Source: Nocardioides sp. S5
GTDB lineage: Bacteria; Actinomycetota; Actinomycetes; Propionibacteriales; Nocardioidaceae
Length of the DNA stretch: 64,000 nucleotides
Assembly (NCBI RefSeq): GCF_017310035.1
Contig: NZ_CP022296.1
Span: 4,650,001 to 4,714,000 of the forward strand
Direction of reading: 5' to 3'
Both the position numbers and the translations under genes were made by a program. This document shows positions 1-64,000 of this stretch, piece by piece; position 1 is the first letter of the stretch, and each line of letters starts with the position of its first letter. The notes under the pieces are model-generated. The model had not been told where the DNA came from, searched no databases, and worked only from the letters and a program-made list of their open reading frames with translations.

Positions 1-1335
<1,335 letters not shown>

Positions 1336-1378
1336 TCGCAGGCTCCACGGGGTGTGCCCCCGCGCCCGGGCGGTCCCT

Positions 1379-1384
1379 ACGCTC
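1379..1384 (+). promoter_or_regulatory. -10 element of a leaderless start
   Basis: TACGCT lies 5 nt before the ATG at 1390 and no Shine-Dalgarno sequence is present. Transcription would begin at or next to the start codon, as it does repeatedly in this window. Confidence 0.5.
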
Positions 1385-1389
1385 GGCGC

Positions 1390-2097
1390 ATGGGACTCAA
1401 GGACCTCCTCACCCCGGGCAGCGACGAGACGAAGAAGACCCGCGCCGCGCTCGACGCCGCCGACGACCCGCGGCCTGACCCGGGCGCGATCGACCGCCTC
1501 GTCGAGATGCTCATCGACGTCGGGCTCGACGGCCGCGGCCCGATCGACCCGGTCCGCGAGGTGGCCGACCGCGCGCTGACCAAGGCCGGCGGTGACCGCG
1601 AGAAGGCGATCGCCGCCGTGGCCCGCTCGACCACCTTCTTCGGCGCGGTCGGCGGCTTCGCCACCGGCCTGGGCGGCTTCATCACGATGCCGGTCTCGCT
1701 GCCGGTCAACGTCGCCGAGTTCTACCTCCAGGCCGTGCGGATGGTCGGCAGCGTGGCGACGCTGCGGGGGTACGACATCTCCGAGCCGCGCGTGCGCACC
1801 GCGGTGCTGCTCACGCTCGTCGGCTCGGACTCCGACGAGGTGCTCAAGAAGGCCGGGATGCAGGGCGCCGGGAGCCGCGTCACGGCGTACGCCCTCAAGG
1901 GCCTGCCGCCCGCAGCGCTGATGGTCGTCAACAAGGCGGTCGGCTTCCGACTCATGCGCGGGGTGAGCGAGAAGCTCCTCGCCCGCTTCGGCCGCGGCAT
2001 CCCCCTCGCCGGCGGCCTGGTCGGCGGCGGCATCGACGGCTTCATGATGAAGAAGATCGCAGACCACGCGATGAAGGAGTTCCCCGCGGTCAGCTGA
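1390..2097 (+). CDS. EcsC family protein
   Basis: A 235-residue protein that fits the EcsC family (named after a gene of the Bacillus ecs locus; biochemical role unknown). After a charged N-terminal third comes a Gly/Ala-rich segment (GAVGGFATGLGGFITMPVSLPVN, shown here only to its first 20 residues: GAVGGFATGLGGFITMPVSL) typical of the family, then RTAVLLTLVGSDSDEVL and a Gly-rich C-terminal segment (about residues 190-215) that could contact membranes. ATG 1390 is chosen because it follows a -10 box by 5 nt; an upstream GTG in frame would add 12 unlikely residues. It stands alone between the metal pump and a pair of small membrane proteins. Confidence 0.75.
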   Translation: MGLKDLLTPGSDETKKTRAALDAADDPRPDPGAIDRLVEMLIDVGLDGRGPIDPVREVADRALTKAGGDREKAIAAVARSTTFFGAVGGFATGLGGFITMPVSLPVNVAEFYLQAVRMVGSVATLRGYDISEPRVRTAVLLTLVGSDSDEVLKKAGMQGAGSRVTAYALKGLPPAALMVVNKAVGFRLMRGVSEKLLARFGRGIPLAGGLVGGGIDGFMMKKIADHAMKEFPAVS

Positions 2098-2178
2098 TGA
2101 CGGCGCGGATGGCGTCGGCCTCCTCCTCGACCGTCGCGGCGTCGTCGACGGTGGGGGCGACCTGAGAGGATCGGGGCC

Positions 2179-2535
2179 GTGGACGGACCCCTTCCCCTCG
2201 CACTCATCTACGCCTCGCTCGCCTTCGCAGCCGTCGTGCTGGTGTACGTCGCGCTGGCACGCACGCCCGACTGGGGACTGCTGGGCTTCGCCGGCGTCAT
2301 CGAGCTCGGCGTGCTGGTGCTGCTGGTCATGGCGGCCGTGCAGGTCGGCGGGGTCGACCTCGGCGGCCCGGAGGCCCTGACGCTGTTCGGCTACCTGCTC
2401 GCCGGGCTGGCGCTGCTGCCCGTCGGCTTCCTGTGGTCGCTCACCGAGCGCAGCCGCGGGGCGACGGCCGTGCTGGCCGTCGTCGGGCTGACGGAGGCCT
2501 TCGTCATCCTCCGCGCCCTGCAGGTCTGGCCGTGA
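2179..2535 (+). CDS. Small integral membrane protein, four helices
   Basis: 118 residues, almost entirely hydrophobic, with about four predicted helices (residues 8-27, 33-54, 65-86 and 93-113) and short loops. No catalytic motif is visible and I do not recognise a named family. GTG 2179 follows GAGGAT by 6 nt, fitting a leaderless start. The stop codon overlaps the GTG start of the next gene (GTGA), so the two membrane proteins are probably translationally coupled and may work together. Confidence 0.7.
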   Translation: MDGPLPLALIYASLAFAAVVLVYVALARTPDWGLLGFAGVIELGVLVLLVMAAVQVGGVDLGGPEALTLFGYLLAGLALLPVGFLWSLTERSRGATAVLAVVGLTEAFVILRALQVWP

Positions 2536-2927
2536 CCGCCTCCACCAGGTCCGGCGCCGGCCGCGTCCTCGTCGCGGTGTACGGCGTCTTCGCCCTCGCC
2601 GCGACCGCCCGGTCCCTCGTGCAGCTCTTCACCAAGGCCGACGAGGCACCGCTGGCGTACTCGCTCTCCGCGCTCGCCGCCGTCGTCTACATCGCCGCGA
2701 CCCTCGGCCTCGCCGAGGTCGGACCCTCGCCGCGACGCCTCGCCTGGGCGGCCGTCGTCTTCGAGCTGGTCGGCGTGCTGACCGTCGGCACGCTCACCGT
2801 CCTCGACCCGGAGCTCTTCCCCGACGCGACCGTGTGGTCGGCGTACGGCGCGGGCTACGGCTGGCTGCCGCTCGTCCTGCCGTTCGCGGGGATCGCGTGG
2901 CTGTGGCACACGCGGGTGCGCGACTGA
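2532..2927 (+). CDS. Small integral membrane protein, coupled to upstream gene
   Basis: 131 residues with about four hydrophobic segments (roughly residues 10-30, 42-60, 72-92 and 105-122). The GTG at 2532 overlaps the previous stop codon by four bases, which fixes the start. The segment ELFPDATVWSAYGAGYGWLP before the last helix looks like a conserved loop. Function unknown. Because size, topology and coupling match its upstream partner, a two-subunit membrane assembly is a reasonable but unproven inference. Confidence 0.7.
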   Translation: MTASTRSGAGRVLVAVYGVFALAATARSLVQLFTKADEAPLAYSLSALAAVVYIAATLGLAEVGPSPRRLAWAAVVFELVGVLTVGTLTVLDPELFPDATVWSAYGAGYGWLPLVLPFAGIAWLWHTRVRD

Positions 2928-2982
2928 ACCGGTCGTCACGCCCGGAGCGCATGAGGGGCGAGTGCCGGGGGCACGGGAGTCC

Positions 2983-3285
2983 ATGAGCACTCCGCACGAG
3001 CAGACGCCCAAGCCCGACACCGACGAGCGTCGAGGTACGCCGAACTCGTCAGGCCCCGAGGGAGCAGCGGGCGGGATGGGCTCGAGCAGCGAGCGCGTCG
3101 GGCCCACCGGTCCGGGCCAGGTGAGCACGGACGGGCTGCGCGACACCAGCGTGCTGCCCACGCCGGACGACGCCCCGCCGGAGCAGAGCGCGGGCGGCGA
3201 GGAGCCCCAGCCGGACGGGATCGACCCGAAGTCTGGCTACCCCAGCAAGGACCCGCGCAACGACGACAAGCCCTACGACGCCTGA
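2983..3285 (+). CDS. Disordered acidic small protein
   Basis: 100 residues, rich in Pro, Gly, Ser, Asp and Glu, without hydrophobic segments or Cys: very probably intrinsically disordered and cytoplasmic. The C-terminus (SGYPSKDPRNDDKPYDA) is polar and charged. ATG 2983 is preceded by GGGAG at short spacing; a GTG seven codons upstream is possible. Proteins of this kind are common in Nocardioides-like genomes but I know no function. Confidence 0.6.
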   Translation: MSTPHEQTPKPDTDERRGTPNSSGPEGAAGGMGSSSERVGPTGPGQVSTDGLRDTSVLPTPDDAPPEQSAGGEEPQPDGIDPKSGYPSKDPRNDDKPYDA

Positions 3286-3294
3286 GCCGGTCAC

Positions 3295-4200
3295 TCAGCC
3301 CAGCATGAAGTCGGCGACCACACGGCCGAGCTCGGCGCCGGCGTCCTCCTGGAGGAAGTGACCGGCGTCGGCGATGGTCGGGTGGTCGAGCCCGCGCGTG
3401 CCGGGGATCAGCTTGCGCAGGACGGGCGCCATCGCACCCGTGATCGGGTCGCTGTCGCTGAAGGCGACCAGGAACGGCAGCTCGCTGGCCGACAGCACCT
3501 CCCACGCAGCGCGGTTGGCCTCCGTGGCGGGATCGTCGGGGCGGGTCGGCACGAGGGTCGGCAGGGCGCGTACGCCCGCCTTGGCGCGCTCCTCGGGGAA
3601 CGGCGCGTCGTACGCCGCCCGCACGTCGTCGGCCATCGGTCGCACGCAGCCGGCTGCGACGAGCCGGCCCACGTCGAGGGTTTCGGCGCTCACCACCGCA
3701 TTGCGGAACTGCCACCAGATCTCCGGCATGTCGAAGTCGCCTGTCGGGAGACCGGTGTTGGCCGCGACCACGCGGGCGAAGCGGTCCTGGTTCTCGGCGA
3801 CCAGCCGCAGGCCGATCAGCCCGCCCCAGTCCTGCCCGACCAGCGTCACGTCGTGCAGGTCCAGGCGGTCGAGGGCGAGCTCGCGCGTCCACTCGACCAG
3901 CCGGGCGAACGAGTAGTCCTCCGTGGCGAGTGGCTTGTCCGAGCGACCGAAGCCCACCAGATCGGGCACCACGCACCGGATCCCGCGACTGGCGAGCACC
4001 TCGATCACGTGCCGGTAGAGGAACGACCACGACGGCTCGCCGTGGAGCAGCAGCGCGACCGGGCCGTCCGCCGGGCCCGCGTCGACGTACGCCACCCGCA
4101 GGGAGCCGCCGTCGGGGTCCGCGACCTCGGCGTAGCTCGGCTCCCAGGGGAAGTCGGGGAGGTGGTCGAAAGCGGCGTCCGGGGTGCGGTAGACCTCCAT
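3295..4200 (-). CDS. dhmA: Haloalkane dehalogenase (alpha/beta hydrolase)
   Basis: 301 residues closely resembling subfamily I haloalkane dehalogenases such as mycobacterial DhmA. These hydrolyse carbon-halogen bonds through an Asp nucleophile and release alcohol and halide. Visible: oxyanion-hole region HGEPSWSFLYR, nucleophile elbow VGQDWGG (the Trp after Asp is a halide-binding residue in the family), the acid region FSDSDPI, and the base in DAGHFLQEDAG. Length matches the family. ATG 4200 lies 7 nt after CAGACT, a possible leaderless promoter, but also only 5 bases after the DUF1622 gene, so the two may be one operon. The natural substrate cannot be read from the sequence; a related epoxide hydrolase is the main alternative. 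Confidence 0.85.
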   Translation of the reverse strand: MEVYRTPDAAFDHLPDFPWEPSYAEVADPDGGSLRVAYVDAGPADGPVALLLHGEPSWSFLYRHVIEVLASRGIRCVVPDLVGFGRSDKPLATEDYSFARLVEWTRELALDRLDLHDVTLVGQDWGGLIGLRLVAENQDRFARVVAANTGLPTGDFDMPEIWWQFRNAVVSAETLDVGRLVAAGCVRPMADDVRAAYDAPFPEERAKAGVRALPTLVPTRPDDPATEANRAAWEVLSASELPFLVAFSDSDPITGAMAPVLRKLIPGTRGLDHPTIADAGHFLQEDAGAELGRVVADFMLG

Positions 4201-4205
4201 GCCGG

Positions 4206-4592
4206 TCAGTCTGGCAGGGCAGCGGCGGTTCGGTCGCGTGTCGGCTGTCGCCGCCAAGGCAGCGTGCCTTCCAGCTCGACCTCCAGAGAGAAGCTGAGGA
4301 AGGTCCGGACGATCACGATGAGCCCGAGGGCGAGCGCGCTCTCCAAGGTGGTGTCGACGGTGATGGTCAGGACGATGTCGGCGATGATCAGCAGCTCCAG
4401 GCCGAGCAGTATCGCGCGTCCGACGCTCCGCCGAGCCGTCTCGTAGGCCTTGGGCAGCCCGTCCCGTCGTGCCACCAGCGCTGCGTGGACGAAGGCGCCG
4501 ATCGCTCCAAGGACGAGCACGACCACGCCGGCGATCTCGAAGCCGTGCACCACGAGCTCCATCAGCTCGTCGAATCGTTCGTCGGTGATCAT
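4206..4592 (-). CDS. DUF1622 family membrane protein
   Basis: 128 residues with three hydrophobic segments (about residues 18-40, 60-80 and 84-102) and the family motif GRAILLGLELLIIADIV followed by SALALGLIVIVRTFLSFSLE. DUF1622 proteins are inner-membrane proteins of unknown role. ATG 4592 is preceded by GAGGGT at 6 nt, again fitting a leaderless start. The haloalkane dehalogenase gene begins 5 bases downstream. Confidence 0.85.
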   Translation of the reverse strand: MITDERFDELMELVVHGFEIAGVVVLVLGAIGAFVHAALVARRDGLPKAYETARRSVGRAILLGLELLIIADIVLTITVDTTLESALALGLIVIVRTFLSFSLEVELEGTLPWRRQPTRDRTAAALPD

Positions 4593-4674
4593 GGGCCCAC
4601 CCTCGCACCTGCCCGAGGTTGACCGGGCTCGTCATCGCTTGCGCTAGGGATCGTGGAGATGGTGCGTCCCCGGA

Positions 4675-4956
4675 TCAGCGGCGGTCGATGCCGTCCAGCC
4701 GCAGCTCGGCGGAGGGGTCGGAGTGGGTTCCGCCGCTGTCGACGTGCTTGTCGCTGATGGTCGCGCCGTTCTTGAACACGCCGAACAGCGCCATCGCGTG
4801 ACCCCGGCCCACGTCGTAGTCGTCCTTGAGCCAGGTCGCGAAGTCGCCCGCCTTGCTCTGCGGGGTGAACCCACGAGCAGCGGCCTCGCTCAACAGCTCC
4901 TCGGGCGTCTTGCCGGTCTTCTTCTCGATCGCGTCGAGGTAAGCCTGGTAACTCAT
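4675..4956 (-). CDS. DUF4287 domain protein
   Basis: 93 residues beginning MSYQAYLDAIEKKTGKTPEE, the signature of the short DUF4287 family. A following stretch, DFATWLKDDYDVGRGHAMAL, completes the domain; the tail is acidic. The ATG at 4956 has GGGGG six bases upstream. ATGs at 4962 and 4974 would add two or six residues. The role is unknown; DUF4287 domains also occur in larger proteins with a second DNA- or ligand-binding part. It is a single gene. Confidence 0.8.
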   Translation of the reverse strand: MSYQAYLDAIEKKTGKTPEELLSEAAARGFTPQSKAGDFATWLKDDYDVGRGHAMALFGVFKNGATISDKHVDSGGTHSDPSAELRLDGIDRR

Positions 4957-5078
4957 CGTCATCCCCCGTTCCATGGTGTGCCAGCGACCCTAGGGCCCGC
5001 CCGGGACGTTGACTTCTCCGAAACCGCTGTGCTCGCGCGACACGCCCAATGGCGGCGCTGTGCAGCAACCCGCCTCTC

Positions 5079-6302
5079 CTACGTCCGCATCACGAAGCTG
5101 ACCGTGTTGTCCGCGTGAACCGTCATCACGTACGTCGAGTCGTGAGCGAGCCGGTGGTGGCGAGGGCACAGGAGCCGACCGTTGGCGAGGTCGGTGAGTC
5201 CGTATCGGGACCATGGGTCGTCGTGGTGGGCGTGACACCCGGAGGCTGAGGTCTCGCATCCGCGGGCGGTGCAGCCGCCGTCGCGCGGCCCGAGGGCGAT
5301 GCGCTGGGACTTGGTGAAGAGCCGCGCCGCGCGGCCCATGTCCAGCGGCACTGACTTCGTGCCGAGCACCACCGGGATGATCCCGGCCTCGCACGCCAGA
5401 CGTCGCGCCTGGCCAGCGGACACCCGCGTGCCGTCGTCGAGCAGAGCCGTGGCGGTCTCGCCCAGCAGCTGCTCGATCGTCATCGTGACCACGACGGTCG
5501 CGTTTACCCCTGCGGTCTGCGGCGTCGCATCGACCGGGTAGCGCTCGACGTACTCGACCAACGCCTCCCCGAGACGGCGCCGCAGCGGCTTCCACTCGTC
5601 CGACTCGTCGCGCAGCTGGTCCTCGGTGTGGCGGGCCGGGTTGGCCAGCGCCAGCAGGTGCCGCTTCAACATCGCGCCCACGTGGGACGGCACCACGAAG
5701 GTCCCGCGGCAGCGACCCTCGCCGTCGTCGGACATGGTGAAGTCGGCCTGCGCCACGGCCCGGCGCTCCTCCGCCTCGAGCACGGCAGCCTCGTGGCACT
5801 CCCCCACCTCCGGGGCCACCACGTCGAGGATCCGCTTGCCGATCTGCTTCAGCTCACGGGCGTCGTGCTGGAGCGCGAGCCCGAGCAGGGTCTCCTCAGC
5901 ATGGTCACGGACCGAGGCCTCCACATGCGACGGCAGGGCGTCGATCGCCTCAGCGATCACCCGCGCCTGCTCCGAGCGCACCGCGCCCGACGTCAACGCC
6001 GTCGCGACCCACGGGTGCTCCTCCAGCGCCCGTCCCAGCGCCAGGTCGCGGCGCACCTCGCGCCGCGTCGTCCTGGTCTCGACCGCCAGCCATGCCGCCG
6101 CGTCGCGCAGCCCGTGCGCCGCAGCCACGTCATCCGACGCGCCCAGCACCCGCGCGAGCAGCGCATCCAGCTGCGAGCGTGCCTCGGTGAGCCCCACCAG
6201 CGCCGACTGCTTCTCCGCCACCGACATGAAGGCCGGCTCCACCGACGCCACGCCCTTCAGCGCAGCGCCGAGGTCGTCGGCACACTCGATGATCGGATGC
6301 AC
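5079..6302 (-). CDS. DUF222 / HNH endonuclease protein (13E12 type)
   Basis: 407 residues. The first 300 form a DUF222 region (SQLDALLARVLGASDDVAAA, the helical ALTSGAVRSEQARVIAEAI). The C-terminus carries an HNH nuclease fold: CTARGCETSASGCHAHHDDP, then LANGRLLCPRHHRLAHD, with Cys pairs and His residues for metal and catalysis. Such genes resemble the 13E12 repeat family of mycobacteria, several of which are LexA-controlled. GTG 6302 was chosen for GAGGAG eight bases upstream. A LexA-type box inside a -35/-10 promoter lies at 6511-6539, giving a leader of about 200 nt. Likely a DNA-damage-induced nuclease; its DNA target is unknown. Confidence 0.88.
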   Translation of the reverse strand: MHPIIECADDLGAALKGVASVEPAFMSVAEKQSALVGLTEARSQLDALLARVLGASDDVAAAHGLRDAAAWLAVETRTTRREVRRDLALGRALEEHPWVATALTSGAVRSEQARVIAEAIDALPSHVEASVRDHAEETLLGLALQHDARELKQIGKRILDVVAPEVGECHEAAVLEAEERRAVAQADFTMSDDGEGRCRGTFVVPSHVGAMLKRHLLALANPARHTEDQLRDESDEWKPLRRRLGEALVEYVERYPVDATPQTAGVNATVVVTMTIEQLLGETATALLDDGTRVSAGQARRLACEAGIIPVVLGTKSVPLDMGRAARLFTKSQRIALGPRDGGCTARGCETSASGCHAHHDDPWSRYGLTDLANGRLLCPRHHRLAHDSTYVMTVHADNTVSFVMRT

Positions 6303-6480
6303 GGGGCCATCTCCTCGACGCACGTCACGGACACCCACCCGGTCCGGGTGGGGCGGTGAGGCGTACTGGCCCATGCGCCACGGTCGCCATCCGAGAGCCG
6401 CGACAACGGCATCCCGCCAGCACCAGGACGGGTTCTATGGATGGCTGCCCCGACCCCGGGATCCTCGTCGCCTCTGACGG

Positions 6481-6495
6481 GATCCGTTCCGGATC
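6481..6495. repeat. Inverted repeat GATCCG-TTC-CGGATC
   Basis: A perfect 6-bp stem with a 3-nt loop lies between the end of the RimK-type gene and the DUF222 gene. It falls just after the inferred transcription start of the SOS-controlled gene, so it would fold in that leader. It could instead help end the rimK transcript; no T-run follows. Confidence 0.4.
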
Positions 6496-6510
6496 GGCGT
6501 GCTAGTCTTC

Positions 6511-6539
6511 ATCGTACACCTGTTCGAAAACAAGTGCAA
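6511..6539 (-). promoter_or_regulatory. SOS promoter: LexA box between -35 and -10
   Basis: Read on the minus strand: TTGCAC (-35, 6539-6534), a 17-nt spacer, then TACGAT (-10, 6516-6511). Overlapping the spacer and -10 is TCGAACAGGTGTACGA (6527-6512), which matches the actinobacterial LexA consensus TCGAAC-N4-GTTCGA at 11 of 12 fixed positions. The downstream gene is the DUF222/HNH gene. The same AGGT core occurs in the LexA box at 54847-54862. Confidence 0.75.
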
Positions 6540-6542
6540 GGG

Positions 6543-7733
6543 TCAAGCGCTGGCCGGCGGCAGGTTCTTCTTCAGCAGCCGCTTCACCCGCCGCTGCTTG
6601 CGGTCCGGGATCATCGAGCGCATCTCCTCGAGCTTGCCGAAGCACAGCAGCCGGTCCTCGCCCTCGAGCACCGTCTTGTTGCGGGGGTTCGGGATGACCT
6701 GGGTGCCGCGGTGCAGGGTCAGCACGGTGATGTCGCGCTCGTCGAGGCCGGACTCGCCGAGCTTCTTGCCGACCATGTCGGAGCCCCCGTGGACCACGAT
6801 CTCGGCCACGCCGTAGCCGGTCGAGACCGTCAGGCGCTGGCGTACGTCGATGTCGGGGAAGGCGACCTGGTTGTCGATGTAGTCGATGATCGCGCCGGCG
6901 ACGTCGAGCTTGGTCGCGGCCTCGATGCCCTCCAGGCCGGGCGAGGAGTTGACCTCCATCACCTGCGGGCCCTTCTTGCCCTCGAGCATGTCGACACCGG
7001 CCACGCGCAGACCCATGATCTGCGCCGAGCGCACCGCCACGCGCTCGAACTCCTCGTCGAGCTCGACCGGCTCGACGCTGCCGCCGCGGTGCACGTTGGA
7101 GCGGAACTCGTCGCCCTGCGCCACGCGCCGCATCGCCGCCACGACGCGGTCGCCGACGACGAGGGCGCGGATGTCGCGGCCCTTGCTCTCCTTGACGAAG
7201 CGCTGGATCAGCACGTTCTGGCGGGTGCTCTGGAGCGTCTCGATGATCGCCTCGGCGACCTTGATCGTCGGCGCCAGTATCACGCCGATGCCCTGGGTGC
7301 CCTCGAGCAGCTTGATCACGACCGGCGCACCGCCGACGCGCTCGATCGCGGGGATCACGTCGGCGCGGTCCTGCACGAAGGTCGTCGCCGGCATCGGGAT
7401 CTTGTGTCGCGACAGGATCTGCGTGGCGCGCAGCTTGTCGCGGCTGTTGGCGATGCCGTAGGACGTGTTCGGCGTGTAGACGTCCATCTGCTCGAACTGG
7501 CGCACGACGGCGGTGCCGAAGTAGGTGATCGAGTTGCCGATGCGCGGCAGGCACGCGTCGTACGTCGAGAGCTGCTTGCCGCGGAACAGCAGGTCCGGCT
7601 CCTCCCCCGTCAGGTCGATGCCGAAGCGCAGCGTGTTGAGCACCTTGACGTCGTGACCGCGCTCGAGGGCTGCGGTCCGCAGACGCTGGGTGCTGTAGGA
7701 GCGCGGCGCACGGGAGAGGATGGCGAGCTTCAC
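6543..7733 (-). CDS. rimK: RimK-type ATP-grasp ligase with RCK/TrkA-C tail
   Basis: 396 residues. The N-terminal part begins VKLAILSRAPRSYSTQRL and continues into an ATP-grasp domain of the RimK family. That domain shows the glycine loop LLEGTQGIGVIL, metal/ATP residues in RALVVGDRVVAAMRR, and VMEVNSSPGLEGIE. RimK enzymes add glutamate residues to the C-terminus of ribosomal protein S6. Residues from about 300 (TVSTGYGVAEIVVHGGSDMV) form an extra TrkA-C/RCK_C-like domain, which usually binds a small ligand. GTG 7733 gives the usual MKLAIL-type N-terminus; ATG 7742 is the alternative. A retropepsin-like partner gene is divergent 55 bases away. Substrate is inference. Confidence 0.82.
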   Translation of the reverse strand: MKLAILSRAPRSYSTQRLRTAALERGHDVKVLNTLRFGIDLTGEEPDLLFRGKQLSTYDACLPRIGNSITYFGTAVVRQFEQMDVYTPNTSYGIANSRDKLRATQILSRHKIPMPATTFVQDRADVIPAIERVGGAPVVIKLLEGTQGIGVILAPTIKVAEAIIETLQSTRQNVLIQRFVKESKGRDIRALVVGDRVVAAMRRVAQGDEFRSNVHRGGSVEPVELDEEFERVAVRSAQIMGLRVAGVDMLEGKKGPQVMEVNSSPGLEGIEAATKLDVAGAIIDYIDNQVAFPDIDVRQRLTVSTGYGVAEIVVHGGSDMVGKKLGESGLDERDITVLTLHRGTQVIPNPRNKTVLEGEDRLLCFGKLEEMRSMIPDRKQRRVKRLLKKNLPPASA

Positions 7734-7788
7734 GGGCGCCATACAAGCACGTCGCCACCCACGCAGGACCACCTGCCAAGATGGCCCG

Positions 7789-8277
7789 GTGCCGAGCGAC
7801 TCCCAGCAGCCCGTGACCGCGAAGGTCGTCGTCGGCTGGCGTGAGTGGGTCGCGCTGCCGCAGGCCGACGTCGACTGGGTGAAGGCCAAGATCGACACCG
7901 GCGCGCGCTCCTCGTCGATCCACGCCTTCGACCTCGAAGCCCACGACGTCGACGGTCAGGAGTGGGTGCGCTTCTCCATCCACCCCTGGCAGCGCTCCGA
8001 CGAGGACCACGTCGAGCTCAGCCTGCCGGTGCTCGACCGGCGCGAGGTGCGCAGCAGCAACGGCCTCACCGAGCAGAGGTACGCCGTCGCGATGGACGTA
8101 CGCCTCGCCGGTCGCACCATCACCACCGTCATGACGCTGAGCAACCGCGACGAGATGGGCTTCCGGATGCTGATCGGGCGCGAGGCGCTCGAGCGCGGCT
8201 TCCTCGTCGACTCCGCGGTGTCCTACGCCGGCGGGAAGCCCAAGCGGGCCGTACGCCGCAAGAACTGGGGCAAGTAG
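7789..8277 (+). CDS. Retropepsin-like RimK/LysX-associated protease
   Basis: 162 residues of the family annotated 'ATP-dependent zinc protease' or RimB-like, which has a retropepsin fold. The catalytic-type motif KIDTGARSSSIHA sits near residue 25, followed by RSSNGLTEQRYAV and the second conserved stretch MTLSNRDEMGFRMLIGREAL. The family usually neighbours RimK-type ligases, and here it is divergent from one. It may trim or process the residues that RimK adds; that link is known for some proteobacteria and only inferred here. GTG 7789 follows CAAGAT by 6 nt (leaderless pattern). Confidence 0.82.
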   Translation: MPSDSQQPVTAKVVVGWREWVALPQADVDWVKAKIDTGARSSSIHAFDLEAHDVDGQEWVRFSIHPWQRSDEDHVELSLPVLDRREVRSSNGLTEQRYAVAMDVRLAGRTITTVMTLSNRDEMGFRMLIGREALERGFLVDSAVSYAGGKPKRAVRRKNWGK

Positions 8278-8283
8278 CGCCCG

Positions 8284-9615
8284 TCAGCGCCGCTTGACCT
8301 CGCAGGACTTCAGCTTCTCCCCGCTGCACGTGTCGCGCCCGGCGTTGCCGGAGATCACGTCGCGGCCCGGCCCGCCGACGAGCAGGTCGCGGCCGGTGCT
8401 CCCGCCCAGGAAGTCGTCGCCGCCGTTGCCGAGGAGGTGGAACGCCCGTCGCTGGCAGCGCAGCCGGTCCGCGGAAGGGATGCCGTAGATGCTCTGCGTG
8501 ATGGCGTCCGCGCCCCCGCGCCCGCGCACGGTCGCCGTGCACGCCTGGAACCTCAGGTCGTCGGCCCTGCCGGTCCCACGGACCACCAGGTCCCTCGCCA
8601 CCAGGTAGCTCGTCTCGAACCCCCGCAGCCCGGCGCGGAGCGTACGACCGGAGTGGCGCGTCACCATCCGTCCGGACGCGAGGTCGACCTCCAGGCTCTT
8701 TCCCGCCCACGTGGCCACGTGGTCGCGACCCGCGCCACCGGCGTACGTGCTGCCGGCGGAGGCGACCTTGTCGTCGAAGCCGATGCGCAGGACGTCGTCG
8801 CCACCGGACATCGCGATGCGCTGGCGCACGGTCTGCGCGCGCGGGAAACGGACCTCGAGCGCCTCGTCGCGCTCGGTCCCGACGAAGGTGAAGGACTTCG
8901 GCGCCCGGGCGTGGGGGCCGCCGACGAGGAACCGGTCGAAGCCGGTCCACTCCAGGTACACCGCGCCCTGGCTTGCGGTGCCCGTGCGCGCGTGGACCAG
9001 CACGTCCCCGGTGCCGGTCTCGAAGGCCAGGGTGCTGCCGCCCGCGGCGCCGCCGTCGAGCAGCCCACCGGCGCCCAGCGGACCGGACCAGGTGAGTGTT
9101 CCGCCACCGGTGAGGAGCACCGCATCGGTGTTGATGACGGTGCGCTCGGAGCCTGAGACCACTCGGTCGTCGCCGCCGGCGCCGGTCGTGATGACGTCAC
9201 GCTCGGTGTCGAGCGTGCCCGCCGTCGCGGCGTACTGCGTACCGCCGAGGACGCGCTCGTCGGACGGGGACCCGACGTAGCTGTCGCTGCCGGCCCCGAG
9301 ACGTACGTCGACCGGGCCGCCCGCCACGGACGCGTCGACCGCGTCGGCCCCCGGACCTGCGTCGAGGGACACCTCGCGGTACTCCCGCCCACCGGTGATG
9401 CAGACGAGGTCGTCTCCCCCGAGCGCGGAGACGGTGACCGCGCCGTTGGTCACGATCACGTCGGCGCCCTCGGTGCCGGTCAGCGCGGCCATCCCCGGGG
9501 TGCCGACGATCGTCGCCGGCCTTCCCTGGCAGGTCTCCCCCGCGGCGTACGCGGAGGGGCTGGCCAGGAGGGTGGCGGCGAGCAGTCCGGCAGCCATCAG
9601 CGGCAGCGGTCGCAT
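8284..9615 (-). CDS. Secreted Gly/Asp-rich calcium-binding-like repeat protein
   Basis: 443 residues. A signal peptide (MRPLPLMAAGLLAATLLASP..AYA) is followed by many short Gly/Asp repeats of the hemolysin type. Examples are ALTGTEGADVIV, GGDDLVCITGG, GAGGDDRVVSGS, GGDDFLGGSTGRDLLVGG and GPGRDVISGNAGRD. These resemble the calcium-binding beta-roll nonapeptides of RTX proteins, though degenerate. The C-terminus holds paired Cys residues (DTCSGEKLKSCEVKRR) that could form a disulfide. ATG 9615 follows AAGGA and begins the signal peptide. Likely an extracellular structural or adhesive protein; no enzyme domain is visible. Confidence 0.75.
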   Translation of the reverse strand: MRPLPLMAAGLLAATLLASPSAYAAGETCQGRPATIVGTPGMAALTGTEGADVIVTNGAVTVSALGGDDLVCITGGREYREVSLDAGPGADAVDASVAGGPVDVRLGAGSDSYVGSPSDERVLGGTQYAATAGTLDTERDVITTGAGGDDRVVSGSERTVINTDAVLLTGGGTLTWSGPLGAGGLLDGGAAGGSTLAFETGTGDVLVHARTGTASQGAVYLEWTGFDRFLVGGPHARAPKSFTFVGTERDEALEVRFPRAQTVRQRIAMSGGDDVLRIGFDDKVASAGSTYAGGAGRDHVATWAGKSLEVDLASGRMVTRHSGRTLRAGLRGFETSYLVARDLVVRGTGRADDLRFQACTATVRGRGGADAITQSIYGIPSADRLRCQRRAFHLLGNGGDDFLGGSTGRDLLVGGPGRDVISGNAGRDTCSGEKLKSCEVKRR

Positions 9616-9759
9616 GGGGAGTCCTTCGATCGGGTCCGAGTCGTGTCCGGGAGGAGACGCCCACCCTGCCCCAGAAGTTGTCGCAGCTGGTCGATGGCTC
9701 ACAGGTGCCGCAGAGGTCAGCCCCCCCGGGAGGTGGCCGGGGCGGGCCTCGTGCGCGAC

Positions 9760-9765
9760 TAGGCT
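9760..9765 (+). promoter_or_regulatory. -10 box TAGGCT for a leaderless upstream ORF
   Basis: TAGGCT ends 6 nt before the GTG at 9772, matching the leaderless pattern. That GTG is out of frame with the downstream enzyme gene and opens an 11-codon ORF. Confidence 0.55.
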
Positions 9766-9771
9766 GGACCC

Positions 9772-9807
9772 GTGACGACCGCCGCCGACCCGACAATCGC
9801 CGGCTAG
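9772..9807 (+). CDS. Leaderless 11-codon upstream ORF
   Basis: GTG at 9772 opens VTTAADPTIAG followed by TAG (9805-9807). The stop overlaps the GTG start of the next gene as TAGTG. No Shine-Dalgarno sequence precedes that second start, so ribosomes probably reach it by termination-reinitiation. The peptide has no recognised homology and no run of a single amino acid, so classic attenuation is not obvious. Confidence 0.5.
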   Translation: MTTAADPTIAG

Positions 9808-10754
9808 TGGCGCGCGAGTCCTTCGCCATCGGCGGCGTACGCATCCGAGCCGGCACGGTCCGCGCCCTCGAGCTCCCGATCACCCGCCTGGTCACCGGCG
9901 CCGACGTCGACCTCCCGGTCCGCGTCGTGCACGGGCGCGAGGACGGGCCGAGCGTCTGGATCGACGCCGCGATCCACGGCGACGAGGTCGCGGGTGTGGA
10001 GATCGTGCGCCAGGTGATGGCCGGGCTCGACGCGAAGACCTTCCGCGGGACGCTGGTCGCGGTGCCGATCGTCAACGTGCTCGGCTTCATGACCGGCGAC
10101 CGCTACCTGCCCGACCGCCGCGACCTCAACCGGTCGTTCCCCGGCTCCGCGCGCGGTTCGCTCGCCGGCCGGATCGCCTACCTCTTCATGAAGGAGATCG
10201 TCGCCGGCTGCGAGGTCGGCATCGACCTCCACACCGGCTCCGACCGTCGCAGCAACCTGCCGCAGGTCCGGGCCGACCTCGACGACCCCGGCACCCGCGA
10301 CCTGGCCGCCGCCTTCGGTGCACCGGTGATGCTGCACGCCAAGATCCGCGACGGCTCCCTGCGCCACGCTGCGCGCGAGCAGGGCGCGAAGGTGCTGCTC
10401 TACGAGGGCGGGGAGAACCTCCGCTTCGACTCCTACGCCGTCGACGCCGGCGTGATCGGCGTACGCCGCGTGCTGGCCGCGCTTGGCATGACCGAACCGG
10501 TGGTCGAGCCGACCGCCGAGCCCAGCCTCGAGTGCCGCTCCAGCGGGTGGGTCCGCGCGCGGCGCACCGGCATCCTGCACCTCGACGTCGCGCTCGGGCA
10601 GAAGGTCAGCGACGGCGAGCGGCTCGGCACGCTCTTCGACTCCTTCGGCAAGACGCTGCGCGCGGTCTACGCCAACCGCGACGGCATCGTCATCGGCCGC
10701 ACCGAGGCCCCCCTGGTCAACTCCGGCGACGCCGTGGTGCACATCGCCAACTAG
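9807..10754 (+). CDS. Succinylglutamate desuccinylase/aspartoacylase family protein
   Basis: 315 residues of the M14-like AstE/AspA zinc hydrolase family, which cleaves N-acyl groups from amino acids. Zinc ligands are visible in AAIHGDEVAG (His, Glu) and in the later CEVGIDLHTGSDRR (His). Family motifs are PIVNVLGFMTGDRYLPDRRD and LNRSFPGS. The C-terminus is a small beta domain (VRARRTGILHLDVALGQKVS). GTG 9807 begins VARESFAIGG, the usual N-terminus. It overlaps the stop of an 11-codon upstream ORF and has no ribosome-binding site of its own. The true substrate is not known. An aminotransferase-fold gene follows 10 bases later. Confidence 0.85.
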   Translation: MARESFAIGGVRIRAGTVRALELPITRLVTGADVDLPVRVVHGREDGPSVWIDAAIHGDEVAGVEIVRQVMAGLDAKTFRGTLVAVPIVNVLGFMTGDRYLPDRRDLNRSFPGSARGSLAGRIAYLFMKEIVAGCEVGIDLHTGSDRRSNLPQVRADLDDPGTRDLAAAFGAPVMLHAKIRDGSLRHAAREQGAKVLLYEGGENLRFDSYAVDAGVIGVRRVLAALGMTEPVVEPTAEPSLECRSSGWVRARRTGILHLDVALGQKVSDGERLGTLFDSFGKTLRAVYANRDGIVIGRTEAPLVNSGDAVVHIAN

Positions 10755-10764
10755 CGTGAGGCGC

Positions 10765-11967
10765 ATGTCCTTCGACGTGGCGGCCTTCCGCGCCCACTTC
10801 CCGTCCCTCGACTCGGGGATCGCGCACTTCGACAACCCCGGCGGCACGCAGACCCCGGCCGTCGTGGGCGAGGCGATCGCCCGCGCGATGACCGGTCCGA
10901 TGTCGCAGCGCGGCGCCGCGACGGTGAGCCAGCGCAATGCCGAGGCCGCGGTGGCCGGGTTCCGCTCGGCCGTGGCCGACCTGGTCGGCGGCGAGCCGGG
11001 CGGCGTGGTCCACGGCCGCAGTGCCACCGCGCTGACGTACGACTTCTCCCGCACGCTCGCGCGCAGCTGGTCGCCGGGTGACGAGGTCGTCGTCTGCGAG
11101 CTCGACCACGACTCCAACGTGCGCCCGTGGATCCAGGCCGCGGAGCGCGCCGGCGCGCCCGTGCGGTGGCTGCGGCTGGTGCCGGAGACCGGCGAGCTCG
11201 ACCTCTCCTCGCTCGACGTCATCGGCGAGCGCACCCGGCTGGTCGCGCTGACCGCCGCCTCCAACCTGCTCGGCACCCGCCCGCCGGTCGACGCCGTGGC
11301 GCGGCGCGCGCACGAGGTGGGCGCGCTCGTCCACGTCGACGCGGTGCACCACACTGCCCACGCGGCGCCGGACCTGCGGTCGATGGGCGCCGACTTCCTG
11401 GTGTGCTCGCCCTACAAGTTCTTCGGGCCGCACTGCGGCGCGCTCGTCGCCGACCCGGACCTGCTCGAGACGCTGCGCCCGGACAAGCTGCTGCCGTCGA
11501 CCGACGCCGTGCCGGAGCGCTTCGAGCTCGGCACGCTGCCCTACGAGCTGCTCGCTGGCGTGAGCGCCGCGGTCGACCTGATCGCCTCGTTCGCCCCCGA
11601 CGGCGGCTCGCGTCGGTCCCGCCTGGTCGCGGCCGCAGCTCTCATTGCCGACCACGAGGCGCGCCTGCGCACCCGCATCGAGGACGGCCTGGCCGACCTC
11701 GGCGACCACCTCGAGCTGCACTCGCGCGCAGCCGACCGCACGTCGACGCTCTTCGTCACCCTGCGCGACCGGCTGCCGGTCGACGCCTACGAGTTCCTCG
11801 CCGAGCGCGACGTGCTGGTGCCGGCCGGCACCTTCTACGCCCACGAGACCTTCCGTGCCCTCGGCCTGCCCGTCGACTCGGGCCTGCGGATCGGGCTCGC
11901 GGCCTACAACGACGACAGCGACGTCGACCGGCTGCTCACCGGGCTCGGGGAGTTCTTCTCGTCCTGA
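10765..11967 (+). CDS. Cysteine-desulfurase-like class V aminotransferase
   Basis: 400 residues, PLP-dependent, fold type I. The PLP lysine is in SPYKFFGPHCG. Other family marks are FDNPGGTQTP at the N-terminus, VCELDHDSNVRPWIQAA, LTAASNLLGT, and HVDAVHHTAHAAPDL with the PLP-binding Asp. This matches the cysteine desulfurase-like subfamily whose members lack a proven role in Fe-S assembly. ATG 10765 lies 7 nt after TAGCGT, a -10 box that overlaps the preceding stop codon; GAGG could also serve as a weak ribosome site. It may form an operon with the upstream deacylase-like gene, suggesting joint action on an acylated amino acid, which is inference. Confidence 0.85.
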   Translation: MSFDVAAFRAHFPSLDSGIAHFDNPGGTQTPAVVGEAIARAMTGPMSQRGAATVSQRNAEAAVAGFRSAVADLVGGEPGGVVHGRSATALTYDFSRTLARSWSPGDEVVVCELDHDSNVRPWIQAAERAGAPVRWLRLVPETGELDLSSLDVIGERTRLVALTAASNLLGTRPPVDAVARRAHEVGALVHVDAVHHTAHAAPDLRSMGADFLVCSPYKFFGPHCGALVADPDLLETLRPDKLLPSTDAVPERFELGTLPYELLAGVSAAVDLIASFAPDGGSRRSRLVAAAALIADHEARLRTRIEDGLADLGDHLELHSRAADRTSTLFVTLRDRLPVDAYEFLAERDVLVPAGTFYAHETFRALGLPVDSGLRIGLAAYNDDSDVDRLLTGLGEFFSS

Positions 11968-11975
11968 GCGATGCG

Positions 11976-12825
11976 TCAGTCGCCGCGCCGCCAGCGGTAG
12001 GTCCGGGTGCGCGCCCCGGGCGCGAACCCGATCCGGCGGTAGAGCCGCGCCGGTCCGGGGTAGCCGTCGTCACCGCGCGGGCAGACGAGCCCGGCCGTGG
12101 CGCCGGCGTCGCGGGCGGCCGTGAGCGCCGAGACCGAGGCCGCGCTGGCCAGGCCCCGTCCACCGTGCTCGGCCACGCAGCCGACGGGCTCGGCCAGGGC
12201 GACCCCGGTCGTCGGGTCGAGCCAGACGCAGCACGAGGCCACCCACTCCCCGTCAGCCGTCGTCACGACGTGGTCCAGGTCGGGCCGGTAGGGCGGGGTC
12301 GTCATCAGCCGTTCGTACGCCGCCGCCGTCACCCGTGACGTCGGTGACCAGGCGGCGCGGTGGACCGCGGCGCGCTGCTCGTGCTCGCCGGCCAGCACCG
12401 CGCGGACGGCGTACCCCTCGGCGAGGTCGACCGCAGGCAGGTCGGCGAGGTCGAGGTGGTGGTGGGTGAACCACGGCGACTCCACCTCGGTGAATCCGTG
12501 GTCGGTCAGCACGTCGATCACGACGGTCTCGGTCTCCAGGGTGCTGGCGGTGACCTCGTCGGACGACTCGGCGAGGGCAGCGGTCACGACGGCATCCACG
12601 GTGACCGAGGCGGTGCCGCAGACCTCCAGCCAGTCCAGGGACCCACCACGCCCAGGCGCCGTCGAGCACGAAGGCCGGGCCCAAGTCGAGCACGTCGGGC
12701 TCGCCGTAGGCAGCCGACCATGCGAGCTGGCCCGGGTGGTGCCGCGACTGCGGCGACCAGGTCCGCGAGGCCAGCGCCTGCATCCGGGGCAGGGCCTGCT
12801 CGACGTCGAGGCGCTCGGGGTCCAT
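11976..12825 (-). pseudogene. GNAT acetyltransferase, frameshifted
   Basis: Two minus-strand frames together make one GNAT protein. From ATG 12825 the first frame reads MDPERLDVEQALPRMQALAS ... ending near AFVLDGAWAWW. The sense then continues one frame over as SLDWLEVCGTASVTVDAVVT through the acetyl-CoA site region (AEPVGCVAEHGGRGLASAAS) to the stop at 11976. The switch is at about 12642, beside a run of G and TGG codons, and one extra G explains it. Either the gene is newly inactivated or the base is a sequencing error. The tail LYRRIGFAPGARTRTYRW is a normal GNAT C-terminus, so decay is recent if real. Confidence 0.75.
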
Positions 12826-12876
12826 GCGGGCACTCTGGCACCCCTGCTCGCTGGGCCGCGCGGGGTTTTCGTTCGG

Positions 12877-13110
12877 TCAGTCTCCGTGCGCCTGCTCGAC
12901 CACTTCGTCGGACTCCGGCCCGTCCTCGTGGACGCTGGAGTCGACGTCGTCGGTGGCGACCGTGTCGCCGACGGTGGCGTTGCCCCCGGGCTGCGCGTCG
13001 AGCGCCGCCTGCCGCTTCGCGTCGCTCACGCGCTCGCCCGCACCGGGGAAGGCGGACTCCTCCGGGTGCTCGGCGTAGGGGTCCGGGTCGGTGGAGTGGT
13101 CGCTGCTCAT
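12877..13110 (-). CDS. Small acidic hypothetical protein
   Basis: 77 residues, highly charged and probably disordered (MSSDHSTDPDPYAEHPEESA, then VATDDVDSSVHEDGPESDE). There are no hydrophobic segments or cysteines. ATG 13110 sits 6 nt after TACGGT, the leaderless pattern. It is divergent from the Y-family polymerase gene, and the region between them is filled with repeated 12-bp boxes. Function unknown. Confidence 0.6.
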   Translation of the reverse strand: MSSDHSTDPDPYAEHPEESAFPGAGERVSDAKRQAALDAQPGGNATVGDTVATDDVDSSVHEDGPESDEVVEQAHGD

Positions 13111-13156
13111 GCCTCGACCGTACGCCGCCAGCCCACCGCCGCGGACCCCCACAGGG

Positions 13157-13269
13157 GTGGCGGCAGACGACGTCCGGCCACCGCAGGGTGGCGGCACACG
13201 CCATGCCCGAGGCACTTCCAAATGCGGTCTGCCGCCACCCTCCCGGCCCGGGGTGCGATGTGCCGCCAC
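13157..13269. repeat. Four 12-bp boxes, two direct and two inverted
   Basis: GTGGCGGCAGAC (13157-13168) and GTGGCGGCACAC (13188-13199) face GTCTGCCGCCAC (13227-13238) and ATGTGCCGCCAC (13258-13269). All four share the core TGGCGGCA. The two direct copies start 31 bases apart, as do the two inverted copies, which is about three helical turns. The set lies between two divergent starts (13110 and 13298). It looks like a cooperative operator or a nested stem-loop; no known regulator site matches. Confidence 0.65.
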
Positions 13270-13297
13270 TGTCGGATGACTCGGCCACAATGACGAG

Positions 13298-14338
13298 GTG
13301 AACCACTGGGTGCTCCACGTCGACATGGACCAGTTCCTCGTCGCGGTCGAGCTGCTGCGCCGACCCGAGCTGGTCGGCCTGCCCGTCGTGGTCGGCGGGC
13401 GGGGCGACCCGACCGAGCGCGCGGTGGTGTCCACGGCGTCGTACGAAGCACGCGCGCACGGCGTACGCAGCGGGCTGGCGCTGAGGCTCGCCAAGCGGCG
13501 TTGCCCGGACGCGGTCTTCCTGCCGGTCGACTTCCCGGTCTACGAGGCCGCCTCGGCTCGGGTGATGGAGACCCTGCGCGCGACGCCCGGCGCGGTCGTG
13601 GAGGTGCTGGGGTGGGACGAGGCCTTCGTCGGCCTCGAGACGGACGACCCGCTCGCGGCCGCCCACTCCATCCGGGCCGCGGTGCGCGAGGCCACCGACC
13701 TGCACTGCTCGGTCGGGATCGGCGACACGCTCGTGCGGGCCAAGATCGCGACCGACTTCGGCAAGCCGCAGGGCACCTTCCGGCTCACGCGCGACAACTG
13801 GATGGACGTGATGGGCGAGCGCCCGACGACCGCGCTGTGGGGCATCGGCGCGAAGATCGGCGCCCGGCTGGAGGCGATCGGCATCCGCACGGTCGCCGAC
13901 CTGGCCGCAGCGGAGGAGCAAGCGCTCGTCGCCGCCTTCGGGCCGGCCAGCGGCGCCCACCTCGGCCGGCTCGGCCGTGGGGGCGGCTGCGACCGGCCGG
14001 ACGACACCCCGTGGGTGGCCCGGGCGCACGGCCGCGAGACGACCTACCAGTCCGACCTCGCCACGCCCGACGAGGTGCGTGACGCACTGGCCCAGCTCGC
14101 GGCGCGGGTCGTGGACGACGTACGCAAGGAGGACCGCGCCGTGCAGCGGGTGCACCTCAAGGTCCGCTTCGCGCCCTTCTTCACCTTCACCAAGGTCCGC
14201 AAGCTCCCCGAGCCGACCTTCGACGCCGACGTCATCGCCGCCACGGCGTACGCCCTCTACCTCGCGCTCGACGACCAGCGGCCGGTCCGGCTGCTCGGGG
14301 TGCGGGGCGAGATGGTGGCGCCGGAGGGCGGCTACTGA
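13298..14338 (+). CDS. dinB: Y-family DNA polymerase (DinB-like)
   Basis: 346 residues; a translesion polymerase acting on damaged templates. The first catalytic motif is HVDMDQFLVAVE (Asp9, Asp11), the second LGWDEAFVG (Asp107-Glu108). The fingers motif SYEARAHGVRSGLAL is present, as are a helix-hairpin-helix (LWGIGAKIGARLEAIGIRTV) and a little-finger domain. In most DinB proteins DMD-x-F-F places Phe at the steric gate against ribonucleotides; here that residue is Leu14. No clamp-binding QxxLF motif is evident at the C-terminus. GTG 13298 follows CACAAT by 6 nt, so a leaderless start is likely. No LexA box was seen upstream. Confidence 0.88.
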   Translation: MNHWVLHVDMDQFLVAVELLRRPELVGLPVVVGGRGDPTERAVVSTASYEARAHGVRSGLALRLAKRRCPDAVFLPVDFPVYEAASARVMETLRATPGAVVEVLGWDEAFVGLETDDPLAAAHSIRAAVREATDLHCSVGIGDTLVRAKIATDFGKPQGTFRLTRDNWMDVMGERPTTALWGIGAKIGARLEAIGIRTVADLAAAEEQALVAAFGPASGAHLGRLGRGGGCDRPDDTPWVARAHGRETTYQSDLATPDEVRDALAQLAARVVDDVRKEDRAVQRVHLKVRFAPFFTFTKVRKLPEPTFDADVIAATAYALYLALDDQRPVRLLGVRGEMVAPEGGY

Positions 14339-14339
14339 C

Positions 14340-14351
14340 GCGCCCGGGCGC
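14340..14351. terminator. Short palindrome between convergent genes
   Basis: GCGCCCGGGCGC is a perfect 12-bp palindrome filling the 13-base gap between the end of the polymerase gene and the end of the minus-strand membrane protein gene. It could act as a weak terminator in both directions; no T-run follows. Confidence 0.3.
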
Positions 14352-15272
14352 TCACCCCTGGCCGGTGGTCGAGCAGCTGACGTCCATGGTGGGCATGGTC
14401 CACTGCGGGCACCCGTTCTCGCCCGGCGGAGGCTTCGGCATCACCAACGCTGGATCGAGGCCGAGGGCGGTGAGATCCTCCGGCGGCACGACGAGCCGCG
14501 CGCGCGCCGTCGCGAGATCGGGTGCCTGGACCATCTCGCTGACGTAGGTCACGAACGTCTCGGACTTGATCACCTTCACGTCACGCGTGAACCACAGCTG
14601 GTCGGCCGGGACCGACGCGAGGTCGTCTTCGACGACCGCCATGAACTGGTCCCGCCACCCCTGCAGCCCCGAGCCGGCAGGACGATCGAGCCTCACCGCA
14701 CCCAGGGTGCTGATCGCCGTGGCGCCACCGGTGTCGCGCTCGACCGTGCACTCGATGAACCACCCGGCCTCGAGGCCACCACTGCAGTAGCGGTCGGCGG
14801 CACCCTCGGCCTCGCCCCGTGCGTGGTTCAGCGTCACGCTGAACCGGTGCGGCGTGCCGTCGCCGTAGCGGACGGTCAACCCGCTCGCCATCGGCCAGTA
14901 GCGCTCCGGGAGCTCCTGGTGCTGGCTGTCGAACGCCACGAACTCACCGGCACCCAGGTCGGGCACGGATGCCTCCAGGATCGCCCGGGCGTGCTCGTCC
15001 ATCGTGCGAGGCATCGTGGTGACGTCGTAGGCGACGGCCTCGGCGATGTCAGGGTCGACGACCCTGTCGGGGGCCGTCTCCCCACCCGTCAGGGGCGGCA
15101 CCACCAGAGCGACTGCGAGGGCGAGGCCCGCTGCTCCAGCGACGGCGAGGACCGCACGCGTGCGGCGCACGGCCCGCCGACCGCGGCCCACGACCACCCC
15201 GGCGGGAGCGTCGAAGGGCGGCTCGTCCGCCACGTGCCGGCGCAGGAGGGTGGCGAGGTCGTGGTCGGTCAT
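14352..15272 (-). CDS. Membrane protein paired with ECF sigma (possible anti-sigma)
   Basis: 306 residues: a cytoplasmic N-terminus of about 37 residues rich in Arg, one transmembrane helix (TRAVLAVAGAAGLALAVALV, about 38-58) and a large external domain with several Cys (RYCSGG, FIECTVERD, NGCPQW, DVSCSTT). Its ATG overlaps the stop of the sigma gene by four bases (ATGA), so translation is coupled. This arrangement is typical of a sigma factor with a membrane-anchored regulator. No zinc-binding anti-sigma motif is visible, so the anti-sigma role is inferred from context. Confidence 0.7.
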   Translation of the reverse strand: MTDHDLATLLRRHVADEPPFDAPAGVVVGRGRRAVRRTRAVLAVAGAAGLALAVALVVPPLTGGETAPDRVVDPDIAEAVAYDVTTMPRTMDEHARAILEASVPDLGAGEFVAFDSQHQELPERYWPMASGLTVRYGDGTPHRFSVTLNHARGEAEGAADRYCSGGLEAGWFIECTVERDTGGATAISTLGAVRLDRPAGSGLQGWRDQFMAVVEDDLASVPADQLWFTRDVKVIKSETFVTYVSEMVQAPDLATARARLVVPPEDLTALGLDPALVMPKPPPGENGCPQWTMPTMDVSCSTTGQG

Positions 15273-15763
15273 CGGTGCTCCTCGGTCAGGACCAGCGCGG
15301 GCAGGTGGGTGCGAAGCGTGGCCAGGGCCTTGGCGGTCTGGCTCTTGACGGTGCCCTCCGCGACGCCCAGGGCATCAGCCACGTCGGCGACCGAGAGGTC
15401 GTCGAGGAATCGCAGCGCGATGACCGCCCGTTGCCGCGCAGGGAGGAGGTCGAGCGCCGCTCCCACGTCGAGGACGACCGGCTCCGGCCCGGTCTCGTGG
15501 TGGTCGGGCAGCTGCTCGACCGGGACGTCGCGCCGGCGGCGCAGGTGGCTCAGGCACTCGTTGACGACGATGCGGCGGGCGTAGGCGTCGGCGGTGTCGC
15601 TGCGCACCCGGGGCCAGGCGGCGTAGAGCTTGACCATCGACTGCTGGGTGAGGTCCTCCGCGGTGTGCCAGTCCCGGACGACCAGGTACGCCGTACGGCG
15701 CAACGGGAGCCGCCGAGACAGGTAGAACTCGGTGAACTCCGCCTCGCGTCGCTCTCGCCGCAT
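15269..15763 (-). CDS. SigE-family ECF RNA polymerase sigma factor
   Basis: 164 residues. Region 2 shows FTEFYLSRRLPLRRTAYLVV and DWHTAEDLTQQSMVKLYAAW. Region 4 shows LPARQRAVIALRFLDDLSVA followed by VADALGVAEGTVKSQTAKAL, a helix-turn-helix that reads the -35 element. It fits the SigE-type ECF group common in Streptomyces and Nocardioides. ATG 15763 has AAGGAG eight bases upstream. It is followed, with a four-base overlap, by the single-pass membrane protein that probably controls it. Confidence 0.9.
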   Translation of the reverse strand: MRRERREAEFTEFYLSRRLPLRRTAYLVVRDWHTAEDLTQQSMVKLYAAWPRVRSDTADAYARRIVVNECLSHLRRRRDVPVEQLPDHHETGPEPVVLDVGAALDLLPARQRAVIALRFLDDLSVADVADALGVAEGTVKSQTAKALATLRTHLPALVLTEEHR

Positions 15764-15843
15764 CGCGTGTGCTCCTTGTCGCCGGGCGGTGTGTCATCCC
15801 TCCTACGCCGCAGACCAGCCATCGGGTTGCCCCGACGCCTGCG

Positions 15844-16068
15844 TCACTGTCCGCGCCGGACCCAACCGAGCGCAACCAGCGACGTGAGTCCGGCCAGCAG
15901 CCCGACAGACGCGTGGACGAGGTCGAGCCGCGCCAACGACTCGCGCACGACCAACGACGTGCTGAGACCTCGGTCCTCACCGACCTCCGCGAGCGCGGCG
16001 TACTGCGCGACGGCGCTGCCGATCAGGGCGCAGGCCACCAGGTAGAGGCCGGACGCGATCCAACGCAC
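15844..16068 (-). CDS. Small two-helix membrane protein
   Basis: 74 residues with hydrophobic segments at about residues 3-22 and 50-68. The GTG at 16068 has GAGGAG six bases upstream, which supports translation. It lies 80 bases before the sigma factor gene on the same strand and could belong to its transcript. No family recognised. Confidence 0.6.
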   Translation of the reverse strand: MRWIASGLYLVACALIGSAVAQYAALAEVGEDRGLSTSLVVRESLARLDLVHASVGLLAGLTSLVALGWVRRGQ

Positions 16069-16114
16069 TGCTGACTCCTCGATCTCGACGGGTGCCGGTC
16101 AGGCACGGGGCGGC

Positions 16115-16160
16115 GGACGTCATGGCGGGTGGTTGCCCGGACGACCACCCGCCATGACGT
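16115..16160. terminator. 17-bp-stem hairpin; copy of a 46-bp palindromic repeat
   Basis: ACGTCATGGCGGGTGGT (16117-16133) pairs perfectly with 16144-16160 around a 10-nt loop. It lies just after the stop of the ABC permease gene (minus strand) and so can end that operon. The 46-bp unit 16115-16160 aligns without gaps with 33706-33751 (34 of 46 identical, same ends GGACGTCATG and CATGACGT), indicating a dispersed intergenic repeat. Confidence 0.75.
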
Positions 16161-16173
16161 TGCCGGCGGAGGG

Positions 16174-18729
16174 CTACTCGGTCGCGATCGCGTCCAGCAC
16201 CTTCATCCGTGAGGCACGGATCGCGGGGACGATCGCGGCGAGCACACCGAAGATCACGGCCACCACGAGGAAGACCAGGAGGTTGTCCAGCGGCAGCGAG
16301 AGCTCGGTGAGGTCGTCCTTGAGCGACTGCCGCAGGACCACGCCGATCACCAGCCCCAGCACCATGCCGAGCACCGCGCCGAGCAGCGCGATCGCCACCG
16401 ACTCGAGGGTGATCATCGTCCGCAGCCGGCGCCGCGAGAGCCCGACGGCGCGCAGCAGCCCGATCTCGCGGGTCCGCTCCAGGACGCTGAGGCCCAGGGT
16501 GTTGACGATGCCGATGACCGCGATGATCACGGCGAGGGCGAGCAGGCCGTAGATCACGTAGAGCAGCTGGTTGACCTGGCCGCTGATGAGCTCCTTGAAC
16601 TCGACCTTGTCCTGCACCGAGAGGATCGGCAGCTCCTCGACGACGTCCTCGAGCTCCTGCTTGACCGCGGCGCGGTCGGCGCCCTCCTCGACCGTGATGC
16701 TGAGGCTGGAGTCGCTGCGCTTGATGCCGGCGTCCTCGAGCACCGACAGCGGGACCGTGATGCCACCGGTGGTGGGGCTGTCCTCGAAGACGCCGACGAC
16801 CTCGACGGGGATCGTCTCGCCGCCGGGGAAGGAGACGTCGATGGTGTCGCCGGGACGCGCGCCGAGGTCGGCCGCGCGACCCTCGCTGAGCAGGGCCTGG
16901 CGGCCCGAGATGTCGTCGGTGCCCTCGACCATGGTGAGGTCGTAGATCTCGAAGTAGGCCTGGTCGACGCCGGCCGCGAAGCTCTGGTCCGACCGGCCGT
17001 CCACGTCGACGCTGACGGGCGTGCCCTGCTGGCGGGAGACGAGGTCGACGCCGTCGACGTCCTCCATGCGGTCGCCGTACTGCGCCGGGAAGCCCTGGAA
17101 GGTCGGCATCTGGACGAGGAAGTCGCTCCGGAAGGCGTCGTCGACGACCTTGTCGTTCGTCGCGCTGAGGGACGAGGCGAGCACCCCGACCGCGGAGACG
17201 ACGGCGAGGCCGATCATCAGCGCGGAAGCGGTGGCACCCGTACGCCGCGGGTTGCGCAGCGCGTTCTCGCCGGCGAGGCGACCCGCCGTGCCGAAGACGC
17301 GGCCGAAGACCGACCGGCACGCCAGCAGGACGGGCTTGCCGAGCACCGGGGCGAGCACGGCGGTGGTGATCACCCAGATGACCGCGCCGGCGCCGATCCA
17401 GATCGCGTCGGTGCCGGGGGCGCCGGTGAGACCTGCGGCCGCCAGCGCGATGCCGACGACCATGGCGATCGAGCCGAGCACCAGGCGCCGGCCCATCCCC
17501 TTCTCCTGCACGACCAGGTCGTCGCGCATCGCGGCGACCGGCGGGACCTTGGCGGCGCGTCGGGCCGGCACGAAGGCGGCGACCATCGTCACCAGGATGC
17601 CGGTGACGTAGCCGGCGGCGATGGTGAAGGGCGTCAGGGTCAGCACCTCGCCGGCGATGTCGAGGCCGAAGGTGCGGAAGAGCCCCGCCAGCAGGCGCGA
17701 GAGGCCCAGGCCCAGCAGCAGGCCGAGCGTGGCACCGACCACCGACATCAAGAACGCCTCGATGAGCACCGACCGGGTGACCTGCCGCTTGCTGGCACCG
17801 AGCGCGCGCAGCAACGCGGACTCGCGCACCCGTTGCGAGACGAGGATCGAGAAGGTGTTGAAGATGATGAAGGCGCCCACCACGATCGCGATGACCGCGA
17901 AGGTGGTGAGGAAGATCGAGATGACGTCGAGGAACTGGCCGATCTGGTCCTGCGTCTCCTTGACCACCTCGTCGCCGGTCACGCCCGCGAAGCCGTCGGG
18001 CACGACCGCGTCGGCGGCCGCAGCGAGCTCGGTCTGGGAGACGCCGTCGGCGGCGGTGAGCGCGACACTGGTGAAGGCGTCCTGGCCGTCGAGGAAGATC
18101 TCCTGCGCCTCGGCGGTGTCGAGCAGGACGAGGGTGGCGCCGGCGGTGCCGCCGCCGTTGAAGTCGGCCGTGCCGACCAGGGTGAAGGTCCGCCGGGTCT
18201 CCCCGAGGGTCGGCACGATCATCGTGACCTCGTCGCCGACGGCGTACGACCCGCGCTCCGCGGACGACGTGTCGAGGGTGACCTCACCCGGCTCGGAGGG
18301 CCACTCGCCGGCGGTGAGCTCGAGGATCTGCTCGCCGGCCATGTTCTCGGTCGGGGCGTAGTTGAAGGCCAGCGTCGGGGCACCCTGGCCACCGACGAGC
18401 TTGCCGTCCTCGCCCAGTAGGAAGGAGCCGATGCCGTCGACGGAGCCGACCGCGTCCTCGACCTCCGGCAGCGCGTCGAGGGTCTCGACATCGGCGGGCG
18501 TGATCACCTGGGTCGTGCCGACCCCGGCGTTGGCGCCCTGGATGTCGCCGGCGGGACGCACGAGCGCGTCGGAGGTGGAGCCCTTGACGATGTTGTCGAA
18601 GGTCGCGTTGAGGCCGGTGCTGAAGGTCATCACACCGGCGAGGAAGCCGATGCCGAGCACGATCGCGAGCGTGCTCATCAGCAGGCGCACCTTGCGAGCG
18701 AGCAGGTTGCGCCAGGTCAGGCGGAGCAT
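16174..18729 (-). CDS. ABC transporter permease with two FtsX domains
   Basis: 851 residues. The N-terminus MLRLTWRNLLARKVRLLMST leads into helix 1, then an extracellular MacB-like domain (about residues 45-250) and an FtsX domain with three helices (about 260-400). A second helix-external domain-FtsX unit repeats this from about 415 to 851; characteristic words are VSQRVRESALLRALGASKRQ and VLERTREIGLLRAVGLSRRR. The tandem layout is typical of MacB/LolC-type exporters in Gram-positives that move lipids, peptides or antibiotics. The ATPase gene is one base upstream, so both form one transporter. The substrate cannot be read from the sequence. Confidence 0.9.
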   Translation of the reverse strand: MLRLTWRNLLARKVRLLMSTLAIVLGIGFLAGVMTFSTGLNATFDNIVKGSTSDALVRPAGDIQGANAGVGTTQVITPADVETLDALPEVEDAVGSVDGIGSFLLGEDGKLVGGQGAPTLAFNYAPTENMAGEQILELTAGEWPSEPGEVTLDTSSAERGSYAVGDEVTMIVPTLGETRRTFTLVGTADFNGGGTAGATLVLLDTAEAQEIFLDGQDAFTSVALTAADGVSQTELAAAADAVVPDGFAGVTGDEVVKETQDQIGQFLDVISIFLTTFAVIAIVVGAFIIFNTFSILVSQRVRESALLRALGASKRQVTRSVLIEAFLMSVVGATLGLLLGLGLSRLLAGLFRTFGLDIAGEVLTLTPFTIAAGYVTGILVTMVAAFVPARRAAKVPPVAAMRDDLVVQEKGMGRRLVLGSIAMVVGIALAAAGLTGAPGTDAIWIGAGAVIWVITTAVLAPVLGKPVLLACRSVFGRVFGTAGRLAGENALRNPRRTGATASALMIGLAVVSAVGVLASSLSATNDKVVDDAFRSDFLVQMPTFQGFPAQYGDRMEDVDGVDLVSRQQGTPVSVDVDGRSDQSFAAGVDQAYFEIYDLTMVEGTDDISGRQALLSEGRAADLGARPGDTIDVSFPGGETIPVEVVGVFEDSPTTGGITVPLSVLEDAGIKRSDSSLSITVEEGADRAAVKQELEDVVEELPILSVQDKVEFKELISGQVNQLLYVIYGLLALAVIIAVIGIVNTLGLSVLERTREIGLLRAVGLSRRRLRTMITLESVAIALLGAVLGMVLGLVIGVVLRQSLKDDLTELSLPLDNLLVFLVVAVIFGVLAAIVPAIRASRMKVLDAIATE

Positions 18730-18730
18730 C

Positions 18731-19510
18731 TCAGCCCGCCGCCTTCGCGGACGCGGCGTCCTGGAGGCCGACCATCTTCTCGAGGATCTGGTCCCGATCG
18801 GGGTTGCGCAGCTCGTCGACGATGCGGCCGTCGGCGAGGAAGACGACGCGGTCGGTGTACGACGCCGCGACCGGGTCGTGCGTCACCATCACGACCGTCT
18901 GGCCGAACTCGTCGACGCTGCGGCGCAGGAAGCCCAGCACCTCCGCGCTGCTGGTCGAGTCGAGGTTGCCGGTGGGCTCGTCGGCGAAGACGATCTTCGG
19001 CTGGCTGACCAGGGCGCGGGCGCAGGCGACGCGCTGCTGCTGCCCGCCCGACATCTCCGAGGGGCGGTGGCCCAGGCGCGGGCGCAGGCCGACGGCGTCG
19101 ACGACCTGATCGAACCACGCCCGGTCGGGCTTGCGGCCGGCGAGGTTGAGCGGCAGGAGGATGTTCTCCTCCGCGGTCAGGGTCGGCACCAGGTTGAAGG
19201 ACTGGAAGACGAAGCCGACGCGCTCGCGGCGCAGCGTCGTGAGGTCCTTGTCCTTGAGCTTGCCCAGCGCCGTGCCGTCGACGACGGCCTCCCCCGAGGT
19301 CGGGGTGTCGAGGGCCGCCAGGCAGTGCATGAGGGTCGACTTGCCGGAGCCCGACGGGCCCATCACCGCGGTGAACTCGCCCTGCATCAGGTCGATCGTG
19401 ACGCCGTCGAGGGCTCGCACCTCCGCCTCGCCCTTGCCGTAGGTCTTCACCAGGTCGTGCGCGCTCGCTGCGACGCCGTGCGTCGCCTCCCCCAGGGTGT
19501 GCTCAGTCAT
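18731..19510 (-). CDS. ABC transporter ATP-binding protein (MacB/LolD type)
   Basis: 259 residues. Walker A is GPSGSGKST, the Q-loop FVFQSFNLVP, the signature MSGGQQQRVACARAL, Walker B KIVFADEPTGNLDS, and the H-loop VMVTHDP. The Leu/Val pattern and the TSGEAVVDG region fit the LolD/MacB class that works with FtsX-type permeases, encoded directly downstream. ATG 19510 sits 6 nt after CAGACT with no ribosome-binding site, so the operon mRNA may be leaderless. An 18-bp perfect palindrome 58 bases further upstream is a candidate operator. Confidence 0.92.
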   Translation of the reverse strand: MTEHTLGEATHGVAASAHDLVKTYGKGEAEVRALDGVTIDLMQGEFTAVMGPSGSGKSTLMHCLAALDTPTSGEAVVDGTALGKLKDKDLTTLRRERVGFVFQSFNLVPTLTAEENILLPLNLAGRKPDRAWFDQVVDAVGLRPRLGHRPSEMSGGQQQRVACARALVSQPKIVFADEPTGNLDSTSSAEVLGFLRRSVDEFGQTVVMVTHDPVAASYTDRVVFLADGRIVDELRNPDRDQILEKMVGLQDAASAKAAG

Positions 19511-19567
19511 GGGGGAAGTCTGGCAGGGTGCCCGAACCGGCGGCCATGGGATAAGACCCGCAGCCGA

Positions 19568-19585
19568 CCCTGACATGTGTCAGGG
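19568..19585. promoter_or_regulatory. 18-bp perfect palindrome CCCTGACA-TG-TGTCAGGG
   Basis: The palindrome lies between the divergent ABC-exporter operon (start 19510) and the LysE gene (start 19644). Its symmetry and position suggest an operator for a dimeric repressor of one or both genes; no regulator gene is adjacent. Confidence 0.55.
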
Positions 19586-19631
19586 GTGTCCCGGGGTACG
19601 ACCGCCACCACCGCGCGCGGGCCGTGAGCCC

Positions 19632-19637
19632 TAGGTT
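19632..19637 (+). promoter_or_regulatory. -10 box TAGGTT of a leaderless start
   Basis: TAGGTT is followed by 6 nt and then the GTG start of the LysE-type gene. No Shine-Dalgarno sequence is present. Confidence 0.5.
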
Positions 19638-19643
19638 GGCCGC

Positions 19644-20246
19644 GTGGGAGACATCGCGGCGGGGCTGCTCACGGGCCTGTCCCTCATCATCGCGATCGGC
19701 GCGCAGAACGCCTTCGTGCTGAGGCAGGGTCTGCGCCGCAGCCACGTCGGGCTGGTCGTCGCCATCTGCGCGCTGTCCGACGTCGTCCTCATCCTCGCCG
19801 GGGTCGCCGGCATCGGCGTCGTCGTCGACCGCGCCCCGTGGGCGATCGAGGTGATCCGCTGGCTCGGCGTCGCCTTCCTCACCGTCTACGGCATCTCCTC
19901 CCTGCTGCGCGCCCGGCGCCCGCAGGCCCTCGCGGTGGGCGCCGACGTGGTGGAGTCGCGTACGGGCGTGGTGGTCCGCGCCGTCGCGCTGACCTGGCTC
20001 AACCCGCACGTCTACCTCGACACGGTCCTGCTGCTCGGCTCCATCGCCGCGACCCGCGGCGACCCCGGTCGCTGGTGGTTCGCCCTGGGGGCTTGCGTGG
20101 CGAGCATCGCGTGGTTCGCAGGCCTCGGCCGCGGTGCGCGTCTGGCCGCGCCCCGGCTGGCCAGCCCTCGTGCGTGGCAGGTGCTCGACGTGCTGATCGG
20201 GGTCGTGATGCTCGCGATCGCCGTACGCCTCGCGCTCGGTGCCTGA
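19644..20246 (+). CDS. LysE/ArgO family amino-acid exporter
   Basis: 200 residues with about six hydrophobic helices. The family signature GAQNAFVLRQGLRRSHVG is near the N-terminus, and TWLNPHVYLDTVLLLGSIA marks the conserved central part. LysE/ArgO proteins export basic amino acids such as lysine or arginine from the cytoplasm. Corynebacterial lysE is usually paired with the regulator lysG, which is not seen here. GTG 19644 follows the -10 box TAGGTT by 6 nt. Confidence 0.88.
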   Translation: MGDIAAGLLTGLSLIIAIGAQNAFVLRQGLRRSHVGLVVAICALSDVVLILAGVAGIGVVVDRAPWAIEVIRWLGVAFLTVYGISSLLRARRPQALAVGADVVESRTGVVVRAVALTWLNPHVYLDTVLLLGSIAATRGDPGRWWFALGACVASIAWFAGLGRGARLAAPRLASPRAWQVLDVLIGVVMLAIAVRLALGA

Positions 20247-20255
20247 GGGGACTCC

Positions 20256-20438
20256 TCAACCGGCGGTGGGGTCGCCGGCCGCCTCGCGCGCCACGGCCTC
20301 GTCGTGCCGCTTGTGCAGCCGCTCGCGGATCTCGCCGGCGTCGTAGTGGCGGCGTACGCGCTCGTCGCGGGCCACGGCAGCGCCGGTGGCGACGCCGGCG
20401 AGGATCCCGGCCAGGCCCAGCAGCTTCCACGCGCGCAT
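20256..20438 (-). CDS. Small single-helix membrane protein
   Basis: 60 residues: one hydrophobic segment near the N-terminus (LLGLAGILAGVATGAAVA) followed by a charged tail (RRHYDAGEIRERLHKRHDEA). ATG 20438 follows TAGGGT by 7 nt; GAGGA within the gap could also act as a ribosome site. It is divergent from the NlpC/P60-like gene. Function unknown. Confidence 0.6.
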   Translation of the reverse strand: MRAWKLLGLAGILAGVATGAAVARDERVRRHYDAGEIRERLHKRHDEAVAREAAGDPTAG

Positions 20439-20479
20439 GGTCCTCACCCTAGGCCAGATCCCTAGGGCAGACTGCGCGC

Positions 20480-21112
20480 ATGGCATCGGCCCTGACCCTC
20501 GACCAGGCGGTCGACCTGACCCGCAGCGGAGACATCTGGCTGTTCCGCGGTCGCCGGGCCCCCGACCGGGCGATCCGGGCGGTGACCAACTCGCCGGTCA
20601 ACCACGTCGGGATGGCCGTGGTCGTCGACGACCTGCCGCCGCTGATCTTCCACGCCGAGCTCGGCAAGAAGCAGCCGGACATGTGGACCGGCGCCCACCA
20701 CCGCGGCGTCCAGCTGCACGACCTGCGCGAGGCGGTCTCGCGCTGGCAGACCGACTACGACCAGGACGCGTGGCTGCGCCAGCTGCACCCCGAGATCGGC
20801 CAGCAGGAGGAGGACGGCATGCTCCGCGCGGTCGCGCGGCTCGACGGCGTCTCGTTCCCGAGCCTCACCCGCCTCGGCGCACGCTGGCTGCGGGGCCGCG
20901 ACGCCTACGTCCCGCACCGCAAGCGCGGGCGCCGGGTGACGCCGGAGGCGGCGTTCTGCGCCGAGATCGTGGCGACCTGCTACATCGAGATGGGCATCCT
21001 GCGCGACGACCGTCGCGCGACCTGGTACGACCCCGGCACGTTCTGGAGCGGCGACTACCTCCCGATCTCCGACGGCTGGGACCTCGGCAAGGAGGTCGCG
21101 GTCGCTAGGTGA
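20480..21112 (+). CDS. YiiX-like permuted NlpC/P60 (papain-fold) protein
   Basis: 210 residues. The N-terminal part (LTRSGDIWLFRGRRAPDRAI) is followed by SPVNHVGMAVVVDD, with a candidate catalytic His. A conserved Cys lies late, in AAFCAEIVATCYIEMGI. His-before-Cys order is the mark of circularly permuted NlpC/P60 proteins such as YiiX, which cleave amide or ester bonds in lipids or peptides. ATG 20480 follows CAGACT by 6 nt. It ends inside the last codons of the convergent WYL regulator gene (8-bp overlap). Substrate unknown. Confidence 0.7.
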   Translation: MASALTLDQAVDLTRSGDIWLFRGRRAPDRAIRAVTNSPVNHVGMAVVVDDLPPLIFHAELGKKQPDMWTGAHHRGVQLHDLREAVSRWQTDYDQDAWLRQLHPEIGQQEEDGMLRAVARLDGVSFPSLTRLGARWLRGRDAYVPHRKRGRRVTPEAAFCAEIVATCYIEMGILRDDRRATWYDPGTFWSGDYLPISDGWDLGKEVAVAR

Positions 21113-22058
21113 GCGAGCGCGCCAGCCGCGCGGCCACCACGGCCACCGCCTCGCGCAGCTCCGACCCGCCGACGACCGTGAAGGCGAAGGGCACCCCGGC
21201 CAGCCACTCACCGGCGTACGCCTGCGCGTTGCTGGTGCTGCCGACCAGCTCGCACCGGCCGTCCGGGAGCGCGGCGAGCGTCCCGAGCGTGGGCCGGATC
21301 CAGGGGCGTACGTCGTCCAGCGGGGCATCGAAGACGACGCGGGTCTCGTGCTCCCAACCCGTGCCGAGGTTGGCCTCGAGCTCGGCCGCCGGGTCGAGGT
21401 CGGCCGGGACGGCGAAGGTTCCCTCGAGGGTCTCGACACCGGTGATCCGGTCGATGCGGAAGGTGCGCAGCGCGTCGGCGTGGTGGGAGTGGCAGAGCAG
21501 GTACCACCGGCCGTAGCGGACCACCACCGACCACGGGTCCACCTCGAAGGTGCGCGCGTTGCCGGCCGCGGTGCGATAGCCCACGCGCACCTGGCGCTGT
21601 GCGGCGACGGCCGCGACGAGGTCACTGGTGACGCCACCGTCGGGCTTCGACGGCCAGCGCTCCGGCACCGTGCGGGCGGTCTCGCGCACCGTCACCGCCT
21701 GCCGCGCCACGTTGGTGGGCAGCACCCGCAGGATCTTGCCGAGCGCCGAGCCGACCGGGTCCTCCGCGTCGGCGACGGCGTGCTGGGAGTCCAGCGCGGC
21801 CATCACCAGGCCCAGCGCCTCGGTCGCGGAGAAGACCAGCGGCGGCAGGCGCAGGCCGCGACCGAGGGTGTAGCCACCGTAGGGGCCGCGGGTCGACTCG
21901 ACCGGGATGTCGGCCTCGCGCAGGATCGCGACGTAGCGCCGCGCGGCCCGCTCGGTCACCCCGAGGCGGCGCGCGAGCTCGGTCGCGGTGATTCCCGGCC
22001 GCGCCTGGAGCAGGTCGAGCGCCCGCAGCGCGCGAGCGGTGGGGCTGCTCTCGGACAT
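21105..22058 (-). CDS. YafY-type HTH and WYL-domain transcriptional regulator
   Basis: 317 residues. An N-terminal helix-turn-helix (ARPGITATELARRLGVTERA) is followed by the linker GPYGGYTLGRGLRLPPLVFS. A WYL domain around residues 150-230 includes RYGRWYLLCHSHHADALRTF and the start of the WCX region. WYL proteins bind nucleic acids or small ligands and often repress a neighbour. ATG 22058 lies 6 nt after CATGAT. A 23-bp inverted repeat at 22078-22100 sits right upstream, between this gene and the divergent hydrolase gene, and is the obvious operator candidate. Confidence 0.9.
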   Translation of the reverse strand: MSESSPTARALRALDLLQARPGITATELARRLGVTERAARRYVAILREADIPVESTRGPYGGYTLGRGLRLPPLVFSATEALGLVMAALDSQHAVADAEDPVGSALGKILRVLPTNVARQAVTVRETARTVPERWPSKPDGGVTSDLVAAVAAQRQVRVGYRTAAGNARTFEVDPWSVVVRYGRWYLLCHSHHADALRTFRIDRITGVETLEGTFAVPADLDPAAELEANLGTGWEHETRVVFDAPLDDVRPWIRPTLGTLAALPDGRCELVGSTSNAQAYAGEWLAGVPFAFTVVGGSELREAVAVVAARLARSLT

Positions 22059-22077
22059 GCCGCGATCATGTCACCCG

Positions 22078-22100
22078 TTCCGGACGCCAAACGTCCGGAA
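22078..22100. promoter_or_regulatory. Operator candidate TTCCGGACG-N5-CGTCCGGAA
   Basis: Perfect 9-bp arms separated by CCAAA. The site lies 20 bases upstream of the WYL regulator start and 54 bases upstream of the divergent hydrolase start, as expected for autoregulation plus control of the neighbour. Confidence 0.75.
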
Positions 22101-22154
22101 TGCGTCATAGCGTGCGTCCCGAGGGTCGAACACATTCAACGGAGGAGAACCCAC

Positions 22155-22838
22155 ATGGACATCGTGCTCGTCGCCGGACTCTGGCTCGACGGATCAGCCT
22201 GGGACGACGTGCTGCCGGAGCTCGAGGCACTCGGCCACCGCGGCATCCCGCTCACCCTGCCCGGCCAGGGCGCCGGCGCCACGGCAGCGACGTACGACGA
22301 TCAGGTCGCGGCCGTGCTCGCCGCGGTCGACGCGGCCGACGGCGCCCCGCTCGTGGTCGGCCACTCGGCGGCCTGCACGCTGGCGTGGGCGGCGGCCGAC
22401 CGGCGACCCGACGCGATCACGGGGGTCGCGCTGATCGGCGGCTTCCCCGCGACCCACGAGACGTCGTACGCCGACTTCTTCGAGCCCGACGGCGACGCGG
22501 TGCCCTTCCCCGGGTGGGAGCCCTTCGCCGGCCCGGACTCCGACGACATGTCGCCCGAGGTCAAGGCCGAGGTCGCGGCGCGCACCGTCCCGGTGCCCGT
22601 CGGGGTGACCCGGGGCGTGGTGCGGTGGACCGACGAGCGCCGCCACGGTGTGCCGCTGACGCTCGTGTGCCCGGAGTTCAGCCCCGACCAGGCGCGGGAG
22701 TTCATCGCGTCGGGCGACGTCCCCGAGCTCGCGGACGCGACCGCGCTCGATTTGGTCGACCTCGACTCCGGCCACTGGCCGATGTTCACCCAGCCGGCCG
22801 CGCTGGCAGCGCTGCTGGACGGGGCCACCCGCCGCTGA
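22155..22838 (+). CDS. Alpha/beta-fold hydrolase
   Basis: 227 residues. The nucleophile elbow is GHSAACTLAW (Ser about residue 73), and the C-terminal His is in LDSGHWPMFTQP. There is no lid domain, as in small esterases and salicylate-esterase-like hydrolases. GGAGGAG lies 7 bases before ATG 22155, one of the clearest Shine-Dalgarno sites in the window. Divergent WYL regulator and shared palindrome suggest that its expression is controlled by that regulator in response to an unknown ligand, possibly its substrate. Confidence 0.82.
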   Translation: MDIVLVAGLWLDGSAWDDVLPELEALGHRGIPLTLPGQGAGATAATYDDQVAAVLAAVDAADGAPLVVGHSAACTLAWAAADRRPDAITGVALIGGFPATHETSYADFFEPDGDAVPFPGWEPFAGPDSDDMSPEVKAEVAARTVPVPVGVTRGVVRWTDERRHGVPLTLVCPEFSPDQAREFIASGDVPELADATALDLVDLDSGHWPMFTQPAALAALLDGATRR

Positions 22839-22862
22839 CGAGGTGGCGCCGACGAGGAAAGC

Positions 22863-23867
22863 TCAGTCCAGCAGGTCCTCGCGCCGCGCGGCGACGGTCG
22901 GCTCGTCCAGAGCGGCGGACCCGCCGGCGGGGCGCGAGGCCCTGACCGGGGTCAGCGGGGTGATCGGCGTCAGCGGCATGCCGACGTGGACGCTCGGGAC
23001 GCCGGCGGCGAGGTCGAGGTCGACGCCGGACATCTCGGCCGCTCCGAGACCGAGCATCGTCGCGACGTCGTGGGCGTTGGCCGGCCGCTTGGTCGGGTCC
23101 TTGTCGAGCAGCAGCTCGACCACCTCGCGGAGGTCGGCGGGGACGTCGTCGCCCAGCGGCGGCGGGGGCTCGTTGACGTGCGAGAGCGCCGTTGCGATGG
23201 GCGTGCCGCGGTCGAAGGGACGGGTGCCGGTGAGCATCTCGTGCGCGACCACGCCCAGGGCGTACAGGTCGCTCGCGCCGGTCGCCTGCTCGCCGACCGC
23301 CTGCTCGGGGCTGATGTAGTTCGGGGTGCCGAGCATCTCGCCCACCCTCGTGTGCCCGATGGCATCCATGGCGCGGGCGATGCCGAAGTCGGTCAGCTTC
23401 ACCACGCCGTCCTCGCGCACGAGGATGTTGGCGGGCTTCACGTCGCGGTGCACGACGCCGGCCTCATGGGCCACACCGAGGGCCAGGGATGCCTGGGCGA
23501 GCACGGATCGCACCACGTCGGGCGGCAGGGCACCCTGCTCCCGGATGATCGCGGACAGGGGCTGGCCGTCCACGAGCTCCATGACGAGGAACGTGAGGTG
23601 GTCCTCGTCCTCGCCGTAGTCGAAGACCGTGGTGATGTTGGCGTGCATCAGGGCAGCGGAGTGCAGGGCCTCGTCGCGGAAGCGCTCGGCGAAGATCTGC
23701 TCGTTCTCGGGGTCGGCGCGCATGACCTTGACCGCCACCACGCGCTGGAGCACGTCGTCGAGGCCGCTCCAGACGTCGGCCATGCCACCGGAGGCGATGC
23801 GCTCCTGGAGGACGTAGCGGTCCCCGAGACGGAGTCCTGCCTCGAGTCGCTGCACGGGGGTGCCCAC
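22863..23867 (-). CDS. Soluble Hanks-type Ser/Thr protein kinase
   Basis: 334 residues. All kinase subdomains are visible: glycine loop IASGGMADVWSG, the ATP lysine in VAVKVMRAD, catalytic loop HRDVKPANILV, metal site DFGIARAMD, and GTPNYISPEQA. The kinase domain fills residues 10-270; the short tail (TPITPLTPVRASRP) is Thr/Pro-rich and may be autophosphorylated. No transmembrane helix or PASTA domain is present, unlike PknB, so it should be cytoplasmic. The start is uncertain: GTG 23867 begins just before the kinase fold, while GTG 23921 would add 18 residues. The minus-strand frame stays open far upstream, but that stretch is antisense to the ArsR and antiporter genes. Confidence 0.85.
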   Translation of the reverse strand: MGTPVQRLEAGLRLGDRYVLQERIASGGMADVWSGLDDVLQRVVAVKVMRADPENEQIFAERFRDEALHSAALMHANITTVFDYGEDEDHLTFLVMELVDGQPLSAIIREQGALPPDVVRSVLAQASLALGVAHEAGVVHRDVKPANILVREDGVVKLTDFGIARAMDAIGHTRVGEMLGTPNYISPEQAVGEQATGASDLYALGVVAHEMLTGTRPFDRGTPIATALSHVNEPPPPLGDDVPADLREVVELLLDKDPTKRPANAHDVATMLGLGAAEMSGVDLDLAAGVPSVHVGMPLTPITPLTPVRASRPAGGSAALDEPTVAARREDLLD

Positions 23868-23950
23868 TTCCTTCGGGTACGGCGCGCGGACCGCACCGTT
23901 TGGGATGTTAACCCTCCTCACCTTGATCCCATGCCCCCTCGCGCGTCCTG

Positions 23951-23966
23951 CACCCCCGTGGGGGTG
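23951..23966. repeat. Inverted repeat CACCCCC-GT-GGGGGTG
   Basis: Seven-bp arms around GT lie between the divergent kinase gene and the ArsR-type gene, just upstream of the ArsR -35 box. It may be a second regulatory site. Confidence 0.35.
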
Positions 23967-23971
23967 GGCCC

Positions 23972-24002
23972 TTGACAACGTACAACCAGTTAGTTGTATG
24001 TT
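23972..24002 (+). promoter_or_regulatory. ArsR-gene promoter with embedded operator
   Basis: TTGACA (23972-23977) and TATGTT (23997-24002) are 19 nt apart, and the ATG follows 6 nt later. The imperfect palindrome TACAACCAGTTAGTTGTA (23981-23998) fills the spacer and touches the -10 box. A repressor bound there would block RNA polymerase, so autoregulation by the downstream ArsR-type protein is likely. Confidence 0.72.
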
Positions 24003-24008
24003 AGTCCC

Positions 24009-24380
24009 ATGAACAGCAGCGACGATGACCGCGCCGACGCGTGGTTCCACGCGCTGGCCGACCGCACCCGGCGCGACATCCTGCGCCGCGTGCTCGCCGG
24101 GGAGCACTCGGTCACCGCGCTGGCCCAGAGCTACGACATGAGCTTCGCGGCCGTGCAGAAGCACGTCGCCGTGCTCGAGCGTGCCGGCCTGCTGACCAAG
24201 CGTCGGCAGGGCCGCGAGGCCCTGGCCAGCGGCGACGTGGAGGCCGTGCGATCGGTCGGGCTGGTGCTCGGCGAGCTCGAGGCGCTCTGGCGCGGCCGCA
24301 TCGCCCGGATGGACGAGCTGCTCGCGACACCCGACACACCACCCACCACCACTCACGACACCACTCACGGAACGGACTGA
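24009..24380 (+). CDS. ArsR-family regulator
   Basis: 123 residues. The winged helix-turn-helix is clear: FHALADRTRRDILRRVLAGE, then VTALAQSYDMSFAAVQKHVA and LERAGLLTKRRQGREALASG. No metal-binding Cys cluster is present, so it belongs to the ArsR group that pairs with AHSA1-type proteins rather than to metal sensors. ATG 24009 is placed 6 nt after the -10 box; a TTG start 15 bases earlier would lie inside the operator. The AHSA1 gene follows after 3 bases, so the two are cotranscribed. Confidence 0.9.
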   Translation: MNSSDDDRADAWFHALADRTRRDILRRVLAGEHSVTALAQSYDMSFAAVQKHVAVLERAGLLTKRRQGREALASGDVEAVRSVGLVLGELEALWRGRIARMDELLATPDTPPTTTHDTTHGTD

Positions 24381-24383
24381 CCC

Positions 24384-24872
24384 ATGCCTGTCACCGACGT
24401 CCAGCACGACCTCGACGCCCTCACCCTGACCATCACCGCCGAGTTCGCCGCCCCGGTCGAGCGGGTGTGGGAGGTCTACGCCGACCCGCGCCAGCTCGAG
24501 CGCGTCTGGGGCCCGCCGACCTACCCGGCCACCTTCGTCGACCACGACCTCACCCCCGGCGGGCGGGTGACCTACTACATGACCAGCCCCGAGGGCGAGC
24601 ACTACTACGGCTACTGGACCGTCACCGACGTGCGCGCGCCCAGCGGCTTCTCCTTCGACGACGGCTTCGCCCTCGACGACAGCTTCACGCCCAACCCTGA
24701 CCTCCCGGTGTCGCGCAACGACTACACGTTCACCGAGGTCGAGGGCGGCACACGGGCGACGTACGTCGGCACCTACGCCTCCGCCGAGAGCCTCCAGCAG
24801 GTGCTCGACATGGGTGCCGTGGAGGGCGCCTCGTCCGCCATCAACCAGATCGACGACCTGCTCGCCTCCTGA
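24384..24872 (+). CDS. SRPBCC / AHSA1-like protein
   Basis: 162 residues with the START-like helix-grip fold: ITAEFAAPVERVWEVYADPR, GPPTYPATFVDHDLTPGGRV, and FTEVEGGTRATYVGTYASAE. Proteins of this type bind hydrophobic ligands in a cavity and are often encoded directly after an ArsR regulator, as here (3-base gap). Ligand and role unknown. ATG 24384 begins MPVTDVQHD. Confidence 0.85.
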   Translation: MPVTDVQHDLDALTLTITAEFAAPVERVWEVYADPRQLERVWGPPTYPATFVDHDLTPGGRVTYYMTSPEGEHYYGYWTVTDVRAPSGFSFDDGFALDDSFTPNPDLPVSRNDYTFTEVEGGTRATYVGTYASAESLQQVLDMGAVEGASSAINQIDDLLAS

Positions 24873-24914
24873 GCCGGCGCGACGGCGGTCGCGGCCCGGG
24901 GCGACAATCACTGC

Positions 24915-26759
24915 GTGGAACTCGCCCTGCTCCTCGTGTCGATGGCCGCCGTCGTCCTGGCCGCGACCGCGGTCAGCGAACGCGTGGGGGTCCCGGCGCC
25001 GCTGCTCCTGCTCGTCGTCGGCGCGGCGACGTCGTACGTCCCCGCCGTGCCCACCATCTACCTCGAGTCCGAGGTGGTCCTGCTCGGGCTGCTCCCGCCG
25101 CTGCTCTACGCCGCGGCGATCCAGACCTCGCTGGTCGACTTCAACGCCAACCGCGGCTCGATCCTGCGGCTCTCGATCGTGCTCGTCGTGCTCACCTCGC
25201 TCGCGGTCGGCGCGGTGGTGGAGTGGCTCGTGCCCGGCATCGGGTGGGCGGCCGCCATCGCGATCGGTGCGGTCGTCGCACCGCCGGACGCCGTCGCCGC
25301 GACGGCGGTCGCGCGCAAGATCGGCCTGCCGCGCCGGGTCGTCACGATCCTCGAGGGCGAGTCGCTGCTCAACGACGCCACCGCGCTGGTGTCGCTGCGC
25401 ACCGCGATCGCCGCGATCTCCGGAGGCGTGGCGATCGCCGAGGTCGGCCTCGACTTCCTCGTCGCAGCCGGCGGCGGCGTCGTCATCGGCGTCGGCTTCT
25501 TCGCGTTGGTCGCGTGGCTGCGCAAGCGGATCACCGACCCGCTGCTGGACACCGCGATCAGCTTCCTCACACCCTTCGCGGCCTTCGTGGCGGCCGAGGA
25601 GATCCACGCCTCCGGTGTGATCTCGGTGGTGGTGGCCGGCCTGCTCCTGGGCCACAAGGCGCCGATCATCCAGACCGCGCAGTCGCGCATCACCGAGCGG
25701 ATCACCTGGCGCACGGTGGCCTTCGTCCTGGAGAACACCGTCTTCCTCCTCATCGGCCTCCAGCTCGACTGGATCCTGGCCGACGTCGGCGACTCCACGC
25801 TCTCGCCGGGCCGCATCGCGCTGGTCTGCGTGGCCACCCTCGTCACCGTGATCGCCGTACGCCTCGCCTGGGTGTACGCCACCTGGCTGGCGCGGGGCCT
25901 GGGCGCGGACCCGCTTCCCGCGTCGTGGACCTTCCTCATCGGCTGGGCCGGCATGCGCGGCGTCGTGACGCTCGCGGCCGCCTTCGTCATCCCCGAGGAC
26001 GCCCCGCACCGCGAGGTGCTGCTGCTGGCCGCCTTCACCGTCGTGGCCGGCACCCTCCTGCTCCAGGGCCTCACGCTGCCGCTGCTGACGCGGCTGCTGA
26101 AGGTGCCTTCCCCCGACCCGGCCGAGGACGCGCTGGCCCGCGCGGCCCTGCTCCAGCAGGCCTCCGACGCCGGCAACGCCCGGCTCGAGGAGCTCGACTT
26201 CGACGACCACCACGGCGTCGGCACCCAGATCCGGGCCCGCCTCGAGCAGCGCTCCTTCGCCGCGTGGGAGCAGCTCTCGACGGCCGTCGGCGAGGAGACG
26301 CCGTCGGAGCTCTACGCCCGGATCCGCGGCGAGATGATCGAGGCCGAGCGCGCGAAGGTCCTCGAGGTCCGCAGCCACGGCCAGGTCGACTCCGAGGTCG
26401 TCAGCCAGGTGCTCGGGCTGCTCGACATCGAGGAGTCCATGCTCGACGCCGGCACCGAGGCACGCGCCAGCGTGCGCACCGGCTCCCTCGCCTTCACCTC
26501 CGGGCGCGAGTGCGACGACCTCGTCGAGCACCCGGTGGTCGAGACCGTCGACGACCCCGCCTGCGCGACCTGCCTGGCCGACGGCACTCGGTGGGTCTCG
26601 CTGCGCCAGTGCCTGACCTGCGGCCACGTCGGGTGCTGCGACTCCTCGGTCGGCAGGCACGCGACCGCGCACTTCCACGAGAGACTCCACCCGGTCATGC
26701 AGTCCGCCGAGCCCGACGAGGCGTGGCGCTGGTGCTACGTGCACAACCTCACCGGCTGA
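24915..26759 (+). CDS. Na+/H+ antiporter fused to UBP-type zinc finger
   Basis: 614 residues. Residues 1-400 form a CPA1-type cation/proton antiporter with about 12 helices. The ion-binding Asp is in VVAPPDAVAATAVARKIGLP, ILEGESLLNDATALV follows, and GWAGMRGVVTLAAA is conserved. After a charged cytoplasmic region (about 410-545) the C-terminus is a zinc finger of the UBP type: Cys550, Cys553, Cys566, Cys569, Cys574 and His residues at 582, 586, 588 and 592. UBP fingers bind the free C-terminus of ubiquitin in eukaryotes; in bacteria the ligand is unknown. GTG 24915 is the start; a -10 box is less clear here. Confidence 0.88.
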   Translation: MELALLLVSMAAVVLAATAVSERVGVPAPLLLLVVGAATSYVPAVPTIYLESEVVLLGLLPPLLYAAAIQTSLVDFNANRGSILRLSIVLVVLTSLAVGAVVEWLVPGIGWAAAIAIGAVVAPPDAVAATAVARKIGLPRRVVTILEGESLLNDATALVSLRTAIAAISGGVAIAEVGLDFLVAAGGGVVIGVGFFALVAWLRKRITDPLLDTAISFLTPFAAFVAAEEIHASGVISVVVAGLLLGHKAPIIQTAQSRITERITWRTVAFVLENTVFLLIGLQLDWILADVGDSTLSPGRIALVCVATLVTVIAVRLAWVYATWLARGLGADPLPASWTFLIGWAGMRGVVTLAAAFVIPEDAPHREVLLLAAFTVVAGTLLLQGLTLPLLTRLLKVPSPDPAEDALARAALLQQASDAGNARLEELDFDDHHGVGTQIRARLEQRSFAAWEQLSTAVGEETPSELYARIRGEMIEAERAKVLEVRSHGQVDSEVVSQVLGLLDIEESMLDAGTEARASVRTGSLAFTSGRECDDLVEHPVVETVDDPACATCLADGTRWVSLRQCLTCGHVGCCDSSVGRHATAHFHERLHPVMQSAEPDEAWRWCYVHNLTG

Positions 26760-27100
26760 CGCTTGGCGGCGGCCCGGCCTCCCACCGGTTGGTATCTGGG
26801 GACGAAATGGGAGGCGTCCTGCCCGTCTAACCAGCCAGAACGTCCCTAGATACCTCGCGTGCCAGACAGCCGTACGATCCCGCCAGGCCGGCGCCGGCTC
26901 GATGATCCGCAGCTACCTCGGCTTCCGCGCGGCATCTCCGGGATGCGGCTGGCGCAGCGGGCCCCCGGGCAGGCGCGGCGCCCTCCATCGCCGGTCCCAC
27001 CCTCGGCCCGCCTACCCCTGCGAGGGTGGCAGTCCACGGTCGGCGGGCGCATAGTCGGCAGTGACGGCGGTCTCGCCGTCCTCGACGAGGAGGCACCCCC
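26760..27100. other. 341-base gap without a convincing gene
   Basis: The stretch contains one long inverted repeat (26791-26854, listed separately) and otherwise GC-rich sequence. An 84-codon open frame at 26859-27113 has Arg/Pro-rich composition of a chance frame and overlaps the next start. No RNA family was recognised. Confidence 0.5.
26791..26854. terminator. Long hairpin with 14-bp arms
   Basis: GGTATCTGGGGACG (26791-26804) pairs with CGTCCCTAGATACC (26841-26854), 13 of 14 positions, around a 36-nt loop. It begins 32 bases after the antiporter stop. It could terminate that transcript or be a structured RNA element; no T-run follows. Confidence 0.45.
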
Positions 27101-27316
27101 ATGGGACGACTGATCGGCATCCTGCTCGTGATCTGGCTCGTCATCGGCGGGTTCGCCGCCTATGAACGCGGCTACTTCGAAGACTCCCGGACCAACTGCT
27201 CCGAGGCCACCGACATCGTGCTCAACATCGTCGCCGGCCCGCTCAACTACGCCGGCGTGAACCCGAAGGTCGACTGCCCCGACGTCGACGTCGACACCCC
27301 GGAGCCGTCGGAGTAG
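27101..27316 (+). CDS. Small membrane-anchored acidic protein
   Basis: 71 residues: one N-terminal helix (LIGILLVIWLVIGGFAAYE), then an external part with two Cys (RTNCSEATD, KVDCPDVD) and an acidic tail. GAGGAGG lies 7 bases before ATG 27101, a strong ribosome site. Short proteins of this layout are frequent in Nocardioides-like genomes; role unknown. Confidence 0.7.
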   Translation: MGRLIGILLVIWLVIGGFAAYERGYFEDSRTNCSEATDIVLNIVAGPLNYAGVNPKVDCPDVDVDTPEPSE

Positions 27317-27371
27317 ATCCGCCGGACGTCGCCGGACAATCCGCCGACGAGCACGGCGTCGAACACCACCC

Positions 27372-27620
27372 GTGACCCAGCCCGACACGATGTTCGCCAG
27401 CAGCAGCGTCCCGCGGCACCTGGTCCGAGGGGCGTTCGGCCTGCCGATGATGGTGGCCGCCTTCGTGCTGGTGCCGTGGTGGGGTCCGCTCGCGCTCCTG
27501 CTGGTGGTGCCGGCGGCAGTGCTGCTGCGCGGGTGCCCGACCTGCTGGGCGCTCGGCCTCGCGCAGACGTGCGCGCTCAGCCCACGGGCTGGAGCGGGTG
27601 GATCGCGACGTCCCCGCTGA
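27372..27620 (+). CDS. Small membrane protein with GCPTCWALGL motif
   Basis: 82 residues with two close hydrophobic segments (about 22-52) followed by RGCPTCWALGLAQTC. A Cys-Pro-x-Cys-Trp-x-x-Gly-Leu motif after a helix occurs in a group of small membrane proteins of unknown role. GTG 27372 has no good ribosome site. The last 44 bases overlap the convergent monooxygenase gene, so the exact end product should be treated with caution. Confidence 0.5.
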   Translation: MTQPDTMFASSSVPRHLVRGAFGLPMMVAAFVLVPWWGPLALLLVVPAAVLLRGCPTCWALGLAQTCALSPRAGAGGSRRPR

Positions 27621-27870
27621 GCGCACCCTCGGCGGCGGCGAAGGCGGCCGCCACGTGGGGCGTGCGCATGTGCGCGTCCAGGGCGTCGGCGTCACGCCAC
27701 CGCTCGAGCGTGACGAAGGTGCCCGGCGCCGCGGCGGACTCGAACAGGTCGTAGGCCACGCACCCCTCCTCGGCCCGGGTCGCCTCGACGAGCGCCTGCA
27801 GCGCGGGACGGACCTGCTCGACCGCCTCGGCCTTGACGGGGATGGTGGCCATGACCTGGAGATCGCTCAC
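27577..27870 (-). CDS. Antibiotic biosynthesis monooxygenase (ABM) domain protein
   Basis: 97 residues forming one dimeric alpha/beta barrel half: VMATIPVKAEAVEQVRPALQ, EEGCVAYDLFESAAAPGTFV, TLERWRDADALDAHMRTPHV. The family includes cofactor-free quinol monooxygenases such as YgiN. GTG 27870 has AAGGA seven bases upstream. Likely cytosolic; the substrate is unknown. Confidence 0.85.
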   Translation of the reverse strand: MSDLQVMATIPVKAEAVEQVRPALQALVEATRAEEGCVAYDLFESAAAPGTFVTLERWRDADALDAHMRTPHVAAAFAAAEGALSGDVAIHPLQPVG

Positions 27871-27952
27871 AGTGCAGTCCTTCGCTCGGGGGGATCCAGT
27901 GTGACCTGCAGGGGCCGTCGTGGCCATGGGTCTGCTCGCTAGTCTCGGCGTC

Positions 27953-28267
27953 GTGCCTGCCTCCTCGACGGTCCCCACCGCCCCCCTGCTCGCCGCCGGC
28001 CTCGTCGGCGGGTTCGCGCTCGCCCAGCGCACCGGCGTACGCCCCCTCGGCGGAGCCGCGATGCTCGGCGCCAACGCGGTCGCCGCACGGCAGTGGTACG
28101 CCGTCGGCGGGGCGCCGCTCGCGGCCGGGCTGACCGCTGCCTACTGGACCGCGATGGGCGTCTCGCACCCCCTGGCGAAGAAGGTCGGCACCTGGCCATC
28201 GGTCCTCGGCGCCACCGCGGTGAGCGCCGGCGCGGCCTGGCTTCTGGCCGACCGCCGGGTGCGCTGA
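27953..28267 (+). CDS. Hypothetical membrane protein
   Basis: 104 residues, Ala/Gly-rich, with about three weakly hydrophobic helices (roughly 10-28, 35-66 and 82-99). GTG 27953 lies 7 nt after TAGTCT, which supports this start over an in-frame start at 27920. The central HPLAKKVGTWPSVLG is the only polar stretch. No family recognised. Confidence 0.6.
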   Translation: MPASSTVPTAPLLAAGLVGGFALAQRTGVRPLGGAAMLGANAVAARQWYAVGGAPLAAGLTAAYWTAMGVSHPLAKKVGTWPSVLGATAVSAGAAWLLADRRVR

Positions 28268-28285
28268 CCCAGCGCGGGTCCGGGC

Positions 28286-28522
28286 TCAGCCCTCGGGCAG
28301 GTCGGCGAAGGCCTGCTTCATGTCGCGGTACCACCCCAGCGACCGCTTGGGGTGACGCCAGCGCGACTTCATCTCGTCGCGGGCCGGCTGGTGGGCGGCG
28401 TCGCCGTCCTTCTCCGCGGCCTTGAGGTGCTGGTCCTGGGCGTTGATCACGTCGTCGTGGGTCTCGCCGCGGTGCGCGAGGTCGCAGGGTCCGCCGAGCT
28501 GGCGGCACGTCATGGTCTTCAT
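28286..28522 (-). CDS. DUF1059-like small protein
   Basis: 78 residues starting MKTMTCRQLGGPCDLAHRGE, the hallmark of the DUF1059 family with two Cys. Then VINAQDQHLKAAEKDGDAAH and MKSRWRHPKRSLGWYRDMKQ follow. GAGGAGG lies 6 bases before ATG 28522. Soluble, possibly redox-active or metal-binding through its Cys and His residues; function unknown. Confidence 0.8.
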   Translation of the reverse strand: MKTMTCRQLGGPCDLAHRGETHDDVINAQDQHLKAAEKDGDAAHQPARDEMKSRWRHPKRSLGWYRDMKQAFADLPEG

Positions 28523-28581
28523 CGGTTCCTCCTCGGTGGGGCTTCAGTGATGTGACGGCCGGAGGCCGCCAGGTGTGACCG

Positions 28582-29427
28582 CTACCTCGGCGCGCCGCCC
28601 TCACGGCGAACGACCCGGGCCAGGACCGCGGGGTCGGCGCGGAAGGTGATGGCGTGGACCTGGCCGTCGCGCACGGTGAAGTCGAAGACGACCCGGGCCT
28701 CCCCGCGCAGGAACCACGCCGACGCCGGCCGGTCGCCGACGAGGACGGGGAGCGCCGCCCGGGCGCTGCCGTCGAAGAACGCCGCGACCTCGTCGCGGCC
28801 CTCGATCGTCGCCGGCGTCCCGGCGAGGACCGCCGCCTCGTCGGCACCGACCACCGCATCCGGGGCGAGCAGCCGCAGCAGCCGCTCGAGGTCGCCGCCA
28901 CGCGCGGCCGCCATGAAGGCGTCCACCACCTCCCAGTCGGCGAGCGCGTCCTCGGCGGCCGGCTGGGCGACCTTGGCCCGCGCCCGCGACGCGAGCTTGC
29001 GCGCCGCGGCGGGCGTGGTGTCGAGGACGGAGGCGATCGTGGCGAACTCGAAGCCGAAGCTGTCGTGGAGCACGAAGGCCACCCGCTCGCGCGGGGTCAG
29101 CCGGTCGATGACCGCCTGGAGCGCGACGCCGACGGTGTCGGCGAGGGCGACGTCGTCGGCCGGGTCGGGCCCGGTCCCGGACGTCTCGACCTCCTCCACC
29201 GGCACCGGCACACGTGCACGCAACCGGTCCAGGCACAGCCGGGTGGTCACCGTGGTGAGCCAGGCCGGGAGGTTCTCGATCTCCACGTCCTCGCGCGAGC
29301 GGGTCCGCTCCAGGCGCAGCCACGCCTGCTGCACGATGTCCTCGGCCTCGGTGTGGTCGGCGAGCACCCGCGCGGCGAGGCCCAGCAGGCGCGGTCGCTC
29401 GGCCTCGAAGACCTGCGTGGTGTCCAT
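28582..29427 (-). CDS. SigJ-like sigma-70 factor with C-terminal SnoaL-type domain
   Basis: 281 residues. Region 2 is FEAERPRLLGLAARVLADHT and EAEDIVQQAWLRLERT; region 4 is LTPRERVAFVLHDSFGFEFA with TIASVLDTTPAAARKLASRA. The last 110 residues form a SnoaL/NTF2-like fold (VVDAFMAAARGGDLERLLRL ... GRDEVAAFFDG ... VRDGQVHAITF), as in mycobacterial SigJ and the ECF41 group. In those the extra domain itself tunes sigma activity. ECF41 genes usually sit beside a carboxymuconolactone decarboxylase or oxidoreductase gene; here none is adjacent. ATG 29427 follows GGGGGAG; GTG 29451 is an alternative. Confidence 0.87.
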   Translation of the reverse strand: MDTTQVFEAERPRLLGLAARVLADHTEAEDIVQQAWLRLERTRSREDVEIENLPAWLTTVTTRLCLDRLRARVPVPVEEVETSGTGPDPADDVALADTVGVALQAVIDRLTPRERVAFVLHDSFGFEFATIASVLDTTPAAARKLASRARAKVAQPAAEDALADWEVVDAFMAAARGGDLERLLRLLAPDAVVGADEAAVLAGTPATIEGRDEVAAFFDGSARAALPVLVGDRPASAWFLRGEARVVFDFTVRDGQVHAITFRADPAVLARVVRREGGAPR

Positions 29428-29528
29428 CGGCTCCCCCTCGTCATCGCCCACCCTGCCAACCTCTCGACGCGCGGGCGAGCACGAGTGTGACCGGACCGGG
29501 GCTGGGACCCGTCACGCACACTGGACCG

Positions 29529-30653
29529 ATGGACGGCCTCCGGCTCCGCGCCGCCACCGCGCTGGCACCCCTGCTCCTGCTCGTCGCGTGCTCCGACACC
29601 GCGGGTGGCGACGAACCGGCAGACGAACCGGCATCGGCGCCGACGCCTTCCGCGTCGAGCGAGTCGTCCTCGGAGTCGCCCTCCGAGGACGCCACTGCGA
29701 CCCCGACCGAGGAGCCGACCGAGGAGCCGGTCGAGGAGGAGCCGCCGAACCCGATCTCCGTCGCGGCCCTCGCCGAGGCCGAGCTCACCGGCGGCGACCT
29801 GCGGCTGGGCGCTGTGCGCGAGCGGACCGCGGCCTTCACGTCGTACGACGTCACCTTCGCCTCGACCACCGCCGGTGAGGGCACCGCACCGCTGCGGATC
29901 AGCGGCGTGCTCAACGTGCCGACCGGGCGCGCACCCGGTGGTCGGGGGTGGCCGGCCGTCGTGCTCGCCCACGGCTACATCGACCCTGCCTACTACGTCC
30001 GCGGTCAGGGCATGACGCGCGAGCGCGGCTACCTCGCCGAGCGCGGCTTCGTCGCGCTGCACGTCGACTACCGCAACCACGCCGAGTCCACCGACGACCC
30101 GCGCATCGAGACCGCCGTACGCCTCGGCTACTCCGCCGACGTCGTCGCCGCGGCCCGCGCGCTGGCCGACTCCCGCGACGTGCGCGTCGACCCCGACCGG
30201 ATTGCGCTGTTCGGCCGCTCGATGGGCGGCGGCGTCATGCTCAAGGCGCTGGCCGCCGAGCCCGGCCTCTTCGCCGCCGGCACCGGCTGGGCTTCGGTGT
30301 CGAGCCTCGAGGCGGAGAACTTCGCGCAGTTCCAGCGCCCCGACGCGCCACTCGCCGAGCTGCGGGCGTCCTACCGCGGCCGCCACGGCCTGCCTGCCGA
30401 CGACCCGGAGTTCTGGCGCGGCGTCTCCTCCCGCCCGGCCTTCGACCAGATCACCGAGCCGGTCCTGCTGGTGCACGGCCGCTTCGACGACACCTGTCCG
30501 CCGCAGTGGGCACGCGCCAGCCAGCGCGCCCTCACCGCGGCCGGCGTCGACTCCACGCTGGAGTGGTACGACGACGCGCACGCCTTCGGGCCGGCCTTCG
30601 TCGCCGCGATGGACCGCACCGTGCGCTTCCTGCGAGCCCGGATGCCCACCTGA
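29529..30653 (+). CDS. Lipoprotein alpha/beta hydrolase (S9-like)
   Basis: 374 residues. A lipoprotein signal (LAPLLLLVACSD; Cys about residue 21) precedes a long Ser/Thr/Glu/Pro linker (about 25-75), so the enzyme sits outside the cell on a flexible tether. The hydrolase part has VVLAHGYIDPAYY, the nucleophile elbow FGRSMGGGVM, the acid in HGRFDDTCPP, and the base His in YDDAHAFGPAF. This resembles the prolyl oligopeptidase S9 / dienelactone hydrolase group; it may be a peptidase or an esterase. ATG 29529 lies 6 nt after CACACT, a leaderless-type start. Confidence 0.85.
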   Translation: MDGLRLRAATALAPLLLLVACSDTAGGDEPADEPASAPTPSASSESSSESPSEDATATPTEEPTEEPVEEEPPNPISVAALAEAELTGGDLRLGAVRERTAAFTSYDVTFASTTAGEGTAPLRISGVLNVPTGRAPGGRGWPAVVLAHGYIDPAYYVRGQGMTRERGYLAERGFVALHVDYRNHAESTDDPRIETAVRLGYSADVVAAARALADSRDVRVDPDRIALFGRSMGGGVMLKALAAEPGLFAAGTGWASVSSLEAENFAQFQRPDAPLAELRASYRGRHGLPADDPEFWRGVSSRPAFDQITEPVLLVHGRFDDTCPPQWARASQRALTAAGVDSTLEWYDDAHAFGPAFVAAMDRTVRFLRARMPT

Positions 30654-30741
30654 CGTCGTCGCCCCGGTCGGGTGCGCCGGCACACGCATCGGCGTACGGG
30701 TGCGGGAGTGCCGGCGTGCGGTCGCGTGCCACCATGACGGC

Positions 30742-31647
30742 ATGACGACCGAGCGCGTCACCGCGGTGGTGCGGCCGGCGCACGAGCAGTGGCAGCGCTG
30801 GCGCAGCACCGCGGCCTGTCTCGGCGTCTGCCTGCTGAGCTTCGTGGCGCTGCTGTGGCTGGGTGACCGTAGCCAGCAGACCAGCCTGGGGCAGGCGCTC
30901 GACCAGGCGAGCATGGACGTGGTCGTCGGTGACCGTGCCGCCACCCGACAGCTGGTGGGAGTGCTGGGCAACGTCTCCCTCGGCTCGGTCGCGCTGGCCG
31001 TCGTGCTGCTCATCGGCACTGCCGTCCTGCGCCAGCGCTACTCCGCCGCGGCGGCGGCGGGCGTCCTCGTCCTGGGTGCCAATCTGACGACGCAGGCCAT
31101 GAAGGCCCTGTCCGAGCGACCCGACTACGGCAACCTCACGGTCGAGAGCTTCCCCAGCGGCCACGCGACGGTGGTGGTCTCGCTGGTGCTGGCAGCCCTC
31201 CTGGTCGTGCCCGACCGGGCACGCACCACCGTCTCGCTCGTCGGCTCCGGCGCGATCACCGTGACCGCGACCGCGATGCTCGTCGCCAGCTGGCACCGAC
31301 CGGCCGACATCATCGGGGCCGTGCTCGTGTGTCTGGCATGGGGCACCGCCGTGCTCGTGGTCTGGAGCGTCCTGCGCGGCGGCATGGCAGGCGTCGCTCC
31401 CGGTCGTCCCCACCGCATCTTCGCCACCACCGGGGTCGTGCTCGCCGCCGCCGGCCTCCTCGCGGTCGGCGTACGCCCCGGTGGCGGCTGGTCGGGCTTC
31501 CTCGACGCCGGCGTCGTGCTGGCCGGCATCGCCCTCGTCGCCGCCCTCGCCGTCACCACCTTCGCCCAGCTCTCGGCACCGGTGGGGGTCGTCGAGGAAC
31601 GCCGCCCGGTCAGGTGGTGGCGCGCTCCTCGACCGGGACCTCCTTGA
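30742..31647 (+). CDS. PAP2-family membrane phosphatase
   Basis: 301 residues, about six to eight helices. The phosphatase signature is present: MKALSERPDYG (the K-x6-RP type), SFPSGHATVVV (PSGH) and SWHRPADIIGA, the third motif with the nucleophilic His. In the third motif the usual Arg after Ser is not at its standard place, so activity is likely but not certain. Substrates could be lipid phosphates or undecaprenyl pyrophosphate. ATG 30742 follows CACCAT by 6 nt. Its end overlaps the convergent symporter gene by 38 bases. Confidence 0.82.
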   Translation: MTTERVTAVVRPAHEQWQRWRSTAACLGVCLLSFVALLWLGDRSQQTSLGQALDQASMDVVVGDRAATRQLVGVLGNVSLGSVALAVVLLIGTAVLRQRYSAAAAAGVLVLGANLTTQAMKALSERPDYGNLTVESFPSGHATVVVSLVLAALLVVPDRARTTVSLVGSGAITVTATAMLVASWHRPADIIGAVLVCLAWGTAVLVVWSVLRGGMAGVAPGRPHRIFATTGVVLAAAGLLAVGVRPGGGWSGFLDAGVVLAGIALVAALAVTTFAQLSAPVGVVEERRPVRWWRAPRPGPP

Positions 31648-33169
31648 TCGCACCCGTGCTTCGGCCCTCGCGGAACGAGCGCAGCTCCTCGCGCACCTTC
31701 GGCAGGAGGAGGTAGCAGCCGAGCAGGTTGACGATCGCGCAGACGAAGAGCATGGAGTCGGCGAAGGTGAGCACCGAGGTGAAGGTCATGACGCTGCCGA
31801 CCACGGTGAAGGCGCAGAACACGACCTTGAAGATCGCCTCGCTCCGCCTCGACCGGCCGAACAGCTGCGTCCACGCCTTCATCGTGTAGTAGGACCAGGT
31901 GATCAGCGTCGAGAAGGCGAAGAGCGCCACCGCGATCGCGAGGATCACCGGGAACTGCGGCAGGAACGTCTCGAAGGCCCGTGAGGTCACCACGACGCCG
32001 TCCGGGGTCGGACCGCCGCCGGCGACGATCTCACGCTGCTCGGAGTAGTAGGCGGAGTCGGCGATGACGATGGTCAGGGCCGTCATGGTGCAGATGACCA
32101 CGGTGTCGATGAACGGCTCGAGGAGTGCGACGAAGCCCTCGCTGACGGGGTGCTTGGTCTTCACCGCCGAGTGGGCGATGGGCGCCGAGCCGACACCGGC
32201 CTCGTTGGAGAAGGCCGCGCGCTGGAAGCCGATGATGAGGACGCCGAGCGCACCGCCGGCGACCCCCTCGGGGTTGAACGCGCCGCTGATGATCTCGCCG
32301 AAGGCGGCGGGGATGTTGGGGATGTTGCCGAGGATCACCAGCAGGCAGGTGCCGAGGTAGAGGATCGCCATGGCCGGGACCAGCCGCGAGGTCACCTTGG
32401 CGATCGACGTGATGCCGCCGATGATGACGGCGCCGACGAGGAACGCCAGCACCAGGCCGAAGATCAGCGCAGAGCCGGCCGAGCCGAGAAACCCGTCGTC
32501 GCCGCCGGTGACCTCGCGCGCCTGGGCGAAGGTCTGGTTGGCCTGGAACATGTTGCCGCCGACGGCGCCGAAGAAGAACAGCGCGACGGCGAAGATCGTG
32601 GTGAGGGTGCGGGAGACCCCGCTGCCGAAGCGCTCGAAGGCGACGGGCAGGTAGCGGAACGGCCCGCCGGTGACGGTGCCGTCCTCGTGGACCTCGCGGT
32701 ACTTCACGCCGAGGGTGCACTCGACGAACTTGGTGCACATGCCGAAGAGGCCGGCGATGATCATCCAGAACGTCGCTCCCGGACCGCCGAGCGTCACGGC
32801 TGCGCCGACACCGGCGATGTTGCCGAGACCGACCGTGCCCGACACGGCCGAGGTCAGGGCTTGGAAGTGCGTGACCTCACCGGGGTCGCTGGCACGGGAG
32901 AACTTGCCCCGGACCAGGTCCATCGACGTCCTCCAGGAGACGAACTGGATGCCCTTGAAGTAGATCGTGAAGACGACGGCCGCCACCACGAGCCACAGCA
33001 CGATGAGGGGGAAGGACACCCCGCCGATCGTCGGCGCGTAGAAGATCACCGAGGCGACAGCGTTGGCCAGCGGGTCGAAGGTCGAGTTGATCGCGTCCTC
33101 GACAGTCGCGAGCCACTCCCACTCGCCCTGCGTCGCTTCTGCGGCCACTGTTGCTGATCCCGGATTCAT
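31610..33169 (-). CDS. AGCS-family sodium:alanine/glycine symporter
   Basis: 519 residues with about 11 helices. Signature segments are TSAVSGTVGLGNIAGVGAAV (Na+ site region), GPGATFWMIIAGLFGMCTKF, and FQRAAFSNEAGVGSAPIAHS. AGCS carriers import alanine or glycine with sodium. The C-terminal tail is charged and cytoplasmic. ATG 33169 begins MNPGSATV. The upstream gap contains the palindrome CCCCTAGGGG (33206-33215). The gene stops inside the convergent PAP2 gene. Confidence 0.93.
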   Translation of the reverse strand: MNPGSATVAAEATQGEWEWLATVEDAINSTFDPLANAVASVIFYAPTIGGVSFPLIVLWLVVAAVVFTIYFKGIQFVSWRTSMDLVRGKFSRASDPGEVTHFQALTSAVSGTVGLGNIAGVGAAVTLGGPGATFWMIIAGLFGMCTKFVECTLGVKYREVHEDGTVTGGPFRYLPVAFERFGSGVSRTLTTIFAVALFFFGAVGGNMFQANQTFAQAREVTGGDDGFLGSAGSALIFGLVLAFLVGAVIIGGITSIAKVTSRLVPAMAILYLGTCLLVILGNIPNIPAAFGEIISGAFNPEGVAGGALGVLIIGFQRAAFSNEAGVGSAPIAHSAVKTKHPVSEGFVALLEPFIDTVVICTMTALTIVIADSAYYSEQREIVAGGGPTPDGVVVTSRAFETFLPQFPVILAIAVALFAFSTLITWSYYTMKAWTQLFGRSRRSEAIFKVVFCAFTVVGSVMTFTSVLTFADSMLFVCAIVNLLGCYLLLPKVREELRSFREGRSTGAIKEVPVEERATT

Positions 33170-33266
33170 CCGCCGATCGAACCAGCCAACGGCGACGTCC
33201 TCAACCCCTAGGGGTGAGATCGCTCGAACGTACGACGATGTCGAACGGGGAAGTACCGTCTCGGTC

Positions 33267-33716
33267 GTGAGCTCCCGCGTGCACTCGATCCACCTCGCCC
33301 CGGGCCGGAAGATCCCGGCGAGGTCCGTGCCGTCGGTCGAGGCGGAGGCCGGGGCCGGCCTGGTGGGCGACCGCTACCACGGCACGAAGCACCGCCACGT
33401 CACCGTGCAGGCGCTCGACGACCTCGCGGTCGCCGCCGAGGTGCTCGGGCGACCGGTCGACCCGGGACTGACGCGGCGCAACATCACCCTCGACCGCGGG
33501 CCGATCCCGACGCGCCCCGGTGAGCGGATGACGATCGGCGACGTCGAGCTCGAGGTGGTCCGCATCGCCGCGCCCTGCCGGCTCCTCGACGACTGGCTGG
33601 GGCCGGGCGCGATGCAGGCGCTGCGCTCGCCCCGCGGCGGGACGGTCTTCCGGCTGCTGGGCTCCGGCACGATCTCGGTCGGCGACGAGGTCGAGGTCCA
33701 CCCCCGGACGTCATGA
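33267..33716 (+). CDS. MOSC domain protein
   Basis: 149 residues: a stand-alone MOSC domain (GAGLVGDRYHGTKHRHVTVQ, RRNITLDRGPIPTRPGERMT, RIAAPCRLLDDWLGPG). The conserved Cys in APCRLLD corresponds to the residue thought to handle sulfur or molybdenum cofactor in MOSC proteins. Stand-alone members are linked with detoxification of N-hydroxylated compounds or sulfur transfer. GTG 33267 lies 7 nt after TACCGT. The stop codon lies inside the first arm of a palindrome. Confidence 0.85.
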   Translation: MSSRVHSIHLAPGRKIPARSVPSVEAEAGAGLVGDRYHGTKHRHVTVQALDDLAVAAEVLGRPVDPGLTRRNITLDRGPIPTRPGERMTIGDVELEVVRIAAPCRLLDDWLGPGAMQALRSPRGGTVFRLLGSGTISVGDEVEVHPRTS

Positions 33717-33755
33717 GAACTGGTCGTCCGGACCGCCACTTCCCATGACGTCCGG
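33704..33755. terminator. Bidirectional terminator; second copy of the 46-bp repeat
   Basis: CCGGACGTCATG (33704-33715) pairs perfectly with CATGACGTCCGG (33744-33755), with further pairing inside. It lies between the convergent MOSC and VOC genes and overlaps the MOSC stop. The 46-bp core 33706-33751 is homologous to 16115-16160. Confidence 0.72.
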
Positions 33756-33769
33756 TCAGCGTGAGCCGC

Positions 33770-34132
33770 CTAGAGGTTCTGCACGAGGCGCAGCAGGTTG
33801 CCGTCGGCGTCGACGAGGTAGCCGATCCGCATCCCCGAGTCCTCCACCGTCGGCGGGTGCAGCCGCGGCCGGCCGACGTGCGTCACGGGCAAGCCCGCGG
33901 CCACGCAGTCGGCGTACAACCCATCGAGGTCGTCGACCCGCAAGCAGCACCCGGCCGCGGTGGTGGCCGGGTCGAGGCCCGGATCGGGGAAGAACTCCAG
34001 CACCAGCGAACCGCGCTCGAGGATGAGCCAGCCCGGAGAGCTGTACGCCGTCGCGAAACCGAGCGCTGCGTAGAACGCAGCCGTCGCGTCGAGGTCGCGG
34101 GAGGGCAGGTTCGGCGTGGCGTGGTCGACCAT
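33770..34132 (-). CDS. VOC / bleomycin-resistance-like protein
   Basis: 120 residues with the paired beta-alpha-beta-beta-beta modules of the vicinal oxygen chelate fold. They are ATPNLPSRDLDATAAFYAAL, GWLILERGSLVLEFFPDPGL, CCLRVDDLDGLYADCVAAGL and MRIGYLVDADGNLLRLVQNL. It resembles bleomycin-binding proteins, which sequester the drug without catalysis. That role is plausible but VOC proteins vary widely. ATG 34132 lies 6 nt after TAGCCT. Confidence 0.82.
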   Translation of the reverse strand: MVDHATPNLPSRDLDATAAFYAALGFATAYSSPGWLILERGSLVLEFFPDPGLDPATTAAGCCLRVDDLDGLYADCVAAGLPVTHVGRPRLHPPTVEDSGMRIGYLVDADGNLLRLVQNL

Positions 34133-34153
34133 GGACCGAGGCTAGTGCGGTGG

Positions 34154-34178
34154 TCCTGGTGCGGCTCGCGCACCAGGA
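34154..34178. terminator. Hairpin TCCTGGTGCG / CGCACCAGGA
   Basis: Ten-bp arms with a 5-nt loop lie between the VOC gene start and the katG end, downstream of the stronger katG hairpin. It may act as a second terminator or belong to the VOC upstream region. Confidence 0.5.
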
Positions 34179-34191
34179 TCACCGCGCTGTC

Positions 34192-34223
34192 GTCGGGATC
34201 CCCGGGTATCCGGGGATCCCGAC
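34192..34223 (-). terminator. katG terminator hairpin
   Basis: GTCGGGATCCCCGG (34192-34205) pairs perfectly with CCGGGGATCCCGAC (34210-34223) around GTAT. The 14-bp GC-rich stem begins 20 bases beyond the katG stop codon and is the strongest hairpin seen in the window. There is no clear T-run, as is common in actinobacteria. Confidence 0.78.
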
Positions 34224-34242
34224 GGTGATCAGGCGTACGACC

Positions 34243-37138
<2,896 letters not shown>

Positions 37139-37255
37139 CGAGCAACTCGTGCCTGTACCCACCCGACCCCCGTCAGATGCGCTCTCGGGCCGAAATGTGG
37201 AAGGGTCTATGGCTCTGTGACCGAGACCGACCGATCCACCAGTGAGGAAAGAAAC

Positions 37256-38968
37256 GTGTCCAGCTCCCCCGACAGTCCCCCTTCGCCGCCCCTCGAGGCG
37301 GACGTCCCCGTCCAGAAGGGCCTCCGCCCCGACGCCGCGATCACCGCGCCGCGGGTCTTCTGGCCCGCCGCGGCGATCATCCTCGTGTTCGTCGGCCTCG
37401 CCGTGGCACTGCCCCAGCGCCTCGGCGACACCCTCAGCAGCCTCAACAGCACCGTCATCGGTGACCTCGGCTGGTTCTACGTCCTGCTCGTGAGCTCGTT
37501 CATCGCCTTCTCGCTGTGGGTGGCCTTCTCGCCGATGGGCCGCGTGGTGCTCGGCAAGGACGACGAGGAGCCCGAGTTCGGCCTCAAGTCGTGGTTCGCG
37601 ATGCTCTTCGCCGCCGGCATGGGCATCGGCCTGGTGTTCTGGGGCGTTGCCGAGCCGCTGAACCACTTCGCCTCACCGCCGCCCGGCACCGCCGACGGCG
37701 ACGCCGCGGCCGCCCGGGCTGCGATGGACACCACCTTCCTGCACTGGGGCCTGCACGCGTGGGGCATCTACGTGGTCGTCGGCCTGGCGGTCGCGTACGC
37801 CGTGCACCGCAAGGGACGACCGATCTCGATCCGCTGGGCGCTCGAGCCGCTCCTCGGCGACCGGGTCAAGGGAACGCTCGGTGACGTGATCGACGTGATC
37901 GCCATCATCGGCACGCTCTTCGGTGTCGCGACCTCGCTGGGCTTCGGCGTCAGCCAGATCAGCGCCGGCCTGGCCTACCTCGGCTTCGTCGACGAGGCGT
38001 CGACCACCCTCAAGGTCGCCCTCATCGTCGGGATCAGCGTCATCGCGATCGTCTCCGTGGCCACCGGCGTCGACAAGGGCATCAAGTGGCTCTCCAACAT
38101 CAACATGGGCCTGGCCGCCGCGCTCCTCCTCGTCGTGGCGATCCTCGGCCCCACCGTGTTCATCCTGGGCGACTTCGTCCAGCAGCTCGGCTCCTACGGC
38201 CGCAACTTCCTCGAGCTGTCGTTCCGCACGATGAGCTTCCAGGGTGAGGACGGAAGCGCCTGGCTGTCCGGCTGGACGACCTTCTACTGGGGCTGGTGGA
38301 TGAGCTGGGCGCCGTTCGTCGGCGTCTTCATCGCCCGCATCTCCCGCGGCCGCACCGTGCGCGAGTTCGTCACCGGCGTGCTGCTGGTGCCGACGCTCGT
38401 GACCTTCCTCTGGTTCTCGGTCCTGGGTGGGTCGGCCATCTACCGCGAAATGTTCGGCGAGGGCGGACTGGTCGGTGAGGACGGCGCGGTCTCGACCGAC
38501 GCCGCGCTGTTCCAGTTCCTCGAGGGGCTGCCGGCCTCGGGCCTGCTCAGCGTCGTCGCGATGATCCTGGTGGTCGTCTTCTTCGTGACGAGCTCCGACT
38601 CCGGCTCGTTCGTCGTCGACATGCTCGCCAGCGGCGGCAACCCCCAGCCGCCGGTCTGGTCGCGCGTGTTCTGGGCCGTGTTGCAGGGTCTCATCGCGGC
38701 CACGCTCATCATCGCCGGCGCCGTGACCGGTCAGGACGGCCTCGGCGCCCTCCAGACCATGGCCATCCTGCTGGCGCTGCCGTTCAGCATCGTGATGATC
38801 GGGATGATGGTGGCCACGGCCAAGGCGCTGCTGCACGAGAACTGGCTCATCGAGCGCGCCGAGCGGCGCCTGCTCGCGGCCGAGGTGGCCGGCGAGGTGG
38901 CGCGCGTCAACGGCACCACGCCCGGTCCGATCCGCGACGAGCGACCGCCGCGACGTACGAAGGTCTGA
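37256..38968 (+). CDS. BCCT-family betaine/carnitine/choline transporter
   Basis: 570 residues with 12 helices. The signature FYWGWWMSWAPFVGVFIARI (Trp-rich substrate box) and GMGIGLVFWGVAEPLNHF are clear. N- and C-terminal tails are charged; the C-terminal helix (NWLIERAERRLLAAEVAGEV) could serve in osmosensing, as in BetP. BCCT carriers take up glycine betaine, choline or carnitine with Na+ or H+. GTG 37256 has GAGGAAAG upstream; GTG 37217 would add 13 residues. The upstream region carries repeated operator-like boxes. Confidence 0.92.
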   Translation: MSSSPDSPPSPPLEADVPVQKGLRPDAAITAPRVFWPAAAIILVFVGLAVALPQRLGDTLSSLNSTVIGDLGWFYVLLVSSFIAFSLWVAFSPMGRVVLGKDDEEPEFGLKSWFAMLFAAGMGIGLVFWGVAEPLNHFASPPPGTADGDAAAARAAMDTTFLHWGLHAWGIYVVVGLAVAYAVHRKGRPISIRWALEPLLGDRVKGTLGDVIDVIAIIGTLFGVATSLGFGVSQISAGLAYLGFVDEASTTLKVALIVGISVIAIVSVATGVDKGIKWLSNINMGLAAALLLVVAILGPTVFILGDFVQQLGSYGRNFLELSFRTMSFQGEDGSAWLSGWTTFYWGWWMSWAPFVGVFIARISRGRTVREFVTGVLLVPTLVTFLWFSVLGGSAIYREMFGEGGLVGEDGAVSTDAALFQFLEGLPASGLLSVVAMILVVVFFVTSSDSGSFVVDMLASGGNPQPPVWSRVFWAVLQGLIAATLIIAGAVTGQDGLGALQTMAILLALPFSIVMIGMMVATAKALLHENWLIERAERRLLAAEVAGEVARVNGTTPGPIRDERPPRRTKV

Positions 38969-38973
38969 CCACG

Positions 38974-39019
38974 GCGAGTGGTCCGGTCTACCGCCGAGGC
39001 GGGAGGCCGGACCACTCGC
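38974..39019. terminator. Bidirectional hairpin between convergent genes
   Basis: GCGAGTGGTCCGG (38974-38986) pairs perfectly with CCGGACCACTCGC (39007-39019); inside lies a second stem CCGCC/GGCGG (38991-39002). It follows the BCCT stop by 5 bases and covers the final codons of the minus-strand GNAT gene, serving both. Confidence 0.75.
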
Positions 39020-39539
39020 GGGACAGGATCGCCCACACCTCGAGGTCCTGGCGCTCCTCGCGCACGGGGAACACCTCGCGGAGGGTGCCCTCGTGGGTGA
39101 AGCCGAGGCGCTCGGCGACGCGTCTGCTGGCGAGGTTGCCCGGGGCGCAGCGCCACTCGACGCGGTGCAGCCCGCGCTCGGCGAACGCCCAGTCGAGCAT
39201 GGCCGCGACGGCGCGGGTGACGATGCCGCGACCGCGGGCCGAGGCGGCGAGGAAGACACCGACCTCGGCGATCCGGGAGCGTGCGTTGATGCTCGGGAAG
39301 AGCGTCCCGCCCACCAGCTCGTCCCCGATCCAGATGCCGTACAGGCGGCGGGTGCCCTCGCCCCGGCCCCTGGTGAAGCTGTCGATGAAGCCGCGGGCAC
39401 CCTCGACGTCCTCGAAGCCCTCCCACGGCAGCCAGTCGTAGAAGTCCTCGCCGTGCGCTCGGAACAGCCCGGCGAGCTGCTCGGCGTGCCACGTCTCGAG
39501 GTCGGACAGGCGGGCGTCGTCGATCTGCAGGCTCAGCAC
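38988..39539 (-). CDS. RimJ/RimL-type GNAT acetyltransferase
   Basis: 183 residues. The acetyl-CoA site is in VFLAASARGRGIVTRAVAAM, preceded by LFPSINARSRIAEVG. The late motif HRVEWRCAPGNLASRRVAER, followed by LGFTHEGTLREVF, is typical of RimJ/RimL-like enzymes that acetylate protein N-termini or small amines. GTG 39539 is chosen because TAGGGT lies 7 nt upstream; another GTG at 39548 overlaps that -10 box. Acceptor unknown. Confidence 0.87.
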   Translation of the reverse strand: MLSLQIDDARLSDLETWHAEQLAGLFRAHGEDFYDWLPWEGFEDVEGARGFIDSFTRGRGEGTRRLYGIWIGDELVGGTLFPSINARSRIAEVGVFLAASARGRGIVTRAVAAMLDWAFAERGLHRVEWRCAPGNLASRRVAERLGFTHEGTLREVFPVREERQDLEVWAILSREWSGLPPRR

Positions 39540-39563
39540 CCGCGCCACCCTAGGGGTCGCCGC

Positions 39564-40526
39564 TCAGCCCAGCCCGGCGGCCTCGGTGAGCCACAGCCAC
39601 GCGCGCGCCCGGGCATCCGGGTTCGGCCGCGTGGTGGGCAGGATGCTGGTGGGCCGCTCGACCCGGTCGTGCCAGAAGCGACCCGTGGGCGGTGCCGGCT
39701 CGACCGCGGCGAGCCACACGCTCGTGTCGGCGCCCTGGGCGTCGTCGCGCAGCACCGGCCGGGTGATCGAGCGGAAGCGCGGCAGCGACTCCTGCACGCC
39801 GGGGGTGTCGGCCCAGCCGGGGTGCATCGTGGCCACGGTGATGCCGTCGCCGGCCCACCGCTCGCCGAGCAGCGGCCCCATCTCGACCTGCATCCGCTTG
39901 GACCGCGCGTACGCCGTCGTGGGTGAGTAGTCGCCGGTGAGGTAGCCCGGGTCGTCGGCGCGCAGCGCCTGGCCGTACATCCCGCCGCTGCTGACCAGCA
40001 CCACCCGACCGCCCACCAGCGGCCCACGCAGCGCCTCGGTCATCACGACCGGCCCGAGGACGTGCACCGCCATGCTGAGCTCGTGGCCCTGCGCGGACTC
40101 GGTGCGCGTCGGCGGCATCACGCCGGCGTTGTGCACGATCGCGTGCAGCTCGGGGACCTCCTCTGCGAAGTCGGCGGCAAAGCGGCGTACGTCGTCGAGG
40201 TCGCCGACGTCGCAGCGCCACAGCAGCAGCTCGGTGCCGGGCAGCACCGCCCGCAGCCGGTCCGCGACACCGGCGCCCTTCTCCTCGTCACGCACGAGCA
40301 TGTGGACCGTGGCGCCCAGCCGGGCCAGGCCCTCCACGGTCGCGATGCCGAGCCCGGAGCTGGCGCCGGTGACGAGCACGTGGCGACCGGCCAGCGCACC
40401 CGCGGGCGGGTCCGCCGGCCAGCCGGGCAGCGTACGCCGCACGGCGAGGCCGATCGTGGTGTAGCCGAGGACCAGGGAGCGGTCCATCGCCGCGTCGACG
40501 GCGCGGGCGAGCAGCGGTCGTGCCAC
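39564..40526 (-). CDS. SDR-family oxidoreductase
   Basis: 320 residues. The NAD(P) site is VLVTGASSGLGIATVEGLAR, then HNAGVMPPTR, and the catalytic Ser and Tyr-x-x-x-Lys appear in VVLVSSGGMYGQAL and TAYARSKRMQVE. The N-terminal extension (ARAVDAAMDRSLVLGYTTIG) is typical of actinobacterial retinol-dehydrogenase-like SDRs. GTG 40526 lies 5 bases after the stop of the aldo/keto reductase gene, so the two oxidoreductases are likely cotranscribed. Substrate unknown. Confidence 0.88.
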   Translation of the reverse strand: MARPLLARAVDAAMDRSLVLGYTTIGLAVRRTLPGWPADPPAGALAGRHVLVTGASSGLGIATVEGLARLGATVHMLVRDEEKGAGVADRLRAVLPGTELLLWRCDVGDLDDVRRFAADFAEEVPELHAIVHNAGVMPPTRTESAQGHELSMAVHVLGPVVMTEALRGPLVGGRVVLVSSGGMYGQALRADDPGYLTGDYSPTTAYARSKRMQVEMGPLLGERWAGDGITVATMHPGWADTPGVQESLPRFRSITRPVLRDDAQGADTSVWLAAVEPAPPTGRFWHDRVERPTSILPTTRPNPDARARAWLWLTEAAGLG

Positions 40527-40531
40527 CTGCG

Positions 40532-41401
40532 TCAGCTCGCGTCGAGGCGGGCGACCTCGTCGGACGTCAGCTCGATGTCGGCCGCAGCCGCCGAGTCGGT
40601 GATGGACGAGGGCCGCTTGGCGCCGGGGATCGGGATGACGACCGGCGACTGCGCGAGCTCCCAGGCCAGCGCCACCTGCTGGGCGCTCACCCCGCGCTCG
40701 GTGGCGATCTCGGCGAAGGCCGGATGCTTCTCGGCCAGCTCCTTGGCGTCGCCCAGGCCGCCGAGCGGGCTCCACGGCAGGAACGGGAGGCCGAGCTCGT
40801 CGCACACGTCGATCTCGGGCTTGCTGCTGCGGAACTTCGGGCTGAACTGGTTCTGCACGCTCGCCAGCGCGTCACCGAGGACGGCGTGCGCGGCGCGGAT
40901 CTGGTCGGGGTCGGCGTTGGACAGCCCCACGCGGGCGACCTTGCCGCTGCCGGCGATCTCCTTCAGCGTGCCGATGACCTCGTCGTAGGGGACCTTCGGG
41001 TCCGGCCGGTGGTGCTGCCACAGCGCGATCTGCTCGACCCCGAGCCGTTGGAGGCTGGCGTCGACGGCGCTGCGGAGGTGCTCGGCCGAGCTGTCGGTGT
41101 CCCAGCCGCCGCCGTCGGTGCGGACGTGGCCGCCCTTGGTGGCGAGCAGCACGCGGTCGCGGACGCCGAGCTCGTCGAGGATCGAGGCGATCAGTCGCTC
41201 GTTCTCACCCTGGGCGCCCGCCCCCTTCTCGTCGCCGGGCCCGTAGGCGTCGGCGGTGTCGAACAGCGTGACGCCGGCGTCGAGCGCGGCGGTGACGGTG
41301 TCGAGGAGCTGCTGGCGCGGCTGGGTGCCGGTCTGGTCGAAGGTCATCAGGCCCAGGCCGATGGCGCCGACCTGCTGGTGTCCGATGGTGCGAGTCTGCA
41401 T
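40532..41401 (-). CDS. Aldo/keto reductase
   Basis: 289 residues forming a TIM barrel that reduces carbonyls with NADPH. The catalytic tetrad is visible: Asp and Tyr in FDTADAYGPGD, Lys in LLATKGGH, His in LWQHHRPDPK. Cofactor-binding elements are WSPLGGLGDAKELAE and IPIPGAKRPSSITDSAAAAD. ATG 41401 lies 7 nt after TAGGGT. The SDR gene follows immediately, hinting at two consecutive reductions of related substrates, which is inference. Confidence 0.9.
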   Translation of the reverse strand: MQTRTIGHQQVGAIGLGLMTFDQTGTQPRQQLLDTVTAALDAGVTLFDTADAYGPGDEKGAGAQGENERLIASILDELGVRDRVLLATKGGHVRTDGGGWDTDSSAEHLRSAVDASLQRLGVEQIALWQHHRPDPKVPYDEVIGTLKEIAGSGKVARVGLSNADPDQIRAAHAVLGDALASVQNQFSPKFRSSKPEIDVCDELGLPFLPWSPLGGLGDAKELAEKHPAFAEIATERGVSAQQVALAWELAQSPVVIPIPGAKRPSSITDSAAAADIELTSDEVARLDAS

Positions 41402-41464
41402 GGATCCGACCCTACGGCGCGCCGCGAAACCCCTCACCGCCCGTCGAGGTGGGTCCGGCGACGC

Positions 41465-41914
41465 TCAGACGGCGTTGACGCGGAAGGTGTCGAGCAGGCT
41501 GAAGGCCGCCACCGCGTGGGCGCTGAGGTCATCGCCGACGGACTCGCGCGCGAACGCGGTGAAGTCCTGGAGCTCGGCGACCTCGCGGGCGCTGATGTTG
41601 CGGAAGCCCATCGACCAGGAGGTGAAGGCGCGCTCGTCGGCGAGTCGCCTGTCCACCACGCGTACGCCGCTGTGGCGCGCGTCGGCACGGATGGCGTCGA
41701 AGACCGACTCGACCGACGACGTGTCACCCTCGAGCGTCTGGATGACGTTGCCGCCGCTGTAGAGCAGCAGGCCGGTCACGCCGAGGCGCTCGTTCTTGGG
41801 GCGGATCTGCTCGATGAGCTCGACCAGCTGGCCGACGGAGAGCAGGCGCGTGGCCGCGCTGGTGTAGGTGAGGCTGAGGACGCGCCCGTCGTGGACGCCG
41901 GAGTGGGAGCTCAT
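41465..41914 (-). CDS. BLUF-domain blue-light photoreceptor
   Basis: 149 residues comprising a BLUF domain and a short tail. BLUF domains bind FAD and sense blue light. The conserved Tyr is in SLTYTSAATR, the Asn in RPKNERLGVTG, the Gln in NVIQTLEGD, and Trp/Met in SWSMGFRN: all photocycle residues are present. No output domain is attached, so it probably signals by protein contact. ATG 41914 begins MSSHSG; TATGGT lies 9 nt upstream. It sits alone between oxidoreductase genes and the F420 genes; flavin and F420 pathways share FO-type chemistry, but no direct link is shown. Confidence 0.9.
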   Translation of the reverse strand: MSSHSGVHDGRVLSLTYTSAATRLLSVGQLVELIEQIRPKNERLGVTGLLLYSGGNVIQTLEGDTSSVESVFDAIRADARHSGVRVVDRRLADERAFTSWSMGFRNISAREVAELQDFTAFARESVGDDLSAHAVAAFSLLDTFRVNAV

Positions 41915-41984
41915 CGCCGAAGGACCATAGGCACGTCCGCGGACGCGCCACCACACCCGTTCGGGCCCTGCTGGGCCCGGTGGC

Positions 41985-43001
41985 CTACGCGCCGAGCTCG
42001 CGCAGGCCCGGCAGCACCTCGGCACCGAAGGATGAGAGGAACGCCTCCTGCTCGTGGCCCGGGGCGTGGAAGACGAGGTGGTCGAAGCCCGCGTCGACGT
42101 AGGGGCGCACGGCGTCGACGACCGCCTCGGGCGAGGTCTCGACGATCCAGCGCGAGGCCACCTGCTCGATCGGCAGCCGGTCGGCGGCGGCGGCCATCTC
42201 CACCGGGTCGTCGAGCTGGTGCTTCTGCTCCGCGCTCAGCGACAGCGGCGCCCAGAAGCGGCAGTTCTCGAGCGCCTCCTCGCGGGTGGGGGCGTAGGAC
42301 AGCTTGATCTCAATCATCCGCGCGATGTCGCCGGAGGCCCGGCCCGCTGCCTCGAGGCCCTCGGCGACCGCGGGTAGCAGCTTGTCGGTGTAGAGGTCCA
42401 TCCCCTTGCCGCTGGTGCAGATGAAGCCGTCGCCCACGCGACCGGCGTACTTCGCCATCTGCGGGCCGCCGGCCGCGACGTAGATCGGCACGCCGCCGTG
42501 GGGGCGGTCGTAGATCGTGGCGTCGACGGTGCGGTAGTAGTCGCCGTCGAAGGTGACCCGCTCACCGGCCCAGAGCTCGCGCATCAGCCGCACCGACTCG
42601 CGCAGGCGCGCCCAGCGCTCCTTGAAGTCCGGCCACTCCCCGAGCCCGACGGAGACCTCGTTGAGCGCCTCGCCCGTGCCGACACCGAGCACCACCCGGC
42701 CGGGGTCGAGCAGCGCGAGGGTGGCGAACTGCTGAGCCAGGACGGCCGGGTTGTAGCGGAAGGTCGGGGTGAGCACGCTGGTGCCGAGCACCACGCGGTC
42801 CGTGCGCTCACCGAGGGCCGCGAGCACCGCGAGCGCGTTGGGGGCGTGGCCGCCCTCGTGGCGCCAGGGCTGGAGGTGGTCGCTGAGCCACACGCTGTCG
42901 AGGCCGACCTCCTCGGCGCGGGTGCCGAGCCCGACGAGCTCGCGGGGGCCGAACTGCTCGGCCGAGGCCTTGTAACCGATGGTGAGCGGCGAGGTCGTCA
43001 T
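41985..43001 (-). CDS. fgd: F420-dependent glucose-6-phosphate dehydrogenase
   Basis: 338 residues strongly resembling mycobacterial Fgd1, which oxidises glucose 6-phosphate and reduces cofactor F420. Characteristic segments are [34 protein letters not shown] (His of the active site), [55 protein letters not shown] and the C-terminal [19 protein letters not shown]. Members of the luciferase-like monooxygenase (LLM) fold. ATG 43001 begins [13 protein letters not shown]. It supplies reduced F420 to the other F420 enzymes encoded nearby. Confidence 0.93.
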
Positions 43002-43072
43002 GAGGAGATGTTGTCCTTGCGTCGGGTGGCGGCGACGGCGCGGGAGCCGCCGGGAGTGGCATCGTGCGAGGT

Positions 43073-44071
43073 GTGAGCGATCTTCCCCTGCTGGGGTTCG
43101 GTCTGCCGGTGTCGGGCAGCTGGGCGACCCCCACCACGATGATCCACCTCGCCCGCAGGGCCGAGGAGCTGGGCTGGGCGTCGCTGTGGACCTTCCAGCG
43201 TCTGCTCCAGCCGCTCGACGGCGAGCCCGACGCCGCGCACAACCCGGGCACGAGACCGGTCGGCGACCCGGCGTACGCCTCGGTGCACGACGCCGTGCTG
43301 CCACTGGCCTTCGTCGCCGCCCACACCAGCACGATCGGCCTCGGCACCGCCACGGTGTGTGCACCGTTCACGCCGCCGGTGGTGCTGGCCAAGGCGATGT
43401 CCACCCTGGACCACCTCAGCGGCGGCCGCGTGACCACCGGGATCGGGATGGGCTGGCTGCCGCAGGAGTACGTCGCCGCCGGCGTGCCGTTCCAGCGGCG
43501 TGGTGCCCGCATGGAGGAGTACGTCCGCTGCCTGAAGGCCGTGTGGACGCAGGACCCGGTCCAGTTCGACGGCGAGTTCTACACCGTGCCGCGCTCCCAC
43601 GTCGGCCCGCGCCCGGTCCAGCGACCTCACCCGCCGGTCCTCGTCGGTGGAGCCGCGGAGCCGGCGCTGCGCCGGGCCGGGCGCCTGGCCGAGGGCTGGA
43701 TCGGCAGCACCCGCACCGACCTGGAGTCCCTCGCCCGCTCCGTCGCACTCGTGCGGGCCGGTGCCGAGGAGGCCGGCCGCGACCCCGACGCCGTACGCAT
43801 CCTGGTGCGGACGGTGGTCGACCTGGTCGCCGAGGATCCCGGCCACGGTCGCCGTCGGGGGCACGGGACGCGGCAGCAGGTCCTCGGCGACCTGGCCGAC
43901 CTGGCGAGCCACGGGGCCACCGAGGTCCTCGTGGACCTCAACTTCTCCCCGCGCGTCGGCTCGCCGGACGTGGACGCCGATGGAGCGACGGCGGAGGCCG
44001 AGCGTGTGCTGGACGCGCTGGCCCCGCCTCAGCCGCCGCCCCACCTCAGGAGGCCTCCACCTTCGGCATGA
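43073..44071 (+). CDS. LLM-class F420-dependent oxidoreductase
   Basis: 332 residues with the LLM TIM barrel: [80 protein letters not shown] and [20 protein letters not shown]. This fits the group annotated as F420-dependent oxidoreductases with unknown substrates. GTG 43073 lies 7 nt after CATCGT; GTG 43064 is three codons earlier. It is divergent from fgd and overlaps the end of the next, convergent LLM gene by 26 bases. Confidence 0.87.
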
Positions 44072-45032
44072 TGTCGTACTTCAGGCGCTTGAGGTCGTCG
44101 AGCGTCTTCGACACCGGGACGTCGGAGAAGGGCGGCCACAGCAGCGGCATCGTGAGCCCGGCCTCCTGGTACTGCTTGAGCCGGTCGACGATCTGCTGCT
44201 CGGTGCCCACCAGCAGGTTGGACACCTTGCGGTTGTCGGTCTGGTCGGTCTCGGTGTCGGTGATGGTGAACCAGATCATCGAGCACATGTCGAGGTCGTC
44301 GATCGACTTGCCCTTCTCCTCGAGCTCGCGCGCGATCGCCGTACGCCACTCGGTGAGCTCGGCCGGGGAGTCCTGGATGCCGATCCAGCCCGACAGGCCG
44401 TACTTCGCGACCCGGTTGGCCGAGCGCTTGGGGTCCTTGAGGCCACTGAAGTAGATCGGCGGGTGCGGCTTCTGCACCGGCTGGTGGCCGAAGCCCGCGG
44501 GCTCGAAGTCGGCGAACTCGCCGTGGTACTCGAAGATCTCGTTCTGCCAGATGCCCAGGCAGATCTCGATGGTCTCGCGGACGTGGGCGTGGCGACGCGG
44601 GAAGAGGTGGGTGGCGCTCGCGGCGGCGAACTCCTCGGGCATCCAGCCGGCGCCGACGCCGACGTTGAGGCGGCCGTTGGAGAGGTGGTCGATGGTGGCG
44701 CACTCGGCGGCGAAGACGCCCGGGGAGCGGTAGGGGGTGTCGGTGATGCTCATGCCGATACGCACCTTCTCGGTGCGGGCGGCGAGCCAGGGCAGGATCG
44801 GCCAGCCCTGGAACCACTTGCCCTTCGACTCCACCGGCATCTGCAGGGGGAACTGGTCCATCATCCCGAACGGGTACTGCATCTCGGCGCGGTCCGAGGC
44901 CTCCGGGACGATGATGCGGTCGAGGGTCCAGACGGAGTCGAAGTCGAGCTCCTCCGCCAGGTCGGTCAGGTCCGCGAGCTCCTGGACCGTGACGTGGTTG
45001 CGGAACGTGGGCAGGTAGAGGGCGAGCTTCAT
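44046..45032 (-). CDS. LLM-class F420-dependent oxidoreductase
   Basis: 328 residues, another LLM barrel: MKLALYLPTFRNHVTVQELA, DLAEELDFDSVWTLDRIIVP, IGMSITDTPYRSPGVFAAEC, GRLNVGVGAGWMPEEFAAAS, and PPIYFSGLKDPKRSANRVAK. GAGGAG lies 8 bases before ATG 45032. It is preceded by the acyl-CoA synthetase gene on the same strand, so it may act on a carrier-bound fatty or aromatic acid; this is inference. Confidence 0.87.
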   Translation of the reverse strand: MKLALYLPTFRNHVTVQELADLTDLAEELDFDSVWTLDRIIVPEASDRAEMQYPFGMMDQFPLQMPVESKGKWFQGWPILPWLAARTEKVRIGMSITDTPYRSPGVFAAECATIDHLSNGRLNVGVGAGWMPEEFAAASATHLFPRRHAHVRETIEICLGIWQNEIFEYHGEFADFEPAGFGHQPVQKPHPPIYFSGLKDPKRSANRVAKYGLSGWIGIQDSPAELTEWRTAIARELEEKGKSIDDLDMCSMIWFTITDTETDQTDNRKVSNLLVGTEQQIVDRLKQYQEAGLTMPLLWPPFSDVPVSKTLDDLKRLKYDIMPKVEAS

Positions 45033-45095
45033 CGGGAATCTCCTCGGGAGCGGTCTCGGCCCACGGCCGGCGCTGGTCACGTCCCGGACGGGCCC

Positions 45096-45113
45096 TTGTG
45101 TCGTATCTCACAA
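45096..45113. promoter_or_regulatory. Inverted repeat TTGTG-N8-CACAA
   Basis: Five-bp arms lie in the 147-base gap between the acyl-CoA synthetase gene and the LLM gene, 64 bases upstream of the LLM start. The AT-rich core (TCGTATCT) contrasts with its surroundings and suggests a TetR- or GntR-type operator. Confidence 0.4.
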
Positions 45114-45179
45114 TCGGGCGCCGATGCTCCGCAAGGGAGCGGGTGCTCATGGTTTCCTCAACGCGCGCGGGCGGGAGCG

Positions 45180-46703
45180 TCAGAGCCGCTCGCGCAGCTC
45201 CCGCTTCAGCACCTTGCCGTAGTTGTTGGTCGGCAAAGCGTCGAGGAAGACGTAATCCTTGGGCCGCTTGAACCGCGCGATCCGGTCCAGGCACGTGCGG
45301 TCGAGATCCTCGATCGGCACCTGCGTGCCGTCGGTGACCACGAAAGCCACCACCGACTCCCCCCACTCCGGGTCCGGTCGCCCGACGACGGCCGCCGCCT
45401 CGACGTGGGGGTGGACCAGGAGGGCCTCCTCGACCTCGCGCGGATAGATGTTCATCCCGCCGCTGATGATGAGGTCCTTGGACCGGTCCCGCAGGGTCAG
45501 GAAGCCGTCGTCGTCGAAGCTGCCGACATCGCCGGTGTGCAACCAGCCGCCGCGCAGGGTCTCCGCGGTCGCCTCCGGCTGCTCCCAGTAGCCGGCCATC
45601 ACCACCGAACCGCGTACGACGATCTCGCCGGCCTCCCCGGCCGGGAGCGGGCGGTCGTCCTCGTCGACGACGCGCACCTCGACGTCGGTGCGGGGGAAGC
45701 CGACGCCCTGCATCCGCTCGCGCCACCGCGGGTGGTCGCGGTCGGCGTGGTCGGCCTTCGACAGCCCGGTGATGGTCATCGGGGTCTCGCCCTGGCCGTA
45801 GATCTGGGCCAGGCGGGGACCGAAGGTCGCGAGCGCGTCCTCGAGGTCGGCGAGGTACATCGGCGCTCCGCCGTAGATGATCGTCTTGAGACCCGCCAGC
45901 TCCCCGGGACCCGCTGCGACGAGGACCGGGTCGGAGGCCAGCCGCCTGATCATGATCGGCGCGGCGAAGAACGACATCCCGGGCCAGCGCGCGAGCAGCG
46001 CGAGCAGCTCCTCGCCACCGAGGGTGGGCCCGGAGGGGAAGACGCTCACCGCCCCGCGTGCCAGGTGCGGCAGGCCGTAGAGCCCCGAGCCGTGGGACAG
46101 CGGCGCGGCGTGCAGCACGCTGTCGGTCGCCGCCACCGGGTCGATGTCGGCGAAGTAGCTGAGCGAGGCCATCAGCAGGTTGCCGTGGGTGAGGGTGGCG
46201 CCCTTGGGTCGCCCGGTCGTGCCGCTGGTGTAGAAGAGCCAGGCCGGGTCGTCGCGGTGACGGTCGGTGAGCGGCAACGGGTCGCTGGTCCGCAGCGCGT
46301 CCCACTCCGGGCCCGGCACTCGCACGACCCGGCGCAGGCAGGCCACGGTGTCGAGCAGCGACTCGACGTCCTCGGCGTGCGCGTCGTCGGTGAGCACGAC
46401 CCCGGTCGTGGAGCTGTCGAGGATGAAGGCGATCTCCTCGCGGTGCAGGCGCGCGTTGACCGGGACCGCGACCAGGCCCGCGTGCCAGGCGGCGAGCTGC
46501 GCCTCGAGGTACTCCGGCGCGTTGGCCATCACGATCGCCACGCGGTCGCCGGGCTCGAGGCCGAGCCCGCGCAGTCCGGCGGCACCGCCCGCCACCCGCG
46601 CGGCCAGCTGACCCCACGTGGCTCGTACCTCGTCGCCCGCGGCCAGCGCCGGCCGCTCACGGAGCCGCCGTCCGTTGCGCTCCACCCAGGAGGCCAGGTT
46701 CAT
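45180..46703 (-). CDS. Acyl-CoA synthetase (AMP-binding family)
   Basis: 507 residues; activates a carboxylic acid with ATP and joins it to CoA. The AMP-binding motif is LFYTSGTTGRPKGATLTHGN, then YGGAPMYLADLEDAL, IYGQGETPMTIT, the hinge GWLHTGDVGSFDDDGFLTLR with DRSKDLIISGGMNIYPREVE, and the catalytic Lys in NNYGKVLKREL. The profile is of long- or medium-chain acyl-CoA ligases (FadD-like). ATG 46703 has GAGG upstream. The LLM gene lies downstream on the same strand after a 147-base gap with an operator-like repeat. Confidence 0.9.
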   Translation of the reverse strand: MNLASWVERNGRRLRERPALAAGDEVRATWGQLAARVAGGAAGLRGLGLEPGDRVAIVMANAPEYLEAQLAAWHAGLVAVPVNARLHREEIAFILDSSTTGVVLTDDAHAEDVESLLDTVACLRRVVRVPGPEWDALRTSDPLPLTDRHRDDPAWLFYTSGTTGRPKGATLTHGNLLMASLSYFADIDPVAATDSVLHAAPLSHGSGLYGLPHLARGAVSVFPSGPTLGGEELLALLARWPGMSFFAAPIMIRRLASDPVLVAAGPGELAGLKTIIYGGAPMYLADLEDALATFGPRLAQIYGQGETPMTITGLSKADHADRDHPRWRERMQGVGFPRTDVEVRVVDEDDRPLPAGEAGEIVVRGSVVMAGYWEQPEATAETLRGGWLHTGDVGSFDDDGFLTLRDRSKDLIISGGMNIYPREVEEALLVHPHVEAAAVVGRPDPEWGESVVAFVVTDGTQVPIEDLDRTCLDRIARFKRPKDYVFLDALPTNNYGKVLKRELRERL

Positions 46704-46840
46704 GCCGACAACCTCGCCGGGAACCCGGCGGGGGGTCAAGGCTCGGGCGGCAACGTTGAGAATGGCGTGATGGTCCGCCGGGGCCGCATCGGCGAGGCTG
46801 GCTGGGTCCCGCACCCGACACCCGAGAGGTGGAGCCAGCG

Positions 46841-47266
46841 ATGAGGTTGTCCGAGGAAGCCGCCCGAGCCCGTCTCGAGGAGCACGTCCACGGGGTGTTC
46901 GCCACGCTCCACCCCGAGCGCGGGCCCGACCCGCAGCCGGTGGTCTACGCCGTTCACGACGGCCACGTCGGCGTACCGATCGACCGGGTGAAGCCCAAGG
47001 CCTCCTCGCGCCTGCAGCGCGAGGACAACCTCGACGCGGACCCGCGCGGCTCGCTGCTCGTCGAGCACTGGGACGCCGAGGAGTGGTCGCGGCTGTGGTG
47101 GGTGCGCACCGACGCCGAGCACGTCCCCGACCCCGACGAGGCGCTGGTCGAGGCGCTCGCCGACCGGCTCGCGACGACGGTTCCGCAGTACGCCGACAAG
47201 CCGTTCCACCGGGTGCTGGTGTGCCGCATCGTCCGGGTGACGGGCTGGGCCGCCAGCGACGACTGA
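46841..47266 (+). CDS. PPOX-class F420-type split-barrel protein
   Basis: 141 residues with the split beta-barrel of the pyridoxamine-phosphate-oxidase superfamily: GVFATLHPERGPDPQPVVYA, HVGVPIDRVKPKASSRLQRE, DPRGSLLVEHWDAEEWSRLW, and FHRVLVCRIVRVTGWAA. It fits the subgroup related to Rv0121c (F420-dependent type). GGAG lies 6 bases before ATG 46841. Its stop is two bases from the end of the convergent cofC gene, within the F420 gene region. Confidence 0.85.
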   Translation: MRLSEEAARARLEEHVHGVFATLHPERGPDPQPVVYAVHDGHVGVPIDRVKPKASSRLQREDNLDADPRGSLLVEHWDAEEWSRLWWVRTDAEHVPDPDEALVEALADRLATTVPQYADKPFHRVLVCRIVRVTGWAASDD

Positions 47267-47268
47267 GC

Positions 47269-47949
47269 TCAGCCCGCGCCGACGCGGGTGCGGGGTCCGA
47301 GGACACCACCGGCCGCCGTGACAGCGGCGCGGGTCCTCGGTCCGACGCCGTGGTCGCAGCCGGCGGAGAGGTCGTCGACGGTGTCGATGTCGTGGCGCGC
47401 ACCCCACGGCGCGTCGTCGAGCGCTCGCAACCCGAGGGCGCGGTGCCGGGCCGCCGACGCCGCGCCGTACCTGGTGCGGACCTCCGTCCCCGGGGCGTGC
47501 ACGACGAAGGTGGTGCCCGTGCCGGCACGGTCGGGCACGAAGGCTCCCCGGTCGGACCCGGCGGCCACCGCGCGGAGGACCCCGCCGACGTCGTCCACGG
47601 TCAGGCACGGCAGGTCTCCCGGCACGACCGCCACACCGGTGCCCGGGAGCCACGACGACGCGACGCGGGCCCCGTCACGGACGGCGGCGTCGAGTCCGGC
47701 ACCCCGGTCCGCGGCGACCCGTGCACCGAGACGGCGTACGCGGCGCGCCACCTCGGCGTCGGAGGTGACCACGAGCACCCCGGCGACAGCCGGGGTGCCG
47801 GCGAGCGCGGCGACCGTGTCGAGCGCGAAGGCCAGCGCCAGCGCACGGCGGTGCCCGGCCGGCAGGGCGAGCCGGGACTTCGCGAGGGCCAGCGGCTTCA
47901 CCGGCACGACGGCCGCCACCGGCAGCGGGCCCCGTCCCGTCCCCGGCAC
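47269..47949 (-). CDS. cofC: F420 biosynthesis guanylyltransferase CofC/FbiD
   Basis: 226 residues. The enzyme joins a GTP-derived nucleotide to 2-phospholactate or phosphoenolpyruvate, giving the activated precursor used by FbiA. The nucleotidyltransferase start is VVPVKPLALAKSRLALPAGH; then GVLVVTSDAEVARRVRRLGA, VAVVPGDLPCLTVDDVGGVL and GTGTTFVVHAPG are typical. GTG 47949 is two bases after the stop of the histidine kinase gene, so cofC appears to be the last gene of an operon with a two-component system. The rest of the pathway here is fbiC, divergent from that operon. Confidence 0.88.
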   Translation of the reverse strand: MPGTGRGPLPVAAVVPVKPLALAKSRLALPAGHRRALALAFALDTVAALAGTPAVAGVLVVTSDAEVARRVRRLGARVAADRGAGLDAAVRDGARVASSWLPGTGVAVVPGDLPCLTVDDVGGVLRAVAAGSDRGAFVPDRAGTGTTFVVHAPGTEVRTRYGAASAARHRALGLRALDDAPWGARHDIDTVDDLSAGCDHGVGPRTRAAVTAAGGVLGPRTRVGAG

Positions 47950-47951
47950 CC

Positions 47952-49283
47952 TCAGGCCCCCACCGCGTCGGCCCGCGGCAGGAGCAGCCGCATCGAGGTG
48001 CCCGACGGCCCCGACCGAGCCACATCCAGGTCGCCGCCCATCGCCCGCGCCAGCCCGTGGGCCAGCCCCAGGCCGAGCCCGATGCTCTCCTCCTGGGCGC
48101 CCTCGTCCGCGGCAGCGGTCGGCGTACACCGTGGCGCGGCGCCGCGGGCGAACGGCGTGAAGATCCAGCCGAGGAGGTCGGACGGGATGCCCGGGCCGTC
48201 GTCGTCGACGAGGACCACGACGGCGTCGGCGTCGGACGGGCCGACCCGCACCTCGACGCGACCACCGGTGTGGCCGTGGCGGATCGCGTTGGCGACGAGG
48301 TTGAGCACGACCTGGCGCAGACGCCGACGGTCGGCCAGCACAACCTCGTCGCCGAGGTGGTGCTCGAGGGTGACCCGGCGTTGCGCGGCCTTGGTGGACA
48401 GCAGGCCGAGGACCTCGACGACGACGTCGCGGACCAGCACCGGCTCACGGCCCAGCGGCAGCGCGTTGGCCTCGAGACGACTCATGTCGAGGACGTCGGA
48501 CAACAGGTCCATGACGTGCCCGGCTGCGGCGCCGATGTGGGCCAACGCCTCACGACGGCGGGCCTCGTCGAGGTCCATCGTGCCGAGCAGCTCGGCGAAG
48601 CCGACGATGGCCTGGATCGGCGTACGCGCCTCGTGGCCGACGGCAGCGAGCAGCTCGGACTTCGCGTGCGAGAGCTCCTCGGCCGTGCGGCGGGCCGTCT
48701 CGGCCTCCAGCCGTGCGCGGCCGTCCTCGAGCAGGTGGGCGTGGCCGATCGCGATCGAGGCGAGATGGGTGAAGCGGTCCACGAGGAGCTGCTCCCGGCT
48801 CGAGGGACCGTGTGGGCGGCTGTGGTAGACCGCGAACGTGCCGACCGGTCGCCCGTCGCCGCCGTCGATGGGCGTGGACCAGCAGCTGCGCAGGCCCGCG
48901 GCGACGGCGATGTCGCGATAGCGGACCCACCGCACGTCGGTGAGCACGTCGGTGGCCACGACCGGCGCGTTGAGGGCCGCGGCGGTCCCGCAGGATCCGG
49001 CTCCCTCGCCGATGGCGATCCCGTCGATCGCAGCGACGTAGGCGGGCGGGAGGCTCGGCGCGGCTCCGTGGTGCAGGGTGCCGTGCTCGTGGTCGAGCAG
49101 GAGCACCGAGCAGCGGGCGCCCGGCATCAGGTCCTCCAGCGAGGTCAGGATGCCGGTGAGCACCTCGGCCAGGGGGGCCGCGCGGGCGATGAGCTCGAGC
49201 ACCGCGGTCTGGCGGTCCATCAGCTCGCGCACGTCCTCGGGCCTTAGCTCGGCGTACGGCGGTCCCGGCTCGAGCGCGATCAC
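47952..49283 (-). CDS. Sensor histidine kinase with GAF domain
   Basis: 443 residues. A GAF domain fills about residues 25-190 (LEDLMPGARCSVLLLDHEHG, GIAIGEGAGSCGTAAALNAP, SCWSTPIDGGDGRPVGTFAV). The phospho-acceptor region is LLAAVGHEARTPIQAIVGFA (His about 233), followed by HATPase motifs VVLNLVANAIRHGHTGGRVE, VDDDGPGIP and ESIGLGLGLAHGLARAMGG. No membrane segment: a cytoplasmic sensor. The Cys residues in the GAF part could serve redox sensing, which is speculation. Its start overlaps the response-regulator stop by four bases, and cofC follows two bases after it. Confidence 0.9.
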   Translation of the reverse strand: MIALEPGPPYAELRPEDVRELMDRQTAVLELIARAAPLAEVLTGILTSLEDLMPGARCSVLLLDHEHGTLHHGAAPSLPPAYVAAIDGIAIGEGAGSCGTAAALNAPVVATDVLTDVRWVRYRDIAVAAGLRSCWSTPIDGGDGRPVGTFAVYHSRPHGPSSREQLLVDRFTHLASIAIGHAHLLEDGRARLEAETARRTAEELSHAKSELLAAVGHEARTPIQAIVGFAELLGTMDLDEARRREALAHIGAAAGHVMDLLSDVLDMSRLEANALPLGREPVLVRDVVVEVLGLLSTKAAQRRVTLEHHLGDEVVLADRRRLRQVVLNLVANAIRHGHTGGRVEVRVGPSDADAVVVLVDDDGPGIPSDLLGWIFTPFARGAAPRCTPTAAADEGAQEESIGLGLGLAHGLARAMGGDLDVARSGPSGTSMRLLLPRADAVGA

Positions 49284-50014
49284 GGCTCGTCCACGAGCTG
49301 GTAGCCCACCCCGCGCACCGTGCGCAGGAGCCGGGGGTGTGACGGGTCGGCCTCGAGCTTGAGCCTGAGCCGGTGGACGTGCTCGGTCACCGTCGCCTCA
49401 CCGAGCCACTCCGAGGAGGAGTTCCAGACCCGGTCGAGGAGCTGGCCGCGGGTGAACACGTGGCGCGGGTGGGTGGCCAGGAAGGCGAGCAGGTCGAACT
49501 CCTTGGGCGTGAGGTCGACGTCGGTGTCCCCGAGCACGACGCGACGGCTCGCGGGCTCGATGCGCAGCTCGCCGACGGTGATCGCCTCGTCGGCGAGCTC
49601 CGGCGAGGCGCGACGCAGCACCGACCGCACCCGGGCCGCGAGCTCGCCGGGCGAGAACGGCTTGACGAGGTAGTCGTCGGCACCGAGGTCGAGGCCGACG
49701 ATGCGGTCGGTCTCGCCGTTGCGGCCCGACAGCACGATGATCGGGGTGTCCGAGCGGCCGGTCTTCCCACCACGCACCGAGCGCAGCACGTCGAGGCCGC
49801 CGAGGCCGGGCAGCGAGAGGTCGAGCACGACGAGGGTCGGGTGGTCGTCGCGGATGCGACGCAGCGCCGTCGGGCCGTCGTCGGCCTCCACCACCTGGAA
49901 GCCGGCGTCGTCGAGCTGCCAGCGCACCACGGTGCGGATCGCCTCGTCGTCGTCGACCACGAGCACGACCGGCGCCTTCGCGTCGACGACGCGCTCGGCA
50001 GCGGGCTGGCTCAT
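49280..50014 (-). CDS. OmpR-family response regulator
   Basis: 244 residues. The receiver domain has the acidic pocket VVLVVDDDEAI, the phosphorylated Asp in TLVVLDLSLPGLGG, and Lys in DDYLVKPFSPGELAARV. The C-terminal winged helix shows VDLTPKEFDLLAFLATHPRH, RGQLLDRVWNSSSEWLGEAT, and VHRLRLKLEADPSHPRLLRT followed by VRGVGYQL. ATG 50014 begins MSQPAAERV. It diverges from fbiC over a 132-base gap that contains a perfect 16-bp palindrome, a candidate site for it or another regulator. Confidence 0.93.
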   Translation of the reverse strand: MSQPAAERVVDAKAPVVLVVDDDEAIRTVVRWQLDDAGFQVVEADDGPTALRRIRDDHPTLVVLDLSLPGLGGLDVLRSVRGGKTGRSDTPIIVLSGRNGETDRIVGLDLGADDYLVKPFSPGELAARVRSVLRRASPELADEAITVGELRIEPASRRVVLGDTDVDLTPKEFDLLAFLATHPRHVFTRGQLLDRVWNSSSEWLGEATVTEHVHRLRLKLEADPSHPRLLRTVRGVGYQLVDEP

Positions 50015-50044
50015 GTGTGAAGGACACCACACGGGCCTGCGCAG

Positions 50045-50060
50045 GTCACGGGTCCGTGAC
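50045..50060. promoter_or_regulatory. 16-bp palindrome GTCACGG-GT-CCGTGAC
   Basis: Perfect 7-bp arms with a 2-bp centre in the gap between the response regulator start (50014) and the fbiC start (50147). Position fits an operator controlling one or both divergent units. OmpR-type regulators usually bind direct repeats, so another protein is also possible. Confidence 0.62.
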
Positions 50061-50146
50061 GACTCGTTGTGGCCCTGTTGAGAATCCGTTGGCCGCTCAG
50101 TGAGGGCCCACCCCCACACTGGGTGCATGCACCCCGGGGAGACCGC

Positions 50147-52495
50147 ATGACCGCGCTGACCGAGCTCTCGACCGCCGAGCTCCTCGACCGTGCCTCGCAG
50201 CGCCGCGACGCGCTCTTCGGCACCCGCGTCACCTACTCGCCGAAGGTCTTCATCCCGCTGACGAAGCTGTGCCGCGACCGCTGCGGCTACTGCACCTTCG
50301 CCGAGTCCCCCCGCACCGCCACCGCGCCCTACCTCTCGCTCGACGAGGTGCTGGCGATCGCCCGCCAGGGCGCCGCCGCGGGCTGCCACGAGGCGCTCTT
50401 CACCCTCGGCGAGGCGCCCGAGCTGCGCTACCCCGCGGCTGCCGAGTGGCTCGCCGCCCACGGCCACGCGTCCACGGTGTCCTACCTCGCCGAGGCGAGC
50501 GCCCTGGTGCTCGCCGAGACCGGCCTCCTGCCGCACGCCAACGCCGGGGCGATCGGTCGCGACGACCTCGCCGCACTGCGTACGTCGTGCGCGTCGCAGG
50601 GGATGATGGTTGAGAGCCTGCGGCCCGACCTGGCCGCCCACCGCGGCGCGCCCGACAAGGAGCCGGCCCGCCGCCTCGCCACCCTCGACCTCGCCGGACG
50701 CCTGGCGATCCCCTTCACCACCGGCATCCTGGTCGGGATCGGCGAGACCGAGGCCGACCGCGTCGAGGCGCTGGAGGCCATTGCCGCCGCGCACCTGGAG
50801 CACGGGCACGTGCAGGAGGTGATCGTGCAGAACTTCCTGCCCAAGCCGGGCACGGCGATGCGCGACGCCGCCCCGTGCCCGCACGAGGACCACATCCGCG
50901 CGATCGCGCTGGCCCGCCTGGTGCTGCCCGACGACGTGCACCTCCAGGCGCCGCCCAACCTCTCCGCGCCCGAGGAGCTCGCGGGACTGCTCGCCGCCGG
51001 CATCGACGACTGGGGCGGGGTCTCGCCGGTGACGGCCGACCACGTCAACCCCGAGCGCCCCTGGCCTTCGCTCGAGACGCTGGGGGCGGCCACCGAGGCG
51101 GCGGGCCACGAGCTCGCACCGCGGCTCACGATCTACCCCGAGCACGCCGCGGAGCCCGAGCGCTGGCTCGACCAGGCCGTGCGCTTCCCGGTGCTCGACC
51201 GCGCCGACGCCGAGCTGCTGGCGCGCGACGACCCCGGCGCGCTGTGGCCCGAGCGCCACCGCGACGCCGCCAACGTCGGCACCGGAGCCGAGGTCGTGCA
51301 GGTCGGCCGGCGCTCCACGACGTGGTTCTCCGGCGCCGGCGTCGACCCCGCCACGCTCGTGCCCGCGCGTGGTAGCGCGGTGACCGGCCGGGTGCGCGAG
51401 GTGCTGGACGGCGTACGCCTCGGGCAGGACCCGGGTGCCGAGGAGCTCGAGGTGCTCTTCGCCGCGCGCGGGCGCGAGGTCGGCGCCGTCGCGGAGCTCG
51501 CCGACGAGGTCCGCCGGCGCGTGGTCGGCGACGAGGTGACCTACGTCGTCAACCGCAACATCAACTACACCAACGTCTGCACCTACAAGTGCACGTTCTG
51601 CGGCTTCTCCAAGGGACCGCTGTCGCTGAACCTGCGCGGCAAGCCCTACCTCCTCACCCTCGACGACGTCGCCGACCGCAGCGAGGAGGCGGCGGCGCTC
51701 GGCGCGACGGAGGTGTGCCTCCAGGGCGGCATCCACCCGAGCTTCGACGGCAACTTCTACGTCGACGTCACCCGCGCCGTGCACGAGCGGGTCCCCGACA
51801 TCCACATCCACGGCTTCACCGCGCTGGAGGTCCTCGAGGGCTCGCGGCGCCTCGAGGAGCCGCTCGAGAGCTACCTGCTCCGGCTCAAGGACGCGGGCCT
51901 GCGGTCACTGCCGGGCACCGCCGCAGAGATCCTCGACGACGAGATCCGTGCGGTGCTGTGCCCCGACAAGGTCACCACCGAGGAGTGGCTCGACGTGCAC
52001 CGCGTCGCCCACTCCGTGGGGCTGCGCAGCAACGTGACGATGATGTTCGGCTCGGTCGAGCACCCGCGCCACTGGGTGCGCCACCTGCTCCGCACCCGGG
52101 CGCTCCAGCGCGAGACCGGCGGCTTCACCGAGTTCGTCGGGCTGCCCTTCGTGCACATGGCGGCCCCGATCTACCTCAAGCGCGGTGCTCGTCGCGGTCC
52201 GACGTGGCGCGAGACCGTCCTCGTGCACGCGGTGGCCCGCATCGCGTACGCCGACGACATCGACCACGTGCAGGCGTCGTGGGTCAAGCTCGGTCCGGTC
52301 GGCGCCGGGCAGCTGCTGACCGCGGGCGTGGACGACCTCGGGGGGACGCTCATGGACGAGAACATCAGCCGCGCCGCGGGCGCGAGCCACGGCCAGGGGC
52401 TGACGCCCGACGACCTGGCCGCGATCGCCCGCGAGGCCGGGCGTCCGCTGCGCCAGCGCACGACGCTCTACGGCGAGGTGGCGGTGCCGGCGTAG
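50147..52495 (+). CDS. fbiC: FO synthase FbiC (CofG-CofH fusion)
   Basis: 782 residues, with two radical-SAM enzymes in one chain. Together they build the deazaflavin FO from tyrosine and a flavin precursor in F420 biosynthesis. The first cluster motif is LCRDRCGYCTFAES (Cys42, Cys46, Cys49; CofG half), the second NVCTYKCTFCGFSKG (Cys478, Cys482, Cys485; CofH half). Further marks are LGEAPELRYPAAAEWLA and CLQGGIHPSFDGNFYVDV. Length agrees with actinobacterial FbiC. GGGGAG lies 5 bases before ATG 50147. Regulation may come from the palindrome and two-component system upstream. Confidence 0.96.
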   Translation: MTALTELSTAELLDRASQRRDALFGTRVTYSPKVFIPLTKLCRDRCGYCTFAESPRTATAPYLSLDEVLAIARQGAAAGCHEALFTLGEAPELRYPAAAEWLAAHGHASTVSYLAEASALVLAETGLLPHANAGAIGRDDLAALRTSCASQGMMVESLRPDLAAHRGAPDKEPARRLATLDLAGRLAIPFTTGILVGIGETEADRVEALEAIAAAHLEHGHVQEVIVQNFLPKPGTAMRDAAPCPHEDHIRAIALARLVLPDDVHLQAPPNLSAPEELAGLLAAGIDDWGGVSPVTADHVNPERPWPSLETLGAATEAAGHELAPRLTIYPEHAAEPERWLDQAVRFPVLDRADAELLARDDPGALWPERHRDAANVGTGAEVVQVGRRSTTWFSGAGVDPATLVPARGSAVTGRVREVLDGVRLGQDPGAEELEVLFAARGREVGAVAELADEVRRRVVGDEVTYVVNRNINYTNVCTYKCTFCGFSKGPLSLNLRGKPYLLTLDDVADRSEEAAALGATEVCLQGGIHPSFDGNFYVDVTRAVHERVPDIHIHGFTALEVLEGSRRLEEPLESYLLRLKDAGLRSLPGTAAEILDDEIRAVLCPDKVTTEEWLDVHRVAHSVGLRSNVTMMFGSVEHPRHWVRHLLRTRALQRETGGFTEFVGLPFVHMAAPIYLKRGARRGPTWRETVLVHAVARIAYADDIDHVQASWVKLGPVGAGQLLTAGVDDLGGTLMDENISRAAGASHGQGLTPDDLAAIAREAGRPLRQRTTLYGEVAVPA

Positions 52496-52656
52496 GACGC
52501 CTGCACCGGTGGTCGTGGCGGGTGCGAGCTCGTCCTCGACGTCCTCCCTGAGGGTGGTCCTACCCCGAAGTGCGCCAGATATGTCGTCCGTCGGGAGGTG
52601 TTGGGAGGGCTGGCCTGCGACCAAAGTCGGAGGTACCGAACGAAAGGACACCCCCC

Positions 52657-53532
52657 ATGGACATCGGTGACAGCTTCCAGAACGCGACCGACGGGTTCTT
52701 CGACTTCCTGCCCAACCTGCTGGGATTCGTCGTCATCCTGCTGGTCGGCTACATCGTGGCGAAGGTCGTCGCCGGCGTGGTCGGCAAGCTCCTGGAGAAG
52801 GTCGGCATCGACCGGCGACTCCACGAGAGCTCCGCCAACCGCTACGTCGACGCGGTCCTGCCGGGCGCCTCCGCGGCCAACGGCATCGCCCGCGTCGTCT
52901 TCTGGCTCATCTTCATCTTCTTCATCACGACCGCGATCGGGGCGCTCGGCATCCCGGCCGCCACCGGCTTCATGAACGACGTCCTGGCCTACCTGCCCAA
53001 CGTCATCGTGGCCATCGTGATCTTCATCGTCGCCGCGCTGCTCTCCGGCGCGATCGCCGGCGCCGTCGCCCGCTTCATGGGTGACACCCCCACCGGCAAG
53101 GTGGTCGGCGCCGTCGCTCCGGCGGTCATCATGACGATCGCGTTCTTCATGATCCTCGAGCAGCTCCAGATCGCTCCCGAGATCGTGCGGATCGCCTTCA
53201 CCGCCATCATGTTCGCCCTGGCCCTGGGCCTCGCCCTGGCCTTCGGCCTCGGTGGTCGCGACATCGCCGCCGACCTGCTGCGCCAGGCCCGCGACAAGGG
53301 TTCGAACGCCGCGAGCCAGGCCAAGCAGGACGCTCGTGTGGGCGCCGACCGTGCCCGCGACGAGGTCGGCCAGCACACCGGCTCCGGCACGGGCAACGGC
53401 TACAGCACCAGCAGCACCGGCAGCAGCACCGGCACTGACTGGACGTCGACGTCCACGGCCAACACCACCGGTTCGTCGTACGACCCCGAGGCCACGCAGC
53501 ACATGCCTCCCCCGGCCTCGCCGAACCGCTGA
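52657..53532 (+). CDS. MscS-like membrane protein with TM-helix repeats
   Basis: 291 residues. Four to five helices (about 18-43, 85-112, 122-146, 160-172 and 184-206) contain the conserved TM-helix pattern LPNLLGFVVILLVGYIVAKV and the repeat LAYLPNVIVAIVIFIVAALL. These are known from cyanobacterial and actinobacterial proteins near the mechanosensitive channel superfamily. The cytoplasmic tail is Ser/Thr/Gly-rich and disordered (TSSTGSSTGTDWTSTSTANT). AAAGGA lies 8 bases before ATG 52657. No proven channel function. Confidence 0.8.
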   Translation: MDIGDSFQNATDGFFDFLPNLLGFVVILLVGYIVAKVVAGVVGKLLEKVGIDRRLHESSANRYVDAVLPGASAANGIARVVFWLIFIFFITTAIGALGIPAATGFMNDVLAYLPNVIVAIVIFIVAALLSGAIAGAVARFMGDTPTGKVVGAVAPAVIMTIAFFMILEQLQIAPEIVRIAFTAIMFALALGLALAFGLGGRDIAADLLRQARDKGSNAASQAKQDARVGADRARDEVGQHTGSGTGNGYSTSSTGSSTGTDWTSTSTANTTGSSYDPEATQHMPPPASPNR

Positions 53533-53545
53533 CACACTGGCGGGC

Positions 53546-54136
53546 ATGACCGGACTTCCGGTGCTCCGCCACCTCGAGACCGCACGCCTCGTCCTCCGGC
53601 CCCGGTTGGAGGGCGAGGCGTCGGTCTATCGCCAGCTGTGGGTCGAGCGCGACCCACGCGTCCCGGCCCGCCGGCGCGTCGACGCCGACGACCGCCCGAC
53701 CGTCGAGGACATCGCCGCACAGCTGCGCGACGAGGCCCTTGCAGCCGGCCTCACCGTCCTCGCCGTCGAGGTCCGCGGGACCGGAGAGGTCGTCGGCTAC
53801 TGCGGGCTCTTCGCCGTCCACGGCCGACCCCCGGACGAGCCCGAGCTCGCCTACGAGCTCCTCGCCGCCGCTCACGGGCGGGGCTACGCCACCGAGGCGG
53901 CCCAAGCCGTCGTCGACTGGGCCCGCGAGAACGGCTACCCCCGACTGTGGGCCGACGTGTGGGACTGGAACGCCGCATCGCGCCGCGTGCTCTCGAAGCT
54001 CGGCTTCACCGAGGTCGAGCGGCAGGAGCCCGGGCCCCACGGAGCGAACATCACGACCGTCCTCGAGCTCGGAGCGCGACACCCGGGACAACCTGGTTCC
54101 GGAGGCAGGCCCACGCCGTCGAGGATCCGGCCGTGA
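53546..54136 (+). CDS. RimJ/RimL-type GNAT acetyltransferase
   Basis: 196 residues. Motifs are LETARLVLRPRLEGEASVYR, GTGEVVGYCGLFAVHG, the acetyl-CoA site AAAHGRGYATEAAQAVVDWA, and WDWNAASRRVLSKLGFTEVE. ATG 53546 lies 7 nt after CACACT, a leaderless pattern. The stop overlaps the GTG of a second acetyltransferase gene (GTGA), so both are coupled. Acceptor unknown. Confidence 0.87.
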   Translation: MTGLPVLRHLETARLVLRPRLEGEASVYRQLWVERDPRVPARRRVDADDRPTVEDIAAQLRDEALAAGLTVLAVEVRGTGEVVGYCGLFAVHGRPPDEPELAYELLAAAHGRGYATEAAQAVVDWARENGYPRLWADVWDWNAASRRVLSKLGFTEVERQEPGPHGANITTVLELGARHPGQPGSGGRPTPSRIRP

Positions 54137-54552
54137 CGATCGAGACCTCCACAGCGCAGATCCCCGGCCGCGACGAGCTCGCCGGCCTGTACGACGCCGT
54201 CGGGTGGGCGGCCTACACCCGCGACCTCGACACCCTCGAGCGGGCGGTGCGAGGCTCCGCACACGTGGTCACCGCCCGACGCGAGGGCCGGCTCGTCGGG
54301 CTCGCCCGCGTGGTCAGCGACGGGGCGACGATCGCCTACCTCCAGGACGTGCTGGTCCACCCCGAGGAGCAGGGCGGTGGCCTGGGCAAGCGCCTGGTGA
54401 CCGAGGTGATGGCGCCCTTCGAGCAGGTGCGCCAGAAGGTGCTGCTGACCGACGACGAGCCTGGTCAGCGCGCGTTCTACGAGTCGCTCGGCTTCGCGGA
54501 GGTCCGCGACCTCGACCACGGGTCGCTGCGGGCCTTCGTCAGGTTCGACTGA
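54133..54552 (+). CDS. GNAT acetyltransferase, coupled to upstream GNAT
   Basis: 139 residues with a compact GNAT fold: AAYTRDLDTLERAVRGSAHV, VGLARVVSDGATIAYLQDVL, the acetyl-CoA loop HPEEQGGGLGKRLVTEVMAP, and DDEPGQRAFYESLGFAEVRD. It belongs to the small YjdJ/aminoalkylphosphonate-type subgroup. GTG 54133 overlaps the preceding stop by four bases, fixing the start. Acceptor unknown. Confidence 0.87.
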   Translation: MTIETSTAQIPGRDELAGLYDAVGWAAYTRDLDTLERAVRGSAHVVTARREGRLVGLARVVSDGATIAYLQDVLVHPEEQGGGLGKRLVTEVMAPFEQVRQKVLLTDDEPGQRAFYESLGFAEVRDLDHGSLRAFVRFD

Positions 54553-54608
54553 GCTGACACGACCGAGAGGTAGGCCGAGCACGACGGAACCGCGGGTGTC
54601 GATCGCGT

Positions 54609-54836
54609 TCATCCCGCACGGTGGCAGTCCGCGGGGCGCACCAGGGCGGCCGACACCCACGACTGCGACAGGAGCACCTCGGACCCCGTGCCGGTCGAGT
54701 ACGACTCGACGCGCACCACCCACGCCTCCCAACCTCGGCGATCAGAGTGCCTCCAGGCAAGCAGTACGCCAGGCGCTGGCACAGACCACCGACCGGTCAG
54801 GTCCACCCACACGTGGAACGGGGGCTGTCGGGGCAC
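54609..54836 (-). CDS. SOS-controlled 75-residue protein
   Basis: 75 residues: FHVWVDLTGRWSVPAPGVLL, AWRHSDRRGWEAWVVRVESY, then VLLSQSWVSAALVRPADC, a compact Trp-rich beta pattern without helices crossing the membrane. I recall similar short proteins beside ImuB/DnaE2-type mutagenesis genes in actinobacteria but cannot verify this. GTG 54836 follows the -10 box TATTCT by 6 nt, so the mRNA is leaderless. A LexA box overlaps that promoter. No polymerase gene is adjacent here. It may be a DNA-damage accessory protein. Confidence 0.65.
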   Translation of the reverse strand: MPRQPPFHVWVDLTGRWSVPAPGVLLAWRHSDRRGWEAWVVRVESYSTGTGSEVLLSQSWVSAALVRPADCHRAG

Positions 54837-54842
54837 CGGTCA

Positions 54843-54862
54843 AGAATAGAACACCTGTTCGA
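54843..54862 (-). promoter_or_regulatory. LexA box over -10 of the 75-residue gene
   Basis: On the minus strand TCGAACAGGTGTTCTA (54862-54847) matches TCGAAC-N4-GTTCGA at 11 of 12 fixed positions. It overlaps TATTCT (54848-54843), the -10 box 6 nt before GTG 54836. LexA bound here would prevent transcription until DNA damage. Confidence 0.8.
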
Positions 54863-54964
54863 CCATGCGGGCAGCGAGGATCTCCCGCACACAGACGTCT
54901 GCAGACGATGAGCCAACGTGCAATCCAGCCGTCGCTCAGGCGCTGTGCTTCGCAACCGCTTTCG

Positions 54965-55936
54965 TCAGGCAACTACCTTGGGCGTGGCACGGGTCATGAC
55001 GGTCCGCGGCGGAGCACCGGGCACCGTCGCGGTCACGCGTACTTGGAGTCGCTTGCCCTTCACCACTCGGGAGACTGTGAACGTGGGCTTCGTGGCCCTC
55101 CTGATCTTCTTGCCGTTGGCAAGCCACTGGTACTTCAAGGTCACGCCCGATGCGGGTGACCAAGTGCCTTTCGAGACTTTCAACGTGCGACCGACCTGAG
55201 CCTTTCCGCGGATCTTGGGACGGGTCGAGTTGACCGGCGACGTCGGCCCAACGGCGGCCGCCAGGACCGGCCCAACAGCCGCTGAGGTTGCTTCGCCATT
55301 GCTCCAGCCCGGAGCCGAGGTGAAGACACGCACGCGGACGGAAATGTTCTTGCCAACGTGCTCCTTGGCAGGTTCGAAAGCACTGTTCGAGCCCAGGCGG
55401 ACGGCCACACCATCGACCAGCCAGTCGTAGGACACGTTGTACGTGGTGCTCGGTTCCCAGGTGCCGGGATGTGCCATGAGCACGCCCCCTACGACAGCCG
55501 TGCCGCTGATGGTCGGCGGCGTCAAGTTGGTGAAGCTGCACCCTTTGAAGCGCACGTCCTTGCCGCTCACGGCTTCTCCATCAGCCACTGCGACGACCGG
55601 CGACGATTCGTAGGTTCCACCACCGAAGTACTCGCCGCGCACAGTCGGGCACTTCTCCTGGAAGTGGAGGCGGTAGGAGTCCGCTTCCAGGCCAGGCACC
55701 GTGTAGTTGCCTTGCGCATCGGACAGAACGGTCTGAACCCGGTTCCACGAACTTGTCATGGGAACGAAACGCAGAGCCTCCACCGTCACCCCCGCCGCAG
55801 GGGATCCGTCCACCGCCGTCAGCACTCCAGAAATGCTGCCGGGGGTTGCGGCCTGAGCGGGAACGGAGCCGCCGACCCCGAATGCCGCCATCATGAACAA
55901 CGTGATAGCAGCCGACCAGCGGCTCTGCCTTGTCAT
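54965..55936 (-). CDS. Secreted protein with CNA-B-like and Ig-like repeats
   Basis: 323 residues. A signal peptide (about residues 8-30, ending VPAQA) is followed by a carboxypeptidase-regulatory/CNA-B-like domain: GSISGVLTAVDGSPAAGVTV and LSDAQGNYTVPGLEADSYRL. Then come two Ig-like repeats: TPPTISGTAVVGGVLMAHPG with YDWLVDGVAV, and RPKIRGKAQVGRTLKVSKGT with KYQWLANGKK. GGAGGAAAC precedes ATG 55936. There is no LPXTG motif, so the protein is likely released or held weakly at the surface. Coding GC is lower than in the neighbours (58% in the 60 bases from 55081), suggesting a different history. Confidence 0.8.
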   Translation of the reverse strand: MTRQSRWSAAITLFMMAAFGVGGSVPAQAATPGSISGVLTAVDGSPAAGVTVEALRFVPMTSSWNRVQTVLSDAQGNYTVPGLEADSYRLHFQEKCPTVRGEYFGGGTYESSPVVAVADGEAVSGKDVRFKGCSFTNLTPPTISGTAVVGGVLMAHPGTWEPSTTYNVSYDWLVDGVAVRLGSNSAFEPAKEHVGKNISVRVRVFTSAPGWSNGEATSAAVGPVLAAAVGPTSPVNSTRPKIRGKAQVGRTLKVSKGTWSPASGVTLKYQWLANGKKIRRATKPTFTVSRVVKGKRLQVRVTATVPGAPPRTVMTRATPKVVA

Positions 55937-56510
55937 GTTTCCTCCATCAAGCGTGTCCGGCCTGCAGACTACGAAACTTCGAGCGCGAGCGTGGTGGAAG
56001 ACGACGGACGACGGCTCCACGACCCGGGACTCGTGGTGCTCGAGAGTCGAGCAGTCAACCGGGGACTCAGCGCCCATAACTTCGTCGAACGCCTCATGGT
56101 CGTTGTTGAGGTGTCACACCTCTAGCCGACTCTCGCCCTGTGGTGACACGGTTGCTGCCCGCGTCGTGTGCTTGGAGAACCATCGGCCCCAGGAAGTGTT
56201 GGGGGTACAGGTGGGGCTCTCCGATCCGGAGGTCATCGACCCGGCGGATGTCCTTCCGCAAAGTCCCACTGCTCGTCTTCCATCCACACGCATGGGCGCT
56301 GGAACAGGGAGATGACGAAGTGCTGCGGAAGGTTGAACAGTTGCATGGGCGTCCGTTTGAAGGTCTCCACCGGGTCATCGTGCCGGAGCACGAGTTCTGC
56401 TGGGAGTGCGGTCAATGCAGAAGTGAGGAAGCGGATGGGTGTCGAAGACCCAGGTCGCGCACCGGTTCGATGCATGATGAGAGTGCAACGTTGTGGAACG
56501 TGTGTCGCAG
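55937..56510. other. 574-base lower-GC gap, no intact gene
   Basis: Between the secreted protein and dnaB. GC is visibly below the surroundings (58% in the 60 bases from 56281). The only coding-like signal is the broken minus-strand frame listed next. No insertion sequence ends or attachment sites were recognised. Confidence 0.5.
56094..56475 (-). pseudogene. Decayed ORF remnant in two frames
   Basis: The frame 56475-56233 reads protein-like from about ALPAELVLRHDDPVETFKRT through FVISLFQRPCVWMEDEQWDF before a stop. A second frame continues with DDLRIGEPHLYPQHFLGPMV and QAHDAGSNRV to 56094. The two would join with one frameshift near 56245. Both have normal amino-acid composition, unlike chance frames. 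The family is not recognised. Probably the remains of a transferred gene. Confidence 0.35.
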
Positions 56511-59045
56511 TCAGCCCTGAGCCATGTCCACGAAGCGCGAGTAGTGGCCCTGGAAGGCGACGGTGAGGTCGCGGGTCGGGCCGTTGCGGTGCTTGGCCAC
56601 GATCAGGTCGGCCTCGCCCGGGCGGGTCGACTCCTTCTCGTAGACGTCGTCGCGGTGCAGCAGGATCACCATGTCGGCGTCCTGCTCCAGCGACCCGGAC
56701 TCACGCAGGTCGCTCATCATCGGGCGCTTGTCGCCGCGCTGCTCGGGACCACGGTTGAGCTGGGAGAGCGCGATGATCGGCAGCTCGAGCTCCTTGGCGA
56801 GGAGCTTGATGTTGCGGGAGAACTCCGAGACCTCGAGCTGGCGGGACTCGACCTTCTTGCCCGAGCTCATCAGCTGCATGTAGTCGATGACGATGAGCTT
56901 GAGGTCGTGGCGCTGCTTGAGCCGGCGCGCCTTGGCCCGGATCTCCATCATCGTCATGTTGGGGCTGTCGTCGATGAACATCGGCGCCCCCGACACCTGG
57001 CCCATCTTGCGGGCCAGCTTCTCCCAGTCGTCGTCGCGCATCGTGCCGTTGCGGATGTGGTTGAGCGGCACCTTCGCCTCGGCCGAGAGCAGGCGCATCA
57101 TGATCTCCGAGCGCGTCATCTCGAGGCTGAAGAAGCAGCTGGTGAGGTTGTTGTGGATCGACGCCGCGCGGCAGAAGTCCAGAGCCAGGGTCGAGTTGTG
57201 CGTGGGGATCATCGATCGCCCGGCGAGGTAGAGGTGATCCTCGTTGTCGACCTGCACGCACCGGACGGGCACGGACTCGATGCGCTGCACGGATGTGATG
57301 TAGCGCTTGCCGATGCGGACGGTGGACGTCGGACGCTCCTCCTTGTGGAGCAGGGCCTTGCGCTCCAGCTTGAACACGTCATCGACCGTCGAGAAGTTGA
57401 GGATGTGACACGTGGAGGACTCTTCCGAGCGCCCCTTCACCCGCTTCGTCGTACGTCCGCACCGGTAGCCCAGGCTCACGACGAGCTCGTGGACGGTGTC
57501 GGCCAGCCGCTCGCTGGTCACCGCGAACTGCACGGAACCCACCCCCTTGACCACGGTGCCGTCGGTGTCGAGCAGCCCGGCGAGCAGGTCCCGGCGGGCC
57601 TCCTCGGAGGCGCGCAGGTAGACGCTTGGAACGTGCTTGTCGTTCAGCACGCCGACCGTGCGCAGGAGAGCAGTGAAGGACCCGTGGTCCTGCTGGCACG
57701 GGCTGCAGAGATAGGTCCCGTGCATGACACCGCTGCAGTCGGGGCACACGCCTGGCTCCGGAGCTGCGGACCGAGACGTCCGGATGCTGTAGAGCATGTT
57801 GCCCTGCGACGTGACGACGTAGCCGCGGCCCTCGATCCGCATCGGGATCTCGGGGGTCTCGCAGGTGATGCGGCCGCCGGCGCTGTGACCATCACCCAGC
57901 CATGCCCCGAGGACGTAGGGGTCGATCGGGAGACGGCCGTCGTGGCCCGTCAGGGCACCCGCGTTGAGCACGGCGTGGTTGGCGCGCTGCTCCGCCCCGA
58001 CTCGCACCGTGCGGGCGATCTCCTCCGTGGTCACCACGGAGGCGTGGATGCGCTGATTCTTCGACCGGTTGTAGTGGTGGTCCGCCGCCCAGCGTGACTT
58101 CCTGGCCGCGCGCGTCTCGGTCAGCCACTGGTGCTCGCCGTCGGCGACGATCACCGAGCCGTCGGAGAAGGTGACCTCGTAGCACGGTCGATCGAGCATG
58201 ACGTCGGTCGCGGCCACGACCCGGGTGGGACGACCGTCTGCGTCGTAGAGCTGGTCGCCGACCCGGACCTCGCCCATGGTGGTCCAGCCGGTCGGCGTCG
58301 GGAGGGGCGTGTCGAGCGCCAGCGCCTTCCCCATGGCAGGACGCGCCGCGACGATGATCATCTGCCCCGAGTGCAGGCCGTTGGTCAGGTCGTCGAGGTC
58401 GGCGAAGCCGGTGGGCACGCCGTAGAGGCCGGCCTCGCGGTTGCCGATCGCCTCGATCTCGTCGAGGACGCCGCTCATGATGTCGCTCAGCGGCGCGTAG
58501 TCGACGGCTGCACGCCGGTCGGTGACCTTGTAGACCTCGGCCTGGGCGTGGTCGACCACGTCGTCGATCTGGCCCTCGCCGGCGTAGCCGAGGGCGGCGA
58601 TGCGGGTGCCGGCCTCGACGAGGCGGCGCAGGATCGCCTTGTCGCGCACGATCTCGGCGTAGTAGCCGGCGTTGGCCGCGATCGGCACGTTGGCCGACAG
58701 CGTGTGGAGGTAGGGGGCGCCACCGATGCGCTGGAGCTCGCCGCGCTTGGTCAGCTCCGCAGCCACGGTGATCGGGTCGGCCGGCTCACCGCGGCCGTAG
58801 AGGTCGATGATCGCGTCGTGGATGATCTCGTGGGCGGGGCGGTAGTAGTCCACGCCCTTGATGACGTCGACGACGTCGGCGATCGCGTCCTTGGAGAGCA
58901 GCATCGAGCCGAGCACGCTCTGCTCGGCGGCGTTGTCCTGCGGGGGCGTGCGGTCGCCGGCGGAGCGCGGCGCGTCGCCGGGCTCGTAGGCCGCCGGGCC
59001 GTCGCCCCAGGCCTCGTCGGTGTCGCCCTCGAAGGTGATGCTCAC
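56511..59045 (-). CDS. dnaB: Replicative DNA helicase DnaB with intein
   Basis: 844 residues before splicing; 467 after removal of a 377-residue intein. DnaB unwinds DNA at the replication fork as a hexamer. The N-terminal domain contains PPQDNAAEQSVLGSMLLSKD and the Walker A loop reads ARPAMGK | STLALDFCRA, split exactly between Lys240 and Ser618. Walker B is LIVIDYMQLM, then ELPIIALSQLNRGPEQR and DLRESGSLEQDADMVILLHR. Because the P-loop is split, the precursor cannot hydrolyse ATP until the intein is removed. GTG 59045 has GGGGAG upstream. A cluster of DnaA-box-like sites lies upstream. Confidence 0.97.
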   Translation of the reverse strand: MSITFEGDTDEAWGDGPAAYEPGDAPRSAGDRTPPQDNAAEQSVLGSMLLSKDAIADVVDVIKGVDYYRPAHEIIHDAIIDLYGRGEPADPITVAAELTKRGELQRIGGAPYLHTLSANVPIAANAGYYAEIVRDKAILRRLVEAGTRIAALGYAGEGQIDDVVDHAQAEVYKVTDRRAAVDYAPLSDIMSGVLDEIEAIGNREAGLYGVPTGFADLDDLTNGLHSGQMIIVAARPAMGKALALDTPLPTPTGWTTMGEVRVGDQLYDADGRPTRVVAATDVMLDRPCYEVTFSDGSVIVADGEHQWLTETRAARKSRWAADHHYNRSKNQRIHASVVTTEEIARTVRVGAEQRANHAVLNAGALTGHDGRLPIDPYVLGAWLGDGHSAGGRITCETPEIPMRIEGRGYVVTSQGNMLYSIRTSRSAAPEPGVCPDCSGVMHGTYLCSPCQQDHGSFTALLRTVGVLNDKHVPSVYLRASEEARRDLLAGLLDTDGTVVKGVGSVQFAVTSERLADTVHELVVSLGYRCGRTTKRVKGRSEESSTCHILNFSTVDDVFKLERKALLHKEERPTSTVRIGKRYITSVQRIESVPVRCVQVDNEDHLYLAGRSMIPTHNSTLALDFCRAASIHNNLTSCFFSLEMTRSEIMMRLLSAEAKVPLNHIRNGTMRDDDWEKLARKMGQVSGAPMFIDDSPNMTMMEIRAKARRLKQRHDLKLIVIDYMQLMSSGKKVESRQLEVSEFSRNIKLLAKELELPIIALSQLNRGPEQRGDKRPMMSDLRESGSLEQDADMVILLHRDDVYEKESTRPGEADLIVAKHRNGPTRDLTVAFQGHYSRFVDMAQG
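57195..58325 (-). other. DnaB intein: class 3, LAGLIDADG endonuclease, Cys-rich insert
   Basis: Residues Ala241-Asn617 of the precursor. N-terminus ALALDTPLPTPTGWTTMGE starts with Ala instead of Cys or Ser. Block B is ADGEHQWLTE with Trp307; block F is VPVRCVQVDNEDHLYLAG with Cys596; the end is MIPTHN followed by Ser618, with Thr615. Trp-Cys-Thr plus a non-nucleophile first residue defines class 3 inteins, which use the block F Cys as first nucleophile. The homing endonuclease motifs are YVLGAWLGDGH (Asp385) and DLLAGLLDTDG. Between them lies CPDC...CSPC (Cys434, 437, 447, 450), a possible zinc ribbon. The insertion is in the ATP loop, a known hot spot. Confidence 0.92.
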
Positions 59046-59517
59046 CGGTGCTCCCCTCAGCTGTGACTGCCCACGACGCTAGGCGCGACCACCGACATCC
59101 ACGGTCGACGACGCACGTGCGGGACCCCAGCTCGAATCACTGGTCGCGCGAGACCGTACGTCGTGCCGGGCGTCCGGGGGAAGCCGACGGAGGCCCGTTG
59201 TCCACAGGCTCTGTGGAGAACATGGGCACAGACGTGGAGGACACGCCGACCGCGGTGCACAGACCGTGGACAGGCCTGTGGAGAAAGTCGGCCCGCCGAT
59301 CCTCACCAGCGCTCTGACCTGCGAAGACGTCGTGCACACGCTGTGCAGGAAAACAATCTGCCCGACCTGTGTGTTCACCTGTCCGCCATCTGGGAGACGC
59401 CTGTTGCTTTGTCGACACGGCGCCGTGACGCAGAACCACGACGCCCTCATCCACACCGCCATTCACAGGTAGCCCGAACGAGCTATGTACACGCGGTGGC
59501 ACTCGATCGTATGGGCC
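59046..59517. other. 472-base intergenic region upstream of dnaB
   Basis: Holds the dnaB promoter region and DnaA-box-like sites (next entry). No open frame with convincing composition was seen; the reading frames here are short shadows. There is no AT-rich unwinding region of the kind expected at a full origin. Confidence 0.5.
59198..59285. promoter_or_regulatory. Cluster of DnaA-box-like sites
   Basis: TTGTCCACA (59198-59206) is a consensus-type actinobacterial DnaA box. TGTGGAGAA occurs at 59212-59220 and 59277-59285 (one mismatch, opposite strand), and CGTGGACAG at 59265-59273 (two mismatches). Four sites in 88 bp lie about 150-240 bases upstream of dnaB. This suggests DnaA control of dnaB or a DnaA-titrating site, more than an origin. 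Confidence 0.5.
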
Positions 59518-61017
59518 TCAGAGCTGCAGCAGCGTGCGGACCACGACGCCGAGGCCGACCGCGCAGATACCCAGCGCGGCGCCGTACCTCAGGTAGGTGC
59601 GCACCTGGCCGCCGAGGAAGCCGCGGCGCAGGGCCAGGCCCTCGAGCCGCAGCACCAGGTCGCGGGCGAGCAGACCGACCGCGGCGAGCGCGACGGCCAT
59701 GCCGACCCCGAAGGCCAGCACCAGCACGAACCCGAACCACGGACGCCCCAGGGCGACGGCGGCCAGGAGCAGCAGCAGGGCCGAGGGGCTCGGGACGAGA
59801 CCGCCGACCAGGCCCATCACCCACACGCCCCCGCGGCCGGGCGTGGCCTCGGGCTCCACCGCGGCCGGGGCCTCGACGACCGTCGCGGTGGCGGTCGTCG
59901 TCCCGGCGGGAGCGGCCGGCGCGTGCTCGTCGTGCCCGTGCCCGTGGCCGTGCCCGTGGCCGTGTCCGTGCCCGTGCCCGTGCCCGTGCCCGTGCCCGTG
60001 CCCGTGGCCGTGGCCCCCGCCCGAGCGCAGCTGGGCCAGCAGGTAGAGCCCGAGGCCCACGATCAGCAGGCCGGTGGCGAGGGTGAGCCAGGGATAGATC
60101 CGCGCCGGCACGAACGCACTGCTGAGCGAGACCAGCAGGCCCAGCAGCAGCACCGAGCCGGTGTGCGCCACCGTCACCGCGCTGCCCACCGCGAGCGCCG
60201 AGCGGACCGAGGAGTCCCCGCGCTGGGTGAGGTAGAACGCCATGACGGTCTTCCCGTGCCCGGGCGAGAGCGCGTGCGTCGCACCCAGGGCGAGCGCCGC
60301 GAGGACGGCCAGGCCCGCGGCCAACCATCCGTTGTCACCGAGCAGGCCGGTGGCCCGCGACGACAGCCAGGAGCCGTCGGAGGCACCCGGCCCGTCGTCC
60401 CCGGTGCCGGGCAGCTCGCCCGCGGGACCGCCGGTGGCGACGACGAGCGTCGCGGAGGTGACGTCCAGCGGGGACTCGAGCAGGTCCTCGGGGTAGGACG
60501 TGAGGCGTTCGCTGGCGCTGACCGACGGGACGTCCGCGCTCGTGAGCGTCATCCGGTCACCGACCGCGGTGACCTCGCGCCAGCCCACGGAGCCCGGGGC
60601 GGTCGAGTCCTCGAAGGTGACCTCGCCGGCGCCGATGTCGGCGGCGCCGGAGTAGCGGCAGGTGATGCGGGTGACCGGCAGCCCGCCCTCGCCGTCGGAG
60701 ACCGACGCGGTCACGTCCTCCACCTCGAGGCGTACGCCGTCGCCGCCGGCCGTGACGGCCAGCCCGTCGGTGGTCGTGGCGCACTCGCGTGCGGCCAGCG
60801 CCGGCAGGTCGTCGATCGCGTCGCCGAGCTGGGCCGTCGGGATCTCGGCGAGGTCGACCACGTGATCCACCTCGACGCCGTCGGGTGAGACGAGGATGCC
60901 GGTGTAGCGGTTGACGGTGAAGTTGCCCAGCGGGTGGGCCGAGGCCGGCGCCGCGGTGACGACCAGGCACGCGAGGAGCGCGCCCAGGGCCAGCAGCACA
61001 CGTACGAGCGTCCTCAT
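59518..61017 (-). CDS. NicO-type nickel/cobalt transporter with His-Gly repeat
   Basis: 499 residues. A signal-like N-terminus (LLACLVVTAAPASAHPLGNF) precedes an external domain of about 200 residues. Then come about six helices of the NicO/RcnA family with ALGATHALSPGHGKTVMAFY (metal-binding His residues), AVTVAHTGSVLLLGLL and GLVPSPSALLLLLAAVALG. A cytoplasmic or external loop carries 14 His-Gly repeats, a metal-buffering segment. The family exports or imports Ni2+/Co2+. ATG 61017 overlaps the stop of the TPR gene by four bases, so it ends a three-gene operon with DUF4331. Confidence 0.87.
   Translation of the reverse strand: MRTLVRVLLALGALLACLVVTAAPASAHPLGNFTVNRYTGILVSPDGVEVDHVVDLAEIPTAQLGDAIDDLPALAARECATTTDGLAVTAGGDGVRLEVEDVTASVSDGEGGLPVTRITCRYSGAADIGAGEVTFEDSTAPGSVGWREVTAVGDRMTLTSADVPSVSASERLTSYPEDLLESPLDVTSATLVVATGGPAGELPGTGDDGPGASDGSWLSSRATGLLGDNGWLAAGLAVLAALALGATHALSPGHGKTVMAFYLTQRGDSSVRSALAVGSAVTVAHTGSVLLLGLLVSLSSAFVPARIYPWLTLATGLLIVGLGLYLLAQLRSGGGHGHGHGHGHGHGHGHGHGHGHGHGHGHDEHAPAAPAGTTTATATVVEAPAAVEPEATPGRGGVWVMGLVGGLVPSPSALLLLLAAVALGRPWFGFVLVLAFGVGMAVALAAVGLLARDLVLRLEGLALRRGFLGGQVRTYLRYGAALGICAVGLGVVVRTLLQL
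59932..60015. repeat. Hexanucleotide tandem repeat, 14 units
   Basis: Units GTGCCC, GTGGCC and GTGTCC alternate 14 times without interruption and encode the His-Gly run of the transporter on the minus strand. Length change by slipped pairing would add or remove His-Gly pairs in frame. Confidence 0.9.
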
Positions 61018-62333
61018 CGGCGCGGCTCCGGTCCCGGGTCCAGACCGGCCAGCACCGACTCGGCCTCCGCGCGCTGCCACGGGGACAGGCCCGGGTCGAG
61101 GTCCAGCCCGCGGCGCAGATGGGTGCGGGCGTCGGCAGTCATCCCGAGGCCGGCCTCGATCGTGCCGCGGTGGATCCAGAACCGCGCCTCGGGCGAGCCG
61201 AGCCGGGTGGCCTGCCGGGCGATCGGGAGTGCCTCGCGGTCGCGGCCGCTGCGGTGCAGCGCCCAGGCCAGGGCGTCGGCGACGTGGACGCTTCGGCGCT
61301 GGTCCCACTCCGCCTGCGCCTGGGTCAGCGCCCGCTCGGCGGACCCGTGGTCGGCCTCGAAGAGCGCGGTCTCCAGGTCGGTGCCCACGCCGCTCGCGGA
61401 GAGCAGGTCGATGGTGGTGCGGACGACCGCGAACTGCGCGTCGGCCTCGTCGGTGCGGCCCAGGTGGAGCAGGAGCTCGCCGAGCTCGGTGAGGTACTCC
61501 GGCAGCGGCTGGCGCGCGGCCACCTCCTGCCAGGTCGCGACGGCAGCCTCCAGGTCTCCCTGCGCGACCTGGAGGCGGGCGGTCGAGACGAGGGCGGGCA
61601 GGTGGTCCGGCACGGCCTCCTGCGCGACGGCGAGACGACGAGAGGCCTCGGCGAGGCGGCCCTGCTTGCGCAGGATGTCGGCGTAGAGGGTGAGCGTGTA
61701 GGCCTGGTCGGCACGCGAGCCGACCTGGGCCGTACGCCGCAGCAGCGCGCCGGCCCGGTCGAGGTCGCCGCGCAGCTCGAAGGCGTAGGAGTAGCGGGCC
61801 GAGACGGCCGTGCTGGGCTGGAGCCGGTCGGCGGTGCGCAGCGCCTGCATCTGCTCGTCGTACCTGCCGAGCTCGTTGAGGGCGTCGACGCGCACGGCGA
61901 GGGCGCCGAGGTCGCGCGGGTTGACCGCGAGCGCCTCGTCGGCGCTGGCCAGCGCGTCGGTGAAGTCGTGGCGGGCAGCGGAGATCGCGGCGCTGGCAGC
62001 CAGGGCGGTGAAGTTCTCGTCCGGCTCGAGCTCGAAGGAGCGTGCGACGGCCTCGTCGGCCTTGTCGTAGAAGGTGGCGTTGCCGGACACGCGGGCCTGC
62101 TCGACGTACGCCACGGCGAGGTTGGCCCACGAGACGTGGTCGGCCGGCACCCGGCGCAGGGTGTCCTGCAGCGCGGCGATGCTGGCCTCGAGGTCCTGGC
62201 CGGAGTCGGGGACCACGCGCGGGACGGCCGCTGCCGGCGGGGCGGTCGACGGCGACGACGTGGTGGCCACGCCGATGCCGCCCGAGACACCCAGGACGAG
62301 TCCGACGCCGATGACGATCAGGCTCCTGCGCAC
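61014..62333 (-). CDS. TPR-repeat protein, membrane-anchored or secreted
   Basis: 439 residues. A signal/anchor helix (LIVIGVGLVLGVSGGIGVAT) is followed by about ten TPR-like helical pairs, e.g. SWANLAVAYVEQARVSGNAT, DALASADEALAVNPRDLGAL and DQAYTLTLYADILRKQGRLA. TPR domains bind other proteins. GTG 62333 has AAAGGAC upstream. Between DUF4331 and a NicO transporter on one strand, with a four-base overlap to the latter, it probably scaffolds that membrane system. Confidence 0.82.
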   Translation of the reverse strand: MRRSLIVIGVGLVLGVSGGIGVATTSSPSTAPPAAAVPRVVPDSGQDLEASIAALQDTLRRVPADHVSWANLAVAYVEQARVSGNATFYDKADEAVARSFELEPDENFTALAASAAISAARHDFTDALASADEALAVNPRDLGALAVRVDALNELGRYDEQMQALRTADRLQPSTAVSARYSYAFELRGDLDRAGALLRRTAQVGSRADQAYTLTLYADILRKQGRLAEASRRLAVAQEAVPDHLPALVSTARLQVAQGDLEAAVATWQEVAARQPLPEYLTELGELLLHLGRTDEADAQFAVVRTTIDLLSASGVGTDLETALFEADHGSAERALTQAQAEWDQRRSVHVADALAWALHRSGRDREALPIARQATRLGSPEARFWIHRGTIEAGLGMTADARTHLRRGLDLDPGLSPWQRAEAESVLAGLDPGPEPRR

Positions 62334-62411
62334 GGGGACGTCCTTTCGGTGGGAGCGGTGGTGCGGCCCGGCCGCGCGACGAGTCGCCGCGCGGCCGAGC
62401 CGGTGGTGCGG

Positions 62412-63899
62412 TCAGTCCTTGCGGGTGCGTCGCGCAGCGCCGCCGATGCCACCGATGAGGGCCAGGAGGCCCACACCGATGAACGCGACGGAGCTCTTGC
62501 GACCCGGGACGACGCTCTGCAGCAGGCCCTCGGTCGAGGACTGCTTGTTCGCCGAGCCGCCCGCGGACGGGTGCGGGTCGGCGTTGCTGCCGCTGGCCGG
62601 GAGGGCCAGGTAGGGGAACGTCCCGCTGAACGCGGCGTCGTTGGCGTCGACGCCGTCACCGAGGTCGTTCGCCGAGCCCACGAGCTCGCCCTCGACGACC
62701 TGGAGCGCGATGTCGATGACGTCGTCACCGAGCCGGCGGCCGTTGGGGAAGCCCTGCGTGTCGCCACCGATCACGCCGAGCCGGTTGGGCTCCGCGGTGA
62801 CCGGGGTCGACATGTTCAGGCGCAGCTGCTCACTGGGCGTGACCTTGCCCTTGGCCTTGTTGAGGCCCTTGACGCCCGTGAGGAACACCGACACGAGGTC
62901 GTTGCGCGGGGTCGCCGGCGCGTCGATGCCGTAGACGGCCTCGACGAGCTTGGGCAGCTCGGGGTTGGTGACGTACTTCAGCGCGGCGCCGTCCTGCGTG
63001 GGCTTGGAGGCGTTGAACGCGTCCTTGAGCTTCAGTGGGATGACGACCTCGTTGACCAGCGGGTTGCCCAGGCGCGAGACCTGCTGGAACCTGCCGTTGG
63101 CGCCCTTCTTCTGCGTCGTGGTCCAGGTGCCGATGACCGGGTTCTTCTTCGCGTCCTGGTTCTTCGCGATCCACCTCTGGGGCACCTGGAGCGCGACCGA
63201 CTGGACGTTGAAGCCGGCGAGCGTGTCGTCACCGGACTCGGAGAGGTCACCGCCGTAGAGCAGGTCGAAGACCCGCAGGTCGAGGAAGAACGGGTCCTCG
63301 GCCTGGCCGGCGAAGGACTTGACGTTCTTCACCGGGCTCGTGGTGGCCTGCTCGCGCAGCGCCTCGTAGTCGGGCATGGACGCCTTGCCGATGTTCGACG
63401 GGGCGACCCGCTTCTTCTTGACGATGACCTTCGTCTTGCCGGACTTGTTGATCCGGACCAGGCGGTAGGTCTGGTAGTAGTTCAGGTCCTTGTCGGCCAG
63501 GGACGTGACCGGGCCGGTGGCGGCGAGGAACGTGTCCTTGGTGACGTAGTGGTCCTTGAACGTCCACCGGAAGGTCACGTCAGGCTTGGCATCGGCGTTG
63601 TTGTCGACGTGGATGTCGTACTGCGCGTCGGTCGCGAAGCTGTAGAAGTTCGGACCGCCGGCCGGCTCCTCGAAGGGCAGCCAGTTGGCGACCAGCGTGA
63701 CGCTGTTCTGCTTCTCCGGGCTGCGGAAGGCGTACAGGTCCGTGCCGTCGTACTGCGGGGTGCCCGAGATGAGCGGCGCCTCGCGGTGGCTGGACGCGCT
63801 GGCGCCCAGCGGGCCTACGCCGGCGAGGCCGACCGTGGTCAGCAGGCCTCCGGCGCACGCCAGGGCCACAGCCCCGTGCCGCTTGGTGGGTCGTGTCAT
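62412..63899 (-). CDS. DUF4331 family secreted protein
   Basis: 495 residues. Signal peptide (about 1-36), then ASSHREAPLISGTPQYDGTD, the hallmark of DUF4331. Further conserved parts are DLYAFRSPEKQNSVTLVANW and NWLPFEEPAGGPNFYSF, DPFFLDLRVFDLLYGGDLSE, QSVALQVPQRWI, and GVIGGDTQGFPNGRRLGDDV followed by IDIALQVVEGEL. The C-terminus has a helix and positive tail (VAFIGVGLLALIGGIGGAAR) that anchors it to the membrane; no LPXTG motif is seen. AGGAG lies 9 bases before ATG 63899. First gene of the DUF4331-TPR-NicO operon. Role unknown; association with metal transport is inferred from the operon. Confidence 0.88.
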   Translation of the reverse strand: MTRPTKRHGAVALACAGGLLTTVGLAGVGPLGASASSHREAPLISGTPQYDGTDLYAFRSPEKQNSVTLVANWLPFEEPAGGPNFYSFATDAQYDIHVDNNADAKPDVTFRWTFKDHYVTKDTFLAATGPVTSLADKDLNYYQTYRLVRINKSGKTKVIVKKKRVAPSNIGKASMPDYEALREQATTSPVKNVKSFAGQAEDPFFLDLRVFDLLYGGDLSESGDDTLAGFNVQSVALQVPQRWIAKNQDAKKNPVIGTWTTTQKKGANGRFQQVSRLGNPLVNEVVIPLKLKDAFNASKPTQDGAALKYVTNPELPKLVEAVYGIDAPATPRNDLVSVFLTGVKGLNKAKGKVTPSEQLRLNMSTPVTAEPNRLGVIGGDTQGFPNGRRLGDDVIDIALQVVEGELVGSANDLGDGVDANDAAFSGTFPYLALPASGSNADPHPSAGGSANKQSSTEGLLQSVVPGRKSSVAFIGVGLLALIGGIGGAARRTRKD

Positions 63900-64000
63900 G
63901 AGCGATAACTCCTTGATGTCGACCCGGGGCCTTCGGAAGGTGCTCCACCCGGGCAGCCCAGGCTCCAGACGGGGCCGGGGTGAGGTGTGTTCGGGGTCAC

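Follow-up and report, generated by a model that had tools for sequence, protein, structure and literature searches.

The insertion in the dnaB gene of Nocardioides sp. S5 is probably best understood as a mobile site-b class 3 intein whose homing endonuclease carries a zinc-type accessory module. Judged by its sequence, the intein is a class 3 intein at DnaB site b, a kind already known from Msm DnaBi1 and MchDnaB1; the recurrent Cys module within its endonuclease has apparently gone undescribed. The gene lies in a stretch of 64,000 nucleotides from contig NZ_CP022296.1 (the window), and its features are collected in Table 1.

Host gene and intein layout

The first-pass annotation had placed an intein at 57195-58325 (-) in the P-loop of DnaB. 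These coordinates proved exact, and Ala241, Trp307, Cys596, Thr615, the terminal THN and Ser618 (DnaB numbering) are all as claimed. The intein begins with ALALDTPLPTP and ends with IPTHN, directly followed by STLALDF. The exteins and the homologous splicing domain bear out the insertion site, so the Walker A loop of the S5 DnaB is divided by the intein between GK and ST.

Several other open reading frames were noted. A 534-aa open frame antisense to dnaB (56493-58097, +) is most likely a high-GC artefact. In the ORF adjoining dnaB (59518-62130, -), a long His-Gly repeat accompanies a NicO nickel-transport domain (E 4.4e-7). A second DnaB_C profile match in the S5 genome (L002, 1423-2682, -) spans 419 aa and scores 100.8 bits.

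Table 1. Features of the S5 dnaB gene and its intein (positions in the window; residue counts refer to distinct relatives)
Feature	Position	Strand	Remarks
dnaB replicative helicase precursor, 844 aa, GTG start	56511..59045	-	Pfam DnaB N and C domains; TIGR00665 DnaB over 34-842
N-extein, ending ...ARPAMGK	58326..59045	-	
Class 3 intein, 377 aa, A1...THN, +1 Ser	57195..58325	-	DnaB residues 241-617
Cys48 of intein, equivalent of Msm DnaBi1 Cys48	58182..58184	-	Cys in 180/181
Trp67 of intein (block B)	58125..58127	-	181/181
LAGLIDADG homing endonuclease domain, approximate limits (intein 96-335)	57321..58040	-	
LAGLIDADG motif 1, LGAWLGDG (intein 139-146, Asp145)	57888..57911	-	Asp145 181/181
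Endonuclease insert (intein 186-215)	57681..57770	-	
Cys4 module, C194-x2-C197-x9-C207-x2-C210	57696..57746	-	all four Cys in 158/181
Lys230 (block D), aligned to PI-SceI Lys301	57636..57638	-	181/181
LAGLIDADG motif 2, LLAGLLDTDG (intein 247-256)	57558..57587	-	Asp253 181/181, Asp255 178/181
Cys356 of intein (block F), inferred initiating nucleophile	57258..57260	-	aligned to Msm Cys118; 181/181
Thr375 of intein (block G)	57201..57203	-	181/181
C-extein, starting STLALDF	56511..57194	-	

Collection of relatives

Conservation was assessed in an alignment of 200 rows, consisting of the S5 intein, 80 loci, P0001 (S5 again) and 118 of 120 listed proteins. P0010 and P0081, in which no pattern defined the ends, and four fragments were left out. 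As the alignment holds S5 twice and contains other identical inteins, a recount gave 181 distinct inteins. These are best hits (the best 120 of 7989 proteins and the best 80 of 338 loci). Both collections were drawn with query words that included the insert, one of the six locus-search patterns lying inside it, and the sampling is therefore biased toward module-bearing rows.

Splicing residues and class 3 assignment

In intein numbering, Ala241, Trp307, Cys596 and Thr615 of DnaB become A1, W67, C356 and T375. Alignment to the solved class 3 inteins upheld the class 3 assignment of the first-pass annotation: W67, C356 and T375 align to Trp67, Cys118 and Thr137 of Msm DnaBi1, as numbered in the available text of PMC6195587, and position 1 is Ala, which lacks the Cys, Ser or Thr nucleophile. 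The intein ends in His-Asn (THN), followed by the +1 nucleophile Ser618. Ala1 is found in all 181 distinct relatives, and W67, C356, T375, H376 and N377 are likewise invariant in the 181, the S5 intein included.

By analogy with DnaBi1, splicing would almost certainly be initiated by Cys356 and restore GKST by way of Ser+1 and Asn377. Cys356 would attack the Lys-Ala junction, the N-extein would be passed from Cys356 to Ser+1, and cyclisation of Asn377 would then restore the Walker A loop. The DnaB precursor should lack ATPase activity until this has occurred.

Endonuclease domain

The annotated LAGLIDADG endonuclease also appears sound, with both motifs, the acidic residues and the architecture of PI-SceI in an intact-looking domain. 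PF14528 matches the S5 intein above its Pfam cutoff and Hom_end below its cutoff, D145 and D255 are present, and the predicted structure has the PI-SceI fold. The 50 matches listed by each of Foldseek and VIA are intein, Hint and LAGLIDADG structures. A pooled dN/dS of about 0.19 indicates purifying selection on the endonuclease; it combines all pairs among S5 and eight relatives, using the simple Nei-Gojobori method with Jukes-Cantor correction. The N-extein value of 0.26 seems inflated by variable N-termini and was left unused. Considering the fold, the residues and the pattern of empty, full and mini-intein alleles described below, we believe that the endonuclease very likely cleaves dnaB alleles lacking the intein, at the GK/ST codons, and thereby drives copying of the intein.

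The Cys4 module

As first observed, CPDC (intein 194-197) and CSPC (207-210) lie between the two LAGLIDADG motifs. The accompanying view of the Cys cluster as non-standard is not supported, since it is the majority state among the near relatives and also occurs in a two-module form. Of the 158 distinct inteins with four Cys, 91 have a single module and 67 bear a second Cys4 module, CxxCGxxF...TCGxxC, N-terminal to the first. Four paired Cys/His ligands, by which a zinc module can be recognized, are thus found as Cys4 in these 158 and as Cys/His sets in six more of the 181, namely P0038, in which one Cys of the module is shifted and four ligands are kept, and five Cys-Cys-Cys-His forms. One relative (L054) retains a module remnant, and 16 have no insert. 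Cys makes up 12.0% of the insert versus 1.7% of the remaining endonuclease (200 rows, 181 with an insert). This enrichment, together with the 181/181 conservation, argues that neither the Cys cluster nor the splicing residues arose by chance.

In the predicted structure, the insert follows the last strand (178-182) of the first LAGLIDADG subdomain and leads into helices 208-214 and 217-224, ahead of Lys230. In the model of the two-module N. albidus intein, CRSC also begins a helix, although pLDDT drops to 64-79 over 211-240. None of the Pfam zinc families reaches its cutoff on the S5 intein, and profile matches in the PDB to zinc-bearing proteins such as bL32 are weak (E 0.18 and worse).

On a tree calculated from 168 inteins with the insert columns removed, no fewer than 10 changes are needed to explain the zero-, one- and two-module states, a count that does not separate gain from loss. 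Absence of the module showed no association with decay of the endonuclease: D255 is present in 21 of the 22 dereplicated rows scored without Cys4, which include the variants and the remnant, versus 144 of the 146 with it. The module appears dispensable for an intact-looking endonuclease, since the insert-less relatives mostly retain the catalytic residues.

Distribution and mobility

The allele is present in 40 of 196 genomes sampled from the genus, a collection that, unlike the 181 inteins, does not depend on insert words. Twelve of the 40 are mini-inteins of 137-162 aa, all of which keep the class 3 residues, and 28 have endonuclease sequence. The latter comprise 18 inteins with one module, four with two, two variant forms, two without a module, one that is frameshifted (G107) and one that is cut (G143). 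The G107 frameshift (L164) falls just past the first LAGLIDADG motif and is possibly an assembly error. The intein profile also matched 14 further genomes, and in the seven that were read the match lies in another protein; in 142 of the 196 genomes, some of them incomplete, it found nothing at E 1e-12. In the phylum sample, 28 of 396 genomes matched. The full-length matches besides S5 are L115 and L116, both with two modules, and modules are absent from degenerate forms such as L118 and L121. Genomes with one or more full Cys4 modules thereby number 22 of 196 in the genus sample and, counting S5, 3 of 396 in the phylum sample.

All five congeners fetched for an empty dnaB site read GK|ST without an extra base, and 53-56 of 60 bases are identical on each side. 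When the full, mini and empty states (26, 12 and 5 rows) are mapped onto an extein tree of 43 selected rows, at least 12 changes are implied. A recent independent acquisition of the intein by S5 was not supported by comparison with its nearest relatives, L086 and L087: the intein DNA is 90-94% identical, close to the 92% of the upstream flank, with 97-98% in the exteins and 52-54% in the downstream flank, which aligns poorly. Phage and plasmid records also yield relatives of the intein, those in phage records all below 60% identity. DnaB proteins of about 1220-1305 aa, including P0020, P0022 and P0032, show an extra PF14890 match, presumably a second intein elsewhere in the protein.

Cys/His clusters in other class 3 inteins

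Cys/His clusters also occur in the equivalent endonuclease stretch of other class 3 inteins. RecB-type inteins were found in seven sampled Nocardioides genomes (L192, L194-L199), the host protein being a PD-(D/E)XK nuclease according to Pfam in the two of the seven that were scanned. These inteins begin with Gly and split the nuclease directly after its VDYK motif (VDYK|TG), and all seven contain CxxxH...C-x5-H. From a wider set of 120, 113 could be excised, and W, C and T are present in every one; 93 have CxxxH...C-x(3-6)-H, five have CxxxH...CxxC and 15 have neither. Among 12 of these 15 that were inspected, seven are without most or all of the cluster, three are overlong cuts and two (P0158, P0161) keep the stretch with the ligands lost.

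The best 80 viral relatives all have W, C and T. CxRGH...CxxC occupies the equivalent stretch in 17 of these 80, with no cluster in 61 and two unclassified; the carriers, on viral contigs, are L207, L217, L229, L235, L261, L283 and 11 others. Of the 51 members of the two-module group A2, 30 match the PHROG family phrog_1271 (HNH endonuclease), with a best value of 3.7e-7. The same stretch of this profile also matches an unrelated-looking ORF of the S5 genome (4.7e-5), and a phage HNH origin of the double module therefore stays a lead.

Nature and role of the module

A small structural zinc site is likely built from the four Cys residues; it would sit after the last strand of the first subdomain and ahead of the helices that lead to the block D lysine. 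In such a site, the first CxxC would form a knuckle and the second would lie at the start of a helix. Paired CxxC motifs are also found at iron-binding rubredoxin-type sites, and sequence alone cannot name the metal. It nevertheless seems unlikely, even more so than the two readings considered below, that the four Cys bind iron, carry an iron-sulfur cluster or are joined by disulfides. The five sequences in which a Cys-to-His swap leaves four candidate ligands suit zinc better, as do the CxxxH...C-x-H and CxRGH...CxxC counterparts, and disulfides should be needless in a cytoplasmic protein.

The insert might instead be a functionless leftover of an earlier module exchange. The repeated state changes on the tree, in which gain and loss are not separable, would agree with this, as would the existence of the L054 remnant and the faster evolution of the insert relative to the endonuclease (pooled dN/dS 0.36 vs 0.19). 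However, only 7 of the 165 distinct inserts depart from four aligned Cys and six of these keep four candidate ligands, while the other insert columns reach a mean top-residue frequency of 47% in 146 dereplicated rows, which were picked for having Cys4, so that their Cys stand at 100% by construction. We consequently regard a leftover as improbable. The first-pass annotation had suggested that the insert makes splicing sensitive to metal or oxidation, in which case the Cys4 would be a sensor whose metal loss or oxidation alters the shape of the intein and controls splicing and DnaB activity. The module does share a polypeptide with the splicing domain, and H2O2 and zinc are both reported to inhibit the splicing of DnaBi1 (PMC6195587, PMC7360933), so the family can be redox or metal sensitive. 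The published sensitivity, however, belongs to an intein without an endonuclease. Moreover, the splicing signature persists in the 16 of 181 distinct relatives without an insert and in all 12 mini-inteins, and regardless of module state 167 of the 168 dereplicated rows have Cys48 and all 168 have Cys356. Splicing control through the insert is therefore unlikely, about as much so as the leftover. As we read the accessible portions of the DnaBi1 papers (PMC6195587, PMC7360933), Cys48 is the disulfide partner; given that it and the catalytic Cys are conserved (180 and 181 of 181), sensitivity to H2O2 or zinc would be possible without the insert.

Returning to a zinc site, we lean slightly toward the module shaping or extending DNA binding by the endonuclease. 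Such a role is supported, by analogy, by the VMA accessory domains and the HO zinc finger described below. An accessory module of this kind could be gained, doubled, swapped or lost with splicing unharmed, and a metal requirement for DNA cleavage by the S5 endonuclease is plausible. Across the class 3 inteins, the clusters suggest a site at which small metal modules have repeatedly been docked. More tentatively, and with the odds somewhat against it, the junction past the last strand of the first subdomain could accept interchangeable modules that bind metal and recognize DNA (no module, one or two Cys4, Cys3His or Cys2His2), producing natural fusions of a meganuclease with zinc fingers whose targets shift as modules are swapped, with the modules perhaps derived from phage HNH homing endonucleases.

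Should the Cys modules prove to be zinc-binding, splicing inteins that carry zinc occur sporadically in dnaB of many actinobacterial genera. Homologous inteins with zero, one or two modules in one host gene provide a natural experiment on how homing endonucleases acquire or alter specificity, and class 3 inteins with modules would offer evolved examples of zinc modules inside a meganuclease. A connection to splicing control is the less secure element here.

Comparison with known systems

PI-SceI, the yeast VMA intein, splices by the class 1 mechanism. Its whole-chain architecture, LAGLIDADG motifs and block D lysine (1lws, 1vde) are common to the S5 intein. Unlike the S5 insert, the region through which PI-SceI recognizes DNA is inserted into the splicing domain, as described in the accessible part of PMC8966425. 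The same text describes the ACD of TliVMA, PhoVMA, PI-PfuI and PI-TkoII, add-on domains that modulate DNA cleavage and, like the S5 module, vary between close relatives. The VMA ACD, however, lies between the endonuclease and the C-terminal splicing part, whereas the S5 module is Cys-based and sits inside the first LAGLIDADG subdomain.

The yeast HO and WHO proteins, as far as PMC7282813 was available, are intein-like LAGLIDADG proteins with CxxC zinc motifs that resemble the CxxC pairs of S5. HO needs zinc, and residues essential for its cleavage are also found in the zinc finger (PMC7282813, available part). In HO and WHO the zinc finger is C-terminal and exteins are absent, and HO does not splice; in contrast, the S5 intein has splicing residues and an internal module with DnaB exteins on both sides, and is not a fusion of the HO/WHO type. 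One paper, in its accessible part, names HO and WHO as the sole intein-zinc finger fusions known, and zinc fingers are reported in other phage homing endonuclease families in the part of PMC3943268 that was available. Our literature search, which covered the accessible parts of papers and left most subscription papers outside, found no description of zinc modules in the LAGLIDADG endonuclease of a splicing intein.

Also among the closest known systems are the site-b inteins. Msm DnaBi1 (PMC6195587, accessible text) shares with the S5 intein its host protein, the P-loop site b and the WCT signature. DnaBi1 and MchDnaB1 of M. chimaera (PDB 6bs8, 6rix; PMC6195587, PMC7664689) have the same splicing fold, with 64% identity in the splicing domain. 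The solved MchDnaB1 chains, at 145-146 aa, are too short to contain an endonuclease, and DnaBi1 is described, in the text available, as having none, whereas the S5 intein has both the endonuclease and its Cys module.
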